64,000 nucleotides of DNA, from the NCBI GenBank assembly GCA_035764005.1, contig DASTZZ010000072.1, positions 1 through 64,000 of the forward strand, written 5' to 3'. This document shows positions 1-64,000 of this stretch, one piece after another. The notes beneath the pieces were generated by a model. It did no database searches. It worked only from the letters and a program-made list of their open reading frames with translations, and was not told the DNA's origin. The stretch comes from Terriglobales bacterium. GTDB taxonomy: Bacteria; Acidobacteriota; Terriglobia; Terriglobales; Acidobacteriaceae. The number at the start of each line of letters is the position of its first letter. The stretch's first letter is position 1. The translations under genes and the position numbers were made by a program.

Positions 1-221
1 TGGAAGTCGCTCACCAGCAGCGTATCGGCTTCGGCGCAGAAGCGCAGGAGAGTATGGCGGGATATCGCACGCTCGTACCTCTGAAAAGCCTGGGTGAATT
101 CCTGAACGTATTTACGCCGGCTGAGCGGATCGAAGGCGCCGATCTCGCGGCGCAGAGGAGCGAGCGCGTGTCTTTGTGCCGCGCTGCGTCGGCGAGCTCG
201 GAATGTGGAGAGCTTCGACAT
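1..221 (-). CDS. Partial gene, N-terminus of a probable ChaN-like protein
   Basis: An open frame runs from an ATG at 221 leftward off the window edge, 73 codons without a stop. The product begins MSKLSTFRARRRSAAQ, has a basic helical stretch (YVQEFTQAFQRYERAIS), and ends in LLVSDFH or LLVSDFQ at the edge. I read the last part as the start of a ChaN/Tiki-type (haem-binding uptake or metallohydrolase-like) domain, whose first strand typically ends in a D-[FY]-H motif. No signal peptide is visible. The gene is divergent from the UbiX-type gene at 422. Only the N-terminus is visible, so the family call is tentative; the coding nature is better supported than the function. Confidence 0.5.
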   Translation of the reverse strand, partial: MSKLSTFRARRRSAAQRHALAPLRREIGAFDPLSRRKYVQEFTQAFQRYERAISRHTLLRFCAEADTLLVSDF

Positions 222-344
222 GTGGGCTCTCGAAAGGTACAACGCAAAAGAAAAGCACAGCCACGGTTCAGCCGATGTTGTTAATCCACCGCAAACTCCA
301 GCCGGTGATTTGTGCCCCCACGAAGGAACATCGACAGGCCCATT

Positions 345-380
345 CTGTCCAGTTGGTCCACGAGTCCACTTCGTCCATCA
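345..380. repeat. Short tandem array of GTCCA-type 9-mers
   Basis: Four units beginning GTCCA occur at 8-9 bp steps (GTCCAGTTG, GTCCACGA, GTCCACTTC, GTCCATCAG) between the divergent genes starting at 221 and 422. The same unit forms larger arrays at 32601-32777 and isolated pairs near 16454 and 16564, so it is a dispersed intergenic repeat of this genome. Confidence 0.6.
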
Positions 381-421
381 GAATGCGTGCCATCTGCTAT
401 GTTGGATGCTCACCAGCATCT

Positions 422-1024
422 ATGGCGCAAGTGCCACAAAATCTAACGATTGCCGCCACAGGCGCCAGCGGTGCGCTGTTTCTGCGAGAGCTGCTGAAGG
501 TGGTCGAAGCCGACGCGCGAATCATCACGGTAAACTTTATTGCTTCCGACAATGCGCTACGCGTTTTTGCCGAGGAGCTCGAAATTCGCGGCCGCAACGA
601 ACTCGTTGCGCAACTGTTGGGCCGTGCGAGCAAGAAGATTCGGCAACAAGGAAACAGCGACATCGGGGCCAACGTTGCCAGCGGGTCTTACCCTACCGAT
701 GCAATGATTGTGACTCCCTGCAGCATGGGCACGCTGGCTCGTGTTGCCAATGGGCTCGCCGGAAATCTAATTGAACGCGCCGCCGACGTGTGTCTGAAAG
801 AAAAACGCCCGCTGTTGCTATGTGTTCGAGAGACTCCGCTCAACAAAATTCACATCCGCAACATGTATCGCGCAGCTGACGCTGGAGCCACGATCTATCC
901 TCTGATTCCCACCTTCTACAATCATCCGCAATCGTTCGAAGAGATGGCGCAGCAATTCGCCTACCGAGTGCTTGCACACATTGGATTGCGTCAGGACGAC
1001 GCGTATGAGTGGCAAACGGAGTAG
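422..1024 (+). CDS. ubiX: UbiX-family flavin prenyltransferase
   Basis: This 200-residue protein matches the UbiX/Pad1 flavoprotein family. The family joins dimethylallyl phosphate to reduced FMN to make prenylated FMN, the cofactor of UbiD-type decarboxylases. Visible family features are the N-terminal nucleotide-binding loop ATGASGA (about residue 12), a central PCSMGTLARVANGLAGN segment (around 100-116), and RPLLLCVRETPL with the conserved arginine and glutamate. The frame is open further upstream, but the ATG at 422 places the Rossmann strand at the usual distance from the N-terminus; no clear Shine-Dalgarno sequence precedes it. No ubiD partner is present in the window. The family is clear; the use in ubiquinone/menaquinone synthesis or aromatic-acid metabolism is inferred. 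Confidence 0.88.
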   Translation: MAQVPQNLTIAATGASGALFLRELLKVVEADARIITVNFIASDNALRVFAEELEIRGRNELVAQLLGRASKKIRQQGNSDIGANVASGSYPTDAMIVTPCSMGTLARVANGLAGNLIERAADVCLKEKRPLLLCVRETPLNKIHIRNMYRAADAGATIYPLIPTFYNHPQSFEEMAQQFAYRVLAHIGLRQDDAYEWQTE

Positions 1025-1295
1025 AGCCATACACTTTCGAGGAGCGCCTTCGCTGATTTGAGGAGTCTAGGAGGACTGAATTGCCCGGTGACTAGGGAGC
1101 GGTTAGGCCAGAGTCAAAACGGAGTGCGAAGGAAGCGGAGCGGGTGAACTAAGCGAACCAAGTGCCCTGTCAGGGGTTCGCGCTGCCATTGACGGTTATC
1201 GCTCTTGTTACTATCGCGAACTTACAAAGAGATGAGACACAGAGTTGCTCGCTGAAGTGCTTGATGCGCTTTGATGCTTTACACTCGATTGATCC

Positions 1296-2408
1296 ATGAA
1301 AGCTGCCTCGCTACCGCTTCGCCATCAAGTGGGACAACTCGTCATTATGGGCCTTGAAGGGCCGGAAGTCTCACCCGCAACCGGACGGTTGCTCACCAGC
1401 ATGCATCCCGGCGGGGTTATTCTGTTCGCCCGCAACATCCAGTCGCCGCACCAGTGCGCGCAGCTCTTGAGAATCTGCCAGACGGCGGTCAAGACCGCCC
1501 TGTTTCGTTGTATTGATCTCGAAGGCGGGACCGTCGACCGGCTGCGTAACATCATCGCCCCTGCTCCGTCCGTAGCTGACGTGGTTGCCGCGGGTTCAGA
1601 GAAACTCTTTGAGAAGCACGGACGCGTGATTGGCGATGAGGTTCGAACGCTCGGCTTCAATGTCGATTTTGCTCCCGTTTTCGATCTCAATCTGCCCGAA
1701 TCGCGCGGCGTCCTTACATCTCGCACAGTGTCGGCCGACGCGCGCGAGGTGATTCGCTACGCCAAAAAGTTCCTGAAAGGACTCTCATCCGCGAACGTAG
1801 TCGGATGCGGGAAACACTTTCCCGGACTGGGGGGCGCGAACCTTGACACTCACAAAGAGCTTCCGGCAATCCAGCGTGACTGGAAGCAACTTTGGTCGGA
1901 GGACCTGCTGCCCTATCGCGAACTCCGCAGGCTGGTTCCGTTTGTAATGGTTGCTCACGCGATGTATCCCAAAGCTGTGAAGGAAAACGGCACGCCTGCC
2001 TCACTGTCAAAGCGCTGGATCGGCGATGTCCTCAGAAAAAAAATCGGCTACCAGGGACTGGTGATCTCCGACGATCTCGAAATGGGAGGAGTACTTGCGG
2101 CTGCATCGATGGAAGAAGCTGCATTGGAGACGATTCGCGCGGGCGCCGACATTTTTCTCGTGTGCCAGAAAGAAGAATTCGTCTGGCGATGCTATGAGGC
2201 CGTGCTGCAAGAAGCCGAGCGCAATCGTAAATTCGCATCCCTGGTGACTCGCGCTGCCGATCGAGTGTTGAAGCTGAAGTCATCCAACAAAGCTCTGAAG
2301 CAAATGACAGTGCAAGATCCGGGTGCGGCTGAAGTTGAGCAGTTGAAGGCCACGATGCAGCGGTTTAGCGAAGAAGTGCAGCGGGAGTCGGCGGCAGCGC
2401 AGGCATGA
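1296..2408 (+). CDS. nagZ: Beta-N-acetylglucosaminidase NagZ (GH3)
   Basis: A 370-residue glycoside hydrolase family 3 enzyme without a signal peptide, so cytoplasmic. NagZ removes GlcNAc from GlcNAc-1,6-anhydroMurNAc peptides during cell-wall recycling. Landmarks are the barrel motif KHFPGLG at 173-179, the Asp-Thr-His triad at 184-186 that matches the Asp/His acid-base dyad typical of NagZ, and VISDDLEMGG at 257-265 with the nucleophilic aspartate. Most NagZ proteins have KHFPGHG, so the leucine is a small deviation. The last bases overlap the next gene as ATGA (2405-2408), implying translational coupling with anmK, the next step of the same pathway. About 270 bp of sequence with no recognised feature precede it. 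Confidence 0.93.
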   Translation: MKAASLPLRHQVGQLVIMGLEGPEVSPATGRLLTSMHPGGVILFARNIQSPHQCAQLLRICQTAVKTALFRCIDLEGGTVDRLRNIIAPAPSVADVVAAGSEKLFEKHGRVIGDEVRTLGFNVDFAPVFDLNLPESRGVLTSRTVSADAREVIRYAKKFLKGLSSANVVGCGKHFPGLGGANLDTHKELPAIQRDWKQLWSEDLLPYRELRRLVPFVMVAHAMYPKAVKENGTPASLSKRWIGDVLRKKIGYQGLVISDDLEMGGVLAAASMEEAALETIRAGADIFLVCQKEEFVWRCYEAVLQEAERNRKFASLVTRAADRVLKLKSSNKALKQMTVQDPGAAEVEQLKATMQRFSEEVQRESAAAQA

Positions 2409-3577
2409 TCGTCGCAGGTGTGATGAGCGGCACCTCGGCCGATGGCATCGATGTGGCGCTGGTTAGAATCTCAGGCCAGTCTCGCGGCCTTCGGCTGAAA
2501 CTGCTCGCACACCAGCATTTCGCGTATCCGGCCCGGGTGAGAGAAGCAGTTTTGGCCTCGATGGATGCCGATGCCGCGCGGGTCGCCGACCTCGCGCGCT
2601 TGAACGTCCTGCTCGGGGAGTTGTACACAGATGCGGTCGCCACGACGATTCGCCGGCATCGCACTCGAGTCGATCTTGTCGGGTGTCACGGACAAACGCT
2701 CTACCATCAAGGCGATCCCGATCCCTTCTTGGGACGACCAATTGCGACCACATGGCAGACGGGCGAAGGCGCCACGATTGCTCAACGGCTGCGAATTCCT
2801 GTGGTCTCGGATTTTCGTCCGGCGGACATGGCTGCGGGCGGAAAAGGTGCTCCCCTCGTTCCTGTCCTCGATCTCGCCTTGTACGCTCATTCGAAGAGGT
2901 TGCGTGTTCTGCAGAACATCGGCGGCATAGCGAACCTGACCATCATCCCGGCGGGCCAACATCTCGGAGAGACACGCAAAGTTATCGCACTCGATACCGG
3001 TCCCGGCAACATGGTCATTGATGCGTGCGCACAAAACCTCTTCGGAAAAGGCTATGACCGAAATGGAATGTTCGCGAGCAGAGGGAAGGTGATTAACGCG
3101 GTCCTCAGGCAAACACTCGCGCATCCGTTTTTTCGTCGAAAGCCGCCGAAGACGGCCGGAAGGGAAGAGTTCGGTCGACAGTTTGTCTCACAATTCCTCT
3201 CGTCGTGCGGCCATGCTGACAAACACGATGTGATAGCGACGGCGACCGCTTTGACTGCAAGCTCGATTATCAGCGGACTGAAGCAAGCGCTCACAAGGGC
3301 AAGGATTTCGATTCCGATTTCAGGAAGCAGAGCCGATTACGTGGTGAGCGGAGGTGGAGTCGCGAATCGGACATTGATGCGAATGATTTCTGCTCACGTA
3401 GAGCCGTTCGGATTTCGCGTACTCACATCAGATGTCCTCGGCATGCCCAGTCAGGCCAAGGAAGCCGCTGCTTTTGCCCTGCTCGCGTATCAAACCTGGA
3501 ACCGTCGCGCTGGAAACGTTCCTACCGCAACCGGCGCAAACAGACCCGCGGTTCTCGGCAAAATTAGCTATGTGTGA
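2405..3577 (+). CDS. anmK: Anhydro-N-acetylmuramic acid kinase
   Basis: A 390-residue AnmK-family kinase that opens the 1,6-anhydro ring of anhMurNAc and phosphorylates it to MurNAc-6-phosphate. The N-terminus GVMSGTSADGIDVALV is the family's ATP-binding signature. NIGGIANLT (near residue 178) and DTGPGNMVIDA (near 197) are further conserved blocks of the ASKHA fold. It overlaps nagZ by 4 bp upstream and the lipoprotein gene by 8 bp downstream, so the three form one coupled operon. A MurNAc-6-P etherase (MurQ), the usual next enzyme, is not in this window. Confidence 0.95.
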   Translation: MIVAGVMSGTSADGIDVALVRISGQSRGLRLKLLAHQHFAYPARVREAVLASMDADAARVADLARLNVLLGELYTDAVATTIRRHRTRVDLVGCHGQTLYHQGDPDPFLGRPIATTWQTGEGATIAQRLRIPVVSDFRPADMAAGGKGAPLVPVLDLALYAHSKRLRVLQNIGGIANLTIIPAGQHLGETRKVIALDTGPGNMVIDACAQNLFGKGYDRNGMFASRGKVINAVLRQTLAHPFFRRKPPKTAGREEFGRQFVSQFLSSCGHADKHDVIATATALTASSIISGLKQALTRARISIPISGSRADYVVSGGGVANRTLMRMISAHVEPFGFRVLTSDVLGMPSQAKEAAAFALLAYQTWNRRAGNVPTATGANRPAVLGKISYV

Positions 3578-5141
3578 GAGACGTGGACTAGCTGCGCTGC
3601 GCCGATCATCGCTCAGGAGCGCTCTCGCATTCAGGTTTGTATTCCTCTCTATTGCGCTAATTTCAAGCGGCTGCACGCGATCGCGTCCTGATCCTCACAC
3701 GATTGTCATGCTGATTGAAAGCAGTCCGGCAAATTTGGACCCGCGTATCGGTACCGACGCATTTTCCGAGCGCATTGACGAGCTTCTCTTCGATTCTCTA
3801 GTTCGCAAAGACGAACACTTCGTATTGCATCCCTGGGTAGCCGAGAGTTGGGAGCTTCCCGACCCGCTCACATATGTCTTCCATTTGCGGCGCGATGTTC
3901 ACTTCCACGATGGCCGTCCGGTCACCGCGAAGGATGTGAAGTGGAGCCTCGATTCGATGCTGAATGGCACTATTATCAGTTCCAAGTCGGCGACGTATCA
4001 GCACATCGGCAGCATCGAAGCTCCGGACGATTATACGGTTGTCTTCCACCTAAAAGATCCCGATTCGGGACTCCTGTGGAATTTGTCCGACGGAGCCATG
4101 GGCATTGTTCCTTACGGCAGCGACAGCCGCTTCAATCTGCATCCGATCGGCAGCGGTCCATTCAAATTCGTGCGCAACGTGCAGGATAACGAAGTAGTTG
4201 TCGTCCGCAACGACGACTACTGGGCCGACAAGCCGAAGGTGGAACGTGTGCGCTTCGCCGTAGTGCCGGACGCAACTACTCGTGCGCTGGAGTTGCGCAA
4301 AGGCAGCGCCGATATCGATATAAACTCGCTTAGCGCTGACATGGTCGGTTCGCTTCGCCGCGACCCGGATTTAAAGATCGAGCAGGAACCGGGGACTCCG
4401 GTTCAATATCTAGGCTTCAATCTCCGCGATCCCGTGCTCAGCGACGTTCGCGTGCGGCAGGCGATTGCTTACGCAATCGACACGCGACCGATCATTGAGT
4501 ATCTCTGGCGGGATACCGTGCGACAGGCAACCTCCGTGCTTCCGCCGCAGCACTGGGCTTTTGACAGCAATCTTGAGCCCTACCCACACGATCCGGACAA
4601 AGCACGGGCACTATTAAAGCAGGCCGGTTATTCATTGGAACCGGGTAAACGTCTTCATCTCATAATGAAGACCTCCGATCAGGAGACCAGTCGGCTGCTT
4701 GCCGTGATTCTGCAACAGCAACTACACGATGTCGGTATCGACCTGGAATTGCGAACATTTGAGTTCGCAACCTTCTACTCCGACGTCGTAAAGGGCGTAT
4801 TCCAGATTTACACCCTGCGCTGGGTCGGCGGATCAAACCAGGATCCCGAGATCTTCGAGTACATCTACGACAGCAAGAGCTTCGCTCCGAGGCGGGCGAA
4901 CCGCAGCTATTACAGCAATCCTCAGGTAGACAAGCTGATTGAGGAGGGCCGTTCAGAACTCGATCAGCAAAAACGCAAGGTGATCTACGCAAAAATTCAG
5001 CAGATCACCATGCGCGATCTTCCCACTTTGAATCTTTGGTATTTCGATAACGTGGTTGTGCACTCGGCACGGGTGAGGAATGTCCGTCCAGAGCCTGCGG
5101 GAAACTACGACTTTTTGCGCGAGGCGGAAATTGTTCAGTAG
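3570..5141 (+). CDS. Lipoprotein, family 5 solute-binding protein (peptide/oligopeptide type)
   Basis: A 523-residue extracellular solute-binding protein of the OppA/DppA type (SBP_bac_5). The ATG at 3570 overlaps the end of anmK by 8 bp and gives a basic N-region, a hydrophobic stretch (FRFVFLSIALISSGC) and a lipobox-like ISSGC with the modified cysteine at residue 35. The longer frame upstream lies wholly inside anmK and is not used. Typical family segments include ESSPANLDPRIGTDAFSERI, the HPWVAESWE region, RRDVHFHDGRPVTAKDV and VRQAIAYAID. No ABC permease or ATPase adjoins it. Its fusion by overlap to nagZ-anmK suggests that it captures cell-wall peptides or muropeptides; this is inference. 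Confidence 0.88.
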   Translation: MCERRGLAALRRSSLRSALAFRFVFLSIALISSGCTRSRPDPHTIVMLIESSPANLDPRIGTDAFSERIDELLFDSLVRKDEHFVLHPWVAESWELPDPLTYVFHLRRDVHFHDGRPVTAKDVKWSLDSMLNGTIISSKSATYQHIGSIEAPDDYTVVFHLKDPDSGLLWNLSDGAMGIVPYGSDSRFNLHPIGSGPFKFVRNVQDNEVVVVRNDDYWADKPKVERVRFAVVPDATTRALELRKGSADIDINSLSADMVGSLRRDPDLKIEQEPGTPVQYLGFNLRDPVLSDVRVRQAIAYAIDTRPIIEYLWRDTVRQATSVLPPQHWAFDSNLEPYPHDPDKARALLKQAGYSLEPGKRLHLIMKTSDQETSRLLAVILQQQLHDVGIDLELRTFEFATFYSDVVKGVFQIYTLRWVGGSNQDPEIFEYIYDSKSFAPRRANRSYYSNPQVDKLIEEGRSELDQQKRKVIYAKIQQITMRDLPTLNLWYFDNVVVHSARVRNVRPEPAGNYDFLREAEIVQ

Positions 5142-5154
5142 GGATTCGCGCTGA

Positions 5155-6918
5155 TCAGACGCTTTGCCCGGCGCCCACCGGTTGTGCTTCGGGAGTGACA
5201 GTGGCAGCGCGGCGAACACGCAGGTCCCCACGCTCAAAAACGGCGGTCAACGCCGCCACAATGCGGGGATCGAATTTCGTATTCACCAGCGAATTAATGA
5301 TTCGGATCACGTACTCAGGATCCATCGCCGCCTGATACGGACGATTAGTCGTCATCGCATCAAAGCAATCAGCGACCATAATGATTCGCGGGCTGAGCGG
5401 AATTTGATCGCCTTTCAGACCGTGTGGATACCCCCGTCCATCGAGGGATTCGTGGTGCAGTTCTATTCCGGGAATCATTTCTTTCAGCATCTCGACAGGA
5501 CGAAGGATCGCCGCACCCTTTGTCGTGTGCGTCTTCATAATCTCGTATTCGTCCGGTGTAAGCGCTCCGGGCTTCTTCAGAATGCGATCTTCAATTCCGA
5601 TTTTTCCCACGTCGTGCAGCTGCGCAGCAATACGAATCTTCTCTACTTCTTCCTCAGGAAGGCCAATCTCTTTTGCGATCAAAACCGAATAGCGGGTGAC
5701 GCGATCAGAATGACCGCGCGTGTATGGATCTTTTTCGTCGACTGCACCGGCGAGCATCTGGATTGAGCTCAGGAAGAGCGTTTTGTTTTCTTCGGCCGCG
5801 CGTTTCAGGTCCTGGACGAAGCGCTCGAGTTCCGAGCTCATGGAGTTGAAGGTGTTTGCAAGTTCACCGATTTCCGTACGGCTCTTCACCTGCACGCGCT
5901 GGGAAAAATCGCCTCGAGCGATGGCACGGCTCGACTCGGTCAAAGTCTGCAGAGGAGTAGAGATTCTCCGTGCAGCGAAGATGCCGAAGGCGACGCCCAG
6001 CAAAATAGCGTAGAAGAGATACTTATACGCATTCCATTGCATGTCGAGAACGCTCTGGTAAGCATCGGCCTGCGTCTTCTGCGCGATTACCGCCCACTGC
6101 AGAGAAGGTACCCAGCTGTAGCTGCCCAGCATATCGATTGTCTCTTTGCCGTGCTGGACAGTGAACGATGTAGTGGGTACCAAATCAAATCTGCTTTGCT
6201 CTACGAACATCTTCACCAGTTCGTTGTCCGTCATTTCCTGGCCGGTAGCGTAATGCGTGTCCGCTCCGGCCACCAGACGACCCTGGCGATCCACAACAAA
6301 TGCTTCCAGCCCTGCCTGGCTGGCATTTCTCAAGCTGCTGATGAGGTACTGCAGATCAACAACCGCCCCGATCATGCCAAGGAAGTGCCCGTTGGTCATG
6401 ATGGGAGTGCTCACGAGCATGGTTGTGCGCTGGTCTTTGCCGGAGCCCACCGTGAGCGCTTGTCCGTTGTAGCTACGCCCCTCTCGCGCCGCCACGAAGG
6501 CGTGCTCCAATTCGCGCTGAACGAATGCGTCAGGGATCACACGTCCTGCAGTAATTCCCTTTCCTTCATCGTTTAGGAGCGTGGCGTAATCAATGATGTC
6601 GGACGATGAAGTAAATCTCTCAAGCAGAGCGCGCAATTCCGGGGCGTTGATGTGATCGTTCGTGAGATCGCCGCCGCTGGCAACCAGGACTGAGGCGGAA
6701 AGATTTCCTAGAGAAGTCTGTAGCGTGACTTGCCGATGCTCAATGTCGTCGCCGAGCGATCGCGTGACCGTGTTTTGCAGGAGCTGTTCGTTCACCTTGA
6801 GCCGGTCGCGATTGATAGAAACGACCTGCGATCCGTAAAAGTAAAGTGGAACCACGCCGACCAGAAGCAGCACGGCGGAGATGAGATACATCAGCGGTAT
6901 GCGGTTGGGCAGGCGCAT
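5155..6918 (-). CDS. Membrane sensor with HAMP and HD-GYP c-di-GMP phosphodiesterase domain
   Basis: A 587-residue signalling protein. In order it has a transmembrane helix (about 8-30), an extracytoplasmic Cache-like sensor region of about 260 residues, a second membrane helix (YKYLFYAILLGVAFGIFAA), a HAMP linker (RRISTPLQTLTESSRAIARGDF), a short coil, and an HD-GYP domain. The HD-GYP domain shows HDVGKIGIEDRILKKPG and HHESLDGRGYPHGL, both intact, so it should hydrolyse cyclic di-GMP. The PilZ protein at 24923 is a possible c-di-GMP receptor in the same window. It is convergent with the solute-binding protein gene, 13 bp apart. The ligand sensed is unknown. Confidence 0.93.
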   Translation of the reverse strand: MRLPNRIPLMYLISAVLLLVGVVPLYFYGSQVVSINRDRLKVNEQLLQNTVTRSLGDDIEHRQVTLQTSLGNLSASVLVASGGDLTNDHINAPELRALLERFTSSSDIIDYATLLNDEGKGITAGRVIPDAFVQRELEHAFVAAREGRSYNGQALTVGSGKDQRTTMLVSTPIMTNGHFLGMIGAVVDLQYLISSLRNASQAGLEAFVVDRQGRLVAGADTHYATGQEMTDNELVKMFVEQSRFDLVPTTSFTVQHGKETIDMLGSYSWVPSLQWAVIAQKTQADAYQSVLDMQWNAYKYLFYAILLGVAFGIFAARRISTPLQTLTESSRAIARGDFSQRVQVKSRTEIGELANTFNSMSSELERFVQDLKRAAEENKTLFLSSIQMLAGAVDEKDPYTRGHSDRVTRYSVLIAKEIGLPEEEVEKIRIAAQLHDVGKIGIEDRILKKPGALTPDEYEIMKTHTTKGAAILRPVEMLKEMIPGIELHHESLDGRGYPHGLKGDQIPLSPRIIMVADCFDAMTTNRPYQAAMDPEYVIRIINSLVNTKFDPRIVAALTAVFERGDLRVRRAATVTPEAQPVGAGQSV

Positions 6919-7031
6919 TGAGTTCCCGGAATTGAACGGATTCTACCCCGATTATCCAGCAACTCTGAATAGCTACTTGCGTTCTCAGGCATTTCCCTGA
7001 TTACGACCGTGTAGCTCGCTTGTTTTGCGCG

Positions 7032-8027
7032 TTATTCGTCCTTTCCCGGACGACTCATCAAATCGCGAATGGCGTCTTTCGGGGATTTGTGTGCATGGAG
7101 AATTTCGTGCATCTGTTCCGAAATGGGCATCTCGATGCCGTGCCTGCGCGCGAGGCCGAGAGCGGCACCCGTCGTGAGCACCCCTTCGGCGACCATGCCG
7201 TGCATGCCGGCCATGATTTCCGGGAGCTTGCGTCCGCGGCCGAGTTCCACGCCCACGGTGCGGTTGCGGGAGAGACCACCGGTACACGTTAGCACCAAGT
7301 CACCCATTCCCGAGAGGCCGGCGAGGGTCTCGCGTCGAGCGCCACATGCGACTGCGAGCCGCGTGATCTCGGCGAGTCCTCGCGTGATGAGCGCCGCAGC
7401 CGTGTTGTGTCCGAAGCCCAGACCTTCTGCAATGCCGGCAGCGATTGCGATCACGTTCTTCAGCGCTCCGCCAAGCTCCACGCCAACAACATCGTCGTTC
7501 GTATAGACGCGAAACATGGGATCGCTGAACTCGCGCTGAAGAAGACTAGCGACCTCCGAGTCTGCGCACGCGATCGTCAATGCTGTTGGGTCGCCGCGCG
7601 CGACTTCCTTGGCGAACGATGGTCCACTTAGAGCCGCAATCCGCGTAGCGCCGCTCGCTTCCGCAGCGACTTCCGTCATCCGTTTGTAGCTCTCCTGTTC
7701 AATACCCTTGGTAGCGCTGACGATAATCGTGTCATGTGAAAGCGACGATCGCACCGAAGAGTAAAGAGCACGAGCGTGATGCGACGGCATCACCGCCAGG
7801 ACAAAACTGCAACCTTCCAGAGCAGTGGGAAGCGAGTTCGTTGCTTCAATACCATCGGGAATTTTGAATCCAGGCAGAAAGAGATCATTCGTTCGACGCG
7901 CCTGAATGGATTCGTTTACCTCGCGCTCATAAGCCCACAAACGAACCTCATGTCGTCCGCCGCGTGCAAGAACGATGGAAAGAGCGGTGCCCCATGCTCC
8001 TGCGCCGATTACCGCGACACGGCTCAC
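7032..8027 (-). CDS. gpsA: NAD(P)-dependent glycerol-3-phosphate dehydrogenase
   Basis: A 331-residue GpsA, which reduces dihydroxyacetone phosphate to sn-glycerol 3-phosphate for phospholipid synthesis. The N-terminus VAVIGAGAWGTALSIVLA is the Rossmann NAD(P)-binding loop. SGPSFAKEVARGDPTA and GGALKNVIAIAAGIAEGLGFG (catalytic lysine in the latter) and LSGMGDLVLTCTGGLSRNR are family blocks. Length and domain order are normal. It is the downstream partner of plsY (25 bp gap), which uses its product. Confidence 0.96.
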   Translation of the reverse strand: MSRVAVIGAGAWGTALSIVLARGGRHEVRLWAYEREVNESIQARRTNDLFLPGFKIPDGIEATNSLPTALEGCSFVLAVMPSHHARALYSSVRSSLSHDTIIVSATKGIEQESYKRMTEVAAEASGATRIAALSGPSFAKEVARGDPTALTIACADSEVASLLQREFSDPMFRVYTNDDVVGVELGGALKNVIAIAAGIAEGLGFGHNTAAALITRGLAEITRLAVACGARRETLAGLSGMGDLVLTCTGGLSRNRTVGVELGRGRKLPEIMAGMHGMVAEGVLTTGAALGLARRHGIEMPISEQMHEILHAHKSPKDAIRDLMSRPGKDE

Positions 8028-8052
8028 CCGCGAACCCTCGATGTTTGTGGCA

Positions 8053-8682
8053 TTAGGTTTTGTGGAACTGCAGCCGATTTTCCGTGCCGTTCAATAATCG
8101 CCTGATGTTGGCCTTGTGCTTGAGGATGATCAGCAGCGATGCAGCAAACATCACCAGCAGATCGGCAACGCTCGATGTGCCGCGATAAAGAAAGTAAGCC
8201 AAAATGGGAAACAGCGCGCTGGCGACCATGGAGCCCAGCGATACATAACGCGAGATGGCGACGATGATCAGAAAGATTGCCAGGACGACGAGCACGGCAC
8301 GCGGAGCTAATCCGAGAAAAGCTCCTACACCGGTAGCCACCCCTTTCCCGCCTCGAAACTTGAGCCAAACCGGAAATACATGTCCGAGAATCGCGCACAG
8401 CGCCGCCAGGGCAGCAGCCAGTCCAGCATCAATCGCCGCCTCGCGATGGCTTACCACAATGGCGAACGCCACGGCGGCATAGCCCTTCAGTGCGTCAAGG
8501 ATGAGCGTTGTCACTCCCAGCTTTGCGCCACCGGTACGAGCGACATTGGTCGCTCCGATATTTCCGCTACCGCTCAGGCGAACGTCTTCGCCGCGCACGA
8601 GCCGTACCAAAATGAGACCAAACGGAATTGAGCCGAGCAGATAGGCAACGGCGGCGATGAGAAGATAGATTCCAGCGGTCAT
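8053..8682 (-). CDS. plsY: Glycerol-3-phosphate acyltransferase PlsY
   Basis: A 209-residue polytopic inner-membrane protein of the PlsY family, which transfers the acyl group of acyl-phosphate to glycerol 3-phosphate to form lysophosphatidate. Visible signatures are LLGSIPFGLIL near the N-terminus, GSGNIGATNVAR (around 37-49), and LKFRGGKGVATGVGAFLGL (around 107-126), the last being the phosphate-binding loop. At least five hydrophobic helices are present. It sits 25 bp upstream of gpsA and 7 bp downstream of thpR in one operon. Confidence 0.96.
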   Translation of the reverse strand: MTAGIYLLIAAVAYLLGSIPFGLILVRLVRGEDVRLSGSGNIGATNVARTGGAKLGVTTLILDALKGYAAVAFAIVVSHREAAIDAGLAAALAALCAILGHVFPVWLKFRGGKGVATGVGAFLGLAPRAVLVVLAIFLIIVAISRYVSLGSMVASALFPILAYFLYRGTSSVADLLVMFAASLLIILKHKANIRRLLNGTENRLQFHKT

Positions 8683-8689
8683 CCGGAGC

Positions 8690-9238
8690 TTACGCCTGTT
8701 CTAATTTGAAACTCGCGAGTTCTATATATCGTGAACCTTGCGGCGACAACTTGCTCTCGTACAGATGAAACTCTTTTGCGGTCATTGTACCGAAGCCAGG
8801 CTGTGCGCTCGCCAAGATCGAACCAAGATTGCCTCCCGGGCGCTGGTTGAATCTGGCCAGCGTTACATGCGGCGAGAATGCGCGCTTCTCGCGCTCGAAG
8901 CCAAGGGAGTTCATCTGCTGGTCAACCGCTGTGGCTAGCTGCTCCAGTTCGGGACCAGCTTCAATCCCCACCCACAGCACGCGGGGCAATCGGGGATTCG
9001 GGAATACTCCAAGCTGTTTCAGTGACACGGTGAATGTCTTTTTGGCAACGCAGCGCAGCGCATTTTCGATGCCCGATCGGCGCTCGTCGGCGACATTGCC
9101 GAGAAACTTGAGCGTAATGTGCATCCCTTCTGGTCGCACCCAGCGCGCTCCCGAGATCTTCGTGCGCAAGCTGCTGACAAGCTCATGGATTCGCTCGCAA
9201 ATGGCGGGATCGATCTCAATAGCAACGAACAGACGCAT
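8690..9238 (-). CDS. thpR: RNA 2',3'-cyclic phosphodiesterase
   Basis: A 182-residue 2H phosphoesterase of the LigT/ThpR family. Both catalytic H-x-T motifs are present: HITLKFLG (around 45) and HVTLARF (around 129). The N-terminus MRLFVAIEID is typical. The enzyme opens 2',3'-cyclic phosphates on RNA ends; its cellular role is poorly defined in bacteria. It lies 4 bp after cinA and 7 bp before plsY, so it is probably co-transcribed with both. Confidence 0.92.
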   Translation of the reverse strand: MRLFVAIEIDPAICERIHELVSSLRTKISGARWVRPEGMHITLKFLGNVADERRSGIENALRCVAKKTFTVSLKQLGVFPNPRLPRVLWVGIEAGPELEQLATAVDQQMNSLGFEREKRAFSPHVTLARFNQRPGGNLGSILASAQPGFGTMTAKEFHLYESKLSPQGSRYIELASFKLEQA

Positions 9239-9242
9239 CGCT

Positions 9243-10484
9243 TTACATCAGCTTTCGTCGCAGCAGATCCATCGCCGTGAAGCTCGCCCACAGACGAATG
9301 CGTTCGCGATCTCCGGGAAATCTGCGCTCAACCGCTTCAGTTTCGTTTTCACTGGAAATTCCGATGAACACTAGTCCGACGGGCTTCTCGGGAGTTCCTC
9401 CGGTCGGACCAGCAACTCCGGTAACTCCAATTCCGAACGTTGCGTTTGTGCGTTCGCGAATACCCTTCGCGAGTGCCAATGAAACTGATCGGCTGACGGC
9501 GCCGTGCTCGGCAATCAGCGCAGGCGGAACATCTGCAAATTCGGTTTTCAATTCATTTGCATACACCACCGAGCCGCCGAGGAAGTACCGCGAGCTTCCC
9601 GAAATGGAAGTAAGGCGCTGAGCGAGCATGCCTCCTGTACATGATTCCGCAACGGCAAGCGTGGCTCCGCGCATTTGCAGGTAATAGCCGACGATTTGCT
9701 CCAAGGTCTCGCCGCCAGTGGAGAACACTGCGTCGCCGAGTTCGTCTTCGATGCGATCACTCAATTGTGATACTTGCCGCTCCGCCTCATTCTGCGATGT
9801 AGCGCGGCATTGCAGGTGGATCTGCGTCTCGCCGCCGTGCGCCAGGATTGTAGTCTGCACTTCAGGAACTTTTGTATAGATCGGTGCCACGCGGGAGTCG
9901 CAAGCGGATTCTCCCATGGCGACGCGCAGCATTCTTTTCGCGATGAACTGCAGCGGAAGTTTTTCTTTCAGACGGGAAAAACATTCTGCATCGAAGAGTG
10001 GCTTGAGTTCATGCGGCGGACCCGGCAGCAGCATGATGTATCGCTTCGCGTCGCTATAGTTCGTGGCGAGCCATTGCGCGGGCGCAGTGCCGTTTGGATT
10101 CTTCAGTAATACGGCCCCGTCGAGCACATCGGCCTGCCGCGAATTGTTCTCCGGCATGGGAAGGCGGCGTTCCGCGAATCTCTTGTAGAGAGCCGTGATG
10201 ACTTCGGGATCGCGATGAATCTCGATTCCAAGAGCTTCTGCGACACACTCCCGCGTGAGGTCGTCCTCCGTCGGCCCGAGGCCTCCCATGAAGATCACGA
10301 TCTCAGAACGCGCAATTGCGGTACGAGCAACTGCGACGAGATCGTTGCGTGAATCGCCTACGACCGTCTTGAAATGCACTTCCACGCCGAGCTCGTTGAG
10401 CCGTTCTGTAAGGAACAATGAATTCGTGTCCTGGCGATACGGAGTCAGCAGCTCCGAGCCAATGGCGATGATCTCGGCGTTCAC
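9243..10484 (-). CDS. cinA: CinA-family protein (nicotinamide-nucleotide amidase)
   Basis: A 413-residue CinA with an N-terminal molybdopterin-binding-like domain (AEIIAIGSELL at the start, MGGLGPTEDDLTRE around 75) and a C-terminal amidase domain (LAVAESCTGGMLAQRLT, FGIGVTGVAGPTGG). The family hydrolyses nicotinamide mononucleotide to NaMN, and some members act as ADP-ribose pyrophosphatase. The start is a GTG at 10484. The longer open frame up to 10790 overlaps the preceding gene and lacks homology, so I reject it. The gene is embedded in the gpsA-to-tgpA run. Confidence 0.93.
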   Translation of the reverse strand: MNAEIIAIGSELLTPYRQDTNSLFLTERLNELGVEVHFKTVVGDSRNDLVAVARTAIARSEIVIFMGGLGPTEDDLTRECVAEALGIEIHRDPEVITALYKRFAERRLPMPENNSRQADVLDGAVLLKNPNGTAPAQWLATNYSDAKRYIMLLPGPPHELKPLFDAECFSRLKEKLPLQFIAKRMLRVAMGESACDSRVAPIYTKVPEVQTTILAHGGETQIHLQCRATSQNEAERQVSQLSDRIEDELGDAVFSTGGETLEQIVGYYLQMRGATLAVAESCTGGMLAQRLTSISGSSRYFLGGSVVYANELKTEFADVPPALIAEHGAVSRSVSLALAKGIRERTNATFGIGVTGVAGPTGGTPEKPVGLVFIGISSENETEAVERRFPGDRERIRLWASFTAMDLLRRKLM

Positions 10485-10515
10485 GTTTGGCAGTATAGCT
10501 GCCGAGTCGAAATTC

Positions 10516-11592
10516 TTACTGAAGCAGCGGCAGGCCCTGAATATTCCAGGAGAGATGAAAAACCGCAGACGTAGTGGCCAGCACCACGGCCTTTCCTGGA
10601 GCGAAGCAAAGTCCGACAAGGTTTTGACCGGAAACGCAGAGCGACGCCTTTTTGTCGGGAGTGATGCGAACGATGCCGCGCTTGCCTTCGAATGAAGCGG
10701 CGACATAAAGATTTCCGTCGATATCGAATGCGATCCCCTGCGGTCGGCCGAGTCCGCGGAAGAAGACGGAACTGTCGCCGTGTGGGTCAACGCGATAAAT
10801 CGCGTCGTAGCTCGACGTAGTCGGCCCGCTCACATAGAGGTTCTGATCCGGCCCGAAAGCAAGGTGATAAGCGGAGACGCTCGGTTCCAAAGTGGCAAAG
10901 ACAAATGTTTGCCGATCACGCGCGATTTTGAAAATACTTCCACTTCGATCCCCGACATACAGGTTCTGCTCGCGGTCGAAGGCGATGCCGGTGGCGATGC
11001 CCATGCCCTCGGCATAGGCTGACATCGTGCCGTTAGGTGCGACGCGGTACACGGTGCCGTTCTGGCGCGAAGATACATAAATCTGTCCCTCGCGATCAAA
11101 AGCGATGCCGTGCGCATTCATCAGATCGGACAGGAATGGTTTAGCGTGATAGCCAGTATCGATTTTGTAAATCGATACTGGAACCTTCTGCCCGCGCGAT
11201 CCGGAGAAGGTAACAAACAGATTACCTTCCGCATCCATGGCAGGATTCGTGACCGGATGCAAGTTTTCCGCAATTGGGACAGCAACTTTTAGCTCGAGAC
11301 CGTTGCTCTTGCTGCCGTCAGGCTCGATCACAACCGGACCCGAGAATGCCGCTTCGGGAACGCGAGCGACTACAAAATCCTCGGCGGCGATCACTACTCC
11401 GCCAGGTTCGTCACCGAACGTGACGCGAGGACGCCGCATCTCATGTCCGCGAAGTCCGCTGCCGGAGATGCGCACTTCGCCGCCGGGAAGAGCGAACGGT
11501 GGGTTAATGGATGAAATGTGCGGCTTCCCGTTCAAATGGCGCTTTCCCAGCAAGCGTTCCGTGACCCCATCTCGCGCGATTCTAATAAACAT
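10516..11592 (-). CDS. NHL/SMP-30-like beta-propeller protein with N-terminal IPT/TIG domain
   Basis: A 358-residue protein. Residues about 24-105 look like an IPT/TIG immunoglobulin fold (ISSINPPFALPGGEVRISGSG). The rest repeats the pattern 'hGIAFDREGQIYVSSR' at about 45-residue steps (AHGIAFDREGQIYV, ATGIAFDREQNLYV, YHLAFGPDQNLYV, PQGIAFDIDGNLYV), which is the blade signature of NHL/gluconolactonase-like propellers. No signal peptide is evident. The catalytic role, if any, cannot be told; gluconolactonase activity should not be assumed. It lies between cinA (31 bp) and pgpA (18 bp) in the minus-strand operon. Confidence 0.8.
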   Translation of the reverse strand: MFIRIARDGVTERLLGKRHLNGKPHISSINPPFALPGGEVRISGSGLRGHEMRRPRVTFGDEPGGVVIAAEDFVVARVPEAAFSGPVVIEPDGSKSNGLELKVAVPIAENLHPVTNPAMDAEGNLFVTFSGSRGQKVPVSIYKIDTGYHAKPFLSDLMNAHGIAFDREGQIYVSSRQNGTVYRVAPNGTMSAYAEGMGIATGIAFDREQNLYVGDRSGSIFKIARDRQTFVFATLEPSVSAYHLAFGPDQNLYVSGPTTSSYDAIYRVDPHGDSSVFFRGLGRPQGIAFDIDGNLYVAASFEGKRGIVRITPDKKASLCVSGQNLVGLCFAPGKAVVLATTSAVFHLSWNIQGLPLLQ

Positions 11593-11610
11593 CGTCGCGC
11601 TGTTGGCTGG

Positions 11611-12114
11611 CTAAATCGAAGGCCAGAATTTCAGCACAATTGCGAGAACCAGCAGCGAGTACAACCCTGCGCCGACATCGTCAACCATGATGCCAATTCC
11701 CTCCGGCAGGCGCTCCAGAGCGCGCAACGGCGGAGGTTTGAAAATGTCGAAGCAACGAAAAAGTATAAAACTCAGCAACAGATATTTCCAACGCAGCGGC
11801 GCGATGATGAGCGCGAACATCTGACCTGCAACTTCGTCGATGACTACAAATCCCGGATCTTTGATCCCGCTTTCGCGCGCAACTCGCGTGCTCGCTGGAA
11901 CTCCAATCAGAGTCACGAGAATTGCCGTGAGCAGAGCGATCAATGCCGTGTGAGTGGCGCGTTGTGCGCCCAGCCGCCACAGCAGCACCGTTGCTCCAGC
12001 AGCCCAGGTGCCTGGACCTCGATGCATGTGACCAATTCCAAAAAACGTGCCTACGAGCCATGCCCATCGAGAACGAGGGTTTCCAGTTTGAGGGCTAATG
12101 CCGCTTGTGCTCAT
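11611..12114 (-). CDS. pgpA: Phosphatidylglycerophosphatase A
   Basis: A 167-residue integral membrane phosphatase of the PgpA family, which dephosphorylates phosphatidylglycerol phosphate. Key segments are GIGHMHRGPGTWAA (residues about 26-39), VIDEVAGQMFAL (acidic metal-binding residues), FRCFDIFKPPP and MVDDVGAGLYS near the C-terminus. Three to four hydrophobic helices are visible. Its start lies inside yacG (20 bp overlap), so the two are translationally linked. With gpsA and plsY nearby, this operon covers early and late steps of phosphatidylglycerol synthesis. Confidence 0.95.
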   Translation of the reverse strand: MSTSGISPQTGNPRSRWAWLVGTFFGIGHMHRGPGTWAAGATVLLWRLGAQRATHTALIALLTAILVTLIGVPASTRVARESGIKDPGFVVIDEVAGQMFALIIAPLRWKYLLLSFILFRCFDIFKPPPLRALERLPEGIGIMVDDVGAGLYSLLVLAIVLKFWPSI

Positions 12115-12325
12115 CGTTCTCTGGATTGGAGTGCGGACGTTGATCGATCTCCTCGAGCAGCTCAGGATCGAGCACCGGAGAGCTGATGCGATACCCTCCG
12201 CTGGCCCACTTCCCTAAATCGATTAATCGACAGCGATCGCTACAGAAAGGGAAGTGCTCGTCGGAACGCAGCACAATTGTGCGGCACGTCGGACAACGCA
12301 GACTGAGAGCCTTCTTTCGAGCCAT
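12095..12325 (-). CDS. yacG: YacG-like zinc-binding protein (DNA gyrase inhibitor family)
   Basis: A 76-residue protein with the YacG zinc-ribbon layout: CPTC at 11-14 and CSDRC at 28-32, followed by the conserved RLIDLGKWASGGYRI. In Escherichia coli YacG binds the GyrB C-terminal domain and inhibits gyrase. The C-terminal tail is acidic and histidine-containing. It overlaps pgpA by 20 bp and follows rimO by 11 bp. gyrA is at the other end of this window, which is probably coincidental. Confidence 0.9.
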   Translation of the reverse strand: MARKKALSLRCPTCRTIVLRSDEHFPFCSDRCRLIDLGKWASGGYRISSPVLDPELLEEIDQRPHSNPENDEHKRH

Positions 12326-12336
12326 AGATCAATAGA

Positions 12337-13866
12337 TCAGATGATGCGCGCGACCAGATCGTAATCGTGCGTCTCAGTAATTTCGCAGCGGTAAAACTCG
12401 CCGCGATCTAGTTGCTCATGATCTCCGAAATCGTTGATGAAGACCTTGCCATCGATCTCTGGAGCGTGCATGATCGTGCGTCCTTCCCAGAGTAGATCGG
12501 TTTCCTCTGAAGATCCCTCGACCAGCAAATCGAACTGCTTTCCAACGAGTGTCTTCTTGGCCTTGCGGCTGATCTGCTGCTGAATGCGCATGAGCTTCTT
12601 GCGGCGTCGCTCGATTTCGCACGCGTGGACTTTGTCCTCGAGCTTGAACGCTGCGGCTCCTTCTTCGTCGGAGTAGGCGAACACTCCCATCCAATCGAAG
12701 CGAGCGGCACTGACGAAGTCACAGAGCTCTTCGAACTCGGCTTGAGTTTCACCCGGAAATCCCGCGATGAACGAAGTTCTCATTGTCAAATTGGGAATTG
12801 TGGAGCGCATCTTCTCGATGCTCTTCAGAAAAATATCGGAACTGCCGCCGCGCTTCATGCGCTTCAACGTCGAAGCAGAAGCATGCTGGAGAGGAACGTC
12901 GATGTACGAGCAGATCTTCTCGTGCGCGGCGATGGTATCGAGCAGACGGCCAGTGATCTTATTGGGATACGCGTACAGGAAACGAATCCAGCGAAGTTCT
13001 TCGATCTCCGCCAGGCGCGCCAGCAAGAGTGCCAGTCCATCTTTCAGACCGAGGTCTTCTCCGTAGCAGGTCGTGTCTTGCCCAATAAGCGTGAGCTCGC
13101 GAACGCCGTTCTCCGCCAGTCTCCGAGCTTCGGCAATGACCGATTCAAAATGTCGTGAACGAAACTTTCCCCGAAGCTGCGGAATGATGCAGAAGCTGCA
13201 GGGGTGATCGCAGCCTTCCGCAATCTTCAGGTAGGCAGAGGTCTTGCCGGTCGCAAGCAGACGCGGAGTTTTCTCGTCATAAAGATAATTCGGCAGATCG
13301 GCGATGGCGCCGTCCCATTCGGCGCGCGAGAATCTTCCGCTGGCAGCCCGCGCCTCGCCTTCAGGACGAGAATGGGTGCGAACTGCGCTGGGCGCACGAT
13401 CAACGAGAATCTTGAACGGCGACTCCGGCTGTGGAGCATGCTCGATACCGCGCTCAATTCCCACTGCCCGAAGAATGTGCTCCAGATCTCCCGTGCCCAG
13501 AACCGCGTCGACTTCAGGAATGTTCTTTTGGATCTCGTTGCGATAGCGCTCCACCAGACACCCGGCAATGATCAGCTTCTGGGCTGTTCCGGCAGTTTTA
13601 TGCTGAGCCATTTCGAGAATGGCGTTTACTGACTCCTGCTTGGCCGAATCAATGAACGAGCAGGTATTCACGACGATGACGTCGGCCGAAGCGGCGTCCT
13701 GAGTGATCTCCGCACCTGCCTCGCTCAGCATTCCCATCATGACTTCGCTATCAACGAGGTTCTTGGGACAGCCAAGGCTTACAAATCCAATTCTCTTGCG
13801 ACGGCTCTCGCTCTTGGAGGTGGTGACTTGTTCGGGAGCACTCTCAGTAGAAACTTCTATGGGCAT
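12337..13866 (-). CDS. rimO: Ribosomal protein uS12 methylthiotransferase RimO
   Basis: A 509-residue radical-SAM methylthiotransferase that modifies an aspartate of ribosomal protein S12. The N-terminal MTTase domain has the cluster cysteines C33 (SLGCPKNLVDSE), C69 (NTCSF) and C103 (AGCLVE). The radical-SAM CxxxCxxC is at 219-226 (GCDHPCSFCIIP). A C-terminal TRAM domain follows. It is longer than the usual 430-450 residues because of a charged 23-residue N-terminal extension and an insert of about 45 residues (around 150-195) before the SAM domain. MiaB is excluded by the RimO-type CDHPCSFC sequence. Confidence 0.95.
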   Translation of the reverse strand: MPIEVSTESAPEQVTTSKSESRRKRIGFVSLGCPKNLVDSEVMMGMLSEAGAEITQDAASADVIVVNTCSFIDSAKQESVNAILEMAQHKTAGTAQKLIIAGCLVERYRNEIQKNIPEVDAVLGTGDLEHILRAVGIERGIEHAPQPESPFKILVDRAPSAVRTHSRPEGEARAASGRFSRAEWDGAIADLPNYLYDEKTPRLLATGKTSAYLKIAEGCDHPCSFCIIPQLRGKFRSRHFESVIAEARRLAENGVRELTLIGQDTTCYGEDLGLKDGLALLLARLAEIEELRWIRFLYAYPNKITGRLLDTIAAHEKICSYIDVPLQHASASTLKRMKRGGSSDIFLKSIEKMRSTIPNLTMRTSFIAGFPGETQAEFEELCDFVSAARFDWMGVFAYSDEEGAAAFKLEDKVHACEIERRRKKLMRIQQQISRKAKKTLVGKQFDLLVEGSSEETDLLWEGRTIMHAPEIDGKVFINDFGDHEQLDRGEFYRCEITETHDYDLVARII

Positions 13867-13917
13867 GCAATCTCTTTATTTTATCAGCCGAACTGACGCT
13901 GCTCCTGCCTCAACTGA

Positions 13918-16152
13918 CTACTTCTTCACTTCTTCTTCTAACTCTCGATATAACTCTGGCAGCTTCTCTGCGTCGGAAGCGGAATCGCCGAAGCGGGCAC
14001 GTTCGTAATGAATCGTAAACCGCTCAACCTGATAGCGAATCGCCGAAGCTGGAACAGCTCGCAGAAATTCCTGTGGCGTCTGTGTGCCAGATTTCCTGAT
14101 GCCCTTTTTGGAGAGCAGTCTGAGTGCGCGGCCATACCAGATAGTCGCGGCGGAGTGAGGCTCCAGGGCGGGCTTGCGAGCAATCTGCAGACGACGCATC
14201 GCTCGATTGAATTTCGGACCAGCCAAGAACCCAAAGAGGAGGATTAAACCGGCAGAAGTCCACCAGATCCAAGCCTCGGCATGCTCTTGAACATTCTCGC
14301 CTACAGCTCTGGCGCGACGCACGCTGCTTTGGTAGATGGAAACAAACCAATCTCGCAAGTGTTCGAACTCAGAACGTCCTCGCCGCGCTGCAGATATGGC
14401 GAGAGAAGTTTGGTGACCGGTGTCGTAGTTGACGACCCACTCGTGCCAAAACTCCCGCATCGCATCGACATACAAAAATGCGCGGTTGAATCCGTCTGTG
14501 GCAGGTTGCGCTCCGCCTGGAGTGGGATCGAAGGTGTACCAGCCGTATTCTGGAAAATACGCTTCAACCCAAGAATGCGCATCGCGGGCTCGAACGATAT
14601 AGCTGCCGGTAATGTCGTTGTAGACGCCGCCGCGGAATCCATTCACGACGCGGGAAGGAATTCCCAGGGTGCGCAGCATCACTGCCATTGCCGACGCAAA
14701 GTATTCACAATGGCCCATCTTGCGCTCGAAAAGAAAGTTTGCGACCGGATCTTTCGGCGGAACGAGCGGGAGCTGCAGCGTATATCCGTAGGTGGTCGCC
14801 AAATATCTTTCAATCGCTGAGGCTTTGCGGAAAGTTGTAGGTTCATTCTCGGTGACGTGGCGTGCAAGGGCTGGAATGCGCGCATCAACGTAGTTGGGTA
14901 GCTGTAAGTAGCGACGATCGACTGAGGGGCCATTACCGCCGATGACGCTGGGATTTAGTGGTGGAGGAATCTCCGAGACCACACTGTAGTCGGTGATTCC
15001 GCGCGAACTATCGGCGTTGAAAATGGTGTCGTTGTTCAAGTCAACTGCGATCACCCGATATCGACCGTTAATTACGACTGCCTGCGGGATCACAAAAAAA
15101 ACGCGCGACCCAAACGGTTCCAATGAAATGTTGTAGGCCACGCGTTCAACTCCGCCTGGGATTCTGGGCAAGTGGCTAAGCAACGGCAGTACGCCGCTAG
15201 TGCTGGGGACCAGGACCTCTTCGTCGCGATCCACGGTCCAGCGACGCCCGTCGAAGTTAGTGAGTGCGATGCCGCGCCAGCGCAGCTCTGCAGGTACTCT
15301 GGAACCGGCAGCGAACTTCACATGCATCACGACATCGTTTGATTGCTGGATTTGGCCAATTTCACCCAAGCGCACTTCTTCGCTGAAGCCGGTTGAAATC
15401 CCATTTCGGGCAGCGAAAGCGCTGAGGTATCCGCCCGAAGTTTTGCGAGGTACGAGGAAGAACAGCGCTACGGTTCCTATCACAATCGTGATCACCAGCA
15501 GTGCGCAGGCCGCAGCCAGCGCTCCAGGAACTCGGCGAAGATCGCGAACCTTCAGTGGATCGGTAGGGACATTTGGCTGGGCGGCGATCCACGTACGCCG
15601 CATCTCCATACTGACGAACGTCATCACCGCCAGCATCACGAACACACAGAAGATGGCGAAGAAGATCGAATCCACTGTGAGAACGGAGGCTGTGAGCACC
15701 ATGCCGAACGAAAGGATCGCCAGGTACACAAAGTCTCGATCGCGGTGGACGGAGAAAATCTTCACAATGGCCGCAAACAGCACCATGTGCACAATCGCGC
15801 CGAGAAAAGCGCGTGAGAGCAGCAAGTAATCGAGCGCAAAGAAGAACAGATAACCGAGCGTCAGATAGTTCGTCCAGCGCTCTGGAATGAGAACAGTACT
15901 CCGCCGGATCAGCAGAAAACCCTTGACCACTAGGGTGAAAAGTCCGATGAAAACGGAGGAGCCATCGAGCTTGCCCGTGCCAGCCAGGGCGGCAAAACCG
16001 GTGAAAAGCATGAAATACAGCGAAACCTCGAAAAATCGCTGTATGACCGGATGGGCCTGCCGGGTTTCAACTGCACTGATTACAGCCATTCTGACCTTTT
16101 CCAGTCTAGCCGACCGGCCTTCACCGGGCAGTTGCGCCATTCCAGCCTTCAT
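13918..16152 (-). CDS. TgpA-like membrane transglutaminase (DUF3488/TGc/DUF4129)
   Basis: A 744-residue membrane protein. The N-terminal 210 residues hold about six transmembrane helices (DUF3488-like). A large extracytoplasmic part follows with a transglutaminase-like papain fold, then another helix (WIWWTSAGLILLFGFLAG) and a cytoplasmic C-terminal DUF4129-like helical tail. The catalytic triad is intact: C482 in GHCEYFASAM, H526 in DAHSWVEAYF and D542 in YTFDPTPGG. Homologues are often encoded next to MoxR ATPase and DUF58 genes, which are absent here. The substrate is unknown. It is the first gene of the minus-strand run that continues into rimO (51 bp gap). Confidence 0.88.
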   Translation of the reverse strand: MKAGMAQLPGEGRSARLEKVRMAVISAVETRQAHPVIQRFFEVSLYFMLFTGFAALAGTGKLDGSSVFIGLFTLVVKGFLLIRRSTVLIPERWTNYLTLGYLFFFALDYLLLSRAFLGAIVHMVLFAAIVKIFSVHRDRDFVYLAILSFGMVLTASVLTVDSIFFAIFCVFVMLAVMTFVSMEMRRTWIAAQPNVPTDPLKVRDLRRVPGALAAACALLVITIVIGTVALFFLVPRKTSGGYLSAFAARNGISTGFSEEVRLGEIGQIQQSNDVVMHVKFAAGSRVPAELRWRGIALTNFDGRRWTVDRDEEVLVPSTSGVLPLLSHLPRIPGGVERVAYNISLEPFGSRVFFVIPQAVVINGRYRVIAVDLNNDTIFNADSSRGITDYSVVSEIPPPLNPSVIGGNGPSVDRRYLQLPNYVDARIPALARHVTENEPTTFRKASAIERYLATTYGYTLQLPLVPPKDPVANFLFERKMGHCEYFASAMAVMLRTLGIPSRVVNGFRGGVYNDITGSYIVRARDAHSWVEAYFPEYGWYTFDPTPGGAQPATDGFNRAFLYVDAMREFWHEWVVNYDTGHQTSLAISAARRGRSEFEHLRDWFVSIYQSSVRRARAVGENVQEHAEAWIWWTSAGLILLFGFLAGPKFNRAMRRLQIARKPALEPHSAATIWYGRALRLLSKKGIRKSGTQTPQEFLRAVPASAIRYQVERFTIHYERARFGDSASDAEKLPELYRELEEEVKK

Positions 16153-16327
16153 CTGGGTGGGACCCCGCCGGGTGTTGGATTGAACTCAATCCAAGGATTG
16201 AGTTCTTACGAACCATAGCTTCCGGCGCTGTCAGTGGCACAGATCGGAGAGGTCGACACCACCGAGGCGTTTGATATGTAATGACTTACACCAATAAATG
16301 AGGCATTCCGAATCGAAAACTCTTGAT

Positions 16328-16425
16328 GGGGTAACCCCGAAATTTCCACGGGGTAACGCCGAGATTTCCACGGGGTTACCCCGGAATTTCCGCAGGGTAA
16401 CCCCATGTTTCCGTGGCGTTACCCC
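16328..16425. repeat. Five regularly spaced GGGGTWACCCC palindromes
   Basis: Five 11-bp boxes start at 16328, 16350, 16372, 16394 and 16415, a step of 22, 22, 22 and 21 bp, close to two helical turns. The sequences are GGGGTAACCCC, GGGGTAACGCC, GGGGTTACCCC, AGGGTAACCCC and GGCGTTACCCC. The roughly 11-bp spacers are similar to one another and AT-rich, around GAAATTTCCAC. The layout resembles a cooperative operator array, although a minisatellite is possible. Confidence 0.75.
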
Positions 16426-16765
16426 ACGACAACGCGGTTCTCACGCTGGACTTGGGGACACAGTGGACGCCGTGGACATCTTTTAAGCATCGCACTGCTC
16501 CTTAAACATCCAAATTCCGTTGTAGATACTGTTCGACTGCAGACTTCGATTTCAATTCCACACATGTCCAGATTGTCCACTGCATCCATCCCGTTTCCCC
16601 AAAGTACCCGCTACCCGGCCTACTTCCGTGCTATGACGAATTAAGGCGAAAGTCAAGCGAAATATTCCCACGTTCGCGAGCACGTGTTATTCCGAACAGG
16701 CACTCGAAGTCCTGCGCGTTTCAAACACTAATAAACCAGCTCAAACCACCGAAGTTCCGAATCCC

Positions 16766-16794
16766 GGAATAGAATCCCAGCGCCGCGAGTCTAA
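16766..16794 (+). promoter_or_regulatory. Possible ECF-type promoter of the sigma factor gene
   Basis: GGAATAG at 16766-16772 and AGTCTAA at 16788-16794 are separated by 15 bp, matching the general ECF pattern (GGAAC-like -35, TCTAA-like -10). The predicted transcription start would fall within a few bases of the ATG at 16803, and no Shine-Dalgarno sequence precedes that ATG. Autoregulation and a leaderless message are therefore possible but unproven. Confidence 0.35.
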
Positions 16795-16802
16795 TCATCC
16801 GA

Positions 16803-17351
16803 ATGGAAACCGGCGCCAATTCCGGTGAGAAGATGGCTCGCTTCGAGAGGCTGGTGTTACCGCATCTCGATTCCGCCTACAACCTCGCGCGATGGATGAC
16901 GCGCAATACCGCCGACGCCGAGGATGTCGCCCAGGAAGCTCTCCTGCGGGCATTTCGGTTCTTCGAAGGCTTCCGCGGAGAAGATGGTCGAGTGTGGTTG
17001 ATGGCTATCGTTCGCAACACGTACCTCACCTGGATTCGCCGCCAGTCACCGCAGCAGAACGCGATCGAATTCGACGAGCATCTGCATACCGATCTGGAAC
17101 TCTCGCTCACGCCTGAGTCCGACGTTCTGCGACATGCCACCGTCGAGCAGGTAAGGAGCGCAATCGAGTCGCTGCCGCCTGAGTACCGCGAGGTGATCCT
17201 TATGCGCGAGCTTGAGCAGATGTCTTATAAAGAGATCGCGGCGGCGACTGAATCCGCTCTGGGAACTGTCATGTCGCGGCTATCGCGAGCTCGAAGCATG
17301 TTGCGCCAACGAATCGCCAACGAGCGGAGAACGGAAGTGAAGCAGCCATGA
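16803..17351 (+). CDS. ECF-type RNA polymerase sigma factor
   Basis: A 182-residue sigma-70 family protein of ECF size. Region 2 is visible at about 18-85 (AYNLARWMTRNTADAEDVAQEALLRAF, then DGRVWLMAIVRNTYLTWIRR). Region 4 is at about 118-170 (IESLPPEYREVILMRELEQMSYKEIAAA, then GTVMSRLSRAR, a helix-turn-helix). It overlaps the anti-sigma gene by ATGA (17348-17351), so the pair is translationally coupled. The regulon is unknown. Confidence 0.95.
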   Translation: METGANSGEKMARFERLVLPHLDSAYNLARWMTRNTADAEDVAQEALLRAFRFFEGFRGEDGRVWLMAIVRNTYLTWIRRQSPQQNAIEFDEHLHTDLELSLTPESDVLRHATVEQVRSAIESLPPEYREVILMRELEQMSYKEIAAATESALGTVMSRLSRARSMLRQRIANERRTEVKQP

Positions 17352-18097
17352 CCAGCCACGCACAACGCAATCTGCTGCACGCTTACGTTGACGACGAGCT
17401 CGATCTAGTGCGAAGTATGGAATTGGAAGACCACCTCGCCGAATGCGCCGATTGCGCTCAGCAGGTGGAGAGCTTTCGAGCCTTGAGAGCTGCGTTCGCC
17501 GCTTCCGATCTGCGCTATGGTGTCGGCGACCAGTTGCGAACTCGCATAACGCAAGCTCTCGAGAAAACCGAACGTCCGCCGGTTCGCGAGCGAGGACCGC
17601 GATCGCTTTCGTGGTGGAACTGGGTTGCGGCAGCAGCTTGCCTTCTGATCGCCATTGGAGGACTGCTCCTCTATTCCGGCAACCATAGCGATGAGACCTT
17701 GGCGCGTGAACTTGTGGCCGATCATGTCCGTTCGCTTATGGCAACGCACCTGACTGACGTGCTCACCTCCGATCAACACACCGTGAAACCGTGGTTTACC
17801 GGCAAGCTCGACTTCTCGCCACGCGTGCGCGACCTCACCAGCGACGGCTTCGAACTCGTTGGCGGACGACTCGATTATGTCGACGGCCATTCGGCGGCGG
17901 CCATCGTCTATCAACGCCGCAAGCATGTGATCAACCTGTTTACCTGGCCGGCAAAGAGCGGCGACGAGTCGCCGCACACGACAGCGCAGCAGGGATTTAA
18001 TCTCATCGAGTGGACGCAGGATGGAATGTATTACTGCGCGGTTTCGGATTTGAATCAGCAGGACTTAGAAGGATTTGTGGAGTTGGTGAGACGGTAA
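17348..18097 (+). CDS. Membrane anti-sigma factor with zinc-finger domain
   Basis: A 249-residue protein with an N-terminal cytoplasmic anti-sigma zinc domain: H29, C33 and C36 form the HxxxCxxC ZAS motif (HLAECADC). One transmembrane helix follows (WNWVAAAACLLIAIGGLLLYSG, around 90-110). The extracytoplasmic domain of about 135 residues includes LTSDGFELVGGRLDYVDGHSA, seen in many ZAS-type anti-sigma proteins. It is coupled to the sigma gene upstream. The signal controlling release of the sigma factor cannot be inferred. Confidence 0.92.
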   Translation: MTSHAQRNLLHAYVDDELDLVRSMELEDHLAECADCAQQVESFRALRAAFAASDLRYGVGDQLRTRITQALEKTERPPVRERGPRSLSWWNWVAAAACLLIAIGGLLLYSGNHSDETLARELVADHVRSLMATHLTDVLTSDQHTVKPWFTGKLDFSPRVRDLTSDGFELVGGRLDYVDGHSAAAIVYQRRKHVINLFTWPAKSGDESPHTTAQQGFNLIEWTQDGMYYCAVSDLNQQDLEGFVELVRR

Positions 18098-18294
18098 AAG
18101 CGTTCTTGACTTGCCGAGCAAAGCAAGGATGACTCAAGGCCCAAGCACCCCCGACTCCTGGGATTTGCGAATCCTGCATGAGAACCGCGTATGAGCTCCT
18201 GAGGGAGATGCCAATGAGCATTCAAACGGAGACATTTCACGAGCCGGTAGTATCTTAATTGCGCTGATAAGCCACTACCCGCGAGCCAGCCAAA

Positions 18295-18323
18295 TTGCCG
18301 CATGCCTCCTGCTCCGATATACT
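18295..18323 (+). promoter_or_regulatory. Predicted promoter of rpmH operon
   Basis: TTGCCG (18295-18300) and TATACT (18318-18323) are separated by exactly 17 bp, a good sigma-70-type promoter. The start site would lie near 18330, about 40 bp before the rpmH ATG. Confidence 0.65.
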
Positions 18324-18371
18324 TATCGTTTGTCCTAAGCAAAATTTTCTGATCAGGAGTGCACTAGCAGG

Positions 18372-18527
18372 ATGCCGAAACGTACGTTTCAGCCGAACCG
18401 CCGCAGGCGCAGCAAGACTCACGGGTTCCGGACCCGCATGAAGACCAAGTCTGGCCAGGCGGTGCTGTCGCGCCGTCGTGCCAAAGGACGCAAGCGCCTG
18501 TCCGTGAAGCCCGGATTCCGCGAGTAA
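18372..18527 (+). CDS. rpmH: 50S ribosomal protein L34
   Basis: A 51-residue, highly basic protein beginning [19 protein letters not shown] and ending [11 protein letters not shown], an unmistakable bL34. It opens the conserved rpmH-rnpA-yidD-yidC cluster and is preceded by a good promoter. An AGGAG lies 14 bases before the ATG, farther than usual, so AGCAGG immediately upstream may contribute to initiation. Confidence 0.98.
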
Positions 18528-18611
18528 TCGCGACGCGTCTCCCTCTCTCCTGACATCCTCCATGAAGAGCGCATTGGCAAGACGTCCCGCAGCAGGGAGG
18601 ATGCAATCCCG

Positions 18612-19010
18612 ATGTCGATTCCCCGTGAACACCGCCTGCGCAAACACGCCGAATTTGAGCAAGTTTACCGGTGCGGGCGGCGACACTTCTCGCAGATTCT
18701 GACCGCTTTCTACCTGTTGCGTACAGGAGAGATTGGCGTAGGCCGAGGGCCCAGAGTGGGAATCACCGTTGGGAAAGCATTAGGAAAGGCAACGACGCGG
18801 AATCGAATTAAGCGCAGAGTGCGCGCCGCCGTGAGTGAAAGTCTGAAGCGGCTGACGCGCGATGTGGATGTTGTCATTAATCCGAAGAAAACGACGTTGG
18901 ACGTCGAATTTGCGCAGCTTCTGAGCGAAGTGGGCCGGGCCTTTGACGTGATCCAGCAAAAGGCAGCGATAGGCAAGTCAGTACCGTCCGCAGTAGCGGA
19001 TGGGTGTTAG
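18612..19010 (+). CDS. rnpA: Ribonuclease P protein component
   Basis: A 132-residue RNase P protein. It binds the catalytic RNA (rnpB, at about 41827 in this window) and helps process tRNA 5' ends. The N-terminal [16 protein letters not shown] and the RNR signature at 63-69 ([17 protein letters not shown]) are typical. The body ends near residue 122. The last ten residues, [10 protein letters not shown], are encoded by the left arm of a REP-like palindrome (18979-19007), and the stop codon falls at the start of the loop. The element has evidently replaced or extended the native 3' end. Confidence 0.95.
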
Positions 19011-19051
19011 CCGCAATCTGACACACCCATCCGCTACCGCGGACGGTACTG
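18979..19051. repeat. REP-like long palindrome (29-nt arms)
   Basis: The arm at 18979-19007 and the arm at 19023-19051 are reverse complements with one mismatch, around a 15-nt loop. The core is TACCGTCCGCNGTAGCGGAT followed by GGGTG. A related, more diverged copy lies at 27464-27547 after xseA. The left arm is inside rnpA. Confidence 0.85.
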
Positions 19052-19122
19052 ATGTCGGGTGCAAACGGTACCGATACACGGATCAAAGTAGTAGAGATTC
19101 TCGTATTGCTGTCAGACGCACA

Positions 19123-19392
19123 ATGCAGACGGCGACTCCAGAGATGGCGAGTGCTCAACATGTGATCGAGCTTCTGTTGGCTTGGTACAAGCGCTGGCTC
19201 TCGCCGTTGTTCGGTAACTCGTGCCGCTTCACTCCGACCTGTTCGGAATATGCGGCACAAGCGATCACCGAACGCGGATTGCTCAAAGGAACCGGTCTGG
19301 CCGCATGGCGATTGCTGCGCTGCCATCCATTCGGCGGCAGGGGATACGATCCGGTGCCGCGCTGCGCGCACTCAGAACAACTTCGATCTTAG
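19123..19392 (+). CDS. yidD: Membrane protein insertion efficiency factor YidD
   Basis: An 89-residue YidD protein. The conserved core is [32 protein letters not shown] and [18 protein letters not shown]. It assists YidC/Sec-dependent membrane insertion. I chose the ATG at 19123 because the frame upstream is the REP palindrome region; the ATG at 19144 is an alternative. It is followed closely by yidC. Confidence 0.93.
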
Positions 19393-19419
19393 AAATTTGC
19401 ATTCATTTGGCAGGTAACG

Positions 19420-21219
19420 TTGAGCGATTTCCAAACTCCTAATCAAGACCCAGGCGCCGAACGACGGCTCCTGCTCACCTTCGCGCTTACATTCGTCGTC
19501 ATCTTCATTACCCAGCAGTTCATCACCAAGTTCTACAAGGCACCGACTCCCCCGCAGCATCAGGAGCAGACGGCGCCACAAAATCCAACTCAGCAGCCTG
19601 TTGCATCGGCGCCTGCGACGACTCCTGCTGCTGCTTCGCCGACGACGAAGAAGCCGAAACAGAACTCCAGTGCTCCGCCGCCAGCGGCAGCTCCAGCGAA
19701 GCAGGCGAACAGCGAATCGACGACGCTGGTTGAGAATGATCTTTTCAAAATAACGTTCAGCAATCACGGAGGCGTTGCCAAATCTTGGGTGCTGAAGAAA
19801 TACAAGGATGACAAGGGCAATCCACTGGAGTTGGTCAACTCCATTGCCGGACCGCAGTACGGATATCCGCTGTCACTGTTCACCTACGACGAATCGCTGC
19901 GCAAAAAGCTGAACGACGCACTTTACGTCTCAACCGAGAAGCGTTCTGGAAATCAGCGCTTCGTCACCTTCGAGTACTCCGATGGCGATGTGGCGGTCAC
20001 GAAAAAGTTCACCTTTGGTGAAACCTACGTGATTCGCGTCGAGACCTCAGTAACGCAGAAGGGCAGCACGGTTTCCGCTTATCCGTGGTGGCCTGCAGGC
20101 TTTGGCGACGAAACGGTCTCGTCCTCCTACGCTGCTGCTCGAATCGATATCGATCGCGAGGACAAGATCGATCGCACCTCGTACAAAAAAGTCTCCGGGG
20201 GGGCGACCATCAATGGGCCGTTTAACTGGGCGGCTTCTGCGGATCAATACTTTGCTGCCGTCTTCATGCCCGATGATCCCGACCACGTCTCACTGGTAAC
20301 TTTCCACAACGAAATCAAGATTCCAAAGAATCTGGACAAGCCCGATCCCAACGACATGGAGAAGGTTCCCGTTCTGGGAGCAGCGGTAGGAACTCCGGGC
20401 GGCGCGACCAGCGAGCGTGTGTTCGTGGGACCGAAGGCGCTCGATGTGATCTCCGACATCCATTCTTACGCTGCGGCTGCGAGCACAGTGCAACAGCCGA
20501 ATGGCCCCACGCTGGAGAAGCTGATTGATTTCGGATTCTTCTCCTTTTTCGCCAAGCCCCTGTTCCAGTGGCTGGTTTGGACGAACGAGCACTGGACCAG
20601 AAATTATGGTTGGGCAATTCTCGTCCTGACGGTGATCATCTATATCGCGTTAATACCGGTGCGCATCTCGACTATGAAGTCGGCGATGCGGATGCAGAAG
20701 ATCCAGCCGCAGGTCCAGGCCATCAATGACAAGTACAAACGCTACAAGCTAACCGATCCGCGGCAGGCAGAAAAAAACCGCGAGCTTCAGGATTTGTACA
20801 AGCGCGAGGGGGTGAATCCGCTGGGTGGGTGTCTGCCGAACCTGATTCAGCTTCCCTTTCTCTGGGCCTTCTATACCATGCTCGGCAGCGCGATCGAATT
20901 GCGTCATGCCGGCTGGTTGTGGATCACCGATCTCTCCAGTCCGTCGCACCTGCTGACCATCTTCTTCATCATCTCGATGTTCGCCATGCAGATCATCACG
21001 CCGCAGGCCGGTATGGACCCGGCGCAGCAGAAGATGATGCAGTTCACTATGCCGTTGCTGCTGGGCGTCTTTACGTGGAATCTCTCGGCAGGACTGAGCC
21101 TCTACTGGGCGGCTGGAAATCTGATCGGAATCCTCCAGCAGTTGGGCTTCAACCGCACCAAGTTTGGGCAGGAAATGCGGGCGCACATGCAGAAGCGGGC
21201 GATGATGAAGAAGAGGTAA
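19420..21219 (+). CDS. yidC: Membrane protein insertase YidC
   Basis: A 599-residue YidC/Oxa1 insertase. It has an N-terminal transmembrane anchor (LLLTFALTFVVIFITQQFI), a low-complexity Pro/Ala/Gln-rich linker (about 45-95), a large periplasmic beta-supersandwich domain, and the C-terminal insertase core from about residue 365 (FGFFSFFAKPLFQWLVWTN, then LTVIIYIALIPVRI, GGCLPNLIQLPFLWAFYTML and LYWAAGNLIGILQQ). The start is a TTG at 19420. It ends the rpmH cluster; the jag and mnmE genes often found next are absent, and a convergent gene ends 6 bp away. Confidence 0.97.
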   Translation: MSDFQTPNQDPGAERRLLLTFALTFVVIFITQQFITKFYKAPTPPQHQEQTAPQNPTQQPVASAPATTPAAASPTTKKPKQNSSAPPPAAAPAKQANSESTTLVENDLFKITFSNHGGVAKSWVLKKYKDDKGNPLELVNSIAGPQYGYPLSLFTYDESLRKKLNDALYVSTEKRSGNQRFVTFEYSDGDVAVTKKFTFGETYVIRVETSVTQKGSTVSAYPWWPAGFGDETVSSSYAAARIDIDREDKIDRTSYKKVSGGATINGPFNWAASADQYFAAVFMPDDPDHVSLVTFHNEIKIPKNLDKPDPNDMEKVPVLGAAVGTPGGATSERVFVGPKALDVISDIHSYAAAASTVQQPNGPTLEKLIDFGFFSFFAKPLFQWLVWTNEHWTRNYGWAILVLTVIIYIALIPVRISTMKSAMRMQKIQPQVQAINDKYKRYKLTDPRQAEKNRELQDLYKREGVNPLGGCLPNLIQLPFLWAFYTMLGSAIELRHAGWLWITDLSSPSHLLTIFFIISMFAMQIITPQAGMDPAQQKMMQFTMPLLLGVFTWNLSAGLSLYWAAGNLIGILQQLGFNRTKFGQEMRAHMQKRAMMKKR

Positions 21220-21224
21220 ATTTT

Positions 21225-22997
21225 CTAGTGGTCTTGTCTTCTTTGAAGAGTATGCGGGGCAGCACGCGCGATATGTCGTGTAAAGCTCAGCGTTCCCAGG
21301 CGGCCGTTCCGCATGTCCATCACACCGACCTTCAGAAGAAAGGTCCCAGATGGCAAGGCAAAATCCTGATTAAAAGTCAGCAGTTCTTTATCAGCCTGAG
21401 CAAATTGTTGGACGTTCAATTCCGAGTGAAAAGTTCCCGCATGAGCGGCTACCTGACTTCCTCGCGGATCATAGATCCGCACGGCATATTCGATATCTCC
21501 TTGCTGCATGCGATCAGCAACGGCTCCGAAGGAAAGGGCCTTGGGAGGGACAAAGTAGGTTATCCGAAGTCTCCCATTGTTTTCCCGATCGGTAACTCTC
21601 GCCACGAACGGAAGCGTCCTCATTTCTGGTGCTCCAATGCGCAAAGATCGTACTAGCTCGTTCTCGGCCCGTTGACGGGATGCCTCGTTGGGAGTTGCGA
21701 TTTCAGCAGCCGCGAAGTAGCCGCTGCGAGCACGAATGTCGAAGTGAGGCTTCGTCGCTACTTTGATCTTAACTTCACGAAAACCTCCGTCCCAATTCTG
21801 ATTTGTTGGATAATAGCCCAGCGTGTAATAGATCAAACCATCTCTGGACGCGCGATTAATCGCTTGACTGAGGAAATTCGCAGAATACGTGGCTTTTCCG
21901 CCCGTGGAATCGGCAATCCTATCCATGGTTTCATGTACCGGCAGCAACTCCAACTCTCTAGACTCGATTGCTGACCCGATTGCATTTCCTCTCAGCAAAG
22001 ATCCCGACTTCGCAGTTCCGGTGAAACCAAAATCAATCATCGCTGGACCAGATAGGCCACGCGGATCGATGGGGTAGACAGCGATTTGAGCATCCGCTAA
22101 AGCGTTGGTCACTGAATGCAAGAGTTGTTCATAGCTCGTAATGGGACCACCATCGCCCTCGCGAAGGTACAATGGAAACCCCGACGAAATCCAAATGAGC
22201 TTCTTTCGACCTGGAATCCCGGATGCTGCTCGTGCAACGTCCAGCAGAGCCTCTAATGTGATCCTGATTCTCGAATCACCAATATTTTTGTCAAGGTCTG
22301 CTTCAGTCTGCGTGACCTCGCGCTGACTGCGAATCGACTCTTCAGAAACATCAGCAGATTCACTTACAATTTTCAGGTGTTCTGCATGAGAGATCGAGCG
22401 GGAGTGTTCTTTGCCGTAGCGTATCAGAGCTGTGGCGGCTTCAGATGGCAGATTCGTGACATCTTTAACGACGCGCAAATAGTTGTGAAGAACATAGACT
22501 GCAAATGATCGACCGTGCGCCGCTGACTGCAGATATTGGACGGTCTCCTGACATGCTCGCGCCGACTGCAGTACATCTGTGTTGAGTTCGTCCAGGACAA
22601 TGACCGTAAGGTCTTGAGCTGGATCAGTAATGCCGGAATTGGAATATACATCGCGGGTCTCATTGGTCGTCGAGCTCGGAACCCTTGGTCCCTCTGGACT
22701 GGTCGATTCCGATCCAATGGCCTTAGATTGATGGTATGAGAATCCTCGAATTTCTTGAGCTTTTCCGTCCTCAAGAAGTGAGAAGTCAGAAGCTTTTAGA
22801 CCGGGGACAGGATTTCCAGCACTGTCGGTGACGACGGCGTCAATCAATACCAATCGGGTCGTCGTCCGCAGAGTGGTCGGTGCAGGACGCTGTTCATCGA
22901 CCGCCTGCGATATCATTTCTTGCTGCGCCGGGGCAATTGAGGACACAAGAATCAGGATCAGAGTCAGAGCAATTAACAATCGAGTTCGATTACTCAC
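21225..22997 (-). CDS. Secreted VWFA-related domain protein
   Basis: A 590-residue exported protein. I chose the GTG at 22997 because GGGGAG lies 8 bp upstream and it gives a compact signal peptide (SNRTRLLIALTLILILVSSIAPAQ); an ATG at 23024 is an alternative. After about 45 residues comes a motif block common in 'VWFA-related Acidobacterial domain' proteins: RLVLIDAVVTDSAGNPVPGL, then SLLEDGKAQEI, then DLTVIVLDELNTD, and later IPGRKKLIWISSGFPLY and YYTLGYYPTN. The divalent-metal site of true VWA domains is not clearly complete. Function is unknown; such proteins are abundant in Acidobacteriota. Its 3' end is 6 bp from the convergent yidC. Confidence 0.82.
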   Translation of the reverse strand: MSNRTRLLIALTLILILVSSIAPAQQEMISQAVDEQRPAPTTLRTTTRLVLIDAVVTDSAGNPVPGLKASDFSLLEDGKAQEIRGFSYHQSKAIGSESTSPEGPRVPSSTTNETRDVYSNSGITDPAQDLTVIVLDELNTDVLQSARACQETVQYLQSAAHGRSFAVYVLHNYLRVVKDVTNLPSEAATALIRYGKEHSRSISHAEHLKIVSESADVSEESIRSQREVTQTEADLDKNIGDSRIRITLEALLDVARAASGIPGRKKLIWISSGFPLYLREGDGGPITSYEQLLHSVTNALADAQIAVYPIDPRGLSGPAMIDFGFTGTAKSGSLLRGNAIGSAIESRELELLPVHETMDRIADSTGGKATYSANFLSQAINRASRDGLIYYTLGYYPTNQNWDGGFREVKIKVATKPHFDIRARSGYFAAAEIATPNEASRQRAENELVRSLRIGAPEMRTLPFVARVTDRENNGRLRITYFVPPKALSFGAVADRMQQGDIEYAVRIYDPRGSQVAAHAGTFHSELNVQQFAQADKELLTFNQDFALPSGTFLLKVGVMDMRNGRLGTLSFTRHIARAAPHTLQRRQDH

Positions 22998-23052
22998 CTT
23001 GTTTACTCCCCGCCCTAAATGCATCGCCCATCTTCCTCGAAGGGCCGGCACC

Positions 23053-23490
23053 TCACAACGAATGCATCGCGCACTCTACGCACGGGCACTGGAGCCGCAG
23101 GAACTCCCACGAATAAATCCCGCTGCTGTGCCCATCATTCCAATGGAAATTGATCGCGTATTTGCCGACAGGATTGACTTCCGTCGGTCGGGCTGGCTCC
23201 TTATACATCGGCAGTGCGCCAGGTTTGGGCTTTGACGGCTGACCGATTTCTCGTCCGCTGTTCTCGCGCTCTTCATTGCAGGTGGCGCAGGGGCAAGCGT
23301 CGCGCAGCCACGCGAATGAGTAGTGGCTGCGATGGCCGTCTCGCCATTCGATGTCCATTCCTTGGCCGGTGCTTTTTTGCACCTTCACTGATTTGGGATC
23401 AGTAGCGGCAAAGGGAAGGACGCGGCTTTCCTCTGCCTGAACTCGGACCATCTCCTCGGCCGGTCCGGTCTTGATGGGTTCGTGGGACAT
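23053..23490 (-). CDS. DUF971-domain protein (gamma-butyrobetaine hydroxylase N-terminal-like)
   Basis: A 145-residue protein containing one DUF971/GBBH-like domain. WRDGHRSHYSFAWLRDACPCATC and the later WNDGHSSGIYSWEFLRLQCPC are the diagnostic repeats; the Cys pairs probably bind zinc. An insert of about 35 residues separates them. Related domains occur with iron-sulfur cluster or Mrp-type proteins, but no such gene adjoins this one. Function is not assigned. Confidence 0.8.
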   Translation of the reverse strand: MSHEPIKTGPAEEMVRVQAEESRVLPFAATDPKSVKVQKSTGQGMDIEWRDGHRSHYSFAWLRDACPCATCNEERENSGREIGQPSKPKPGALPMYKEPARPTEVNPVGKYAINFHWNDGHSSGIYSWEFLRLQCPCVECAMHSL

Positions 23491-23553
23491 CAGAAACAGT
23501 ATGACATTGGTACGCCGGAAAGTACGGATGCACGAACTCTAAAGATTCATCCC

Positions 23554-23721
23554 ATGCTTACGCCTGGCGCTGTGGTCGGTGTCCATGTCATAGTAGCTAC
23601 CTTCTTGGGAGGCGCTTCCGTGATAGATCATGAAAAGCTTCAAAACGGACGGCTCTGGGGTTATATGACCGGTATAGCCGTTTTCGTGGCGGTTGTGGCC
23701 TGGAAATTGGTGACCCGCTGA
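23554..23721 (+). CDS. Small hydrophobic protein, hypothetical
   Basis: A 55-residue reading frame from the ATG at 23554, with two predicted membrane helices (GAVVGVHVIVATFLGGASVI and YMTGIAVFVAVVAWKLV) separated by a charged loop. The frame also stays open back to a GTG at 23482, which would overlap the DUF971 gene. No clear ribosome-binding site is visible. The amphipathic and hydrophobic pattern favours a real small membrane protein, but the evidence is limited. Confidence 0.4.
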   Translation: MLTPGAVVGVHVIVATFLGGASVIDHEKLQNGRLWGYMTGIAVFVAVVAWKLVTR

Positions 23722-23752
23722 TGGGTCGCAGCTTGCGGCGGAACCAACGCAT

Positions 23753-23781
23753 TTGCCCGGCGCGTGGTGTTCCGGTAAAAT
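23753..23781 (+). promoter_or_regulatory. Predicted promoter of rpmB
   Basis: TTGCCC (23753-23758) and TAAAAT (23776-23781) are 17 bp apart. The start would be near 23788, giving a leader of about 125 nt before rpmB. Confidence 0.55.
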
Positions 23782-23912
23782 GAATACTTTGGGCGTTCAC
23801 GTCCGTCCCTTCTAGAGCGTCATCCGTCGTCGGCGGAGCAGGTTCCTGAAGAAATCACAAGACTTGCGGGCGCTTGTCGCCAGCGTCTGACTCAAAATCT
23901 GGAGTTCGTATC

Positions 23913-24101
23913 ATGGCACGCGTATGCGAAGTGTGCGGCAAAGGGCCGCAGTTTGGAAACAATATCAGCCACGCTCACAACGTCACCAAGCGGCGCTGGA
24001 ACGTGAATCTGCGCTCGGTGCGCGCAATTGTGCAGGGATCCCATCGACGGGTGCGCGTCTGCGCTTCGTGCCTCAAGAGCGGGAAGGTACAAAAGGCTTA
24101 G
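23913..24101 (+). CDS. rpmB: 50S ribosomal protein L28
   Basis: A 62-residue bL28 beginning MARVCEVCGKGPQFGNNISH. Two cysteine pairs (CEVC near the N-terminus and CASC near the C-terminus) mark the zinc-binding form of L28. The ATG at 23913 follows CTGGAG. A clear intrinsic terminator follows the gene, so it is monocistronic. Confidence 0.97.
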   Translation: MARVCEVCGKGPQFGNNISHAHNVTKRRWNVNLRSVRAIVQGSHRRVRVCASCLKSGKVQKA

Positions 24102-24120
24102 CACTTTCAGTTTCTCGCGA

Positions 24121-24145
24121 GCCTCCGCAAGTTGCGGAGGCTTTT
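24121..24145 (+). terminator. Intrinsic terminator of rpmB
   Basis: An 8-bp GC-rich stem (GCCTCCGC / GCGGAGGC) with a 5-nt loop is followed by TTTT, 19 bp after the rpmB stop. Confidence 0.85.
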
Positions 24146-24300
24146 GCATTTATCGCTCGCCGCTCGGTAGCCGCATCACTCCACGAACTCTGCTGTGTAC
24201 ATTCCCTCCGGTCCTGCCCTTTCGATTCCCATTCTGGAACTTTTTGAGTGAATTTGCGCCTCTGCTGTGCTGAAATCAGCCAGTTCAACTGGAGGGCTGT

Positions 24301-24846
24301 ATGCCGGATACCGTGATTGGTCAGGCTCCCCCAATTCAATCAACTTCAAAACCTTCGGCCGGCGCGCCGCCGATGAACATTTCTTACGACGGCCACAACG
24401 CCAAGGTACAGCAGCAGAGCAGCGCGCGGTCGATGATGGCGATGGCCGCGGTCAGGCGCGGAGCACACTGGTTCTACTGGATCGCCGGACTCTCCGTCGT
24501 GAATACGATTGCGGCGCTTTCGGGCGGCAACTTCCACTTTGTACTAGGCCTCGGCATCACCGAGGTGACTGACGCATTGCAAGCGCCGCAAGCGCGCATG
24601 TTCGGCTTCTTCATCGACGTGCTCGTGCTGGGCTTCTTCCTGATGTGTGGCTATTTCGGGGCGAAGGCACAGAAGTGGGCGTTCGTAATGGGAATGGCGT
24701 TCTACCTGCTCGATTCCGGAATCACGCTGCTCGCGCAGGACTGGCTGGCCTTCGCCTTCCACATCTATGCTCTGATCTGCGTCTGGCGCGGCTTCTCGCA
24801 TATCGCGAAAACACGCGCGGCGGAGCAGGTGCCTGTTCTCGGGTAA
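24301..24846 (+). CDS. Four-helix membrane protein, hypothetical
   Basis: A 181-residue protein. The first 50 residues are polar and disordered-looking. Four hydrophobic helices follow (around 57-75, 99-120, 126-145 and 148-162), for example VLVLGFFLMCGYFGAKAQKWAF. The ATG is preceded by CTGGAGG at proper spacing. I do not recognise a family. It is a single-gene unit with a strong terminator directly behind it. Confidence 0.75.
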   Translation: MPDTVIGQAPPIQSTSKPSAGAPPMNISYDGHNAKVQQQSSARSMMAMAAVRRGAHWFYWIAGLSVVNTIAALSGGNFHFVLGLGITEVTDALQAPQARMFGFFIDVLVLGFFLMCGYFGAKAQKWAFVMGMAFYLLDSGITLLAQDWLAFAFHIYALICVWRGFSHIAKTRAAEQVPVLG

Positions 24847-24863
24847 TTCTCCTTAGAAAACTT

Positions 24864-24890
24864 AAAAGGCGGGCCGACGGCCCGCCTTTT
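24864..24890. terminator. Bidirectional intrinsic terminator
   Basis: A 12-bp perfect stem (AAAAGGCGGGCC / GGCCCGCCTTTT) with a 3-nt loop has an A-run on one side and a T-run on the other. It can therefore terminate both the membrane-protein gene from the left and the PilZ gene ending at 24923 from the right. Confidence 0.9.
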
Positions 24891-24922
24891 GGTTTCGCTC
24901 AGAAGCTCAGAAGCTTAGCAGG

Positions 24923-25357
24923 TTAGGAACTGCTCTTTCTCCGATCACCCGCTCGGCGATCATGCGCTTCAGCGCGGCGATTCTTTCGGCGATCCGAACC
25001 GCGTCGCTCGATGATGCGACGATCAACTTCGGGCCAAGTTAACTCCGGCATGGCCTGAATCTTCTCGACGGTGGCGGCCACACCATAACGTCCACCCGGG
25101 CGCGAGTTCTCTACCCGGTGCACGGTCGCATGGCAGCACACCCATTTGGCAGCATCGCCGGTAACTTCCTTCGGAAGGATCATGACAATATCTACCGGGC
25201 TGCCCTCGATCACGCTGGTAGCGCATTCGAGGAAGATGCCGGACTGGCTCAGGTTCAACGCCTCCGCCGGTATCGCGTCAGAGCCGCTGTGGAGCTTTGC
25301 GGGCACCTTTACCTCCTTGCGAGGCGCACTCCTCTTCTCTGGCTGCGGCGAAACCAT
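24923..25357 (-). CDS. PilZ-domain protein
   Basis: A 144-residue protein with one PilZ domain. The c-di-GMP-binding features are RSAPR near residue 11 (RxxxR) and NLSQSG near residue 36 ([DN]xSxxG), both intact. The start at 25357 is preceded by AGGAG at 8 bp; the longer frame lacks that support. The C-terminal 35 residues are extremely Arg/Asp-rich (RRGSDRRKNRRAEAHDRR), unusual for a PilZ protein and possibly nucleic-acid or phosphate binding. The HD-GYP phosphodiesterase at 5155 acts on the same second messenger. Confidence 0.88.
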   Translation of the reverse strand: MVSPQPEKRSAPRKEVKVPAKLHSGSDAIPAEALNLSQSGIFLECATSVIEGSPVDIVMILPKEVTGDAAKWVCCHATVHRVENSRPGGRYGVAATVEKIQAMPELTWPEVDRRIIERRGSDRRKNRRAEAHDRRAGDRRKSSS

Positions 25358-25517
25358 AGCGTCTCCTGTCTGAAGGGTGTTTTGAAAAGCTGACGCAGCA
25401 TACGCCAGTTTGCGAGGAATGTACATACAACCACTGGCGAAGCATGCTCGGCGTGCATAGATTTTTCCAGCGTGAGCCGTTACAGTAGATGGTTTTCATC
25501 TTCCAGGAGGGCCCTCA

Positions 25518-26051
25518 TTGGCCTCGTCCACATTGCCGTTCGCCCAACTTGCCGATCAATGTCAGGCCGAGGGACTTTCCCCCGAGAACGCAGCCAAAAT
25601 CGCACATGAGCTTTCCCGTGCATTCGGCGTGCACGACGATGAGGTGGCTCTCTTCAAACTGGAAAAAGCTCAGCTGAAGTTTATCTACCCACCTTCATTG
25701 AGCAGCGTGGGTGCGATTCCGCTTAGCCATGCCACGTCGCTTGCCGCCAGGACTGCAAACACCAAGCGTGCGGAAATCATGAATAACTTTTCGCAAACGC
25801 GCCATGCCAGCATCTTCGAGTCGGTGCCGGTTGATTCCAAGACGCGGAGCGGCGGCACGAAATCGGAGAAGGTTGCGCTGGTGATTCAGAAAGTGATGAG
25901 CGCGCCGGTGACTGGGCCATCTGGCGTGATGGGCGTGATCCAGATCAGCCGCAAAGGAACATCACCCAAAGCTGCCGGGCCAGACTTCCAGCCAAGCGAT
26001 CTGCAGCGTTTCCTTTCAGCCGCAGGCGCTCTGGCCAAGTGCTTTACGTAG
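25518..26051 (+). CDS. GAF-like domain protein, hypothetical
   Basis: A 177-residue cytoplasmic protein starting at a TTG (25518) with a strong AGGAGG 7 bp upstream. The pattern (HELSRAFGVHDDEVALFKLE; a central ESVPVDSK; SGVMGVIQISRKG; LQRFLSAAGALAKCF at the end) resembles a GAF sensor fold, including the 'G-V-I-Q-x-S' strand and the terminal helix. There is no fused effector domain. It ends 15 bp before xseA and may be co-transcribed with it. The ligand is unknown. Confidence 0.65.
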   Translation: MASSTLPFAQLADQCQAEGLSPENAAKIAHELSRAFGVHDDEVALFKLEKAQLKFIYPPSLSSVGAIPLSHATSLAARTANTKRAEIMNNFSQTRHASIFESVPVDSKTRSGGTKSEKVALVIQKVMSAPVTGPSGVMGVIQISRKGTSPKAAGPDFQPSDLQRFLSAAGALAKCFT

Positions 26052-26066
26052 GCAGCAAGCGCAGCA

Positions 26067-27449
26067 ATGTCCAGCCTCGAACAGCTTGGGTTCACCTTTC
26101 AGCCGCAGCGGCGCGTGTTCACTGTGCGGGACTTGGTTTCAACCGTCCGCACTGGCCTGGAGCGCGAGTATACCGACGTGTGGATCGGCGGAGAGATCTC
26201 GAACTATCGCCCGGCCGATTCCGGCCACCTGTATTTCACCCTCAAAGACGGCGAGGCTCAGCTTCGAGTGGTGATGTTTCGCATGCAGGCGCGGCTCCTG
26301 CGCTTCCGTCCCGAAAACGGAATGGAGATCGTGGCGCGCGGTCGGGTGACGGTGTACGAGAGCCGCGGCGAGCTGCAACTCATCGCCGAGTACCTGGAGC
26401 CCAAAGGCGCGGGCGCGCTGCAGATTGCCTTCGAGCAACTCAAGGCCAAGCTCGCGGCAGAAGGACTGTTTGAATCGACCCGGAAGAAACCAATTCCGGC
26501 GCTTCCGCGCTGCATCGGCATCGTGACTTCCCCTCGTGGCGCTGCCATCCACGACATGCTCAACGTCATGCGGCGCAGACACGCAAGTGCGAGCCTGCTG
26601 ATTTATCCCGCGCAAGTCCAGGGCGAGGCTGCAGGATCGGAAGTGGTCGCCGGCATCCGCTACTTCAACAAGTCACGCAAGGTAGACGTCATGGTGATCG
26701 CTCGCGGTGGCGGCTCGCTCGAAGATCTGGCGGCATTTAATAACGAAGGTCTAGCGCGCGCGATCTTCGCTTCCGAAATTCCGATCATTTCCGCAATTGG
26801 GCATGAGACAGATTTCACGATTGCGGATTTTGTCGCCGACTTACGCGCGCCCACTCCTTCTGCTGCCGCGGAGATGGTAATTGCCGCGCGACAACAACTC
26901 GAAGATCAAATTGGTTCGTTGGCACGACGTCTGGAGCATGGAATCCGCTATCGCCTGATGCTGAATCGGCGCAGGTTCCAGGATCTTGGCGAGCATCGCG
27001 CGGTCATGCGCATTACGGACGCGATCCGCCGACGCGAACAACGCCTCGACGATCTGTCTGCAAGACTGCTGGCATCGCAGCGCGAGTCGCTGCAGCGCTA
27101 TCGACGACGCCTGGAACTCGCCGCTGTCCGCGTGCGCCATCACGACTTGCGCCGCCAATTCCAGAGCATGCAGAAGGACTTGGACGGGCTCGCATGGCAG
27201 CTTCCGCGAGCGATCCGAACCAGGCTCTTTGCGCTCCGCGCGCGCCTGGAACAAGCTTCTGCGCGGCTCGACGCACTTTCCCCTCTCAAGATTCTGGAAA
27301 GAGGTTACGCGGTGGTATTCGATGCTGCAGGAGTCCCGATCTCTGATGCCACAAATGTGAATGTTGGTGATGCGTTGAACATCCGGCTGTCCAAAGGAAG
27401 GCTCGGCGCAGAGGTCACCGAAGTCAAACGATCCCCGAAATCCGAGTGA
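26067..27449 (+). CDS. xseA: Exodeoxyribonuclease VII large subunit
   Basis: A 460-residue XseA. The N-terminal OB domain includes VWIGGEISNYRPADSGHLYFTLKD. The catalytic core includes GIVTSPRGAAIHDMLNVMRRR, VIARGGGSLEDLAAFN and SAIGHETDFTIADFVADLRAPTPSAAAEM. A long coiled-coil region (about 290-430) follows, and the C-terminus is KILERGYAVVFD. The small subunit gene xseB is usually next, but is not found here; a REP-like element and a short acidic ORF follow instead. Confidence 0.96.
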   Translation: MSSLEQLGFTFQPQRRVFTVRDLVSTVRTGLEREYTDVWIGGEISNYRPADSGHLYFTLKDGEAQLRVVMFRMQARLLRFRPENGMEIVARGRVTVYESRGELQLIAEYLEPKGAGALQIAFEQLKAKLAAEGLFESTRKKPIPALPRCIGIVTSPRGAAIHDMLNVMRRRHASASLLIYPAQVQGEAAGSEVVAGIRYFNKSRKVDVMVIARGGGSLEDLAAFNNEGLARAIFASEIPIISAIGHETDFTIADFVADLRAPTPSAAAEMVIAARQQLEDQIGSLARRLEHGIRYRLMLNRRRFQDLGEHRAVMRITDAIRRREQRLDDLSARLLASQRESLQRYRRRLELAAVRVRHHDLRRQFQSMQKDLDGLAWQLPRAIRTRLFALRARLEQASARLDALSPLKILERGYAVVFDAAGVPISDATNVNVGDALNIRLSKGRLGAEVTEVKRSPKSE

Positions 27450-27463
27450 CCCTCAGTTGCAAC

Positions 27464-27547
27464 TCACCCGTCCGCTACCCGCGGGCGGTACTGACTCTGA
27501 GCGCAGCAGCGTTTCGTTAGTACCGTCCGCGTAAAGCGGATGGGTCA
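27464..27547. repeat. REP-like palindrome, second copy
   Basis: Arms at 27464-27493 and 27519-27547 share the TACCGTCCGC and GCGGATGGGT cores with the element in rnpA, but pair less perfectly and enclose a longer loop of about 25 nt. It lies directly after the xseA stop. Confidence 0.75.
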
Positions 27548-27624
27548 CTCAGACACCCTTGCGCGATCCTCCGTTTACAACCTCTTGTCCAGACTTACCC
27601 ATCTGCTCATCAAGGGAGATCAAC

Positions 27625-27864
27625 ATGGCGCACGAGAGAAAATCCGAACTCAATCGCATGCAGCAGGACGGAGTAGTACCTGAAACTCCATACGGATTAC
27701 CGACAGACGACCTACATCCAGACGGAGAACCTCACTCCGGCACAACTCCCCCGGGAGCGCCGGATCCTGGAAGGAGACTGGATCCGAATGCATCAATTGG
27801 ATGGGGTGAAGCGCCTGGAGAAGAAGGCGAACAGCCGCAACCCAAGCCAGATCGCGCCGCATGA
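27625..27864 (+). CDS. Small acidic Pro/Gly-rich protein, hypothetical
   Basis: A 79-residue frame with a good AGGGAG ribosome-binding site. The product begins MAHERKSELNRMQQDG and then is rich in Pro, Gly, Asp and Glu (PTDDLHPDGEPHSG, PPGAPDPGRRLDPN), with no hydrophobic segment, so it is probably intrinsically disordered. It does not resemble XseB, which is a helical protein. Coding is plausible but not certain. Confidence 0.5.
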   Translation: MAHERKSELNRMQQDGVVPETPYGLPTDDLHPDGEPHSGTTPPGAPDPGRRLDPNASIGWGEAPGEEGEQPQPKPDRAA

Positions 27865-27922
27865 AGTCCGCGCTCACATTGCTGGAAAAAGCAGCCGCCG
27901 AAAGTTAATCACAAGAAAATAT

Positions 27923-27946
27923 GGAGGGAGATTTCTCTCTCCCTCC
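27923..27946 (-). terminator. Intrinsic terminator of the TonB-dependent receptor gene
   Basis: A 9-bp stem (GGAGGGAGA / TCTCCCTCC) with a 6-nt loop lies 19 bp past the receptor stop codon. It is followed on the minus strand by a T-rich run (ATATTTTCTT). Confidence 0.75.
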
Positions 27947-27964
27947 ACAGAGCTAAAGCGCAAC

Positions 27965-30900
27965 TTAGAACGAATAGCGCAGTTGCAGTTTGATTTGGCG
28001 ACCGCCGTATCGTGTCAAGCTGTTGTCCGCGAATGACGAGCCGTCGGCCAGCACGGTGTCGGTTCCGGCGGTGTTTGAAACTGAGTCTCCAAGACCTTCA
28101 TTCGGGTGATTGAAGATGTTGTAGAACTCCGACCTGAATTCAAGCTGCTGGCTTTCTTTTCCGGGAATATGGAACCTGCGGCTGAAAGCCATGTTGTTGT
28201 TGATTGCTCCGGGTTGCAGGAACGTGTTTCGTCCGACATTTCCCAGTCCGGGAAGGACCAGGAAGTGAACCGAGTTAGCGGCGACTGCCGTCAGAGTGCC
28301 ATCAGCCTCAAACGTCTGACCGTCATAAATGGTGCCCGCAACGCCTCCTTGTTTTGCCAGGAAACTCCCGTCAATCCCAAAACTGCTAAACGGGGCAGAG
28401 GCATTGCCCAGGAATGGACGGTCATTGGTCGCGCGGCGGTCACCGTTCTGATCGAATCCGCTGTTAATGGTGGCTGGAGCACCGGTTTGGAAGAATGAGG
28501 TTCCGGCAATCTCCCATCCGCGGGTGAGAAAGCTCACTGCTGAAGTCAGGAAGTTGCTGGAGCTGTTCCATCCGTGAATGTCCCAAACATAGGTGAGGGC
28601 CAAGCGATGGCGACGATCGTAAGCTGATAGCCCACGGTCCTGAGAACGTCCATTGCTGGTAATCAATTCGTTCTGCGGGAACGAAGTCGCTGAGCCAAAC
28701 AGCGTGAAGACTTCGGAAACATTATCAATCAGCTTGGAGTAAGTGTAGGCTCCGCGGATCAAAACTCCGCTCTTAAAACGACGATCAACTTTCAAATCGA
28801 GACTGTGATAAATGGAGTCTCCTGAGTTGTCGCGGACGGTAATCGGTCCGCGGTTTGGATTGAGCCGCGGCAATCCAATTCCCAATCCGGGATTCAGTTC
28901 GTCATTGGCAAACAGCCGTTCTCCACGATTGCCCACGTATGCAGCCGTGAAAACCATCGACAACGGTAGCTCGCGCTCGATGTTTGCGTTCCACTGATGC
29001 GTCACAGGATTCTTTAGATTTTGATCAATAGAGGAAACCGAAGAAGCAAGAGTCAGATTCGGACTTATCTGCCCGAGCAGACCCGTTGCATTCGCCAAAC
29101 CGCGCGAGTTCGGATCGGAATCTCCCAGCAGGGTCCCGGAAACGGCATTCGGAGAGCTGGCAGCTTCGTTGTCGGTTATGTTGGTGAAGAGCGTGTCATA
29201 GAACACGCCGTAGCCGGCACGCAACACGGTTTTGTCCTGACCGAAGAGTCCATTCCAGAACCGCGGAGTATAGGAAAATCCCACGCGCGGGCCAAAGTTG
29301 TTGCCGTCTTCCCTCACATGTACTGGCGTTGGAGGAAAAGTGTTCGAGGGCTCTGTTTGGATGTTAATTCCAGGGTACGGCAGCACGTTTGCCGGATTGT
29401 TGTCGAACTCGTAGCGAAGTCCGAGATCGACGGTCAGATTCGATTTGGCATGAATCGTGTCCTGGAAATAAAACCCTTCCTGGAATACTTTCGGACGAAT
29501 GGTCGGATTTCCGAACGTTAAAGCTGCGCCGTTTGAAGATCCGGTGAAATTGTCGACAAAGTTGCCTAATCCACTGAAGCCGCCTCCGCTACCAAAGGTG
29601 AGGGTGCCGCGAGAGTTGAACGGAACCTCATCGCGAACGAGGATGCGCGCGACATCGCCTCCTACTTTGAAGGTCTCAATGCCTTTCACCAGAGTGTAAG
29701 CATCCTGGAACTGATAGGTTGTGTGGCCCCGGCCCTGAGGCAATGCCGAATTCACTCCCAGCAGTGGAAACAAATTAGCGTTCAGGCCACTAATGCTGTT
29801 AACCGTGGGGAGGTTAAACAATGGATTTTTCAGTGTTTGAGCTGTCGGAGCAAACTGAAAGTCAAATCGGCCTTCAGAAGCGCGAAATTCATTGACCGCG
29901 CTCGCGGAGAGGGTGTGAGTCCAGGTAATGCCGAAATTTTCCGAAGGACCGCCCTGCTCCGTGTCCAGACCCGGTAATGATTGTGGGAAGTTGAAGAAAT
30001 CCGGCGATAAAGAATTGCGGTCATGGATGTACCGAGCTGAAATCGTGTCCGCCGCGCGCGGGACGAAATCAATACGGTACGTCCATTGCGTATCGGGATT
30101 TAGTTGCGCCGGAGGGGTGCGCTGAGTTGATCCAAATTCCACAAGGCAGCCACCGCTGGTTGCGCTAACGAAAGCAGCCGGGCAACCTGCTCGCGGACCG
30201 ATGTCAACAGAGCTCAGGCTGTTCTGGCCCCCACGCAGCGATCCAAAGTATTGCAAAAGAAGGTTAGCGTTAGGAGTATTAGCCGCTGTAAGGGCAGCGA
30301 CTCCGTTGGCTGTTGGCGCAAGGATCGTAGCTGGAGCAGCATTGCCATAGAACCTCTGCCATTGCGAGCTTCCGAAGGCAAACAGTTTATTTTTCCAAAT
30401 TGGGCCACCAGCGGTAAAGCCGAATGTGTGCGTGTCAAAGCGAGGCTTGGTTCGCGAGGTCTGCCCGCCGAACCCATCCTGCGCAGTAACCGCGTTCAAT
30501 CCTGAACCGGCATAAAGTTCCCAGGCCGATCCATGAAATTGGTTCGTGCCGCCTTTCGTGATCACATTGGTTACCGAACCACCGCCGCGACCGAATTCCG
30601 CCGAATACGAATTCGTGAGGACGACTACTTCCTGGACGGTGTTCACATTGTTGGGCTGGAGAGCCTGACCCTGAATGGAATTGTCGTTGTCATCCTGACC
30701 ATCGAGAAGGAAGTTGTTGGCGCGAGGACGCGATCCATTCACGGAAAATCCGGTGCCGTTGCTCAGGCTATTGCTGCCCACATCAATCACACCGGGCTGA
30801 GTGAGCGCGAGAGAAATCACGTTCAGGTTGAAAACTGGAACGTGCTCGGTTTCGACACTCTCGATCGTGTGCTCCAGTGAGCCGCTCTGGGTCTGGAGGT

Positions 30901-31297
30901 CGGTAGCCGCTCCGCTTACCTCGACTGTGTCGCTGACAGTGCCCACCGCGAGTTCAGCGTTGACTGACGTGATGATCGAAGCCTTCACGTCCACCTGTTC
31001 GATGGTGGTCGTTTTGAAGCCATTGGCAGTAACGGTTACTCTGTAAAGACCGGGTTCAACGGCTTCCATTCTGTAGCCGCCGTTTGGGCCGGAGGTAGTG
31101 GTGCGTTCCGTTCCAGTCTGAACGTTGCGCGCAGTTACATTTGCATTCACTACTACCGCTCCGCTGCTATCGACTACTGTGCCGGCAACAATGCCTTTGC
31201 TGGTTTGCGCAAAAGAAAAGACCGGGAGAAGCAGTGCCACCGCGCAGATAAAACCAAGCTTCACCAGGCCCCGAGCCGCGCTCGTTGTAAACGACAT
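27965..31297 (-). CDS. TonB-dependent receptor with carboxypeptidase-regulatory-like domain (Oar-like)
   Basis: A 1,110-residue outer-membrane protein. It has a signal peptide (GLVKLGFICAVALLLPVFSFAQ), a carboxypeptidase-regulatory-like beta-sandwich (GIVAGTVVDSSGAVVVNANVTA onward, about 30-115), a plug domain (FSVNGSRPRANNFLLDGQDDN, then VVVLTNSYSAEFGRGGGSVTN) and a large beta-barrel ending in the aromatic LQLRYSF. The ATG at 31297 is preceded by GGAGG at 8 bp. This architecture is typical of Acidobacteriota. No SusD partner or degradative enzyme adjoins it, so its substrate is unknown. Confidence 0.93.
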   Translation of the reverse strand: MSFTTSAARGLVKLGFICAVALLLPVFSFAQTSKGIVAGTVVDSSGAVVVNANVTARNVQTGTERTTTSGPNGGYRMEAVEPGLYRVTVTANGFKTTTIEQVDVKASIITSVNAELAVGTVSDTVEVSGAATDLQTQSGSLEHTIESVETEHVPVFNLNVISLALTQPGVIDVGSNSLSNGTGFSVNGSRPRANNFLLDGQDDNDNSIQGQALQPNNVNTVQEVVVLTNSYSAEFGRGGGSVTNVITKGGTNQFHGSAWELYAGSGLNAVTAQDGFGGQTSRTKPRFDTHTFGFTAGGPIWKNKLFAFGSSQWQRFYGNAAPATILAPTANGVAALTAANTPNANLLLQYFGSLRGGQNSLSSVDIGPRAGCPAAFVSATSGGCLVEFGSTQRTPPAQLNPDTQWTYRIDFVPRAADTISARYIHDRNSLSPDFFNFPQSLPGLDTEQGGPSENFGITWTHTLSASAVNEFRASEGRFDFQFAPTAQTLKNPLFNLPTVNSISGLNANLFPLLGVNSALPQGRGHTTYQFQDAYTLVKGIETFKVGGDVARILVRDEVPFNSRGTLTFGSGGGFSGLGNFVDNFTGSSNGAALTFGNPTIRPKVFQEGFYFQDTIHAKSNLTVDLGLRYEFDNNPANVLPYPGINIQTEPSNTFPPTPVHVREDGNNFGPRVGFSYTPRFWNGLFGQDKTVLRAGYGVFYDTLFTNITDNEAASSPNAVSGTLLGDSDPNSRGLANATGLLGQISPNLTLASSVSSIDQNLKNPVTHQWNANIERELPLSMVFTAAYVGNRGERLFANDELNPGLGIGLPRLNPNRGPITVRDNSGDSIYHSLDLKVDRRFKSGVLIRGAYTYSKLIDNVSEVFTLFGSATSFPQNELITSNGRSQDRGLSAYDRRHRLALTYVWDIHGWNSSSNFLTSAVSFLTRGWEIAGTSFFQTGAPATINSGFDQNGDRRATNDRPFLGNASAPFSSFGIDGSFLAKQGGVAGTIYDGQTFEADGTLTAVAANSVHFLVLPGLGNVGRNTFLQPGAINNNMAFSRRFHIPGKESQQLEFRSEFYNIFNHPNEGLGDSVSNTAGTDTVLADGSSFADNSLTRYGGRQIKLQLRYSF

Positions 31298-31681
31298 TCG
31301 TATCGCCTCCAAATTTCGTCCCACACTGCGGGAGCGCAGCGTGAGCTAGTCAGCTACATAGCAGGCGCGCTGCCACTGGGACGCAATGAGGGCACTGAGT
31401 CCCAGATTGGGACTTGAAGTGCTGCCTTGATGATGAAACGTCAGTGGGAGGGGACAAGCGGCGAACTAGAAACAATGAAACGGCGAGCGATAGCTACGAA
31501 AATACAATTTTTCGTATCACACGAGCGGCCTTCTACCTGATTTTGTATTCACAATGCGCCATCCTGTACCAGGTACCGGTGAGTAGTCCCACCATCGTTT
31601 TCTACCATTCACGATCTCACCCCGGCAGGATTGTGCAACCACAGGTGAATCAATTTGGGACCGTACCGCGGCAATAAAACG
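31298..31681. other. Intergenic region upstream of the TonB-dependent receptor
   Basis: About 380 bp between the receptor start and the end of ccmD. I find no convincing coding frame, terminator or promoter. A short palindrome (CCCAGATTGGG, 31401-31411) is the only local symmetry noted. Confidence 0.4.
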
Positions 31682-31819
31682 CTAAGGTTTTTTTAATTCT
31701 TCAACTTCTCGCTTCACCTGCACGAAGCCCCGGACCAGGTACAGAACGTATCCGAGATGCACACACCAGGTGAGGATGTACGCTGCGTGCAGATGCTGAA
31801 GACTGCGAACCGTATCCAT
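31682..31819 (-). CDS. ccmD: CcmD-like small membrane protein
   Basis: A 45-residue protein, MDTVRSLQHLHAAYILTW..., whose ATG begins one base after the ccmC stop codon. A single membrane helix (AAYILTWCVHLGYVLYLV) is followed by a basic/acidic helix (QVKREVEELKKP). The aromatic-rich helix, size and position after ccmC match CcmD, which helps release haem-loaded CcmE from the CcmABCD complex. Confidence 0.75.
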   Translation of the reverse strand: MDTVRSLQHLHAAYILTWCVHLGYVLYLVRGFVQVKREVEELKKP

Positions 31820-32536
31820 TTATCTGGCCTCCGCTCGAGCGAGTTGAATGTCATGAACCGCTTGCGCTTCGTGCAATTCCTGACGCGCACGTTCCAGCTT
31901 GTATCGCACCCAAAACACCAGCGCGCCATAGCAGAGAAAGGCCGCGAGGTTGATGAGCAATGCCGGCACCATGCTCGGATCAAGTCCGGAAGAGCCTTGC
32001 TCGCCAAAAATTACCGGCTGCGGATGTTGCGTGCGCCACCAACGAATTGACATATAAACGATCGGCACATCGACGAATCCGAAGATAGCCAGCGCTGCCG
32101 CCAAAGTCGGCGCCTGACCTGCAACCGACAGACGCCGCAACATCAGATAGCTGACATAAATGAGCCACAGAACAAAGGTGCTCGTCAGACGAGCATCCCA
32201 AGTCCACCAGATTCCCCAAACTGGCTTTGCCCAGAGCATGCCGGTCATCAAGCCCACCGAGCAGAAGATTACGCCGATTTCCGCAGCGGAAACCGCCACG
32301 GCATCGGCGGCCATGGCAGACGGAGTATGCCGTCGAACTAAATAGAAGATGGAAGCTACCAGGTTCACTGCGAACATCGCGAATGCTGTTGCGTAGGAAG
32401 GCACGTGGTAATAGAAGATTCGTTGAATATTGCCCATGGTCGCTTCCGTAGGCGCGACCTGCAGGGCTTCCCGCAGACCCAAAGAAAGAAGAATTGCAAC
32501 GCCAATAGCGCTCAGTGTGAATGTTGCGCGTTTCAT
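31820..32536 (-). CDS. ccmC: Cytochrome c biogenesis haem-handling protein CcmC
   Basis: A 238-residue protein with six hydrophobic helices and the tryptophan-rich haem-handling motif WGIWWTWDARLTS (107-119), plus a preceding conserved FYYHVPSYA with a candidate haem-ligand histidine at 44. CcmC delivers haem to the chaperone CcmE. The stop codon adjoins ccmD. No ccmA, B, E, F or H genes are in the window, so the pair stands apart from the rest of the system. The related CcsA is usually longer and lacks a CcmD neighbour. Confidence 0.9.
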   Translation of the reverse strand: MKRATFTLSAIGVAILLSLGLREALQVAPTEATMGNIQRIFYYHVPSYATAFAMFAVNLVASIFYLVRRHTPSAMAADAVAVSAAEIGVIFCSVGLMTGMLWAKPVWGIWWTWDARLTSTFVLWLIYVSYLMLRRLSVAGQAPTLAAALAIFGFVDVPIVYMSIRWWRTQHPQPVIFGEQGSSGLDPSMVPALLINLAAFLCYGALVFWVRYKLERARQELHEAQAVHDIQLARAEAR

Positions 32537-32600
32537 CTACGCGCAGTTTACTCCGGCAGAGGACGGAAAGGGAGTGTGCGGCACTTTACAGCAACGAGCT

Positions 32601-32777
32601 GTGGACCGAGTGGACTGTGTGGACGAAGTGGACTCGGTGGACCGAGCGCCTGGATGGGCGGGTGTGTGAGGAGTAAATGAGTGTGGGGAGGCCTGTGGGA
32701 AAACTGGCGCAGCCGAGCGATGGTTTATTGTCCACTCCTTCGTCCACTCAGTCCACAAAGTCCACTCCGTCCACACG
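32601..32777. repeat. Facing arrays of 9-bp repeats (GTGGACNNN and GTCCACNNN)
   Basis: Five GTGGACNNN units run head to tail at exact 9-bp steps from 32601 to 32645. About 85 bp later, five GTCCAC units (32730, then 32742, 32751, 32760 and 32769, again 9 bp apart) run in the opposite sense to 32777. The two arrays could pair as a long imperfect hairpin. They occupy the divergent interval between ccmC (start 32536) and dgt (start 32796). Confidence 0.85.
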
Positions 32778-32795
32778 CTGGTTTATCCTCACTGC

Positions 32796-33926
32796 ATGTA
32801 CGCACCCTATGCGTTGCGTTCTGAAGAGTCGCGAGGGCGGCGATATCCTGAAAAACCTCATCCCTACCGCTCGGTGTTCCAGCGCGACCGCGATCGCGTG
32901 GTTCATTCCCGCGCCTTTCGCCGCCTGGAGAGCAAGACGCAGGTTTTCACCAACCGCGACTCCGATCACTTTCGCAATCGGCTTACGCACACCATAGAAG
33001 TCGCGCAGATCGCCCGCACTGTGGCGTCGGCTCTGGGACTGAATTCTGATCTGACCGAAACCCTGGCGCTGGTTCACGACATAGGCCATCCGCCGTTTGG
33101 TCATGCCGGCGAAAAGGCGCTCGACCGCGAGATGCGCCGCTATGGCGATATCTTTGATCACAATCTTCATGCGCTCCGCATCGTGGAATATTTCGAGTTG
33201 CGCTATCCCGAATTTCGCGGGCTCAATCTTACGTTTGAGGTGCGCGAAGGCATCATTAAGCACTCGCGCGATTGGGACGTCAGCGAGTTTCCCGAGCTTG
33301 CAGAGTATTTGCTCGATCAGCGCCCGCCGTTAGAAGCCCAGGTCATCGATCTTGCCGACGAGCTTGCCTACAACGTTGCCGATCTGGACGATGGAGTGGA
33401 ATCGGGCATTCTCTCGATTGAGCTGATTCGCGAACGCCTGCCGGAATTTGAGCGTGTCTGGGAAGAGGTAGAGAAAAATTATCCGGACGCCCTTCCCAAA
33501 TTGAAATTCAGTGAATGCTTGCGGCGCAAGCTTGATCACATGGTGACCGATCTCATCCATGCGAGCGGTCATCGAATTCGTGCCGCTCGCATTCATCGAG
33601 CGAGCGAGGCACGGCAATATCCGGAACGACTGCTGCGATTAGGTCCTGAAGCCCACGCTGAGCGGCGAGCGACGAAAGAGTTTCTGCACGAATACCTGTA
33701 TGACAGTTCGATGCTTAGCGAGGACCGCGAACGCCTGGAGGACGTGATCTCAGATTTGTTTCGCTTCTGGATGGAGAATCCGGGAGAGCTTCCCGCCAGT
33801 TATCAGGAACAGCTCGAACAGGAGAAGCCGGCGCGTGTGGTTTGTGACTACATTGCGGGCATGACTGACAACTTCATCTTGCGAGAGCACGACTCGAGGA
33901 TCGTTGGACAAAACCGCCGCCGGTGA
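32796..33926 (+). CDS. dgt: Deoxyguanosinetriphosphate triphosphohydrolase-like protein
   Basis: A 376-residue HD-domain dNTP triphosphohydrolase. The metal-binding residues are H65 (RLTHTIEVAQIAR) and H94-D95 (LVHDIGHPPFGHAGE), with a later conserved aspartate in VIDLADELAYNVADLDDG. The N-terminal SRAFRRLESKTQVF is the family's substrate-binding block. It hydrolyses dNTPs to nucleoside and triphosphate. It is divergent from ccmC across the 9-mer arrays and convergent with the ABC permease gene. Confidence 0.93.
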   Translation: MYAPYALRSEESRGRRYPEKPHPYRSVFQRDRDRVVHSRAFRRLESKTQVFTNRDSDHFRNRLTHTIEVAQIARTVASALGLNSDLTETLALVHDIGHPPFGHAGEKALDREMRRYGDIFDHNLHALRIVEYFELRYPEFRGLNLTFEVREGIIKHSRDWDVSEFPELAEYLLDQRPPLEAQVIDLADELAYNVADLDDGVESGILSIELIRERLPEFERVWEEVEKNYPDALPKLKFSECLRRKLDHMVTDLIHASGHRIRAARIHRASEARQYPERLLRLGPEAHAERRATKEFLHEYLYDSSMLSEDRERLEDVISDLFRFWMENPGELPASYQEQLEQEKPARVVCDYIAGMTDNFILREHDSRIVGQNRRR

Positions 33927-34030
33927 GTTAACACGAAGGCCACGAAGTCTGAAAAGAAAGGTCACAGAGCGACCTTCTCCGTGAACTTGGTGTGAACTTC
34001 GTGCCCTTCGTGTTAACCCGGTTCCGGCGG
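33912..34030. repeat. Nested inverted repeat between convergent genes
   Basis: GTTAACACGAAGGCCACGAAGT-type arms at 33927-33948 and 33996-34017 are near-perfect reverse complements. Outside them lie CCGCCGCCGG and CCGGCGG motifs. The structure sits between dgt and the ABC permease and may act as a two-way transcription stop, although it lacks T-runs. Confidence 0.7.
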
Positions 34031-34032
34031 TG

Positions 34033-34800
34033 TCAACCTACGGCTTTCTTCTGAAACTGCCTCAGCCCTAATGCCAGCAGCAGCCCGTCAAAAAACGCCA
34101 GCGCGAGCAGAACGTATCCGGTAGGAATGTGCGGGAACTGTGGCACCACAGACGCGCGGAGTCCCTCACTGGCGTAGGCCAGCGGATTGATCAAGACGAT
34201 CTTTTGCAGGATCGGGAATTTGTCGAGCGCGCTCCACGGGTAATAGGTGCAGCCGAAGAAGATCATCGGCGTAAGCACCATGCTGAACATGAGTCCGATG
34301 TGCTGCTGATCCATCGAGCAGCCGAGAGCGAGACCTCCGGCTGCGGAGAAGGCTGCGACCAGTATCACCATGAGGATGAATAACGCAGGACTGATGTGGA
34401 ATTCCAATCCGGGACTCAGAATGAGCTGTCCCAACGGCAGCACGATGAGTCCTGCAATCATCGCCTGAATCAATCCGGCAAGCACCTTCTCGATCGCCAC
34501 CCAGGAAATCTCGATAGGCGCGAGCAGGCGATCTTCGATTTCGCGGGTCCACTGGAACTCGGCAATCAGGGGCATCGCTACTGCCCAAATTCCGGTAAAC
34601 ACCATGGTGATTGCCATGATGCCGGGAAGCAAAAGGCTCTTGTAGGCAGGCGGCATGTATCCGCTGCCGACCATCACGCGGCCGAATATGAACACGAACA
34701 GCAACGGCTGCAGAAACGTTTGAAACAGCAGTTGAAGTGCGTTGCGGCGTGCGACATGCACGTCACGCGCAAGAAGCGCAATAAAGGCAGCTCCGTTCAT
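34033..34800 (-). CDS. ABC-2 type transporter permease
   Basis: A 255-residue membrane protein with six predicted helices in the ABC-2 (DrrB-like) arrangement. Typical segments are LFQTFLQPLLFVFIFGRVM, LLPGIMAITMVFTGI, EDRLLAPIEISWVAIEKVLAG and MIFFGCTYYPWSAL before INPLAYASEGLRA. It overlaps the ATPase gene by 4 bp (ATGA) and forms an export system with it. The substrate is unknown. Confidence 0.92.
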   Translation of the reverse strand: MNGAAFIALLARDVHVARRNALQLLFQTFLQPLLFVFIFGRVMVGSGYMPPAYKSLLLPGIMAITMVFTGIWAVAMPLIAEFQWTREIEDRLLAPIEISWVAIEKVLAGLIQAMIAGLIVLPLGQLILSPGLEFHISPALFILMVILVAAFSAAGGLALGCSMDQQHIGLMFSMVLTPMIFFGCTYYPWSALDKFPILQKIVLINPLAYASEGLRASVVPQFPHIPTGYVLLALAFFDGLLLALGLRQFQKKAVG

Positions 34801-35807
34801 TCCCGCAGGCTCCTGCCGGTGTGATGAAGAAAGAGGTTTTCGAGGCTCGGTTCAGAGATGTGAACGTCTGCCAGATCGATCGAATATGAAGCCGCCGTGC
34901 TCACGATTTCGGGAATCAGTGCGCCACCGCGACTGGCATAAAGATCGACGGCGCTGTCTCCGGTTGAACGGACTTCGGTGACGCCCGGCAGAGTACCGAG
35001 TCTCTCCAGCAATGGCGCCGGCTGCTGTGCAAAGCGCATGCGAAGCAAGAAGCCGCCCGGTATCGAAGCCTTTAAATCGTTCGGAGTGCCGGATGCGATG
35101 ATTCGTCCATGATCGATGATTGCGAGCCTCTGACACAGTGCGTCGGCTTCTTCCATGTTGTGCGTGGTCAGCAGGATCGTGCGACCTTTCTGGTTGTACT
35201 CGCGAATGATTTCCCAAAGCAGAAGTCGCGTCTGCGGATCGAGGCCAACGCTCGGCTCGTCGAGAAACAAGACTTGCGGATCGTGCATCATCGCGCGGGC
35301 AATGGAAACGCGCTGCATCATGCCACCGGAAAAGCCGCGGACTAATTCATCGGCTCGCTCGGTAAGCTTGAACCGATCGAGAAGTTCGGCCGCGCGTTGG
35401 CTGCGCTCGCGCGAGTTGAGCCCGAAGTAGGCGCCATGAAACTGCAGGATCTCGCGCGCAGTGAGCGAGAAATCGAGATTGGGTCGCTGCGCGACTACCC
35501 CGATCTGACGCTTGGCTGCAGTTTGATCTTGCCAGACATCGTATCCGCCCACGCAGGCGGTTCCGCTGGTTGGACGAATGCGAGTCGTCAATATGCCGAC
35601 GGTCGTTGACTTCCCTGCTCCATTGGGGCCGAGCAGCCCGAAAATCTCTCCTCGCGCAACATCGAGGTCGATGCCGTCCAGCGCCGTGATCTCCGGCTTA
35701 ACGTCTTTACTGCGCTTAGCCGCTGACGCAGGCGGCCGTCCTGCGGCAGCGGGCGGCACTGAGTGATACACCTTTCGTAATTCGCGTGTACGAATCGCTG
35801 AGTCCAT
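34797..35807 (-). CDS. ABC transporter ATP-binding protein (DrrA-like)
   Basis: A 336-residue ATPase. Walker A is GPNGAGKST (60-68), the signature is FSGGMMQR (around 158), Walker B is VLFLDEPSVGLDP, and the switch histidine is in LTTHNMEEAD. A Pro/Ala-rich insert of about 20 residues (PPAAAGRPPASAAKRSKD) interrupts the first strand region. A C-terminal domain of about 100 residues follows the nucleotide-binding domain, as in drug-exporting DrrA-type proteins. Coupled to the permease gene downstream. Confidence 0.93.
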   Translation of the reverse strand: MDSAIRTRELRKVYHSVPPAAAGRPPASAAKRSKDVKPEITALDGIDLDVARGEIFGLLGPNGAGKSTTVGILTTRIRPTSGTACVGGYDVWQDQTAAKRQIGVVAQRPNLDFSLTAREILQFHGAYFGLNSRERSQRAAELLDRFKLTERADELVRGFSGGMMQRVSIARAMMHDPQVLFLDEPSVGLDPQTRLLLWEIIREYNQKGRTILLTTHNMEEADALCQRLAIIDHGRIIASGTPNDLKASIPGGFLLRMRFAQQPAPLLERLGTLPGVTEVRSTGDSAVDLYASRGGALIPEIVSTAASYSIDLADVHISEPSLENLFLHHTGRSLRE

Positions 35808-35847
35808 AACGGGAATCCCCGGTAAGAATGACAGGTGGTTTGCAGTC

Positions 35848-36018
35848 TAACAGAACCGGCGGCGGTAGCCGGTGGGTCGGCCGCGGTTTTCGCGGCTGCG
35901 CTTCGATGCTGGTGGAGTAATCCGAGCACGCGGAAGTTGCTTACTGCAACGGAGTCAACCGGTGCTGGGCTTGGTCGCCCAGCACCGCCCCCCCCGCCTA
36001 CCGGCGGCGGTTCTGTTA
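35848..36018. repeat. Inverted repeat and strong hairpin between ABC ATPase and bamA
   Basis: Related outer arms TAACAGAACCGGCGGCGGTA (35848-35867) and its imperfect complement at 35999-36018 enclose a perfect 10-bp stem (GGTGCTGGGC / GCCCAGCACC, 35961-35970 and 35977-35986, 6-nt loop). The right arm covers the bamA stop codon at 36016-36018. No T-run follows the stem, so a REP-like element is more likely than a terminator. Confidence 0.7.
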
Positions 36019-38871
36019 GAACGTCGTGCTTACCGTGAAACGGAACGTCTTCTTCGGTTCACGCAGCACGTATGGGCTGCCGTACGTAATCAGCGCCTGC
36101 TGATACGTAAAGTCGCCGGCGGAGCCTGCGGGGAACATATCGCGCGTGATAAGCGATTTGTTGTTCACGATGGTATCGAGTCGCAGCGGGTTATAGGCGT
36201 AGTAAATGCGGAACGGGGCGTTCACGATCGGCAGCAATACCTGCAACTCGAGTCCAGTGGACATACGCGGCGTGTAGTTAGTTCCCGGAATGGGTTTGAG
36301 GTTCTTTTCGAACTGAACCTTTTGCGTGCCCACGCAATTGAAGTTGGCGTCGAAGGTCGAGCAGCCGAAAGGCGTGTTATTCAGGATATTCAGGTTCTCA
36401 GGCGTGAGATTTAGCTGACCTGGGAACGAGATGAAGTTCAGTCCAGCATCATTAAACGCCGCTAGTGTGACGTGGCTGACAATTGGAATGCGATATTCAA
36501 GATTTGTAAAGATGCTGGTATCGCCGCCGGCATAGATGATGGTCTGTGCCGGAACCGGAACCTGTATCGCTCCGCGCCTGGGGTTGGTTGGGTCAACCGG
36601 AACCAGCGTTCCGTCAGGATTCTGTAGCGGCACATTCACGCGGTTGGTGATGAAGACATATGGAGTAACGGTGCGAATGTCGAAGCCACGAATATCGTTC
36701 TCGCCGCCTATGTAAGAGCGCTCATACGGAGGCGCGACTTTGCCGTTATACCCGGTGATAAACGAGCCTTGTACGCGGAATCCGAGCGCGTTCCGGCCTT
36801 TGTTCATCGGGAACCAGTGCTTGTATTCGACGATCGGCCGGATGGTATTCACGTTTCCGCCGATGCCGGAAAATTCGCCAGCCAGGAACAGACTGGTTCC
36901 ACGGTGTGGCTGGAAGGGGCTGTCGATGCTGTTAAAGGTGAAGCTCGGCGTGATCTTGCTGGTGCGGATGCCGCGCAGAGAGTTGGGTCCGCTCACGCCA
37001 TCGAAATTGATGGCTTCAAAGTATTGCTGCGACGCGGTGCTGAACGTCTGAATGCTCGAAAGCTGATAGGAGTACGAGAGACCCACGCGCTTGAGCGATC
37101 GCCGGATTGGATAGCTCGAGGAAACGGTAAATCCTGTCTCTGACTGGCTGAAGTTCTGCAATGTATTCAGCACATCGGTCGGCAGATTCAGATTTGTGCC
37201 GGTAAGGATCGAGTAGTTCTTGGCAGCGTTGAAATCATATCGGCTGGTGTAGACGGTGAAGCCGAGCTGCAGCGGACGATCAAACGCATATGGCTCTGTA
37301 AATCCGAACAGGATGCTCCGCTGCAGATTGCCCAGATTGGCGGACATCGTGAGCGTCTCGCCAAGTCCAAGAAAATTATTCGTCTCGTAGTTGATGCCGA
37401 TAAACGATCCCGCCAGCCCACTCACGCCGCCTTGAAGACCTATGCTGTTCTTGCCTTTTTCTTTGACCTTCAGCGTGAGATCGACGGTACCGTCCTGGAC
37501 GTTCTGTTTAACATCGGAATCCTGTTCGACTTTTAGCGGCTCGAAGTAGTTGAGCTGGTTAAGACGCAAAAGGCTGTATTCCCAGAGTCGGCTGTTGTAA
37601 ACCTGCCCTTCTTCCAGCGCCAGCTCACGGCGGATGACCTTGTCGCGGGTAGTGGTGTTACCCGTAAATTCGATTCTGCGCACTGAGAACTGCTTGCCTT
37701 CGTCAAGGTCAATGCTCAACGAAACGGCCTTCTTCTCTTCGTCGATGTCGGTATTGGGCACCGCACTGAAGTTGATGTATCCCAGTTCGCCGTAAGCTTT
37801 TCGCAGGTTTTCAAGACCCTTGGCGATCGACTCGCGATTGAAGATGTCGCCATCTTTGATCGGGAACTGGGCCCGGAGAGCCTTCATGTTCGTGATGGCT
37901 TTGCCGCCGGTGAAGGTAATCGTCCCCAGTTTGTATTTGTCGCCTTCCTGAATCGGAACGGTGATATCCACGACTTTGCCGCCGTGCCGGCCAATGTAGG
38001 GAAAGCCGGGTTTGGTATCGCGAATTTTGGTCTTTGGATCGTCAACCAGAACCTTGAAGTAGCCCTTGGTTTGGTAGTAGAAGCGGACTCGTTCCGCGTC
38101 TTCGTCCAGCTTGGTGGCGTCGTAGGTGCGGGCAAAGAGGTTCTCGAGAATCAGAGAGTGCGGGATGCCGATGGGCTTCAAATTCTTCATCGCCGATCGA
38201 AGTTCTCGACTGGGCACTTTCTTGTTGCCATCGAACTTGATCCTGCCGACCTTGACCTTCGGTCCTTCCTTCACCACGAAATCAATACTCACAGCCGCCG
38301 GAGGAATCTTATGAATTTCGGTGCGGATGGTGGCGAACTGGCGACCGTGCTCGGCGAGCAGGTCCTTCAGAATAACTTCAGCGTGCTTGACCTTGGTCGG
38401 ATCGTATTGGCTTTCCTGCGAAAGCCCGACCTTCTCTTTTTTGAAGCGATCGAGAACGTCGCTATTCGTGACCGAATTCAGACCGATGTACTTGATCTCG
38501 CGGATTGTTGGCTTCTCGGTGACGTAGACGTTAATGATCACGCCCTTTTGCGTGTCCTCGCGCTCAAAGCGGATATCGTCAAAGTAGCCGGTGTTCCAAA
38601 GGGAGTTGAAGTCACGCTCCAGGGATTGCGGATCGTAGACGTCGCCAGGCCGGGTGAACATGCGCGCTCGAATGGTGTCGGCAGGTATTCGCCGCTGGCC
38701 GTGAATGAGGATGTTATCGACGAGCGTTTGTTGGGCGCTAAGGCTGCAGCAACAGAGCAGAAAGCAAAGCAGAACGAGTGAACTGAGACAGCGAAACAGG
38801 CTCAGTCGGCGGAAGCCAACGGGCCCATCCGCAGTGTTCAGGCAAATAAAAATAGGAAGCCCCTCTACCAC
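36016..38871 (-). CDS. bamA: Outer membrane protein assembly factor BamA
   Basis: About 951 residues. An export signal (FRCLSSLVLLCFLLCCCSLSAQ) is followed by five POTRA repeats (for example ILIHGQRRIPADTIRARMFTRPGD; KVGRIKFDGNKKVPSRELRSAM; VRRIEFTGNTTTRDKVIRREL) and a 16-strand Omp85 barrel with the lid-lock motif region (ERSYIGGENDIRGFD), ending in an aromatic residue (VSTTF). It inserts beta-barrel proteins into the outer membrane. The start is uncertain: the frame is open to a GTG at 38994, but that lies at the edge of a dispersed repeat; I use the internal GTG at 38871. The protein is longer than the Escherichia coli one (about 810) because of barrel loops. Confidence 0.92.
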   Translation of the reverse strand: MVEGLPIFICLNTADGPVGFRRLSLFRCLSSLVLLCFLLCCCSLSAQQTLVDNILIHGQRRIPADTIRARMFTRPGDVYDPQSLERDFNSLWNTGYFDDIRFEREDTQKGVIINVYVTEKPTIREIKYIGLNSVTNSDVLDRFKKEKVGLSQESQYDPTKVKHAEVILKDLLAEHGRQFATIRTEIHKIPPAAVSIDFVVKEGPKVKVGRIKFDGNKKVPSRELRSAMKNLKPIGIPHSLILENLFARTYDATKLDEDAERVRFYYQTKGYFKVLVDDPKTKIRDTKPGFPYIGRHGGKVVDITVPIQEGDKYKLGTITFTGGKAITNMKALRAQFPIKDGDIFNRESIAKGLENLRKAYGELGYINFSAVPNTDIDEEKKAVSLSIDLDEGKQFSVRRIEFTGNTTTRDKVIRRELALEEGQVYNSRLWEYSLLRLNQLNYFEPLKVEQDSDVKQNVQDGTVDLTLKVKEKGKNSIGLQGGVSGLAGSFIGINYETNNFLGLGETLTMSANLGNLQRSILFGFTEPYAFDRPLQLGFTVYTSRYDFNAAKNYSILTGTNLNLPTDVLNTLQNFSQSETGFTVSSSYPIRRSLKRVGLSYSYQLSSIQTFSTASQQYFEAINFDGVSGPNSLRGIRTSKITPSFTFNSIDSPFQPHRGTSLFLAGEFSGIGGNVNTIRPIVEYKHWFPMNKGRNALGFRVQGSFITGYNGKVAPPYERSYIGGENDIRGFDIRTVTPYVFITNRVNVPLQNPDGTLVPVDPTNPRRGAIQVPVPAQTIIYAGGDTSIFTNLEYRIPIVSHVTLAAFNDAGLNFISFPGQLNLTPENLNILNNTPFGCSTFDANFNCVGTQKVQFEKNLKPIPGTNYTPRMSTGLELQVLLPIVNAPFRIYYAYNPLRLDTIVNNKSLITRDMFPAGSAGDFTYQQALITYGSPYVLREPKKTFRFTVSTTF

Positions 38872-39001
38872 AAGTATGAATTCGTGGAGGAATTCACAAT
38901 TATATGAGACGGCGTAGATACCATCAAAGCAATCCGACCACAGCCGCCGTAAAAAGTTGTGAAGCCTAAGGTTATCGCTGGGGATGAAAGTCACACTCCT
39001 T

Positions 39002-39140
39002 TGTCATTCCGAACGCAGGCTCACGCGTGTAGTTCGCGTGGGCCGAAGAGAGGAATCCCTACAAACTCCGAGATGCATAGTGGCGACAGCATTGAAATCA
39101 GTAGGGATTCCTCCGCCAACAACAGGCGTCGGAATGACAG
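39002..39140. repeat. Dispersed-type inverted repeat (GTCATTCCGA ... TCGGAATGAC)
   Basis: Outer arms GTCATTCCGA (near 39003) and TCGGAATGAC (near 39129), and inner arms GAGGAATCCCTAC (39050-39062) and GTAGGGATTCCTC (39101-39113), are perfect complements. The element lies between the transglutaminase-like gene and bamA and just upstream of the bamA start region. Confidence 0.75.
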
Positions 39141-39148
39141 GAAAAACG

Positions 39149-40243
39149 CTACGGCAGTTGTGGAATGGGATAGATTCCCGCGCGCCGCGCATCGGCGATT
39201 CCGATTTTTGTGATCTGCGACGGCTGGAATCGTGCGAGACCGTGATCGGCACTCTCGACGGCTTTGTCGAAGGTCACCCGGCCGGTAAGCGCGACGTCGA
39301 TGTAGATGTACCTGTCGGAGTTCTCGCCAGCCTTCACGCCGACATAAGCGTGTCCGGGAACGAGGACGATGACCGGCTCCATTGCCAGATTCTCGAACGC
39401 CGAGGCGAAGAGCACGGCCGCATCGATGCAATTGGCGGAGCTCGCGATGATGCTCTCACGGGGTGTGCGAATGCGTTCGCTTACGTCAGGATTGGAGCCG
39501 AAGGTGAGCGAGCTCTTCACATATGACAGCTTCTGCTTCTGCAGAGCGTTGTAGATGGCGCGCGCTTCGAGTCGAGTTTCGTGCTCCTGACCGGCAGCGT
39601 CTTTCCATTCTTCATAGCCTGGTAGGCGACGTCCGGGCATCAGCTCTTTGGCGTGACTGAGCACGCGTTCAACGCGCGGATCGTGGGGCGTTACCCACGA
39701 CGCGATGAACTGTGCGTACTTGAATCCCTGTCCCCAGAACATGTCTTCAACTGCGCGCAATCGAACTGGGACTGTGCTGTTGTACACACTCTTGCCGCTT
39801 CCATCGCTGATTTGGATCTGGGCCGTTGCAGGCGCGATTTCGCGATTGTGATAGAGCCGCGGAAGAAATGATGGAGCGAAGATGAATGTCCGCACGGCTC
39901 CTGCCGGGATGTTTACCATCTGCACTTCCTGATCGCTCCAGCCGACAACCTTTACGGCAATGCGGTAGCGTTGATCGCTGTCGGTTGAGTTGGAGACGTT
40001 GACAGAAACAACGCCCCACTTACGCTGATCAGGGCTTTGCAGCGAAGCGTAGTTCGCGAATGCCGGAAAAACATCTCCGTCGATGCCAGACTCGATTTTG
40101 AACGTGGGCTCAGGATTGCGAATCGTGCGGACCGGACGCGTGACGTCGGGCTTATCGAAATCGCCGCCGGCGACCGCCGAACCCGAAAGCAGGAGGCCGA
40201 AAAGAGCCGCCCAGGCAAGATGAATTTTGGCGCGGAACTTCAT
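39149..40243 (-). CDS. Exported transglutaminase-like protein, hypothetical
   Basis: A 364-residue protein with a signal peptide (AAFGLLLSGSAVAG-like, cleaved near residue 26). The first half (about 40-165) looks like a beta-sandwich. The second half contains a transglutaminase-like core with candidate catalytic C272 (SSANCIDAAVLFASAF) and H298 (VPGHAYVGV), and an aspartate in YIDVALTG. The family resembles periplasmic transglutaminase-like cysteine proteins. The substrate is unknown. It lies upstream of bamA across the inverted repeat. Confidence 0.7.
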   Translation of the reverse strand: MKFRAKIHLAWAALFGLLLSGSAVAGGDFDKPDVTRPVRTIRNPEPTFKIESGIDGDVFPAFANYASLQSPDQRKWGVVSVNVSNSTDSDQRYRIAVKVVGWSDQEVQMVNIPAGAVRTFIFAPSFLPRLYHNREIAPATAQIQISDGSGKSVYNSTVPVRLRAVEDMFWGQGFKYAQFIASWVTPHDPRVERVLSHAKELMPGRRLPGYEEWKDAAGQEHETRLEARAIYNALQKQKLSYVKSSLTFGSNPDVSERIRTPRESIIASSANCIDAAVLFASAFENLAMEPVIVLVPGHAYVGVKAGENSDRYIYIDVALTGRVTFDKAVESADHGLARFQPSQITKIGIADARRAGIYPIPQLP

Positions 40244-40380
40244 CTATTTCGAGGGTACCGGGCTGAAAACAAAGCACAATCCAGAGGAACCCTTAGTAGG
40301 GTAAGTAGCGGGCTAAGGTGCATCTAAGGATGGGGGCTAACACCAAGGTCACCATACCGGGTAAGGTGTTTCGAGTTTCA

Positions 40381-40461
40381 GTTTCAAGTTTCGGTCAAAG
40401 CCTATTCACCCATTTCGCTCGAAACTGGCTTTGCGGAAATCTGAAGCGCGAAACTTGAAAC
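40381..40461. repeat. 13-nt inverted repeat upstream of the cysteine desulfurase gene
   Basis: GTTTCAAGTTTCG (40381-40393) and CGAAACTTGAAAC (40449-40461) are perfect complements 55 bp apart in the 284-bp divergent interval. The left arm is preceded by a degenerate direct repeat (GTTTCGAGTTTCA). Confidence 0.7.
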
Positions 40462-40527
40462 GCCTTTTCTAGGTGCGCGTCACTTTCGCGTCCGCTCTTC
40501 CCAGCGCTGTAAACTTCTATTGAGCTC

Positions 40528-41712
40528 ATGAAGCTTCCCATCTATCTCGATAACCACGCCACCACAGAAGTGGACCCGCGTGTTCTCGAAGCTATGCTTC
40601 CCTACTTCTCTGAGAAGTTCGGCAACGCGGCCAGCCGTAGCCATCAGTTCGGCTGGGAGGCAGAGCAGGCAGTGGAGACTGCCCGCGAGCAAGTCGCAAA
40701 GCTGGTCGGCGCGAGTGCCAAGGAGATCATCTTCACCTCAGGAGCGACTGAGAGCGACAATCTCGCTATCAAAGGCATAGCCGAGGCTTGCGGCGATAGG
40801 GGTGATCACATTATTACTGCGGCCACAGAGCATAAGGCCGTGCTCGACAGCTGCAAGCATTTAGAGAAACAAGGGTACCGAGTCACTTACTTAAGCGTTG
40901 CAAGCGATGGCCTGCTCAGCCTCGAAGAACTGAAAGCAGCTTTCACGGATAAAACCATTCTTGTCACCATCATGTACGCCAATAACGAAGTTGGCGTGCT
41001 CCAGCCGATTGCAGAGATTAGCAGGCTTTGTCATCAACGCGGCGTGCCGTTTCACTGCGATGCGGTCCAGGCAATCGGGAAGGTTCCAGTGGACGTGAAT
41101 CGCGACGGCATCGACATGATGTCAATCACCGCCCACAAGCTTTATGGGCCCAAGGGAGCGGGTGCGCTGTATGTCCGGGGCAAGAGCCCCTACGTGCGGG
41201 CCGCGGCGCAGATCGACGGCGGAGGCCACGAGCACGGGATGCGATCTGGAACCCTGAACGTGCCCGGCATTGTGGGGCTGGGGAAAGCCTGCGAGCTCGC
41301 AAGGCAGGAGATGCCGCACGAATCGCGCCGCATCGCCGCTCTGCGCGACAAGCTAAGGTACCAGCTCGAAGAGAATCTTAATGATGTCCACGTCAACGGC
41401 AGCATGGAACATCGGCTACCTGGGAACTTGAACATTCGGTTTGGCGGAGTCGATAGCGAGTCGCTGCTGATGGGCATCAATGATATTGCGGTATCCACCG
41501 GAGCAGCATGCACTGCGGCAAAGATTGAGCCTTCTTACGTACTCAAAGCGATGGGCCTCACCGACGAGGAAGCAAACAGCACGCTCAGATTTGGCATAGG
41601 CCGCTTCAACACTGAAGCCGAGATTGACTACGCTGCCGGGCGAGTCATCGAGACCGTGAAAAAGCTGCGCGAGCTTTCATCGTTCGGAATGGAGCGAGCA
41701 GTCGGGCAGTGA
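40528..41712 (+). CDS. Cysteine desulfurase (NifS/IscS family)
   Basis: A 394-residue PLP enzyme that removes sulfur from cysteine for Fe-S cluster and thionucleoside synthesis. The N-terminus is [19 protein letters not shown]. The PLP lysine is K204 ([12 protein letters not shown]), H101 is in [10 protein letters not shown], and the sulfur-carrying cysteine is C328 ([21 protein letters not shown]). The short loop around the cysteine and overall length match IscS/NifS rather than SufS. No iscU or iscR is adjacent; rnpB follows. Confidence 0.93.
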
Positions 41713-41795
41713 GACGCTGGCCAACTTTCATCCTGCGAAAGCGACTACACCCACATATCTTTTGCCCTTATCGCCTTCCGCGTAGGAAGCTGCGT

Positions 41796-41823
41796 CCGAC
41801 CTGCCAGGGCATGAATCTATAAT
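41796..41823 (+). promoter_or_regulatory. Predicted promoter of rnpB
   Basis: A perfect TATAAT (41818-41823) lies 6-7 bp before the first paired base of the RNase P RNA. A weak -35 (CCGACC, 41796-41801) is 16 bp upstream of it. Confidence 0.6.
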
Positions 41824-41826
41824 GAA

Positions 41827-42216
41827 GAAGCAAGTGGACCGGACGGTCGCCTTGGCTTGTCCAGGGAGGAAAGTCCGAACTCCGCAGAGCAGTGTGCCGG
41901 ATAACGTCCGGGATTCCGGTTTCAAGGCCGGAAGACGGCTAGTGCCACAGAAAAAATACCGTCCCGGCTCGCCGGGATAAGGGTGAAAAGGTGCGGTAAG
42001 AGCGCACCGCCTGAACAGCAATGTTCAGGGCACGGTAAACCCCACACGGAGCAAGACCAAATAGGAAGGAAGCCCGCTTAGGCGGACACGCGCCGGCTCG
42101 GCGCGTCACAACCTTCGGGTAGGTCGCATGAGCGCGTCAGCGATGGCGCGCCAAGAGGAATGATCGTCATCCGCCTCATGCGGACACAGAATTCGGCTTA
42201 CAGGTCCACTTGCCTT
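41827..42216 (+). ncRNA. rnpB: RNase P RNA, bacterial type A
   Basis: About 390 nt. The 5' and 3' ends pair (GCAAGTGGACC at 41830 with GGTCCACTTGC at 42203). Conserved core elements are present in order: GAGGAAAGTCCGAACTCC, the ACAGAAA segment, GGTAAACCCC, and ATTCGGCTTACAGGTCCACTT near the 3' end. It is the ribozyme that cleaves pre-tRNA leaders; its protein partner RnpA is at 18612. The ends are estimated to within a few bases. Confidence 0.95.
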
Positions 42217-42253
42217 ACTTTCCCTGGTCCGCACTTAAGCATCAACAATAAGA

Positions 42254-42285
42254 AGCCGCATGGATGCTATTGCACCCATGCGGCT
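42254..42285. terminator. Stem-loop downstream of rnpB, possible terminator
   Basis: A 10-bp stem (AGCCGCATGG / CCATGCGGCT) with a 12-nt loop lies about 40 bp after the RNase P RNA. The downstream sequence GACTTGTTGGTT is only moderately T-rich, so termination is likely but not certain. Confidence 0.5.
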
Positions 42286-42313
42286 GACTTGTTGGTTCCT
42301 CTATTCAGGGCGC

Positions 42314-42805
42314 TTATTGGCTGCAAGCAAGATTCAACGGATGATTAGCGTCCCACAGGATGTTTGAGAACGGCTTTCCGTTGCTGCCGCTCAGGCCAAA
42401 ACGCAGCGTTCCATCCATTGTGAAAGTGCCGGCGTCTCCAGTCCATACCGAGTGGAAAGGCACCTCATAGGTCGAGGCCACGGCGTTGAAGTTCTGGCTC
42501 GCTTCAAGGTTCAGCCGATACGGAGCAGCCCCCCATTCCGGGTGCGACCCATCGTTGTGGAACAGAACGTGGACGGTCACGTTGTTACCGTTTACCTGAT
42601 AGTTCACCTCAGTGTAGCCATCGGCTTCCACGAGAGACTGGTTGTTATTGCAGGCGTTGTACATAACGACTCCGCCGTCAATTGAGAGCTTGCCACCTTG
42701 CACATCTTGCGCTGACTTCTTTCCATTTTGCGCGGCCATAGCTCCAGGCAAGGCAAGTACCAAGCTCAAGGACAACATAGACAACAAGAGTTTTGTGCTT
42801 CTCAT
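42314..42805 (-). CDS. Secreted protein, hypothetical
   Basis: A 163-residue exported protein. The ATG at 42805 follows a strong AAGGAGGG and gives a typical signal peptide (STKLLLSMLSLSLVLALPGAMAAQ). The mature part is beta-rich (VVMYNACNNNQSLVEADGY, VNYQVNGNNVTVHVLFHND) with two cysteines, one early (YNAC) and one at the C-terminus (NLACSQ), that may pair. I do not recognise a family. It is transcribed toward rnpB and stands alone. Confidence 0.7.
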   Translation of the reverse strand: MRSTKLLLSMLSLSLVLALPGAMAAQNGKKSAQDVQGGKLSIDGGVVMYNACNNNQSLVEADGYTEVNYQVNGNNVTVHVLFHNDGSHPEWGAAPYRLNLEASQNFNAVASTYEVPFHSVWTGDAGTFTMDGTLRFGLSGSNGKPFSNILWDANHPLNLACSQ

Positions 42806-43070
42806 CAAATTCCCTCCTTCTCGGTGGGGATTTCCGAGCACGAGAAAATGATTACACGACTGACCCGTTTTGGGAGAGCATCATTTCAAACCAAAGTCAT
42901 GTCACAGGCGAACGCCCGCGTGCAAGCAAGATTCCATCTGGCATTGGTCGAATGGACTGGTCCCGTTCCCTTCGTGCGAAGGTCTATGCCCGCCCGTACA
43001 TGTCCTTTAGTAATCGAGCTACACGTATGATTCGTGATGAGCGTGTGCGAGGACTGCGCCGCGGTTGGAG

Positions 43071-43622
43071 TCAGTGATGACGTCCCACGCGCGCAGCCGT
43101 GGCGTGATGAGAAGGATGAGGCGGAATCTCTTCCGATTCGAAGATGTGCTCCGCTTCCGTCGATTGCGGATGAGGAATGGTCTCTAACAGTCGAGCGCAG
43201 CGATTCCAGCGCAAAATGGCCTCATCGTTGGCTCGTCCGCGCAGCCGCTCAGCACTCTCGAACTGGCGCATTGCTTCTTCAAGCTCCGCGGCAATCGCCT
43301 GCGGAGGGCGCCCCACGCGCAACTGCGCTTTTGCGTGTCGCTCGTGCAAAATGCCGGTGTAATAACAGCGGGCATACTCTTCTTCGAGAGCATTGAAAAT
43401 CGCTGCCGCCTCGTTGAAGCGGTCTTTCGCCCCGCCACTGAACTGATCAGTAATAGACAGCCCCAGAACGCGCTGAGCCATCTGGTTCAACGGATCGACA
43501 GCAAGCACGTCGCGGCAGATTGATTCCGCCTCTTCCGGCTCGTTGAGATAGCGATAGCGCTCAGCCTTGGCAATTGCCGCACCAATACCAGCTGAAGAAA
43601 TGGTTTTGAGTTTCAATTCCAT
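43071..43622 (-). CDS. TPR-like helical protein, hypothetical
   Basis: A 183-residue, mainly helical protein. Segments such as KAERYRYLNEPEEAESICRD with VLAVDPLNQMAQRVLG form a TPR pair, and a second helical pair follows (EAAAIFNALEEEYARCYYTG, then AAELEEAMRQFESAERLRG). The C-terminus is His/Glu-rich. The ATG at 43622 follows GAGGTG. It lies 31 bp after frdD on the same strand and may be the last gene of the frd operon; a role with fumarate reductase is not established. Confidence 0.65.
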   Translation of the reverse strand: MELKLKTISSAGIGAAIAKAERYRYLNEPEEAESICRDVLAVDPLNQMAQRVLGLSITDQFSGGAKDRFNEAAAIFNALEEEYARCYYTGILHERHAKAQLRVGRPPQAIAAELEEAMRQFESAERLRGRANDEAILRWNRCARLLETIPHPQSTEAEHIFESEEIPPHPSHHATAARVGRHH

Positions 43623-43653
43623 CGTGCACCTCGACAAATCTTCCCCAGGTGTT

Positions 43654-44004
43654 TCACAGCCTGATCACTAAATAAGCCGCTGCTAGTGTTCCAATTACCG
43701 CCACACCATAACAGGCTGCGAACACCATCTCGTTTAGATGTTTGATCTGCAAGCCGTCATAAAGCGTGTAGCGGAAACGGTGAGCGAAGTGAAACAGCGG
43801 CAACGAACAGACAACGAGCAGGTAAATGCGTGTGATCGGAGACTGCAGCAGCGCGAGCATTCCTGCGAGGGCCGGAGTATGAACCCAGCCCAGCGGCACT
43901 GCTATCCCAAAAAGGAACAGCTGCGCCGGAAGAAAAAGCGCGGCGACAACTCCGCCGGCGCTGAAAAGCGTCCAGAAGATAGGCTCGGTTTCTTTGTTCA
44001 CCAT
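43654..44004 (-). CDS. frdD: Fumarate reductase subunit D
   Basis: A 116-residue membrane anchor with three helices, beginning MVNKETEPIFWTLFSAGGVVAALFLP, the typical FrdD start, followed by a conserved LPLFHFAHRFRYTLYDGL in the second half. With FrdC it forms the quinone-binding anchor for FrdAB. It follows frdC by 9 bp. Confidence 0.92.
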   Translation of the reverse strand: MVNKETEPIFWTLFSAGGVVAALFLPAQLFLFGIAVPLGWVHTPALAGMLALLQSPITRIYLLVVCSLPLFHFAHRFRYTLYDGLQIKHLNEMVFAACYGVAVIGTLAAAYLVIRL

Positions 44005-44013
44005 AATTCCTCC

Positions 44014-44484
44014 TCAGCGGGTGAGAACAACGGCGAAGATGATCGCGCTGATCGCAATCCAAGCCACGTATTGTGGCCCAGAAATCAGCAAACCGGGAAG
44101 GCGAATTCCACGAATGCGCACAGCTATAGCTTTCGGCGCCAAATTGAACCACGTAATCGAGTGGAGCAATAGAAACGCAAAGGCAACTATGTTGATCGTT
44201 ATCATCCACGGGGAAGACATTCGATGCAGGAAACGCGTGTAAGCATCGGCACCGCTGCTGATCGCGCGGATCTGAACCAGAAGCAGGGCCACCGCCCACG
44301 CGACCGCAACGCTGCTCAACTCACGCAAGATGAACTTCACATACGCCGACTTGCCCAACCACCAGTAAGTCGAAATCGGAGGCCGATACCAGCGCGGATG
44401 AAATTCGGTGTAAGTCGGAGCTGTTTCCTGTTGTGGCGCGAGTGGCGGACGAATTGGAGCGGGTGCCTGTCCTGCTTTGCTCAT
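44014..44484 (-). CDS. frdC: Fumarate reductase subunit C
   Basis: A 156-residue membrane anchor. The start at 44484 overlaps the frdB stop by ATGA. The N-terminal 35 residues are a Pro/Ala-rich extension ([14 protein letters not shown]), then [18 protein letters not shown] and three helices, including [25 protein letters not shown], which is the FrdC signature. The longer open frame into frdB is rejected. Confidence 0.92.
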
Positions 44485-45233
44485 CGCTCCTCCTGTCTTT
44501 GTCCCCAGGGCATCAGGAACTGCTTCATGCCTTCGATTGCCGCTGCAAGTTTGTATTGCTGGATCGCCCCTGCCGGATCCACGTGCTTTGGACAGACCTT
44601 CGTACACTCTCCGACGAACGTGCATCCCCAAATGCCTTCAGGATGGGAGAGAATCGCCATGCGCTCTTCCGCTCCGTCATCCCGAGAGTCTTTGTTGTAG
44701 CGTTGAGCCAACGCCAACGCCGCAGGGCCGATGAATACCGGATCCAGTCCTGAAATGGGACAGGCGGCATAGCACAGCAAACAATTGATGCACATACTGT
44801 GCTGTCGAAATTCCTCCAGTTGGCTGGGAGTCTGCAGATATTCGCCCGCGCCATTGCCATTCTCGTGAATCAGCCAAGGCTTCACGCGTTTCAGCTTTTC
44901 GAGAAACTCTGAGATCTCAACAACCAGATCGCGAACGACAGGAAAATTCCGAAGCGGCTCAATCTTTATCGGCCCGGGAAGATACTGCGAGAGGAAAGTC
45001 GCACAGCCGAGCTTAGGCTCGTTGTTGATCATGTATCCGCAGCTTCCGCAGATGCCCATGCGGCACGACCAGCGGAACGTCAGCGTTCCATCGAGCTTGT
45101 CCTTGATGTAGTTCAGCGCATCGAGGATCACCCATTCCGGCTTCACCGGGACCTCGAAGCGTTGCAAATAGGGTTCGGTGTCGCGCTCGGGAGAGTAGCG
45201 TGCGACCTGCATTTCGATGGTTGGTATATTCAT
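44481..45233 (-). CDS. frdB: Fumarate reductase iron-sulfur subunit
   Basis: A 250-residue iron-sulfur protein. The [2Fe-2S] ligands are C57, C62, C65 and C77 ([10 protein letters not shown]). The [4Fe-4S] site is C148, C151, C154 and C158 ([12 protein letters not shown]). The [3Fe-4S] site is C204, C210 and C214 ([12 protein letters not shown]). All are intact. It passes electrons between menaquinol in FrdCD and FAD in FrdA. It overlaps both neighbours by 4 bp. Confidence 0.96.
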
Positions 45234-47011
45234 GCGCTTGCCACCTGCTTGATGGTCTGAGGCTGCTGCTGTCCGTAAACGCGCTCGCCCGGAGGCCAGC
45301 GCGTAATCGTCACCGGCTTATAGTCGATCCGAATGTTCCCGCTCGACGTGCGCGTGATGACGGAATGCGCGAGGAAGTTGCGGTCGTCGCGCTTTGGATA
45401 GTCGGTCCGCTGATGCGCGCCGCGTGATTCTGTGCGATGCAGCGCGCTGTGCACGATGCAGGTAGCCACATCCAGCATGCACGTGAGTTCCAGCGCCGAA
45501 AGTAGTTCCGTGTTGAACGTGCGCGAATGATCATCGAGCGAAATGTTGGCGATACGCTCCTGCAGCTCTGCCAGGGTCTGCGCAGCGGACCGCAATGAAT
45601 TCTCGGTGCGATAGATTCCCGCGCCGTCCTCCACCGCTTTCTGCATGGCTTCGCGAATCGTCGCTACCCGCTCCGTGCCGCCGCTCTTGTGCAGGAAATC
45701 TTGCTCCAGATGGCGACGCTCGTCGTTGGCTTGCGCAATAATCGCGGGGCTTATCGCGTCTGAAACCGTCTGCGCATACTCCGCCGCCGCTCTTCCGGCG
45801 CGCGCTCCGAAGACGAGAATCTCCGGCAACGAATTAGAGCCCAGCCGATTCGCGCCATTGATGCTCACGCACGCGCACTCCCCGGCGGCAAATAATCCGG
45901 GCAGCGGAGTCGCGCCGTCTATGTCAGTCGAAATTCCGCCCATCATGTAGTGAATAACCGGCCGTACTGGTATGAGATCGGTTACGGGATCCAACCCCTC
46001 GTACTTGAGGCAAAGCTCGCGCACGAACGGCAACTTCTGGTTGATGAGCCGCTCTCCAAGGTGCCGCAAGTCCAGATGCACAACTGGTCCGTACGGCCCC
46101 GGGATCGTACGTCCGCGCTGGAGCTCTTTTACAAATGCCTGCGACAGCCGGTCGCGCGGCCCGAGTTCCATCGACCGCAACACAGGCCGTGGCTCGGGAC
46201 GCCCGAGGTTGTAGTCTTGCAGATAGCGGTATCCATCTTTGTTGATGAGATATCCGCCTTCCGCGCGCGCGGCTTCGGTGATAAGAATCCCCGTAAACGG
46301 AAGACCGGTTGGATGGTATTGCACGAATTCCATGTCCTTCAGCGGAGCGCCGGCGCGGAAGACAAGAGCCATTCCGTCGCCAGTCTTGATCGCGGCATTG
46401 GTGGTGTACGGAAACACGCGCCCGCAGCCTCCGGTGCAGATGATTACCGATTTCGCGGTAATTGCCTGAATCCGGCCCGACATCAGCTCGATAGCGACGA
46501 CGCCCTGCACGCGTCCATCGTCGATCAGCAGTTTGGTAACGAACCACTCGTCGTAACGCTGAATTTCGTTGTATTTCAGAGTCGTCTGAAAAAGCGTGTG
46601 CAGGATGTGGAAGCCGGTTTTGTCGGCGGCGAACCAGGTGCGCTTCTTCTTCATTCCGCCGAATGCGCGCACGGCAATATGCCCGTTGGGCTCGCGGCTC
46701 CAGGGACATCCCCAATGCTCAAGGCGTAAAAGCTCCTGCGGAGCTTCGCGCACGAACGCCTCGACGGCATCCTGATCGCACAGCCAATCGCCACCGGAGA
46801 TCGTGTCATAGCAATGCTCGTCGAGGGAATCGTCTGCTTTGATCACGCCGGAGGCGCCACCCTCGGCAGCCACGGTATGGCTGCGCATGGGATAAACCTT
46901 GGAGATGACGGCAACGCGAAGATTGGGATTGGTTTCGGCTACGGCGATGGCAGCGCGCAAACCTGCGCCTCCGCCGCCAACGAGTAGGACGTCGTGGGAA
47001 GAGGTGTCCAT
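45230..47011 (-). CDS. frdA: Fumarate reductase flavoprotein subunit
   Basis: A 593-residue FAD-containing catalytic subunit. The dinucleotide-binding loop is [14 protein letters not shown]; the FAD-linking histidine is in [15 protein letters not shown]; substrate-binding blocks include [20 protein letters not shown] and HYMMGGIS. The C-terminal 45 residues are normal for FrdA ([21 protein letters not shown]). It is the first gene of frdABCD, giving an Escherichia coli-type quinol:fumarate reductase, reversible as succinate dehydrogenase in principle. Confidence 0.96.
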
Positions 47012-47529
47012 GGGGCCTCAACGAACCGCGCAAGATCCATACGCGCGCCGATCTCGGCGAGCGAGTGGGTGTTCTTCTTGTCAGGGCCTGAGCTCGGGCC
47101 TAAAAGGAGCCCGAATGGACGACAGCCAGATGAGCGAATCAAACTCGCCCGCGCTGCTCCAAACTGCGGACATGATCCACCAGTGGCGGATCGAATCGGG
47201 GCCGAACGTTCACTCCGGTAACTTACCGGAGAACTTGCTGGGGTCTGTGAGCACGCACCGCGTGGCTGCGAGCTTCTGTATCCCGTGAAACCGAACGCGC
47301 GGAGCCGAGGCCAGAGCTGATTCACCAGGAGTGAACAGCAAAGAACCAACTCAAAGCGGCCCAAATTCTGCTACTACTCGGAGGACTTTGCAAGCGGAAA
47401 GATTTGCCGCGGCTCGGTTGGCAGGTAACAGCCGCTAGCAGGCTTTATCGACACATGCAGGTTTGCGGGTTAGTATTTCCCGTTCTTGATTCATTCGTCC
47501 CAAAACCCACACCTATCGCGAGGTGAAGA
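47012..47529. other. Divergent intergenic region between frdA and the VPS10-like gene
   Basis: About 520 bp. Open frames here (for example on the minus strand near 46939-47364) have low-complexity, non-family products and overlap frdA, so I reject them. A short hairpin (TCGGGC / GCCCGA, near 47094-47115) is the only structure noted. Promoters for frd and for the gene at 47530 must lie here, but none is unambiguous. Confidence 0.4.
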
Positions 47530-50500
47530 TTGGCTCGGAAGCTGGCTTCGCGCTGTAATAGTCTGTTTCTTCTACTTCTCATAACAACTTCTTTTCTGGC
47601 GTTCGCGGCGACGCAGCAAAAGCCCTCGACGAACGCGCCGCAGAATAGGAAGAAATCCGGAGCTGGACCGGAAACTCACGCCGGCGCGCAGGCCACTCCT
47701 GCGACCTCGCCGACAGAAGCTGCGAATGCTGCGCCGGAGTCTCCCTTTGCCCATCTTGAATATCGGTTCATCGGGCCGCCGGGGAATCGAGTGAGTGCCG
47801 TTTTGGGAGAACCTGGAAATCCGAACGTCTACTACGCCGGAGCTGCTTCCGGCGGCGTTTGGAAATCATCCGACGGCGGATTCAATTGGCATCCAGTCTT
47901 CGATAAAGAGACTGCCCAGTCGATCGGCTCAATCGCGATTGCTCCATCCAACCACAGCATCGTGTGGGTGGGCACGGGAGAAACCTTCATTCGGAGCAAC
48001 GTCTCGATTGGTAACGGCGTTTACAAATCCACTGATGCAGGCAAGACGTGGCAGCACATGGGTCTCGAAGCTGCTGGACGCATCCCCCGCATCATCATCG
48101 ATCCGCGTAATCCGGACATTGTCTTTGTCGCGGCGCTCGGCACCTGCTACGGTCCGCAGCCGGAACGCGGCGTCTTCCGCAGCAAAGATGGAGGTAAGAC
48201 CTGGGAGCGTGTCCTGTTCGTCGATGAGAACACAGGAGCCTCCGATCTCTCAATGGATCCTAAAGACTCCAACACGCTCTTCGCAGGCACATGGCAGATC
48301 GATATTAAGACCTGGGGACGCAACAGCGGTGGTCCTGGTAGCGGTGTGTTCGTCACCCACGATGGCGGGAACACCTGGAAGCACATCACCGGACACGGCC
48401 TGCCCGATTCCCCATTAGGGAAAATCGCCGTAGCAGTCGCTCCGAGCGATTCCAGCCGCGTGTACGCGCTGATTGAAACCGGCCAGCGCGGCTCTCTATG
48501 GCGCAGCGACGATGGTGGCGAGAACTGGCGGATCGTCAACTACAGCCGCTTGCTCAACGAGCGTCCGCACTACTACACGCGCATGCTGGTGATGCCCGAC
48601 AACGAAAACGAAGTCTATTTCCCATCAAACAGCATGGGAGTGACCTACGACGGAGGGCAGACTGCCGATCTGGTGCGCTGGGGCGGCGACAATCACGATA
48701 TGTGGGCGGACCCGCAGAATCCGAACCGCATGATGATCGGCAGCGACGGCGGCGTAGCCATCACCGTTGTCCGCGGCAAAGAATGGAACTGGACGCGGCT
48801 TCCCATTGCGCAGATCTATCACGCATCAACTGACACGCGCGTTCCTTACTTCGTCTATGGCCAGATGCAGGACGGTCCCTCAATGCGAGGACCGAGCGAT
48901 GATCTCGGCGGCGACAGTATCCCGGCAGCTGATTGGATCACAACCGGCGGATGCGAAACCGGCTGGAGCACTCCTGATCCTGTCGACTCAAATATCGTGT
49001 GGGCGGGTTGCTACGCCGGCGTAACCGAACGCTTCGATCTGCGCACGGGGCACGCGCGATCAGTCAGCGTATGGCCGGATCGCACGATGGGCGCTAACGC
49101 CGGGCAGGTGAAGATTCGCATGAACTGGACATATCCGATTGCGATCTCCCCGCACGACCACAACACGGTTTACGTGGGCAGCCAGTACGTACACAAGACC
49201 TCCGATGGCGGGCAGACATGGCAGACGATTAGTCCCGACTTGACATTGAACGATGCATCGATGCACGGAGACTCCGGAGGGCTGACCGTCGATAACCTGA
49301 GCGTAGAGTATGCAGGCGTGGTCTTCGCGCTGGCCGAATCGCCGGCTGAGAAAGGACAAATCTGGGCAGGCACGAACGATGGGCTGGTGCAGATGACACG
49401 CGACGGCGGAGCGCATTGGTCGAACGTCACTCCCAAAGGTATGCCGCCGAAGATGACTGTCGATGCGGTGATTCCGTCGAAGTACGAGGCAGGCACATGT
49501 TACATCGCCGTGGATGGACACCAGGTGAACATTCGCGATCCGTATCTTTATCGCACTTCCGATTTCGGGAAAACATGGAAGCTGATCGTAAACGGCATTC
49601 CCAAATCGCCGCTCAGCTACACGGATTCCATTCAGGAAGACCCTGTGCGACGCGGTCTGCTGTACGCAGGTACTGAGAATGCGCTCTATGTCTCGTTCGA
49701 CGATGGCGATCATTGGCAGCCGTTGCAAAATAATCTGCCGCACGCTCCCGTTCACTGGATTACCGTGCAAGACCATTTCAAAGATCTCGTCGTCGGAACC
49801 TATGGGCGTGGCTTCTGGATTCTCGACGATCTCACTCCGCTTGAGCAGTTCGACGATTCCATTCGCAACAAGAGCGTTCATCTGTTTACGCCGCGTCCTG
49901 CGTATCGGTTTCGCGAGATCTTTCATCGTGAGATGGCCGAAGGCGTCGAAGGAGAGAACCCTGCTTACGGAGCTTCGATTAACTACTTCCTAAAACAGCC
50001 GGCAAAAAAGATTGAGATCATCGTGGAAGGTCCGGACGGCAAAACTATTCGCACTCTGAAGAGCGAGAACGCTGCGGGCATCAATCGCACCTATTGGGAC
50101 TTGCGTTATCCGCCGGTCATGGATGTCGCCCTGCGGACTACGCCGGAAGGCAATCCGCACATTTGGGAAGAAAAACGCTTCGTCGGAAAGGAATCGCGTC
50201 CGGTTTACTACTACGGAGTTGGCCGAAGCGAAAACAATCGTCCGATGCGCGCTCCAAGCGGCGAGCCGACGATCGGTCCGCTAGTTGCCCCGGGCGAGTA
50301 CACGGTCAAGCTTGTCGCTGACGGCCAGACGCTTACCCAGAAGCTCACCGTGTTAAAAGATCCAAACACCTCGGGCTCAGGAGCTGACGTAGAAGCCGCG
50401 ACGAAGCTTTCAGTCTCCATCTACAACGATGCCAACGACTCCGTTCGCATGATCAACCAACTCGAATGGACACGCCGCCAGCTCGAAGACATGCAGAAGA

Positions 50501-50877
50501 TGCTGAAGGCCTCCAATGCGGACAACTCGTTCAGCGAAGCAAGCAGGCAGTTGGATGGCAAAGCGCTGGCGATCGAAGATCAATTGCTCCAGCGCACGAT
50601 TGCGGAGGGCGACATGAAGTCGTTCCGCGGTCCTCTGCAACTCTATTTGAAGTTCATCTGGCTACAGGCAGAGGTGGGCAGCGGCGGCGCCGACGTATCC
50701 GGCAATCCCGACTTCCCGCCGACGCAATCGGAAATCGAGGTGTACAACCTGCTGCATGGCAAACTCGAGAAGACACAATCCGACTTCAACAGCTTCTACT
50801 CGAATGATGTACCAGCCTTCAATCGCGACATGGCCCAGAAGGGAATGGATCGTGTGATGACGGTAGTAGTGAAGTAG
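47530..50877 (+). CDS. Secreted Asp-box (VPS10/sortilin-like) beta-propeller protein
   Basis: A 1,115-residue exported protein from a TTG at 47530 with GAGGTG 5 bp upstream. The signal peptide is SLFLLLLITTSFLAFAA. A Pro/Ala-rich linker leads to two beta-propellers marked by about nine Asp-box motifs (SSDGGFNW, STDAGKTW, SKDGGKTW, THDGGNTW, SDDGGENW, TSDGGQTW, TRDGGAHW, TSDFGKTW and SFDDGDHW). The C-terminal 250 residues carry a beta-sandwich-like part and a helical region (QLEWTRRQLEDMQKML). Related proteins are annotated as glycosyl hydrolases on the basis of BNR repeats, but no catalytic residues are proven here. Function unknown. Confidence 0.82.
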   Translation: MARKLASRCNSLFLLLLITTSFLAFAATQQKPSTNAPQNRKKSGAGPETHAGAQATPATSPTEAANAAPESPFAHLEYRFIGPPGNRVSAVLGEPGNPNVYYAGAASGGVWKSSDGGFNWHPVFDKETAQSIGSIAIAPSNHSIVWVGTGETFIRSNVSIGNGVYKSTDAGKTWQHMGLEAAGRIPRIIIDPRNPDIVFVAALGTCYGPQPERGVFRSKDGGKTWERVLFVDENTGASDLSMDPKDSNTLFAGTWQIDIKTWGRNSGGPGSGVFVTHDGGNTWKHITGHGLPDSPLGKIAVAVAPSDSSRVYALIETGQRGSLWRSDDGGENWRIVNYSRLLNERPHYYTRMLVMPDNENEVYFPSNSMGVTYDGGQTADLVRWGGDNHDMWADPQNPNRMMIGSDGGVAITVVRGKEWNWTRLPIAQIYHASTDTRVPYFVYGQMQDGPSMRGPSDDLGGDSIPAADWITTGGCETGWSTPDPVDSNIVWAGCYAGVTERFDLRTGHARSVSVWPDRTMGANAGQVKIRMNWTYPIAISPHDHNTVYVGSQYVHKTSDGGQTWQTISPDLTLNDASMHGDSGGLTVDNLSVEYAGVVFALAESPAEKGQIWAGTNDGLVQMTRDGGAHWSNVTPKGMPPKMTVDAVIPSKYEAGTCYIAVDGHQVNIRDPYLYRTSDFGKTWKLIVNGIPKSPLSYTDSIQEDPVRRGLLYAGTENALYVSFDDGDHWQPLQNNLPHAPVHWITVQDHFKDLVVGTYGRGFWILDDLTPLEQFDDSIRNKSVHLFTPRPAYRFREIFHREMAEGVEGENPAYGASINYFLKQPAKKIEIIVEGPDGKTIRTLKSENAAGINRTYWDLRYPPVMDVALRTTPEGNPHIWEEKRFVGKESRPVYYYGVGRSENNRPMRAPSGEPTIGPLVAPGEYTVKLVADGQTLTQKLTVLKDPNTSGSGADVEAATKLSVSIYNDANDSVRMINQLEWTRRQLEDMQKMLKASNADNSFSEASRQLDGKALAIEDQLLQRTIAEGDMKSFRGPLQLYLKFIWLQAEVGSGGADVSGNPDFPPTQSEIEVYNLLHGKLEKTQSDFNSFYSNDVPAFNRDMAQKGMDRVMTVVVK

Positions 50878-50914
50878 ATGATGCGCAGCGAGACACGGAT
50901 TGTCTGCCGGTGGA

Positions 50915-51088
50915 GCCCCCGATTTTAGTCGGGGGCGCACGGCAAAGCCGTGCGTCTGGGAGCGACCAAACAACACTCGCGCTTTAGCGCCGGCATGCGC
51001 TCTAGCGCGTTATACCAGCGCTAAAGCGCCGAGTGAGTTGACCTTTATTTGACGACGCTAGCGCGTCGCCCGCGACTAAACTCGCGGG
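50915..51088. repeat. Cluster of TTTAG/CTAAA-loop palindromes
   Basis: Five perfect or near-perfect hairpins occur in 175 bp between two convergent genes: 50915-50936 (GCCCCC / GGGGGC), 50937-50953 (GCACGGC / GCCGTGC), a long pair 50974-50990 with 51018-51035 (CACTCGCGCTTTAGCGC type), 51054-51067, and 51069-51088 (CCCGCG / CGCGGG). Several enclose TTTAG or CTAAA. They could serve as a two-way stop or be nested REP elements. Confidence 0.8.
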
Positions 51089-51130
51089 CTTCACCCTGAA
51101 ACCGAAGCCTCACTTGGTATCGTACGTTCG

Positions 51131-53497
51131 CTACTTTTCCGGATTCCAGCCGTCATCGCCGCGCAAGAAATTTTCGGGGCTGAACTTCTGCGCCTCGGCC
51201 TCGGTGAGTTGATGCGAGTGCGGATCCCGCGCGCTGGGGTTCGCGCCCGGGCCGGTGGAATGATACTCGGCATAGAACGCCGTATCGACCGAATGCGTCT
51301 CGCCGGTATGCCATTCGTGCCAACCCACGGGCATGACTTGCGCGTCGAGATCGGTGTTGAGAAACACCACCGTCGAATACGGTCTCCACGGCCTTCCAAG
51401 ATACAGTTCCTGCACTCCGGGATCTGCCGTGACTTTGCAGCGATCGAAGACGTATCCGCTTTGCTGATCGGAATACCGCTTGCTCTGGGCGGTCAAGTAA
51501 ACGGTCTTGTGCGCGATCGCGTGAATCTCGCAGTTCTGAAAGACGGCCTTGCTGTCGCCGAAGATGAAATCGACGTGGCCTTCGATGTAGCAGTCCTCGA
51601 AGTACTGGCGCGCAGGAACACATGGCCCGGTATCGGAGGCACAGGACTTTGCCGCCGCAAACAACGTGTCCTGCGCGCCGAGAATGTGCACGTGCCGGAA
51701 GACCGCGCGATCGCCGTGCACTGACAGCGCGACCGCTTGCGTCCCTTGCGTCGCCTCTGGATTCTTCTTGCCGAAATCGTTTTGGAAGGTAACTCCTTCG
51801 GCATAGAAGTTATCGCCGAGCACGTTGACCGTGGCGCTCTTGAAGGTTCCACCGGCGGTGCCTGCGCTCTTGTCAAAGACGATGACTGCCGCTGACGGAT
51901 TCTTCGCGTCCCCGATCAATCGCACGTTGGGCTTGGTAATGTCGACGACCTCCCGGTATGTTCCCGCCAACACGTGGATCGTTCCTCCCGTTTCGGGAAG
52001 CGCGTTCATCGCCTCCTGCACGGATCTGTAGTCTCCCGATCCGTCAGCGGCGACCGTCACTCTTTCGTAATTCGATGTGTCGGCTTTCTCAGTTGCAGGC
52101 TGTGGGAATGGGACAAAACGTCCGCTGCAGTCGGGAGCGTCAGCATTGCCGGGCTTTCCCTCGACGACAACGTTGGCTCCGGTGGGAACGATGTTTGAGC
52201 CCTCGGGTCCGATCGTGATCCGTGCATTGGCAGCGCGCACCAGCCTGGGATCGTAAGAGTCGGCGCGCACGCCGTCGAGTCGAATACGCGTGAGGTGCTG
52301 GGGATCGCTGCCCAGGAAGCTCATTTTGCCCGGCGTGAGTATGTGCACGCCATGCAACATTATGTCCTCGAACGCCGGCACATCCGTTCCACGCTCCGTG
52401 CTGTAGAACGGATCGAAAACCAGCGGCTCTTTCGTATTGCGAATGCAGACATTCGAGTACGAGATATTGCGAACAGTCCCGCCTCGCGTCGAGTTCGACT
52501 TGATGCGAAGGCCATTATCGGCTCCGTCGATAGTCAGATCGCGAACCTCTACGTCGCTGACTCCGCCATTCGTCTCGCTGCCAATCGACATTCCGTGGCC
52601 GGTATAGAAATGATTATCCGCAATCGTGAGGTGCGTCGATGGGCCATTCGATCCAGCTTTGATCGCAACGTTATCATCACCGGCGTGAATGAACGAATGG
52701 AGAATGCTGACGTTGGTCGAAGATGACGGATCGATGCCGTCGGTATTGCGTGCCGTTTTGGGAGAGTCGATCTTCACGCCCCAGGCGGTGAACCCGTTTG
52801 TGCGATTCACGATGACGTGGAAGTTGGGCGAGTTCTTCAGCGTAATGCGGTAGAGAATGAAGTTGTCGGCGCGGTCCCCGACGATTATGCGAAAACAATT
52901 CTGGTAGGCCTTCTGGACTTTGGCCTCCTGCGCCAGGTCCCACCAGCTTACGTTCGCGTGCAGAAGCTTGGCTCCTCCGCGACTGTCGATCACGCCGTCG
53001 CCCATGACAGCCGCTTCGGTATCTGCGACATGAATCAGCGGCTTGCAGCCTCGCCTGTTGTCCTTAGTCACCGTGCCGCAAACGCCGGGGTAAACGTCGT
53101 AAAGGCGTGGATCGCGCGAAGCGAAGAGCGTGACGCCGGCATCCACCAGCAGCGTGATTCCGTGCCGGAGTTCCAGCGGACCAGAGAGAAAGGCATTGCG
53201 CTCGCCATCGGCGCGAAGTTCGACGGCGTTACCCGGAGTGCAGGAATCGAGCGCCTCCTGAATGCGAACGGTATCGAGCTTCTCTTCATCTTGCTCGCGC
53301 AAGTTGGCGTTTGTTGCGATGAGATTGGCTTTCAGCGTGGAGCAAATCGCAGGTATGTGCGGTTCGGTAACCGTGCGAGTGTCTTGGGCCGCAGACGCAC
53401 GCGACAAAAGCAATGTGCAAGCCAAAGCGCAGACCAAAAGCGAGAAACCAACGTGGAGCCGGGCGCCCCCGCCCGGGTGTTTGTCTTCAATGTTCAT
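51131..53497 (-). CDS. Fused GH28 polygalacturonase and CE8 pectin methylesterase, secreted
   Basis: A 788-residue exported enzyme with two catalytic modules. After a signal peptide (SLLVCALACTLLLSRASAAQ) residues about 70-450 form a GH28 right-handed helix with NTDGID at 251-256, GDD at 273-275, GHGMSIGSE near 300 and RIKS at 331-334. Residues about 478-780 form a CE8 domain with GTYREVV (512), D610 (GAQDTLF), the nucleophile D643 (DFIFG) and LGRPWRPYS (700-708). One polypeptide could thus demethylate and cut homogalacturonan. Residues about 6-16 of the signal peptide are encoded by a dispersed repeat (53451-53480). Gene order places it last in the pectin locus. Confidence 0.9.
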   Translation of the reverse strand: MNIEDKHPGGGARLHVGFSLLVCALACTLLLSRASAAQDTRTVTEPHIPAICSTLKANLIATNANLREQDEEKLDTVRIQEALDSCTPGNAVELRADGERNAFLSGPLELRHGITLLVDAGVTLFASRDPRLYDVYPGVCGTVTKDNRRGCKPLIHVADTEAAVMGDGVIDSRGGAKLLHANVSWWDLAQEAKVQKAYQNCFRIIVGDRADNFILYRITLKNSPNFHVIVNRTNGFTAWGVKIDSPKTARNTDGIDPSSSTNVSILHSFIHAGDDNVAIKAGSNGPSTHLTIADNHFYTGHGMSIGSETNGGVSDVEVRDLTIDGADNGLRIKSNSTRGGTVRNISYSNVCIRNTKEPLVFDPFYSTERGTDVPAFEDIMLHGVHILTPGKMSFLGSDPQHLTRIRLDGVRADSYDPRLVRAANARITIGPEGSNIVPTGANVVVEGKPGNADAPDCSGRFVPFPQPATEKADTSNYERVTVAADGSGDYRSVQEAMNALPETGGTIHVLAGTYREVVDITKPNVRLIGDAKNPSAAVIVFDKSAGTAGGTFKSATVNVLGDNFYAEGVTFQNDFGKKNPEATQGTQAVALSVHGDRAVFRHVHILGAQDTLFAAAKSCASDTGPCVPARQYFEDCYIEGHVDFIFGDSKAVFQNCEIHAIAHKTVYLTAQSKRYSDQQSGYVFDRCKVTADPGVQELYLGRPWRPYSTVVFLNTDLDAQVMPVGWHEWHTGETHSVDTAFYAEYHSTGPGANPSARDPHSHQLTEAEAQKFSPENFLRGDDGWNPEK
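53451..53480 (-). repeat. Dispersed repeat CCCGGGCGNGGGCGCCCGGC, copy 1
   Basis: A 30-bp GC-rich element whose minus-strand sequence matches the plus-strand copies at 53556-53584 and 56561-56590 apart from one or two bases. It lies inside the 5' end of the GH28-CE8 gene. Confidence 0.8.
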
Positions 53498-53555
53498 ATC
53501 GGTAGTTGTGAATGACTGTTAAGAGGCAATCCTGATGACCAAGTATCACCACCAA

Positions 53556-53584
53556 AACCCGGGCGAGGGCGCCCGGCTCCACGG
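53556..53584 (+). repeat. Dispersed repeat CCCGGGCGNGGGCGCCCGGC, copy 2
   Basis: Same element as at 53451-53480 but in the opposite orientation, in the gap between uxaC and the GH28-CE8 gene. Copies 1 and 2 form an inverted pair about 75 bp apart. Confidence 0.8.
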
Positions 53585-53596
53585 AACCATCAGAGC

Positions 53597-55045
53597 CTAC
53601 TGTGCGCTTCCTGCCAGGGCCGCTCCATTCTCTTTTGTAACTCCTTCCGGAAATGGGAAGTGCGCCGCAGCATTGCCGTAGCAGATTGCCTCTACCATCT
53701 TTCCGACAAGTGCTTCGTCATTGGGCAGTAAGCCCCGTTCCATCTCGCCGCCCAACAAATTGCAGAGCACGCGGCGGAAGTACTCGTGACGCGGATAAGA
53801 CATGAAAGAGCGTGAGTCTGTCACCATGCCGACGAAGCGCGAGAGCAATCCCGTATTCGAAAGAGCATTCAACTGCCACTCGATTCCTTCCTTCTGATCT
53901 AGAAACCACCAGCCTGTGCCGAATTGGATCTTTCCCGGGGTCCCGCCCTGGAAGTTGCCGGCCATGGTGGCAAAGGCATAGTTGTCGGTGGGATTCACGT
54001 TGTACAGAATCATCTTGGGCATCGCATTTTCCTCGCTCAGCCGCCCCATGAAGCGCGCGAGCGCCGAAGCCTGCGGCCAGTCGCCCATTGAGTCGAACCC
54101 GGTGTCGCGTCCCAGAGTTCGGAATGCTTGCGGATTGGCATTGCGCAGCGCTCCGAGATGGAGTTGCTTGATCCATCTCTTTTCGGCATCGAGGTGCGCT
54201 GTGTAGAGCAGCATGAAGCTGGCGAACTGCAACGCCTGTTCCGGATCGGGAACTTTGCCCGAGCGAACAGCATCGAAAATTGTCGCTGCCTGCTGCTCAG
54301 TGCATGCTTCTGCCGGGCAGGTGTCGAGTCCGTGATCGGAGGCGCGGCAGCCCATCTGGTGGAAAGTATCGTGGCGCACGCGAAGTGCACTGAGCAGATC
54401 GCCCAGGCGTGTGATCTGGGTATCAGCCGCGCGCTCCAGTGTTGCGAGCCACCCGTTAAACTCCGCGGGATCTTCGATGCGAAAGGCAGCGTCCGGACGG
54501 AACGTTGGAAATACCCGCGTTGCTAGTCCTTGCTCGGCTATCGCTTGGTGGTATTCGAGCGAATCTGTGGGATCGTCGGTGCTGCAAACGACTTCAACCT
54601 TGAATTTGCGCAGAATGCCTTGCGCGCTGAGATCGTCGCCCGCAAGCTGCTCGTTAGCTTCGCGCCAGATGCGCGGGGCAGTTTCTTCATTCAAGAGCTC
54701 TTCAATTCCGAAGTAGCGGACGAGTTCCAAATGAGTCCAGTGATAGAGCGGATTCCGCAGCGTGTAAGGAACCGTCTTCGCCCAGGCGAGGAACTTCTCA
54801 CAGGGCTTCGCGTCGCCTGTGCAGTAGCGCTCATCTACGCCGTTGGCGCGCATCGCGCGCCATTTGTAGTGATCGCCTTTGAGCCAGATTTCGAATAGAT
54901 CGCTGAAGCGCCGGTTCTCGGCAATGTCTTTGGCCGAGATGTGGCAGTGATAATCGATGATCGGCTGTGATTCGGCATAGCGTTGGTATAAACGACGCGC
55001 GGTGCCATTTTCGAGAAGAAAGTCGTCGTGGATGAATGGGCCCAT
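53597..55045 (-). CDS. uxaC: Uronate isomerase
   Basis: A 482-residue UxaC (glucuronate/galacturonate isomerase, amidohydrolase-like TIM barrel). The N-terminus shows IDYHCHISAKDIAENRRF with the metal-binding HxH, then FEIWLKGDHYKWRAMRANGV. Later are VCSTDDPTDSLEYH and RVFPTFRPD, all family blocks. It converts galacturonate to tagaturonate, the first cytoplasmic step after pectin breakdown. It sits between the two pectin hydrolase genes, 25 bp after the GH28 gene. UxaB and UxaA are not in the window. Confidence 0.95.
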   Translation of the reverse strand: MGPFIHDDFLLENGTARRLYQRYAESQPIIDYHCHISAKDIAENRRFSDLFEIWLKGDHYKWRAMRANGVDERYCTGDAKPCEKFLAWAKTVPYTLRNPLYHWTHLELVRYFGIEELLNEETAPRIWREANEQLAGDDLSAQGILRKFKVEVVCSTDDPTDSLEYHQAIAEQGLATRVFPTFRPDAAFRIEDPAEFNGWLATLERAADTQITRLGDLLSALRVRHDTFHQMGCRASDHGLDTCPAEACTEQQAATIFDAVRSGKVPDPEQALQFASFMLLYTAHLDAEKRWIKQLHLGALRNANPQAFRTLGRDTGFDSMGDWPQASALARFMGRLSEENAMPKMILYNVNPTDNYAFATMAGNFQGGTPGKIQFGTGWWFLDQKEGIEWQLNALSNTGLLSRFVGMVTDSRSFMSYPRHEYFRRVLCNLLGGEMERGLLPNDEALVGKMVEAICYGNAAAHFPFPEGVTKENGAALAGSAQ

Positions 55046-55069
55046 TATGTCCTGTTCCCGAACTGGTCC

Positions 55070-56491
55070 TTAGCTCGTGAGTCGCTGCACTTCTTGTCCA
55101 TTGATGCGAACGTTGCGAAGTGAAATATTGTCCACGTTTTCCACTACGTTTCCGTCCGCGACGCCGTCGAACTCGCAATTCGCAAGAGAGATATCTTTGA
55201 TCGGATCGTTCTTGAATCCGCGTAGATAGACTCCGTACTTCGATTTCTCGCTCTTCAAATTCTCCACTGCGACATCACGCACGACCGGCGTGTAGCCGCC
55301 CTTTTCGCCTTCTTCGTAGTAGTAGTCGATTCCGATCGGCGCCTGCGCTACCTGACCCACCGTCATATCACGCATGTAGATCTTCTCGATCAGACCGCCC
55401 CGCGCGGCGTTGTTCTTGATGCGCAGCGCCATGTAGAGAATTGGGCTATCCATCTGGCAATTCCGCGCATAGATGTTGTGCACGCCTCCGGAGATCTCGC
55501 TGCCAATGGTCACGCCGCCGTGACCGTTCTTCATGTGGCAGCCCTGGATGACGATGTTCTGAGAAGGAACGTTCACGCGGCGGCCATCGTCGTTGCGTCC
55601 GGATTTGATCGCAATGCAGTCGTCGCCGGTATTGAAAAAGCAGTTCTCGATCAATACGTCGGAGCACGACTCGGGATCGCATCCGTCGGTGTTTGGGCCA
55701 GAAGCGTCGATGTTGAGATTGCGAACTGTGACGTTGGTGCACAAACACGGCGTCACCTGCCACATCGGCGAGTTCACTAGATGCACGCCTTCGATCAGAA
55801 TGTTCTTGGAGCGATACGGCTGAATGAATTGCGGACGGAGATAATGTCCGGGACCAAAGACGCGCTGCTTCGGCGGAACTCCCTGCGTAGCCATTTGCAC
55901 AAGCTTCTCGCGATCCGAGGGCTGATCTTTTCCCGAACCGGGAGCTCGAGTTGAGCGCCATTTCCACCAATGCTCATGATCGGCGTTGCCGTCGATCGTT
56001 CCCTTGCCCGTAATCGCCAGGTTCTCCTGCTCGAAGGCATAGATGAAAGGCGAGTAGTTCATGCACTCTGTGCCTTCCCATCGCGTGAAGACCAGCGGAT
56101 ACTTCAAAGGATCGCGAGTGAAGCGCAGCGTGGCGCCCTCACTGACGTAAAGATTCACGTTGCTCTTGAGTTCGATCGCTCCGGTGATGAACTCACCGCG
56201 CGGAATCACCACTCGGCCTCCGCCGGCTTTAGAGCATGCGGCAATGGCGGCCCGAACTGCTTCGGTATTGTCGGTCTGATTGTCCGCTTTGGCGCCGTAC
56301 CTAGTGATCTCAAGTTCCCGCGATGGGAACTTGGGAGCCTTGATGCGCGCGAGAATTCGCGGGACCTCGTCCCAAACGGCAGCTGAACTCGCTGAATCTG
56401 AGCCAGATCCAGCGTGCGCCCAGATGCGTCCGCTCGCGGCGAGTGCGCCTGCGCTGATTCCCATTTTGAGAAATGTGCGGCGAGTCGTCAT
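55070..56491 (-). CDS. GH28 polygalacturonase with Tat signal
   Basis: A 473-residue pectin hydrolase. The N-terminus MTTRRTFLKMGISAGALAASG is a twin-arginine export signal. GH28 motifs are NTDGCDP, NTGDDCIAIKSG, GHGGVTIGSE and LRIKN, all with the expected aspartates, histidine and lysine. The EAVRAAIAACSKAGGGRVVIPRG segment is the typical start of the helix fold. Family members include exo-polygalacturonases and rhamnogalacturonan hydrolases; which one this is cannot be decided. It is 24 bp upstream of uxaC. Confidence 0.93.
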   Translation of the reverse strand: MTTRRTFLKMGISAGALAASGRIWAHAGSGSDSASSAAVWDEVPRILARIKAPKFPSRELEITRYGAKADNQTDNTEAVRAAIAACSKAGGGRVVIPRGEFITGAIELKSNVNLYVSEGATLRFTRDPLKYPLVFTRWEGTECMNYSPFIYAFEQENLAITGKGTIDGNADHEHWWKWRSTRAPGSGKDQPSDREKLVQMATQGVPPKQRVFGPGHYLRPQFIQPYRSKNILIEGVHLVNSPMWQVTPCLCTNVTVRNLNIDASGPNTDGCDPESCSDVLIENCFFNTGDDCIAIKSGRNDDGRRVNVPSQNIVIQGCHMKNGHGGVTIGSEISGGVHNIYARNCQMDSPILYMALRIKNNAARGGLIEKIYMRDMTVGQVAQAPIGIDYYYEEGEKGGYTPVVRDVAVENLKSEKSKYGVYLRGFKNDPIKDISLANCEFDGVADGNVVENVDNISLRNVRINGQEVQRLTS

Positions 56492-56560
56492 TCTCCTGTT
56501 GGTCCCTTCGTTGCAGCAGAGTTTGCCGGAAGCTGTCTCGACCGGGTGTTCGAATGTCGC

Positions 56561-56590
56561 AACACCCGGGCGAGGGCGCCCGGCTCCACG
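56561..56590 (+). repeat. Dispersed repeat CCCGGGCGNGGGCGCCCGGC, copy 3
   Basis: Third copy of the 30-bp element found at 53451 and 53556, here in the gap between the TonB-dependent receptor and the GH28 gene. Confidence 0.8.
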
Positions 56591-56599
56591 TTTGCTTCG

Positions 56600-59500
56600 C
56601 TAAAACACGAATCTCAGGCCCATCTGGAGCTGCCGGGGGAGGTTGGCCTGCGAGGTAATCATCCCAAAATTTGAGCTCTTGACTGACGTGCTCGGTGCAT
56701 CGAAGGTCGGATGGTTGAGAACATTGAACGCTTCCATGCGGAACTGGAAGTATCGCTGCTCGCCAACTGCGAATTTCTTGATGACCGACGCATCGAAGTT
56801 ATTGAGTCCATCCTGGCGCAGATAGCTAAATGTACTTGGCACCGTGCGAAGGTGGAATTGGAACTGTTGCGATGATGTTGTAACGAAGTGTGAGGTATCG
56901 AACGCCGGCACACCGTCCGCGACCTGCCGAGGATCCACGCCGGAAATCGGGAATGCCGTCGTAGCCTGAGGCACGCCATTGGCGCCGTTCGGACACGCAC
57001 CCTTGACCGTGGCAACTGCGCAGATCGGATAGTCGCCAGGATTATTCGTGCTGCCATTCATCCACAGGATCGGCGCGCCCGTCTGGTAAGTGTAGATTGC
57101 GTTGGTGCTCCATCCACCAAGAAGGCTGTTAAGCCATCCCGAGTCCAGATTGAGGAGTTTACCGCGGCCAATGGGAAGCTCGTAGTTTGCCGCGACTACA
57201 AAATGATGCGTGTGATCGAACGGTGAAACCCGACGCTCGGGAGCCGGATCGGTATTGTTGAGCCAACTGTCGGCTTCAATCAGCTTCGAGTACGAATACA
57301 CGCCAACCATCGACAGACCCTGCGAGAGTCGCTTCTCAAGTCGAACGTTGAAGCTGTTGAAGTTGGAACTTCCTACATTGAGGTTGTTTTCCGTAATCCC
57401 TGAGCTGAACGTCGTCGAATCGCCGGCCACCGGAAATTCCGGAAATGGCGCCAGCAATTGGTTCAGCTTAACCGTGGATCCATTCAAGCTGGTGCCAGGG
57501 ATCAATCCTTTGAATGGATTGGTCACGTTCGAAGTCAGAGTCTTGATCAGAGTGGCGTCTCTGTACGGCAACGTGCTCAGGTACTGGCGCGGGATTCCGT
57601 TCAGCTCGGTGAACGTGACCGGAAGATGAACCGCGTGATTGCCGATGTAGTCCACCTCCATGAGCAAGTTGTGCGCGAGTTCCTGCTGGAATCCGAAATT
57701 CCACCGCTCAGAATATGGATTTTTCATGACTGGGCTGAAGAAATTAATGTTCTGCCCATTGAACGTGGCGAGACCAGCGGAGGATCCGGCCGGCTGCAGG
57801 AATCCTGAGGGAAACGGGTCACTCAGCGTGACCGTGGGTGAAGAGAGATCGCTCGGTACCAGCAGCGGAGTACTCTGACTGAAACCCTCCTGGGTCAAAA
57901 TGGGACTGCTCGACCATTTGCCATTGGGCCCAAGGCTGGAAAGCGCAATGGGCTGAACAAACATCCCAAAGCCGCCGCGAATTACGACCTTGCCGTTGAG
58001 ATTGTCCGGCGTCCACGCAAAACCGATACGCGGGCTCACCATGTGCGAGACGTTGTCCCAGAGTGCGCCATTGCTGGGGGAAGCGAACGTAAGTCCGCCC
58101 GGTACAGCGAAGCTGCCCGCCGGAATCTGCGGGATGGGCTTCTTGTTGTATGCAGCAATTGCAGCGGCGGCAATTGGATTTGCATCGACAGTGTTGAATC
58201 CATTCACCGTTCGACCTAACTTCTCCGAGTACGGATTGTCGCGATCGTAGCGAACTCCGAGATTCAGAGTCAGATTGGGTCGTATGCGCCAATCGTCCTG
58301 AACAAAGATTCCGTAGTAGTACTCGTTATAAGTTCCACGAGTATTGAGGTCGTAGCTTCCCCCAGTGGGTAATCCCAGCATGAAAGCCGCGAAATCCTGT
58401 CCGAAATTCGAAGCCGCTGCGTCCGTGGTTGGACCGTTCGTCCAACCCGTACCAAAGCTGAAAGATCCCGTCGACGCACCGTAGCTCTGCGCGTTCAGCG
58501 TGTAACGACGCCCATCGGCGCCGAACTTCAGCGTATGGCTGTGGAGCTGTTTCTCGACGTTTCCGTAAAGCTGATAGGAGTTAGAAGGAATCAGGTTCGC
58601 CCCGGTCGAGCTGAAGCAATCGAAGCTGGTTGCCTGTGTGGTGTCGTTGCCGCAACTGCTGCCAAAGCTGATCACCGGAAGCTGGAGGTAGGGACTGTTG
58701 CCGGAGATGTATCCCGGGAAGCCCAGCGATGTGGGGCTGAATCCGGCGCTCGGAGAGGGATGCGCTTCGCGCAAGCGTGTGTAGTTCGAGCGCACGTCCA
58801 TCACCGTAGTTGGATTGAAAGTAAAGACCTCATCAACCGTACCTCCCCAATTCTGCCGAACTAGCTGGGAGCCGGTGGTGTTGTTCCCAAAATAGTTATT
58901 CTTCGATTGCAGTTCGTTGTTGTGGCGAATGTTGAAAGACAAGCGGCTGCGATCGCTCATCGCCCAATCAATGCGACCGAGTTCATTGCCGTAGCTGTCA
59001 TCTGTAGTTACTGAATTTCCGTAGTTGCTGTATCCGTCGGATTCTCCAGGCAGGTTTGGCTGGGGATAGAACTTCAGGTACGCCAGCGCGACAGGATTGA
59101 GCAGCTGTTGCGGAATTTTGTTGCACGGTGTTCCAGCCGCCTGCGTTCCGAAGCTGGGACCAGGAGTGAGATTCGGCGTAATTGGATTCCCGCCGGCGTC
59201 GCAGAAGAACGGTTGACGAGTGACTGTCGTTCCGCTCACCACGCCGCTGTACGGGTTGTAAATCTGATACGAGCTGTCCAGCGCCAGAAGAGAGGAGAAG
59301 TCTCCGGTGCGTTCGGCGGCTGTGGGAACGGTCAGCAATTTTGCATTCGGCTGACTATCGTTCAGCTTCTCAAATGCTGCAAACCAAAAGAGTTTATTTT
59401 TCCCGTTATAGATCTTAGGAACATCAACCGGGCCGCCGGCTGTGAATCCATACTGATTGAATTTAGTCGCCGCCGTAGGAATTCCCTGTCGATTGTTGAA

Positions 59501-60310
59501 GAAGTCGTTCGCCGTCCAATCTGACGGCTGGGTGAACCAGTACGCAGATCCGTGCAGATTGTTGGTACCGGTCTTCATGATTTGGTTGATCGTGCCACTG
59601 CCGGTGTGTCCGTAACCTGCGTCGGCATCAAAGGCTTTTACTTTTACTTCCTGCACTGCGTCCTGTGGCGGGGCATAGGCAACGCGGTTATCCCAACTTG
59701 CGTTGGGGGCGCCATCCATCAGAATCTCAGCCGTCTGCGAAGGCGTGCCTCCAATGCTCCACGCTGACGCGGCGCCATTGTCAAAGGGGTGCACGAGCGC
59801 AGGCTGACCGGTAGCAATCACTCCGATGGCAAGTTGCGTGATCATCATCGGATTGCGTCCGTTCAGTGGAAAGTCTTCGACCTCTTTGGTCGTGATGCTC
59901 TGCCCTATGGAGCTGTTCGCCGTCTCAAGAATCGGAGCCTCTGCCGTCACGGTCACAGTTTGTGTCGCCTGACCAACTTCAAGATGAACGTCGATCACCG
60001 GATGCTCGCTCGAGGCCAGCGTGACTCCCTTGCGAAGGAATGATCGAAAGCCGCTCGCTTCTGCTTCGATTTGGTATTGGCCGGGCGGAAGAAATGGAAT
60101 GTTGTAGTGGCCGGTAGCGTCGGTTTTCGTGGGCGTTTGTACCCCGGTGCGAACCTCCGTGACCGTGACATTCGCTCCGGGAATGGCAGCGCCGCCAGGA
60201 TCGGTAACCGTACCGCTGATAGTGCTGCGTGTTTCCTGAGCCGAAGCGATAAGCGCGCAGAACAACAAAAAAATCGCGCAGAGCGCGTAAATGGAATTTC
60301 TGACCTTCAT
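56600..60310 (-). CDS. TonB-dependent receptor with carboxypeptidase-regulatory-like domain, pectin locus
   Basis: A 1,236-residue outer-membrane receptor. The ATG at 60310 follows GAGGT and gives a signal peptide (SIYALCAIFLLFCALIASAQ). A carboxypeptidase-regulatory-like domain follows (STISGTVTDPGGAAIPGANVTV), then a plug (SSIGQSITTKEVEDFPLNGRNP, KVKAFDADAGYGHTGSGTINQIMKTGTN) and a barrel ending in QMGLRFVF. Immediately downstream on the same strand are the pectin hydrolases and uxaC, so import of oligogalacturonides is a reasonable inference. There is no SusD-type lipoprotein. Confidence 0.92.
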   Translation of the reverse strand: MKVRNSIYALCAIFLLFCALIASAQETRSTISGTVTDPGGAAIPGANVTVTEVRTGVQTPTKTDATGHYNIPFLPPGQYQIEAEASGFRSFLRKGVTLASSEHPVIDVHLEVGQATQTVTVTAEAPILETANSSIGQSITTKEVEDFPLNGRNPMMITQLAIGVIATGQPALVHPFDNGAASAWSIGGTPSQTAEILMDGAPNASWDNRVAYAPPQDAVQEVKVKAFDADAGYGHTGSGTINQIMKTGTNNLHGSAYWFTQPSDWTANDFFNNRQGIPTAATKFNQYGFTAGGPVDVPKIYNGKNKLFWFAAFEKLNDSQPNAKLLTVPTAAERTGDFSSLLALDSSYQIYNPYSGVVSGTTVTRQPFFCDAGGNPITPNLTPGPSFGTQAAGTPCNKIPQQLLNPVALAYLKFYPQPNLPGESDGYSNYGNSVTTDDSYGNELGRIDWAMSDRSRLSFNIRHNNELQSKNNYFGNNTTGSQLVRQNWGGTVDEVFTFNPTTVMDVRSNYTRLREAHPSPSAGFSPTSLGFPGYISGNSPYLQLPVISFGSSCGNDTTQATSFDCFSSTGANLIPSNSYQLYGNVEKQLHSHTLKFGADGRRYTLNAQSYGASTGSFSFGTGWTNGPTTDAAASNFGQDFAAFMLGLPTGGSYDLNTRGTYNEYYYGIFVQDDWRIRPNLTLNLGVRYDRDNPYSEKLGRTVNGFNTVDANPIAAAAIAAYNKKPIPQIPAGSFAVPGGLTFASPSNGALWDNVSHMVSPRIGFAWTPDNLNGKVVIRGGFGMFVQPIALSSLGPNGKWSSSPILTQEGFSQSTPLLVPSDLSSPTVTLSDPFPSGFLQPAGSSAGLATFNGQNINFFSPVMKNPYSERWNFGFQQELAHNLLMEVDYIGNHAVHLPVTFTELNGIPRQYLSTLPYRDATLIKTLTSNVTNPFKGLIPGTSLNGSTVKLNQLLAPFPEFPVAGDSTTFSSGITENNLNVGSSNFNSFNVRLEKRLSQGLSMVGVYSYSKLIEADSWLNNTDPAPERRVSPFDHTHHFVVAANYELPIGRGKLLNLDSGWLNSLLGGWSTNAIYTYQTGAPILWMNGSTNNPGDYPICAVATVKGACPNGANGVPQATTAFPISGVDPRQVADGVPAFDTSHFVTTSSQQFQFHLRTVPSTFSYLRQDGLNNFDASVIKKFAVGEQRYFQFRMEAFNVLNHPTFDAPSTSVKSSNFGMITSQANLPRQLQMGLRFVF

Positions 60311-60763
60311 CTTGGAGTACCTCATGGTGGAGTGAGCAGGAGACAATGGCAGAGTTCACTTCTTAAATTGCAGTGTTGTCTACTAAAACAGCGACAGCCG
60401 AGAGTAGGTTCAGCCGCAGCTCACGTCAATCTAAAAGCTCTAAATGAATGGTTTTAAAAATCTAAAACATCGATCTTAGCGGGGACGCCGGACAACCTGC
60501 TCTCGTGCTATAATGCACAACAAGGCTATTTGCAGCTAACATCCTGATAAACAATCATTTAGCTCGCATTCGAGCGTCCCGGAAATGTGGCGGAGGCGGC
60601 CGGGGAAGCGAACGGAATAGAGCATCGGAAGAGCTTCCAAAAAAGTAAGCACAGCAGTGAAAAGCACAAGATAGGAGTTCGAAGCGCGCTCAGATAGCAC
60701 GCTTGATGCGGCAAAAACTGGCAGCTAGTGGCTAGCAGCTTTGGTTTGCCCCACAGCTAACGA
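60311..60763. other. Divergent region between the pectin receptor and gyrA
   Basis: About 450 bp without a gene. It holds a consensus -10 for gyrA and a leader of roughly 240 nt with a local GCTAG / CTAGC hairpin near 60723-60735. I see no attenuator-type terminator or known riboswitch in it. Promoter elements for the receptor are not clear. Confidence 0.45.
60509..60514 (+). promoter_or_regulatory. Consensus -10 element upstream of gyrA
   Basis: A perfect TATAAT lies about 250 bp before gyrA. No good -35 is visible at 16-18 bp upstream. Confidence 0.45.
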
Positions 60764-63376
60764 ATGGCAGACGAACAGAATCCCCAACTCCCCTTAACGC
60801 CTCCCGGCGGCGAACCGCCTCAGGGACCCGGCGCAGCGAATGTAGTTCCCATCAACGTGGAAGAGGAGATGCGCCGATCGTATCTCGACTATTCCATGTC
60901 GGTAATCATTGGGCGCGCATTGCCAGATGTCCGCGACGGACTTAAGCCCGTGCATCGTCGTGTGCTCTACACCATGAACGAGATGGGCCTGCAGTACAAC
61001 AAGAAGTACACCAAGTGCGCCAAGGTGGTCGGACAGGCGATGGGTGTCTATCATCCGCACGGCGACTCAGCGATCTATGACACGCTTGTGCGACTCGCGC
61101 AGGATTTCTCGCTTCGCTACCCGCTGGTCGATGGACAAGGAAACTTTGGATCGGTCGATGGCGATCCGCCGGCGGCCATGCGGTATACGGAGTGCCGCTT
61201 AGAAAAGATCGCCGGCGAGATGCTCGCCGACATTGACAAAGAAACGGTCGATTTCGTTCCGAACTACGACGAATCAACTTCGGAGCCGACAGTTCTTCCG
61301 ACACGAATTCCCAACTTGCTCATCAACGGCTCAAATGGAATTGCAGTGGGCATGGCGACGAATATTCCCCCACACAATCTCACCGAAGTCGTCGATGCGA
61401 CGATCACGTTAGTCCAGAATCCGCAGACCACGCTCAAAGAAATTCTGAAGATCGTTAAAGGCCCCGACTTCCCTACCGGCGGCTTCATTTACGGTCGCGG
61501 AGGAATCGAGCAGGCTTACACGACCGGTCGCGGACGCTTCACGGTTCGCGCCAAAGCTGCAATCGAAAATCTCACGCAAGGACGCCAGGCGATTGTCGTC
61601 ACCGAGATTCCGTATCAAGTCAACAAGTCGAACCTCATCAAGCGCATTGCTGAACTGGTAAACGACAAAGTTATCGACGATATCTCCGACGTGCGCGATG
61701 AATCCGATCGCGATGGTATGCGCATCGTAATCGAGCTCAAGCGTGGAGCTGAGCCGCAGATCATCCTCAATCAGCTCTATAAGCACACCTCCATGCAGGA
61801 AGGTTTCAGCATGATCTTCCTGGCGGTCGTGAACAATCAGCCGCGCGAGATGGGGCTGGTGCAGGCGATTCAGCACTTCATCGATCATCGTGTCGATGTC
61901 GTGCGCAGACGCACGGCTTACTTGCTCGCACGGGCTCGAGAGCGCGAGCACATCCTCGAAGGCTACAAGATCGCGCTCGACAATCTCGATCAGGTGATTA
62001 AGCTGATCCGCGGATCGGCGTCGCGCGCCGAAGCTCGCGAGGCATTACTTGCAGTGAACTTCAAAATCACCGACAAGCAAATTCACTCGAACGGCAAGCT
62101 GAGCGGACGACAGGCCGATGCCATCCTCGACTTGCAGCTGTACCGTTTGACTCGCCTCTCGACCGAAGAGATCTTCAACGAGCTGAAAGAGATCAGGGAG
62201 CGCATCGAGGAGTACGAATCGATCCTCGCATCGGAAAAGAAGCTGCGCAACGTAATTATCAAGGAACTTGAAGAAGTTAAGAAGGAGTACGGGGACGAGC
62301 GCCGCACGACGATCACCGACGAAGGCGTTGAGATCACGCTCGAAGACCTCGTGGCTGACGAGCAGGTTGCGGTCACGGTTTCCCATTCCGATTATCTGAA
62401 GCGCACGGCGATCTCTACTTATCGCCAGCAGCGCCGCGGAGGCATGGGACGCAAGGGCATGAGCACTCGCGACGAAGACTTCGTCGAGCAGCTCATCATT
62501 GCTTCCACTCACGCCTATCTGCTCATCTTCACCAACACCGGCCGCGTGTATTGGTTGAAGGTATACGAGATTCCCGACGTGGGACCGGCAGGCAAGGGGA
62601 AAGCGATTGCTAATTTAATTTCCCTGCAACCCGGCGAGACGGTGCGTGCGATTCTCAACGTGCGCGATCTCGAGCAGGAAGATAAGTACGTCTTCTTCGC
62701 GACGCGCAACGGAACAGTGAAGAAGACGCCGCTCAAGGACTTCTCGAACGTGATGTCGCGCGGCATCATCGCAATTGGCATCGAGAAGGACGACGAACTA
62801 GTAGCCGCCCGCCTGACCGACGGCAATAAAATCGTCTTCCTCGCCTCCCATGACGGCATGGCCATCCGCTTCCAGGAAGCCGATGTGCGTCCGATGGGAC
62901 GCCCCGCATACGGCGTGCGCGGCATGGATCTTCACGACAAGGACTACATCGTCGGCATGGCCGTTACTGACCAACCCGGCGCGAAGAAGCCCAACGGCAA
63001 GAAAAAAGAAGAGGCTGAAGGGGAGGAGCAGCCTGCGCCCTCCCTCATTCTCTCTGTCACGGAGAACGGGTACGGCAAGCGCACCGATGCGGAAGAGTAT
63101 CGCCTGATTTCCCGTGGCGGGAAAGGCGTGATCAACGTCAAGACCACCGAACGCAACGGGAAGGTATCGGCGATCATGCAGGTGGACGAAGACTCCGAAT
63201 GCATGATCATCAGCCAGTTCGGGAAGATCATCCGCATCGACACGAACCAGATCCGTGAAGCCGGCCGCGCGTCACAAGGCGTGCGACTGCTGCATCTGGA
63301 TGCCGGCGATCGAGTTGCTGCAGCGGTGGTAATCCCACCGGAAGAGAAGAACGAGAACGGAACGCTGCTTCAATAG
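60764..63376 (+). CDS. gyrA: DNA gyrase subunit A
   Basis: An 870-residue type II topoisomerase subunit. The catalytic tyrosine is Y141 (AAMRYTE). The quinolone-determining region [18 protein letters not shown] keeps Ser102 and Asp106, equivalent to Escherichia coli S83 and D87, so no classical resistance change is present. The C-terminal domain carries the GyrA box QRRGGMG, which marks it as gyrase rather than topoisomerase IV; the usual QRRGGKG lysine is methionine here. A Lys/Glu-rich insert ([16 protein letters not shown]) lies around residue 745. A strong terminator follows. Confidence 0.97.
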
Positions 63377-63415
63377 CTGCGAAACCTCGAAGCCGCGGAG
63401 CCTCGAAGCTAAAAC

Positions 63416-63446
63416 AGGTCTCGCTTGTGCGAGACCTTTTCTTTTA
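63416..63446 (+). terminator. Intrinsic terminator of gyrA
   Basis: A 9-bp stem (AGGTCTCGC / GCGAGACCT) with a TTGT loop is followed by TTTTCTTTTA, 40 bp after the gyrA stop. Confidence 0.9.
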
Positions 63447-63474
63447 TTCCCCGAGTTGTTCTTGATGAATGCGT

Positions 63475-63831
63475 TCACTTTTCGTTTTCGATTGCGACTA
63501 CATGAATCGAGTCTTTTGAGACGAGATTTCCTGTCACAATCACATGCGCTCCTGCAAAGTCGGCCGCTTTCTTCTGATCGTCGAGATTAAAGACATTTTG
63601 CTTCTTGTCTTCGAGCACGTAATGGGAGCCGTAGTGTTCGACGCAGATGCGCGAGCAATCTGCGGCAGTTTTGCCCATCCCCCGGCCCTGCAGCATCTCT
63701 TTGTGCGATCGAGTGAGCGAATGGACATTCAGGGCACATGAGCTATCGGCGATCTCGCCGACGAAGCGCTTCTCTTCTTGCGACAACAACTGCAGACTGA
63801 AAAAAACAACGATGACTGCGAACTTCTTCAT
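63475..63831 (-). CDS. Small exported protein, hypothetical
   Basis: A 118-residue protein with a short N-terminal export signal (KKFAVIVVFFSLQLLS). The mature part has three cysteines (DSSCALNVHS and DCSRICVEHYGSHYVL) and a C-terminal beta pattern (FAGAHVIVTGNLVSKDSIHVVAIE) that looks like a small OB-like fold. The ATG overlaps the stop codon of the upstream CuA gene as ATGA (63828-63831), so both are co-translated. Cys and His content suggests metal or haem association, but I cannot assign a function. Confidence 0.7.
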   Translation of the reverse strand: MKKFAVIVVFFSLQLLSQEEKRFVGEIADSSCALNVHSLTRSHKEMLQGRGMGKTAADCSRICVEHYGSHYVLEDKKQNVFNLDDQKKAADFAGAHVIVTGNLVSKDSIHVVAIENEK

Positions 63832-64000
63832 TTCGGATGGACCACCACTCGGAATTTCATATGCTCGTGATCAGTGCTGCAGATCACGGTGCAAACTGCT
63901 TCGTAGACGCCCGGATCGGCTGGTGCAGCGAGGTGCATTTCCTGAACGCCAGGTTTGAACATTAGCTCCCATCCAGGCACCGGCTTGCGATGGGAATCGA
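63828..64000 (-). CDS. Partial gene, C-terminus of a CuA/cupredoxin-domain protein
   Basis: The last 57 codons of a gene that enters from the right edge. The product ends GVYEAVCTVICSTDHEHMKF then RVVVHPK. The spacing C-x3-C-x3-H-x2-M is exactly the binuclear copper (CuA) loop of cytochrome c oxidase subunit II and nitrous oxide reductase, and MHLAAPADPGVY before it matches the preceding cupredoxin strand. The remainder is outside the window, so a full COX2, a stand-alone CuA protein or N2O reductase are all possible. Confidence 0.75.
   Translation of the reverse strand, partial: DSHRKPVPGWELMFKPGVQEMHLAAPADPGVYEAVCTVICSTDHEHMKFRVVVHPK

Follow-up and report, generated by a model that had tools for sequence, protein, structure and literature searches.

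Dispersed polar arrays of palindromic boxes downstream of a promoter-like module in a soil acidobacterium

The window analyzed here, by which we mean the whole stretch of 64,000 nucleotides, comes from a soil acidobacterium and contains five short palindromic boxes at a step of 21 to 22 bp between a transglutaminase gene and a pair of sigma and anti-sigma factor genes. The question raised by this locus is what the boxes do, and for which of the two neighbors. A preliminary description, made from the window alone, had read them as an operator-like array to which a dimeric regulator might bind. The boxes and the flanking genes are as follows.

16327..16428, minus strand: whole array; the polar unit in the minus-strand reading is a box followed by GTGGAAA
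16328..16338, minus strand: box 1, GGGGTAACCCC, exact; the last box in the presumed direction of the transcript
16350..16360, minus strand: box 2, GGGGTAACGCC on the plus strand, one change
16372..16382, minus strand: box 3, GGGGTTACCCC on the plus strand, exact
16394..16404, minus strand: box 4, AGGGTAACCCC on the plus strand, one change
16415..16425, minus strand: box 5, GGCGTTACCCC on the plus strand, one change; the first box in the presumed direction of the transcript
13918..16152, minus strand: TgpA-type transglutaminase gene (PF11992, PF01841), presumed target of the array
16803..18097, plus strand: ECF-type sigma factor gene and zinc-finger anti-sigma-like gene (PF04542/PF08281, PF13490), on the other side of the array

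The box starts on the plus strand are 16328, 16350, 16372, 16394 and 16415, with steps of 22, 22, 22 and 21 bp. A search for GGGGTWACCCC with at most one change found only these five boxes in the 64-kb window. In 60 first-order Markov resamples of the window the mean number of chance matches was 0.28, and two matches never fell within 110 bp of each other. Tandem Repeats Finder reported a period of 22 over positions 16328–16404 with a score of 112. These results confirm the number and the steps of the boxes given in the preliminary description, as well as its AT-rich, conserved spacers, which are of the GAAATTTCCAC type, and the 650-bp intergenic region (16153–16802) between the Pfam-verified transglutaminase and ECF sigma/anti-sigma genes. 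The earlier count of three exact boxes and two with one change had to be corrected to two exact boxes (16328 and 16372) and three with one change (16350, 16394 and 16415). Box 5 is followed on the minus strand by an atypical 10-nt spacer. Against the sequence-only model R1, whose training set included the window copy itself, the array scored an E-value of 5.4e-24 on the minus strand and 6.1e-8 on the plus strand. The boxes had also been placed on nearly the same side of the helix. This holds only roughly, since their angles are 0, 34, 69, 103 and 103 degrees at 10.5 bp per turn.

The proposal to look for the boxes elsewhere in this genome and in its relatives was fruitful. Using a sequence-only model built from 31 arrays, with matches on both strands merged by hand, we identified 23 dispersed array places in the genome to which the window belongs (hereafter the own genome), and 7, 5, 3, 3 and 2 places in five other genomes of the genus. 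Arrays are thus present in all six genus genomes. An earlier DNA query had detected arrays in 6 of 41 genomes, all of this genus. Under stricter filters, a search of 298 genomes of the order, drawn evenly from a larger group, gave strong model matches in five genomes of the genus and in one of another genus (G277, E 6.6e-10), in addition to three borderline matches (E 0.006–0.007). A pattern scan of GTDB, for which the pattern was too loose, returned 70 stretches, five of them in Acidobacteria/Acidobacteriota records; the other 65 were taken as chance. In the literature searched, six box spellings appeared only for mammalian NF-kappaB and YB-1, and the search for palindromic intergenic repeats in Acidobacteria gave work on Porphyromonas only, with nothing on point.

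Comparison of the arrays revealed three classes of boxes: an 11-bp class, GGSGTWACSCC, a 12-bp class, GGSGTTAACSCC, and an 11-bp class with A/T ends, for example AGGGTAACCCT. The half-sites GGSGT and ACSCC within each box are symmetric and face inward. Among the 22 typed arrays of the own genome, 17 consist of five boxes (the fifth box of L020 being degenerate), one of six and four of three. A twenty-third array, near L026, has four boxes, and many arrays of the relatives consist of four full boxes with a half box at one end. On the gene-ward strand, the repeat unit is a box followed by GTGGAAA and approximately four free bases. Conservation of the GTGGAAA positions is 83–100% (11-bp class, 53 units; 12-bp class, 40 units), counted with the first spacer and all spacers other than 11 nt left out. 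The spacer after the first box deviates (8–12 nt), and the later spacers measure 11 nt in 53 of 54 cases in the 11-bp class and in 40 of 43 cases in the 12-bp class. Because the boxes are separated edge to edge by 11 nt in both classes, the usual step is 22 in the former and 23 in the latter. Thus, the edge-to-edge spacing of 11 nt is conserved, not the helical phase. Over the five boxes of three 12-bp-class arrays for which the angle was computed, the turn amounts to 206–240 degrees. These boxes wind round the helix, and the helically phased spacing of a dimeric operator was rejected, together with the earlier notion that phasing organizes the array.

The arrays resemble the tandem operator arrays of dimeric repressors in having repeated palindromic sites beside a promoter. 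They differ from them in the 11-nt edge-to-edge spacing, kept for boxes of 11 or 12 bp, in the polar unit, and in their occurrence at 23 places with unrelated neighboring genes. A coding repeat was rejected, as periods of 22–23 are not multiples of three. In 11 of 37 loci our rough gene caller predicted a short open frame that crosses the array (stop-to-stop frames of 69–227 codons), and these frames were taken for spurious.

Alignment of four orthologous groups showed that the box core is identical in 177 of 185 comparisons (96%), a value that is biased upward somewhat by the detection of boxes by motif score. The outer box positions were identical in 50 of 60 comparisons, the free third and central positions in 69 of 94 and the spacers in 203 of 250, as compared to 1018 of 1714 positions in the upstream flanks (up to 250 bp) and 710 of 1091 in the downstream flanks (up to 150 bp), that is, 59–65%. 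This pattern is the one expected of a dimeric operator with its core under selection, with the same detection bias. Arrays occupy the same place upstream of a RimK-like gene in G001 and G004 (by Pfam) and G003 (by flank similarity), upstream of lhr in G001 (by Pfam) and in G003 and G004 (by flank similarity), and upstream of a gene with a carboxypeptidase regulatory domain in G001 and G004. In G000, G002, G003 and G004, an array is located 850–1,060 bp upstream of the 16S rRNA gene and reads toward it. For these 16S-upstream arrays (L070, L075, L077 and L080), the sequence that precedes the array is also conserved in the relatives and looks coding.

With minisatellites (VNTR), the arrays share head-to-tail repeats with a period of 22–23, but differ in that the number of boxes stays near five across paralogues and the cores are kept across orthologues. 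Since the cores are 96% identical and the flanks 59–65%, the array is no drifting minisatellite. This explanation, which the preliminary description had set against an operator, was therefore rejected. The data support the view of the array as a conserved site that is recognized symmetrically. This part of the operator-like reading stands, whereas helical phasing as its principle does not. Conservation at orthologous loci was likewise found across species at other loci but not at the window locus: in three relatives that carry the transglutaminase gene (61–62% identity at the protein level), the upstream sequence that was read, 0.9, 5.0 and 4.8 kb in length, contains no array.

The orientation of the arrays was compared with that of the neighboring genes, which were called with a rough coding-potential script and, where named here, checked with Pfam. 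Of 24 assessable loci, 21 have the next gene directed away from the array; these are 14 of 17 in the own genome and all of the 7 further loci in the relatives. The count is exclusive of four arrays with no clear neighbor (L037, L038, L084 and L240) and of the third-type arrays L032, L195 and L237 and the second array near L026, and the gap between array and gene sometimes holds a short unverified frame (e.g. L064 and L070). The genes that point away in the own genome are OMP, GH3, DoxX, MocA-type, MacB, PfkB, gap-pgk, LacI-type, RimP, GH39, 16S, TldD, TgpA and DUF5666, and those in the relatives are the RimK-like gene, lhr, the carboxypeptidase-regulatory-domain gene, radical SAM, RecO, ProRS (proS) and DUF5666. 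No common function is evident among the downstream genes scanned, and a regulon by function was rejected. In the three exceptions, all in the own genome (L039, L062 and L197), the array reads into the 3' end of a convergent gene, which at L197 is a weak esterase match below the cut-off.

Three arrays between convergent genes were counted apart. Two of them, L056 and L058, which are orthologues in relatives, are located between convergent DJ-1 and HipA-like genes and score approximately equally on both strands, as expected if polarity follows transcription. The third, L053, between convergent amidohydrolase and glutamine synthetase genes, has half boxes at both ends and is polar by score. A palindromic DNA site alone needs no polarity, and the polarity must come from the GTGGAAA tail. 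We found no evidence in the window for an action of the array on the ECF-type sigma and anti-sigma-like genes at 16803..18097. An ECF sigma factor as the partner of the array was rejected, as the stretches read around the three transglutaminase orthologues contain none, and a search for relatives of the ECF sigma factor in viral contigs found none.

Upstream of the array, in the minus-strand reading, we identified a conserved module with the following elements.

16621..16664, minus strand: promoter-like module, conserved, reading toward the array; 16 strong copies in the genome
16651..16656, minus strand: -35-like TTGACT; its diverged counterparts in relatives are combined with TATAGT/TATAAT at equal spacing
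16628..16633, minus strand: -10-like TAGCAC, 17 nt from the -35 element, weak
16426..16620, minus strand: stretch from module to array with 9-bp GTGGACNNN-like repeats, common to the paralogous leader L017

The module, TTGACT-N17-TAGCAC, has 16 strong copies in the own genome (E up to 1e-6), and in 15 of these it is followed by an array of the same polarity at a distance of 57–385 bp. The sixteenth copy (C21) is followed by a repeat that we interpret as an insertion sequence and soon after by the end of the contig. Strong or diverged modules were found beside 18 of the 21 own arrays examined, and no module was found at the remaining L022, L030 and L033. A scanner for consensus promoters called no promoter at the window module, of which the -10 element is too weak. 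Reading by eye, we observed the consensus-like sigma-70 sequences TTGACT-N17-TATAGT and TTGACT-N17-TATAAT at the equivalent position in the orthologues L046 and L054, and TTGACA with a -10 element of the TAGCA type at 16–17 nt in L040, L041, L047, L049 and L055. The module is thus promoter-like in sequence. The transglutaminase gene would have a leader of approximately 470 nt if transcription starts near 16621, the presumed start site. The preliminary description had placed the array in a divergent region. It is located, however, 3' of a module that reads toward the transglutaminase gene and, being polar, has the appearance of a leader element, not of a site common to two divergent genes.

Module and array are not the only components of these leaders. 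At L265–L267, weaker copies of the module are followed by GGATGAGATC repeats with a central palindrome instead of by boxes. This second element, composed of GGATGAGATC units around a GAGATATCTC-like palindrome, occurs nine times in the own genome, at L265, L266, L267 and six other places; the five relatives gave no match at E 1e-5. Eight of the nine copies are located directly downstream of a module, and the copy on C78 is approximately 650 bp away. In five loci (C7, C65, C55, C17 and C25) the order is module, GATGAGAT element and box array, and the leaders of the own genome therefore look modular. Three paralogous leaders, L018, L019 and L020 (L037, L038 and L039), are alike over 260–500 bp downstream of the array. 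Their common part includes an apparent lhr-like gene start, and two of them then enter one repeated sequence, taken for an insertion sequence.

Similarity among paralogous leaders raises the question of whether module, leader and array have spread jointly as a mobile or duplicating cassette, with no independent regulatory function of the array. The paralogues L016 and L017 are 73% identical over 380 bp from module to array, and L021, L023, L025 and L027 are alike pairwise over 209–292 bp, with a similarity that stops near the -35 element. L018, L019 and L020 are alike also downstream of the array, in the part that resembles the lhr gene start. Neither terminal repeats nor target duplications nor empty sites were demonstrated, however, and different species retain arrays with conserved cores at orthologous loci. 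We consider a cassette of this kind unlikely.

The order of module, array and gene, the polarity and the strong conservation of GTGGAAA are also consistent with an RNA element in the leader. The transcribed boxes would in that case fold or be read as RNA, with hairpins displaying the GGA-containing GTGGAAA linkers, and would control translation, stability or termination. Folding and substitution patterns agree in part: in 31 of 36 arrays folding is more stable for the sense than for the antisense strand, and the last box position on the transcribed strand has changed from C to U in 24 boxes, as compared to 6 boxes with the mirror change at the first position, a bias that would keep a G-U pair. 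Shuffling of the spacers gave similar, modest z-scores on both strands, and redrawing of the free positions did not consistently weaken the folding (mean z of -0.44, -0.10 and +0.36). In view of these results, the difference between the strands was discounted. Scans of 16 + 12 loci with Rfam gave only rRNA and tRNA at or above the gathering score, and the RNAalifold consensus was only -1.44 kcal/mol for 31 arrays, in an imperfect alignment of mixed box classes.

Covariation was analyzed with L053, L056 and L058 left out, and the redraw test additionally without L020, L214 and L233. The third base of the half boxes (G or C) matched in 83 of 177 cases of self-pairing (89 expected) and in 71 of 137 cases of adjacent pairing (67 expected). 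Box-to-box schemes showed no covariation at this base beyond a few single comparisons at p of approximately 0.04 among dozens. RNA stems are thus unsupported at the third base in the schemes tested. The outermost base exceeded the shuffles for self-pairing (157 of 177 versus 146) and adjacent pairing (125 of 137 versus 116), but also in the control scheme L_i:R_i+1 (124 of 137 versus 112), and because the control shows the excess too, the matching seems to reflect a box class common to the whole array. Covariation, RNAalifold and the redraws thus do not support conserved RNA stems, whether self, adjacent or box-to-box, and we regard a leader RNA element as possible but somewhat unlikely. Lack of covariation at the third position together with the approximately unchanged folding energy of the redraws is as expected for recognition by a protein that is indifferent to G or C there. 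The balance favors a double-stranded DNA site, with the polarity provided by the GTGGAAA tail.

If the arrays are DNA sites, they might serve titration or organization of the chromosome, as clusters of DnaA boxes or a nucleoid-occlusion site do, and their nearness to promoters would be incidental. The spacer TTTTCCAC(G/A) resembles a DnaA box, and the sites, approximately two dozen, are dispersed over the own genome. This explanation is very unlikely: the usual spacer departs from the DnaA box at its last base, TTWTNCACA has no match in the window, and such a site needs neither linkage to a promoter nor polarity. The window contains rnpA, yidD and yidC, and its GC-skew profile showed no clear signal of a replication origin.

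GTGG in combination with a palindrome also recalls REP sequences, and like REP/BIME elements the arrays are dispersed, non-coding and palindromic. They differ from REP/BIME in being mostly upstream of genes with a fixed polarity, in a near-constant number of boxes and in the linkage to a promoter. Genomes G000–G005 contain many IS200-like Y1_Tnp genes (52 matches listed, 12 of them own), several in frames of approximately 194 amino acids. One own Y1_Tnp gene (23.1 bits, cut-off 23) is located 242 bp from the own 16S-upstream array, and three more own matches are, by their coordinates, approximately 4–10 kb from arrays, a nearness that may be due to chance. However, there is no array around 35 of the 52 listed matches, including 11 of the 12 own ones, in the approximately 1.7–6.5 kb read, and the twelfth own match is the 16S neighbor. 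Flanking copies are thereby largely refuted, and it is extremely improbable that the arrays are REP-type elements moved by IS200-like (RAYT) transposases.

The reading that we prefer, with a probability of roughly 0.45, is that the array provides paired half-sites for a putative DNA-binding protein and acts on RNA polymerase as a polar gate within the leader that is transcribed. The sites in the double-stranded DNA would be the inward half-sites GGSGT and ACSCC together with the directional tail GTGGAAA. A putative dimeric or oligomerizing protein would bind the paired half-sites, and several sites with their tails would assemble a polar complex in the leader, downstream of the promoter. Provided that the module is an active promoter, the bound complex could slow or stop the polymerase that starts there, as a roadblock or pause, or release it on a signal; the effect would be on elongation, not on initiation. 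Several points count against a gate. The three own loci L039, L062 and L197 have no downstream gene in the direction of the array, the target genes differ in function, which is not typical of a simple regulon, the excess of sense-strand folding (31 of 36) suits a role in the RNA, and the -10 element TAGCAC is weak.

The nearest working analogue of such a gate is the stoperator of mycobacteriophages, although we do not claim that the arrays belong to this family. According to PMC9283540, the stoperators of cluster A mycobacteriophages (L5 and its relatives) are dispersed repressor sites in short intergenic spaces, their orientation follows transcription, and their reversal abolishes repression of elongation. 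The arrays are likewise dispersed and oriented with transcription (21 of 24 loci; 15 of 16 modules). Stoperators are 13-mers that are asymmetric, occur singly in phage genomes and are bound by a monomer. In contrast, the arrays have a symmetric core, consist of groups of mostly four or five boxes (range three to six) and are located 3' of a promoter-like module on a bacterial chromosome. Stoperators being single, asymmetric and monomer-bound, membership fails on these features.

It is rather doubtful that one putative protein family uses all of the multi-box arrays, with their common type of promoter, as a genus-specific, chromosome-wide polar gate on transcription. Such a gate would simultaneously throttle elongation into genes for rRNA and central metabolism and into many others, and would be a bacterial counterpart of the phage stoperators. 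Its box classes (11-bp, 12-bp and A/T-ended) might in that case have arisen separately, with paralogous proteins reading them. Chromosomal sites that control elongation in a polar manner ahead of rRNA and housekeeping genes would provide a novel level of global regulation in a soil phylum that has received little study. The array family has the look of a mode of transcriptional gating that has yet to be described, and the sharply conserved unit should make the putative binder findable by pull-down, if a relative that bears arrays is culturable.

Three further features of the window were observed. A perfect inverted repeat with 11-bp arms around AA and without a T-run is located at 16182–16205, between the array and the start of the transglutaminase gene. 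The sigma/anti-sigma pair is located upstream of a cluster of rnpA, yidD and yidC (18612–21219). Tandem copies of the 9-bp repeat GTGGACNNN are present at 346–378 and 32599–32774, as well as in the leaders L016 and L017, and those at 32601–32634 and 32741–32774 form two blocks of opposite orientation on either side of a gap.
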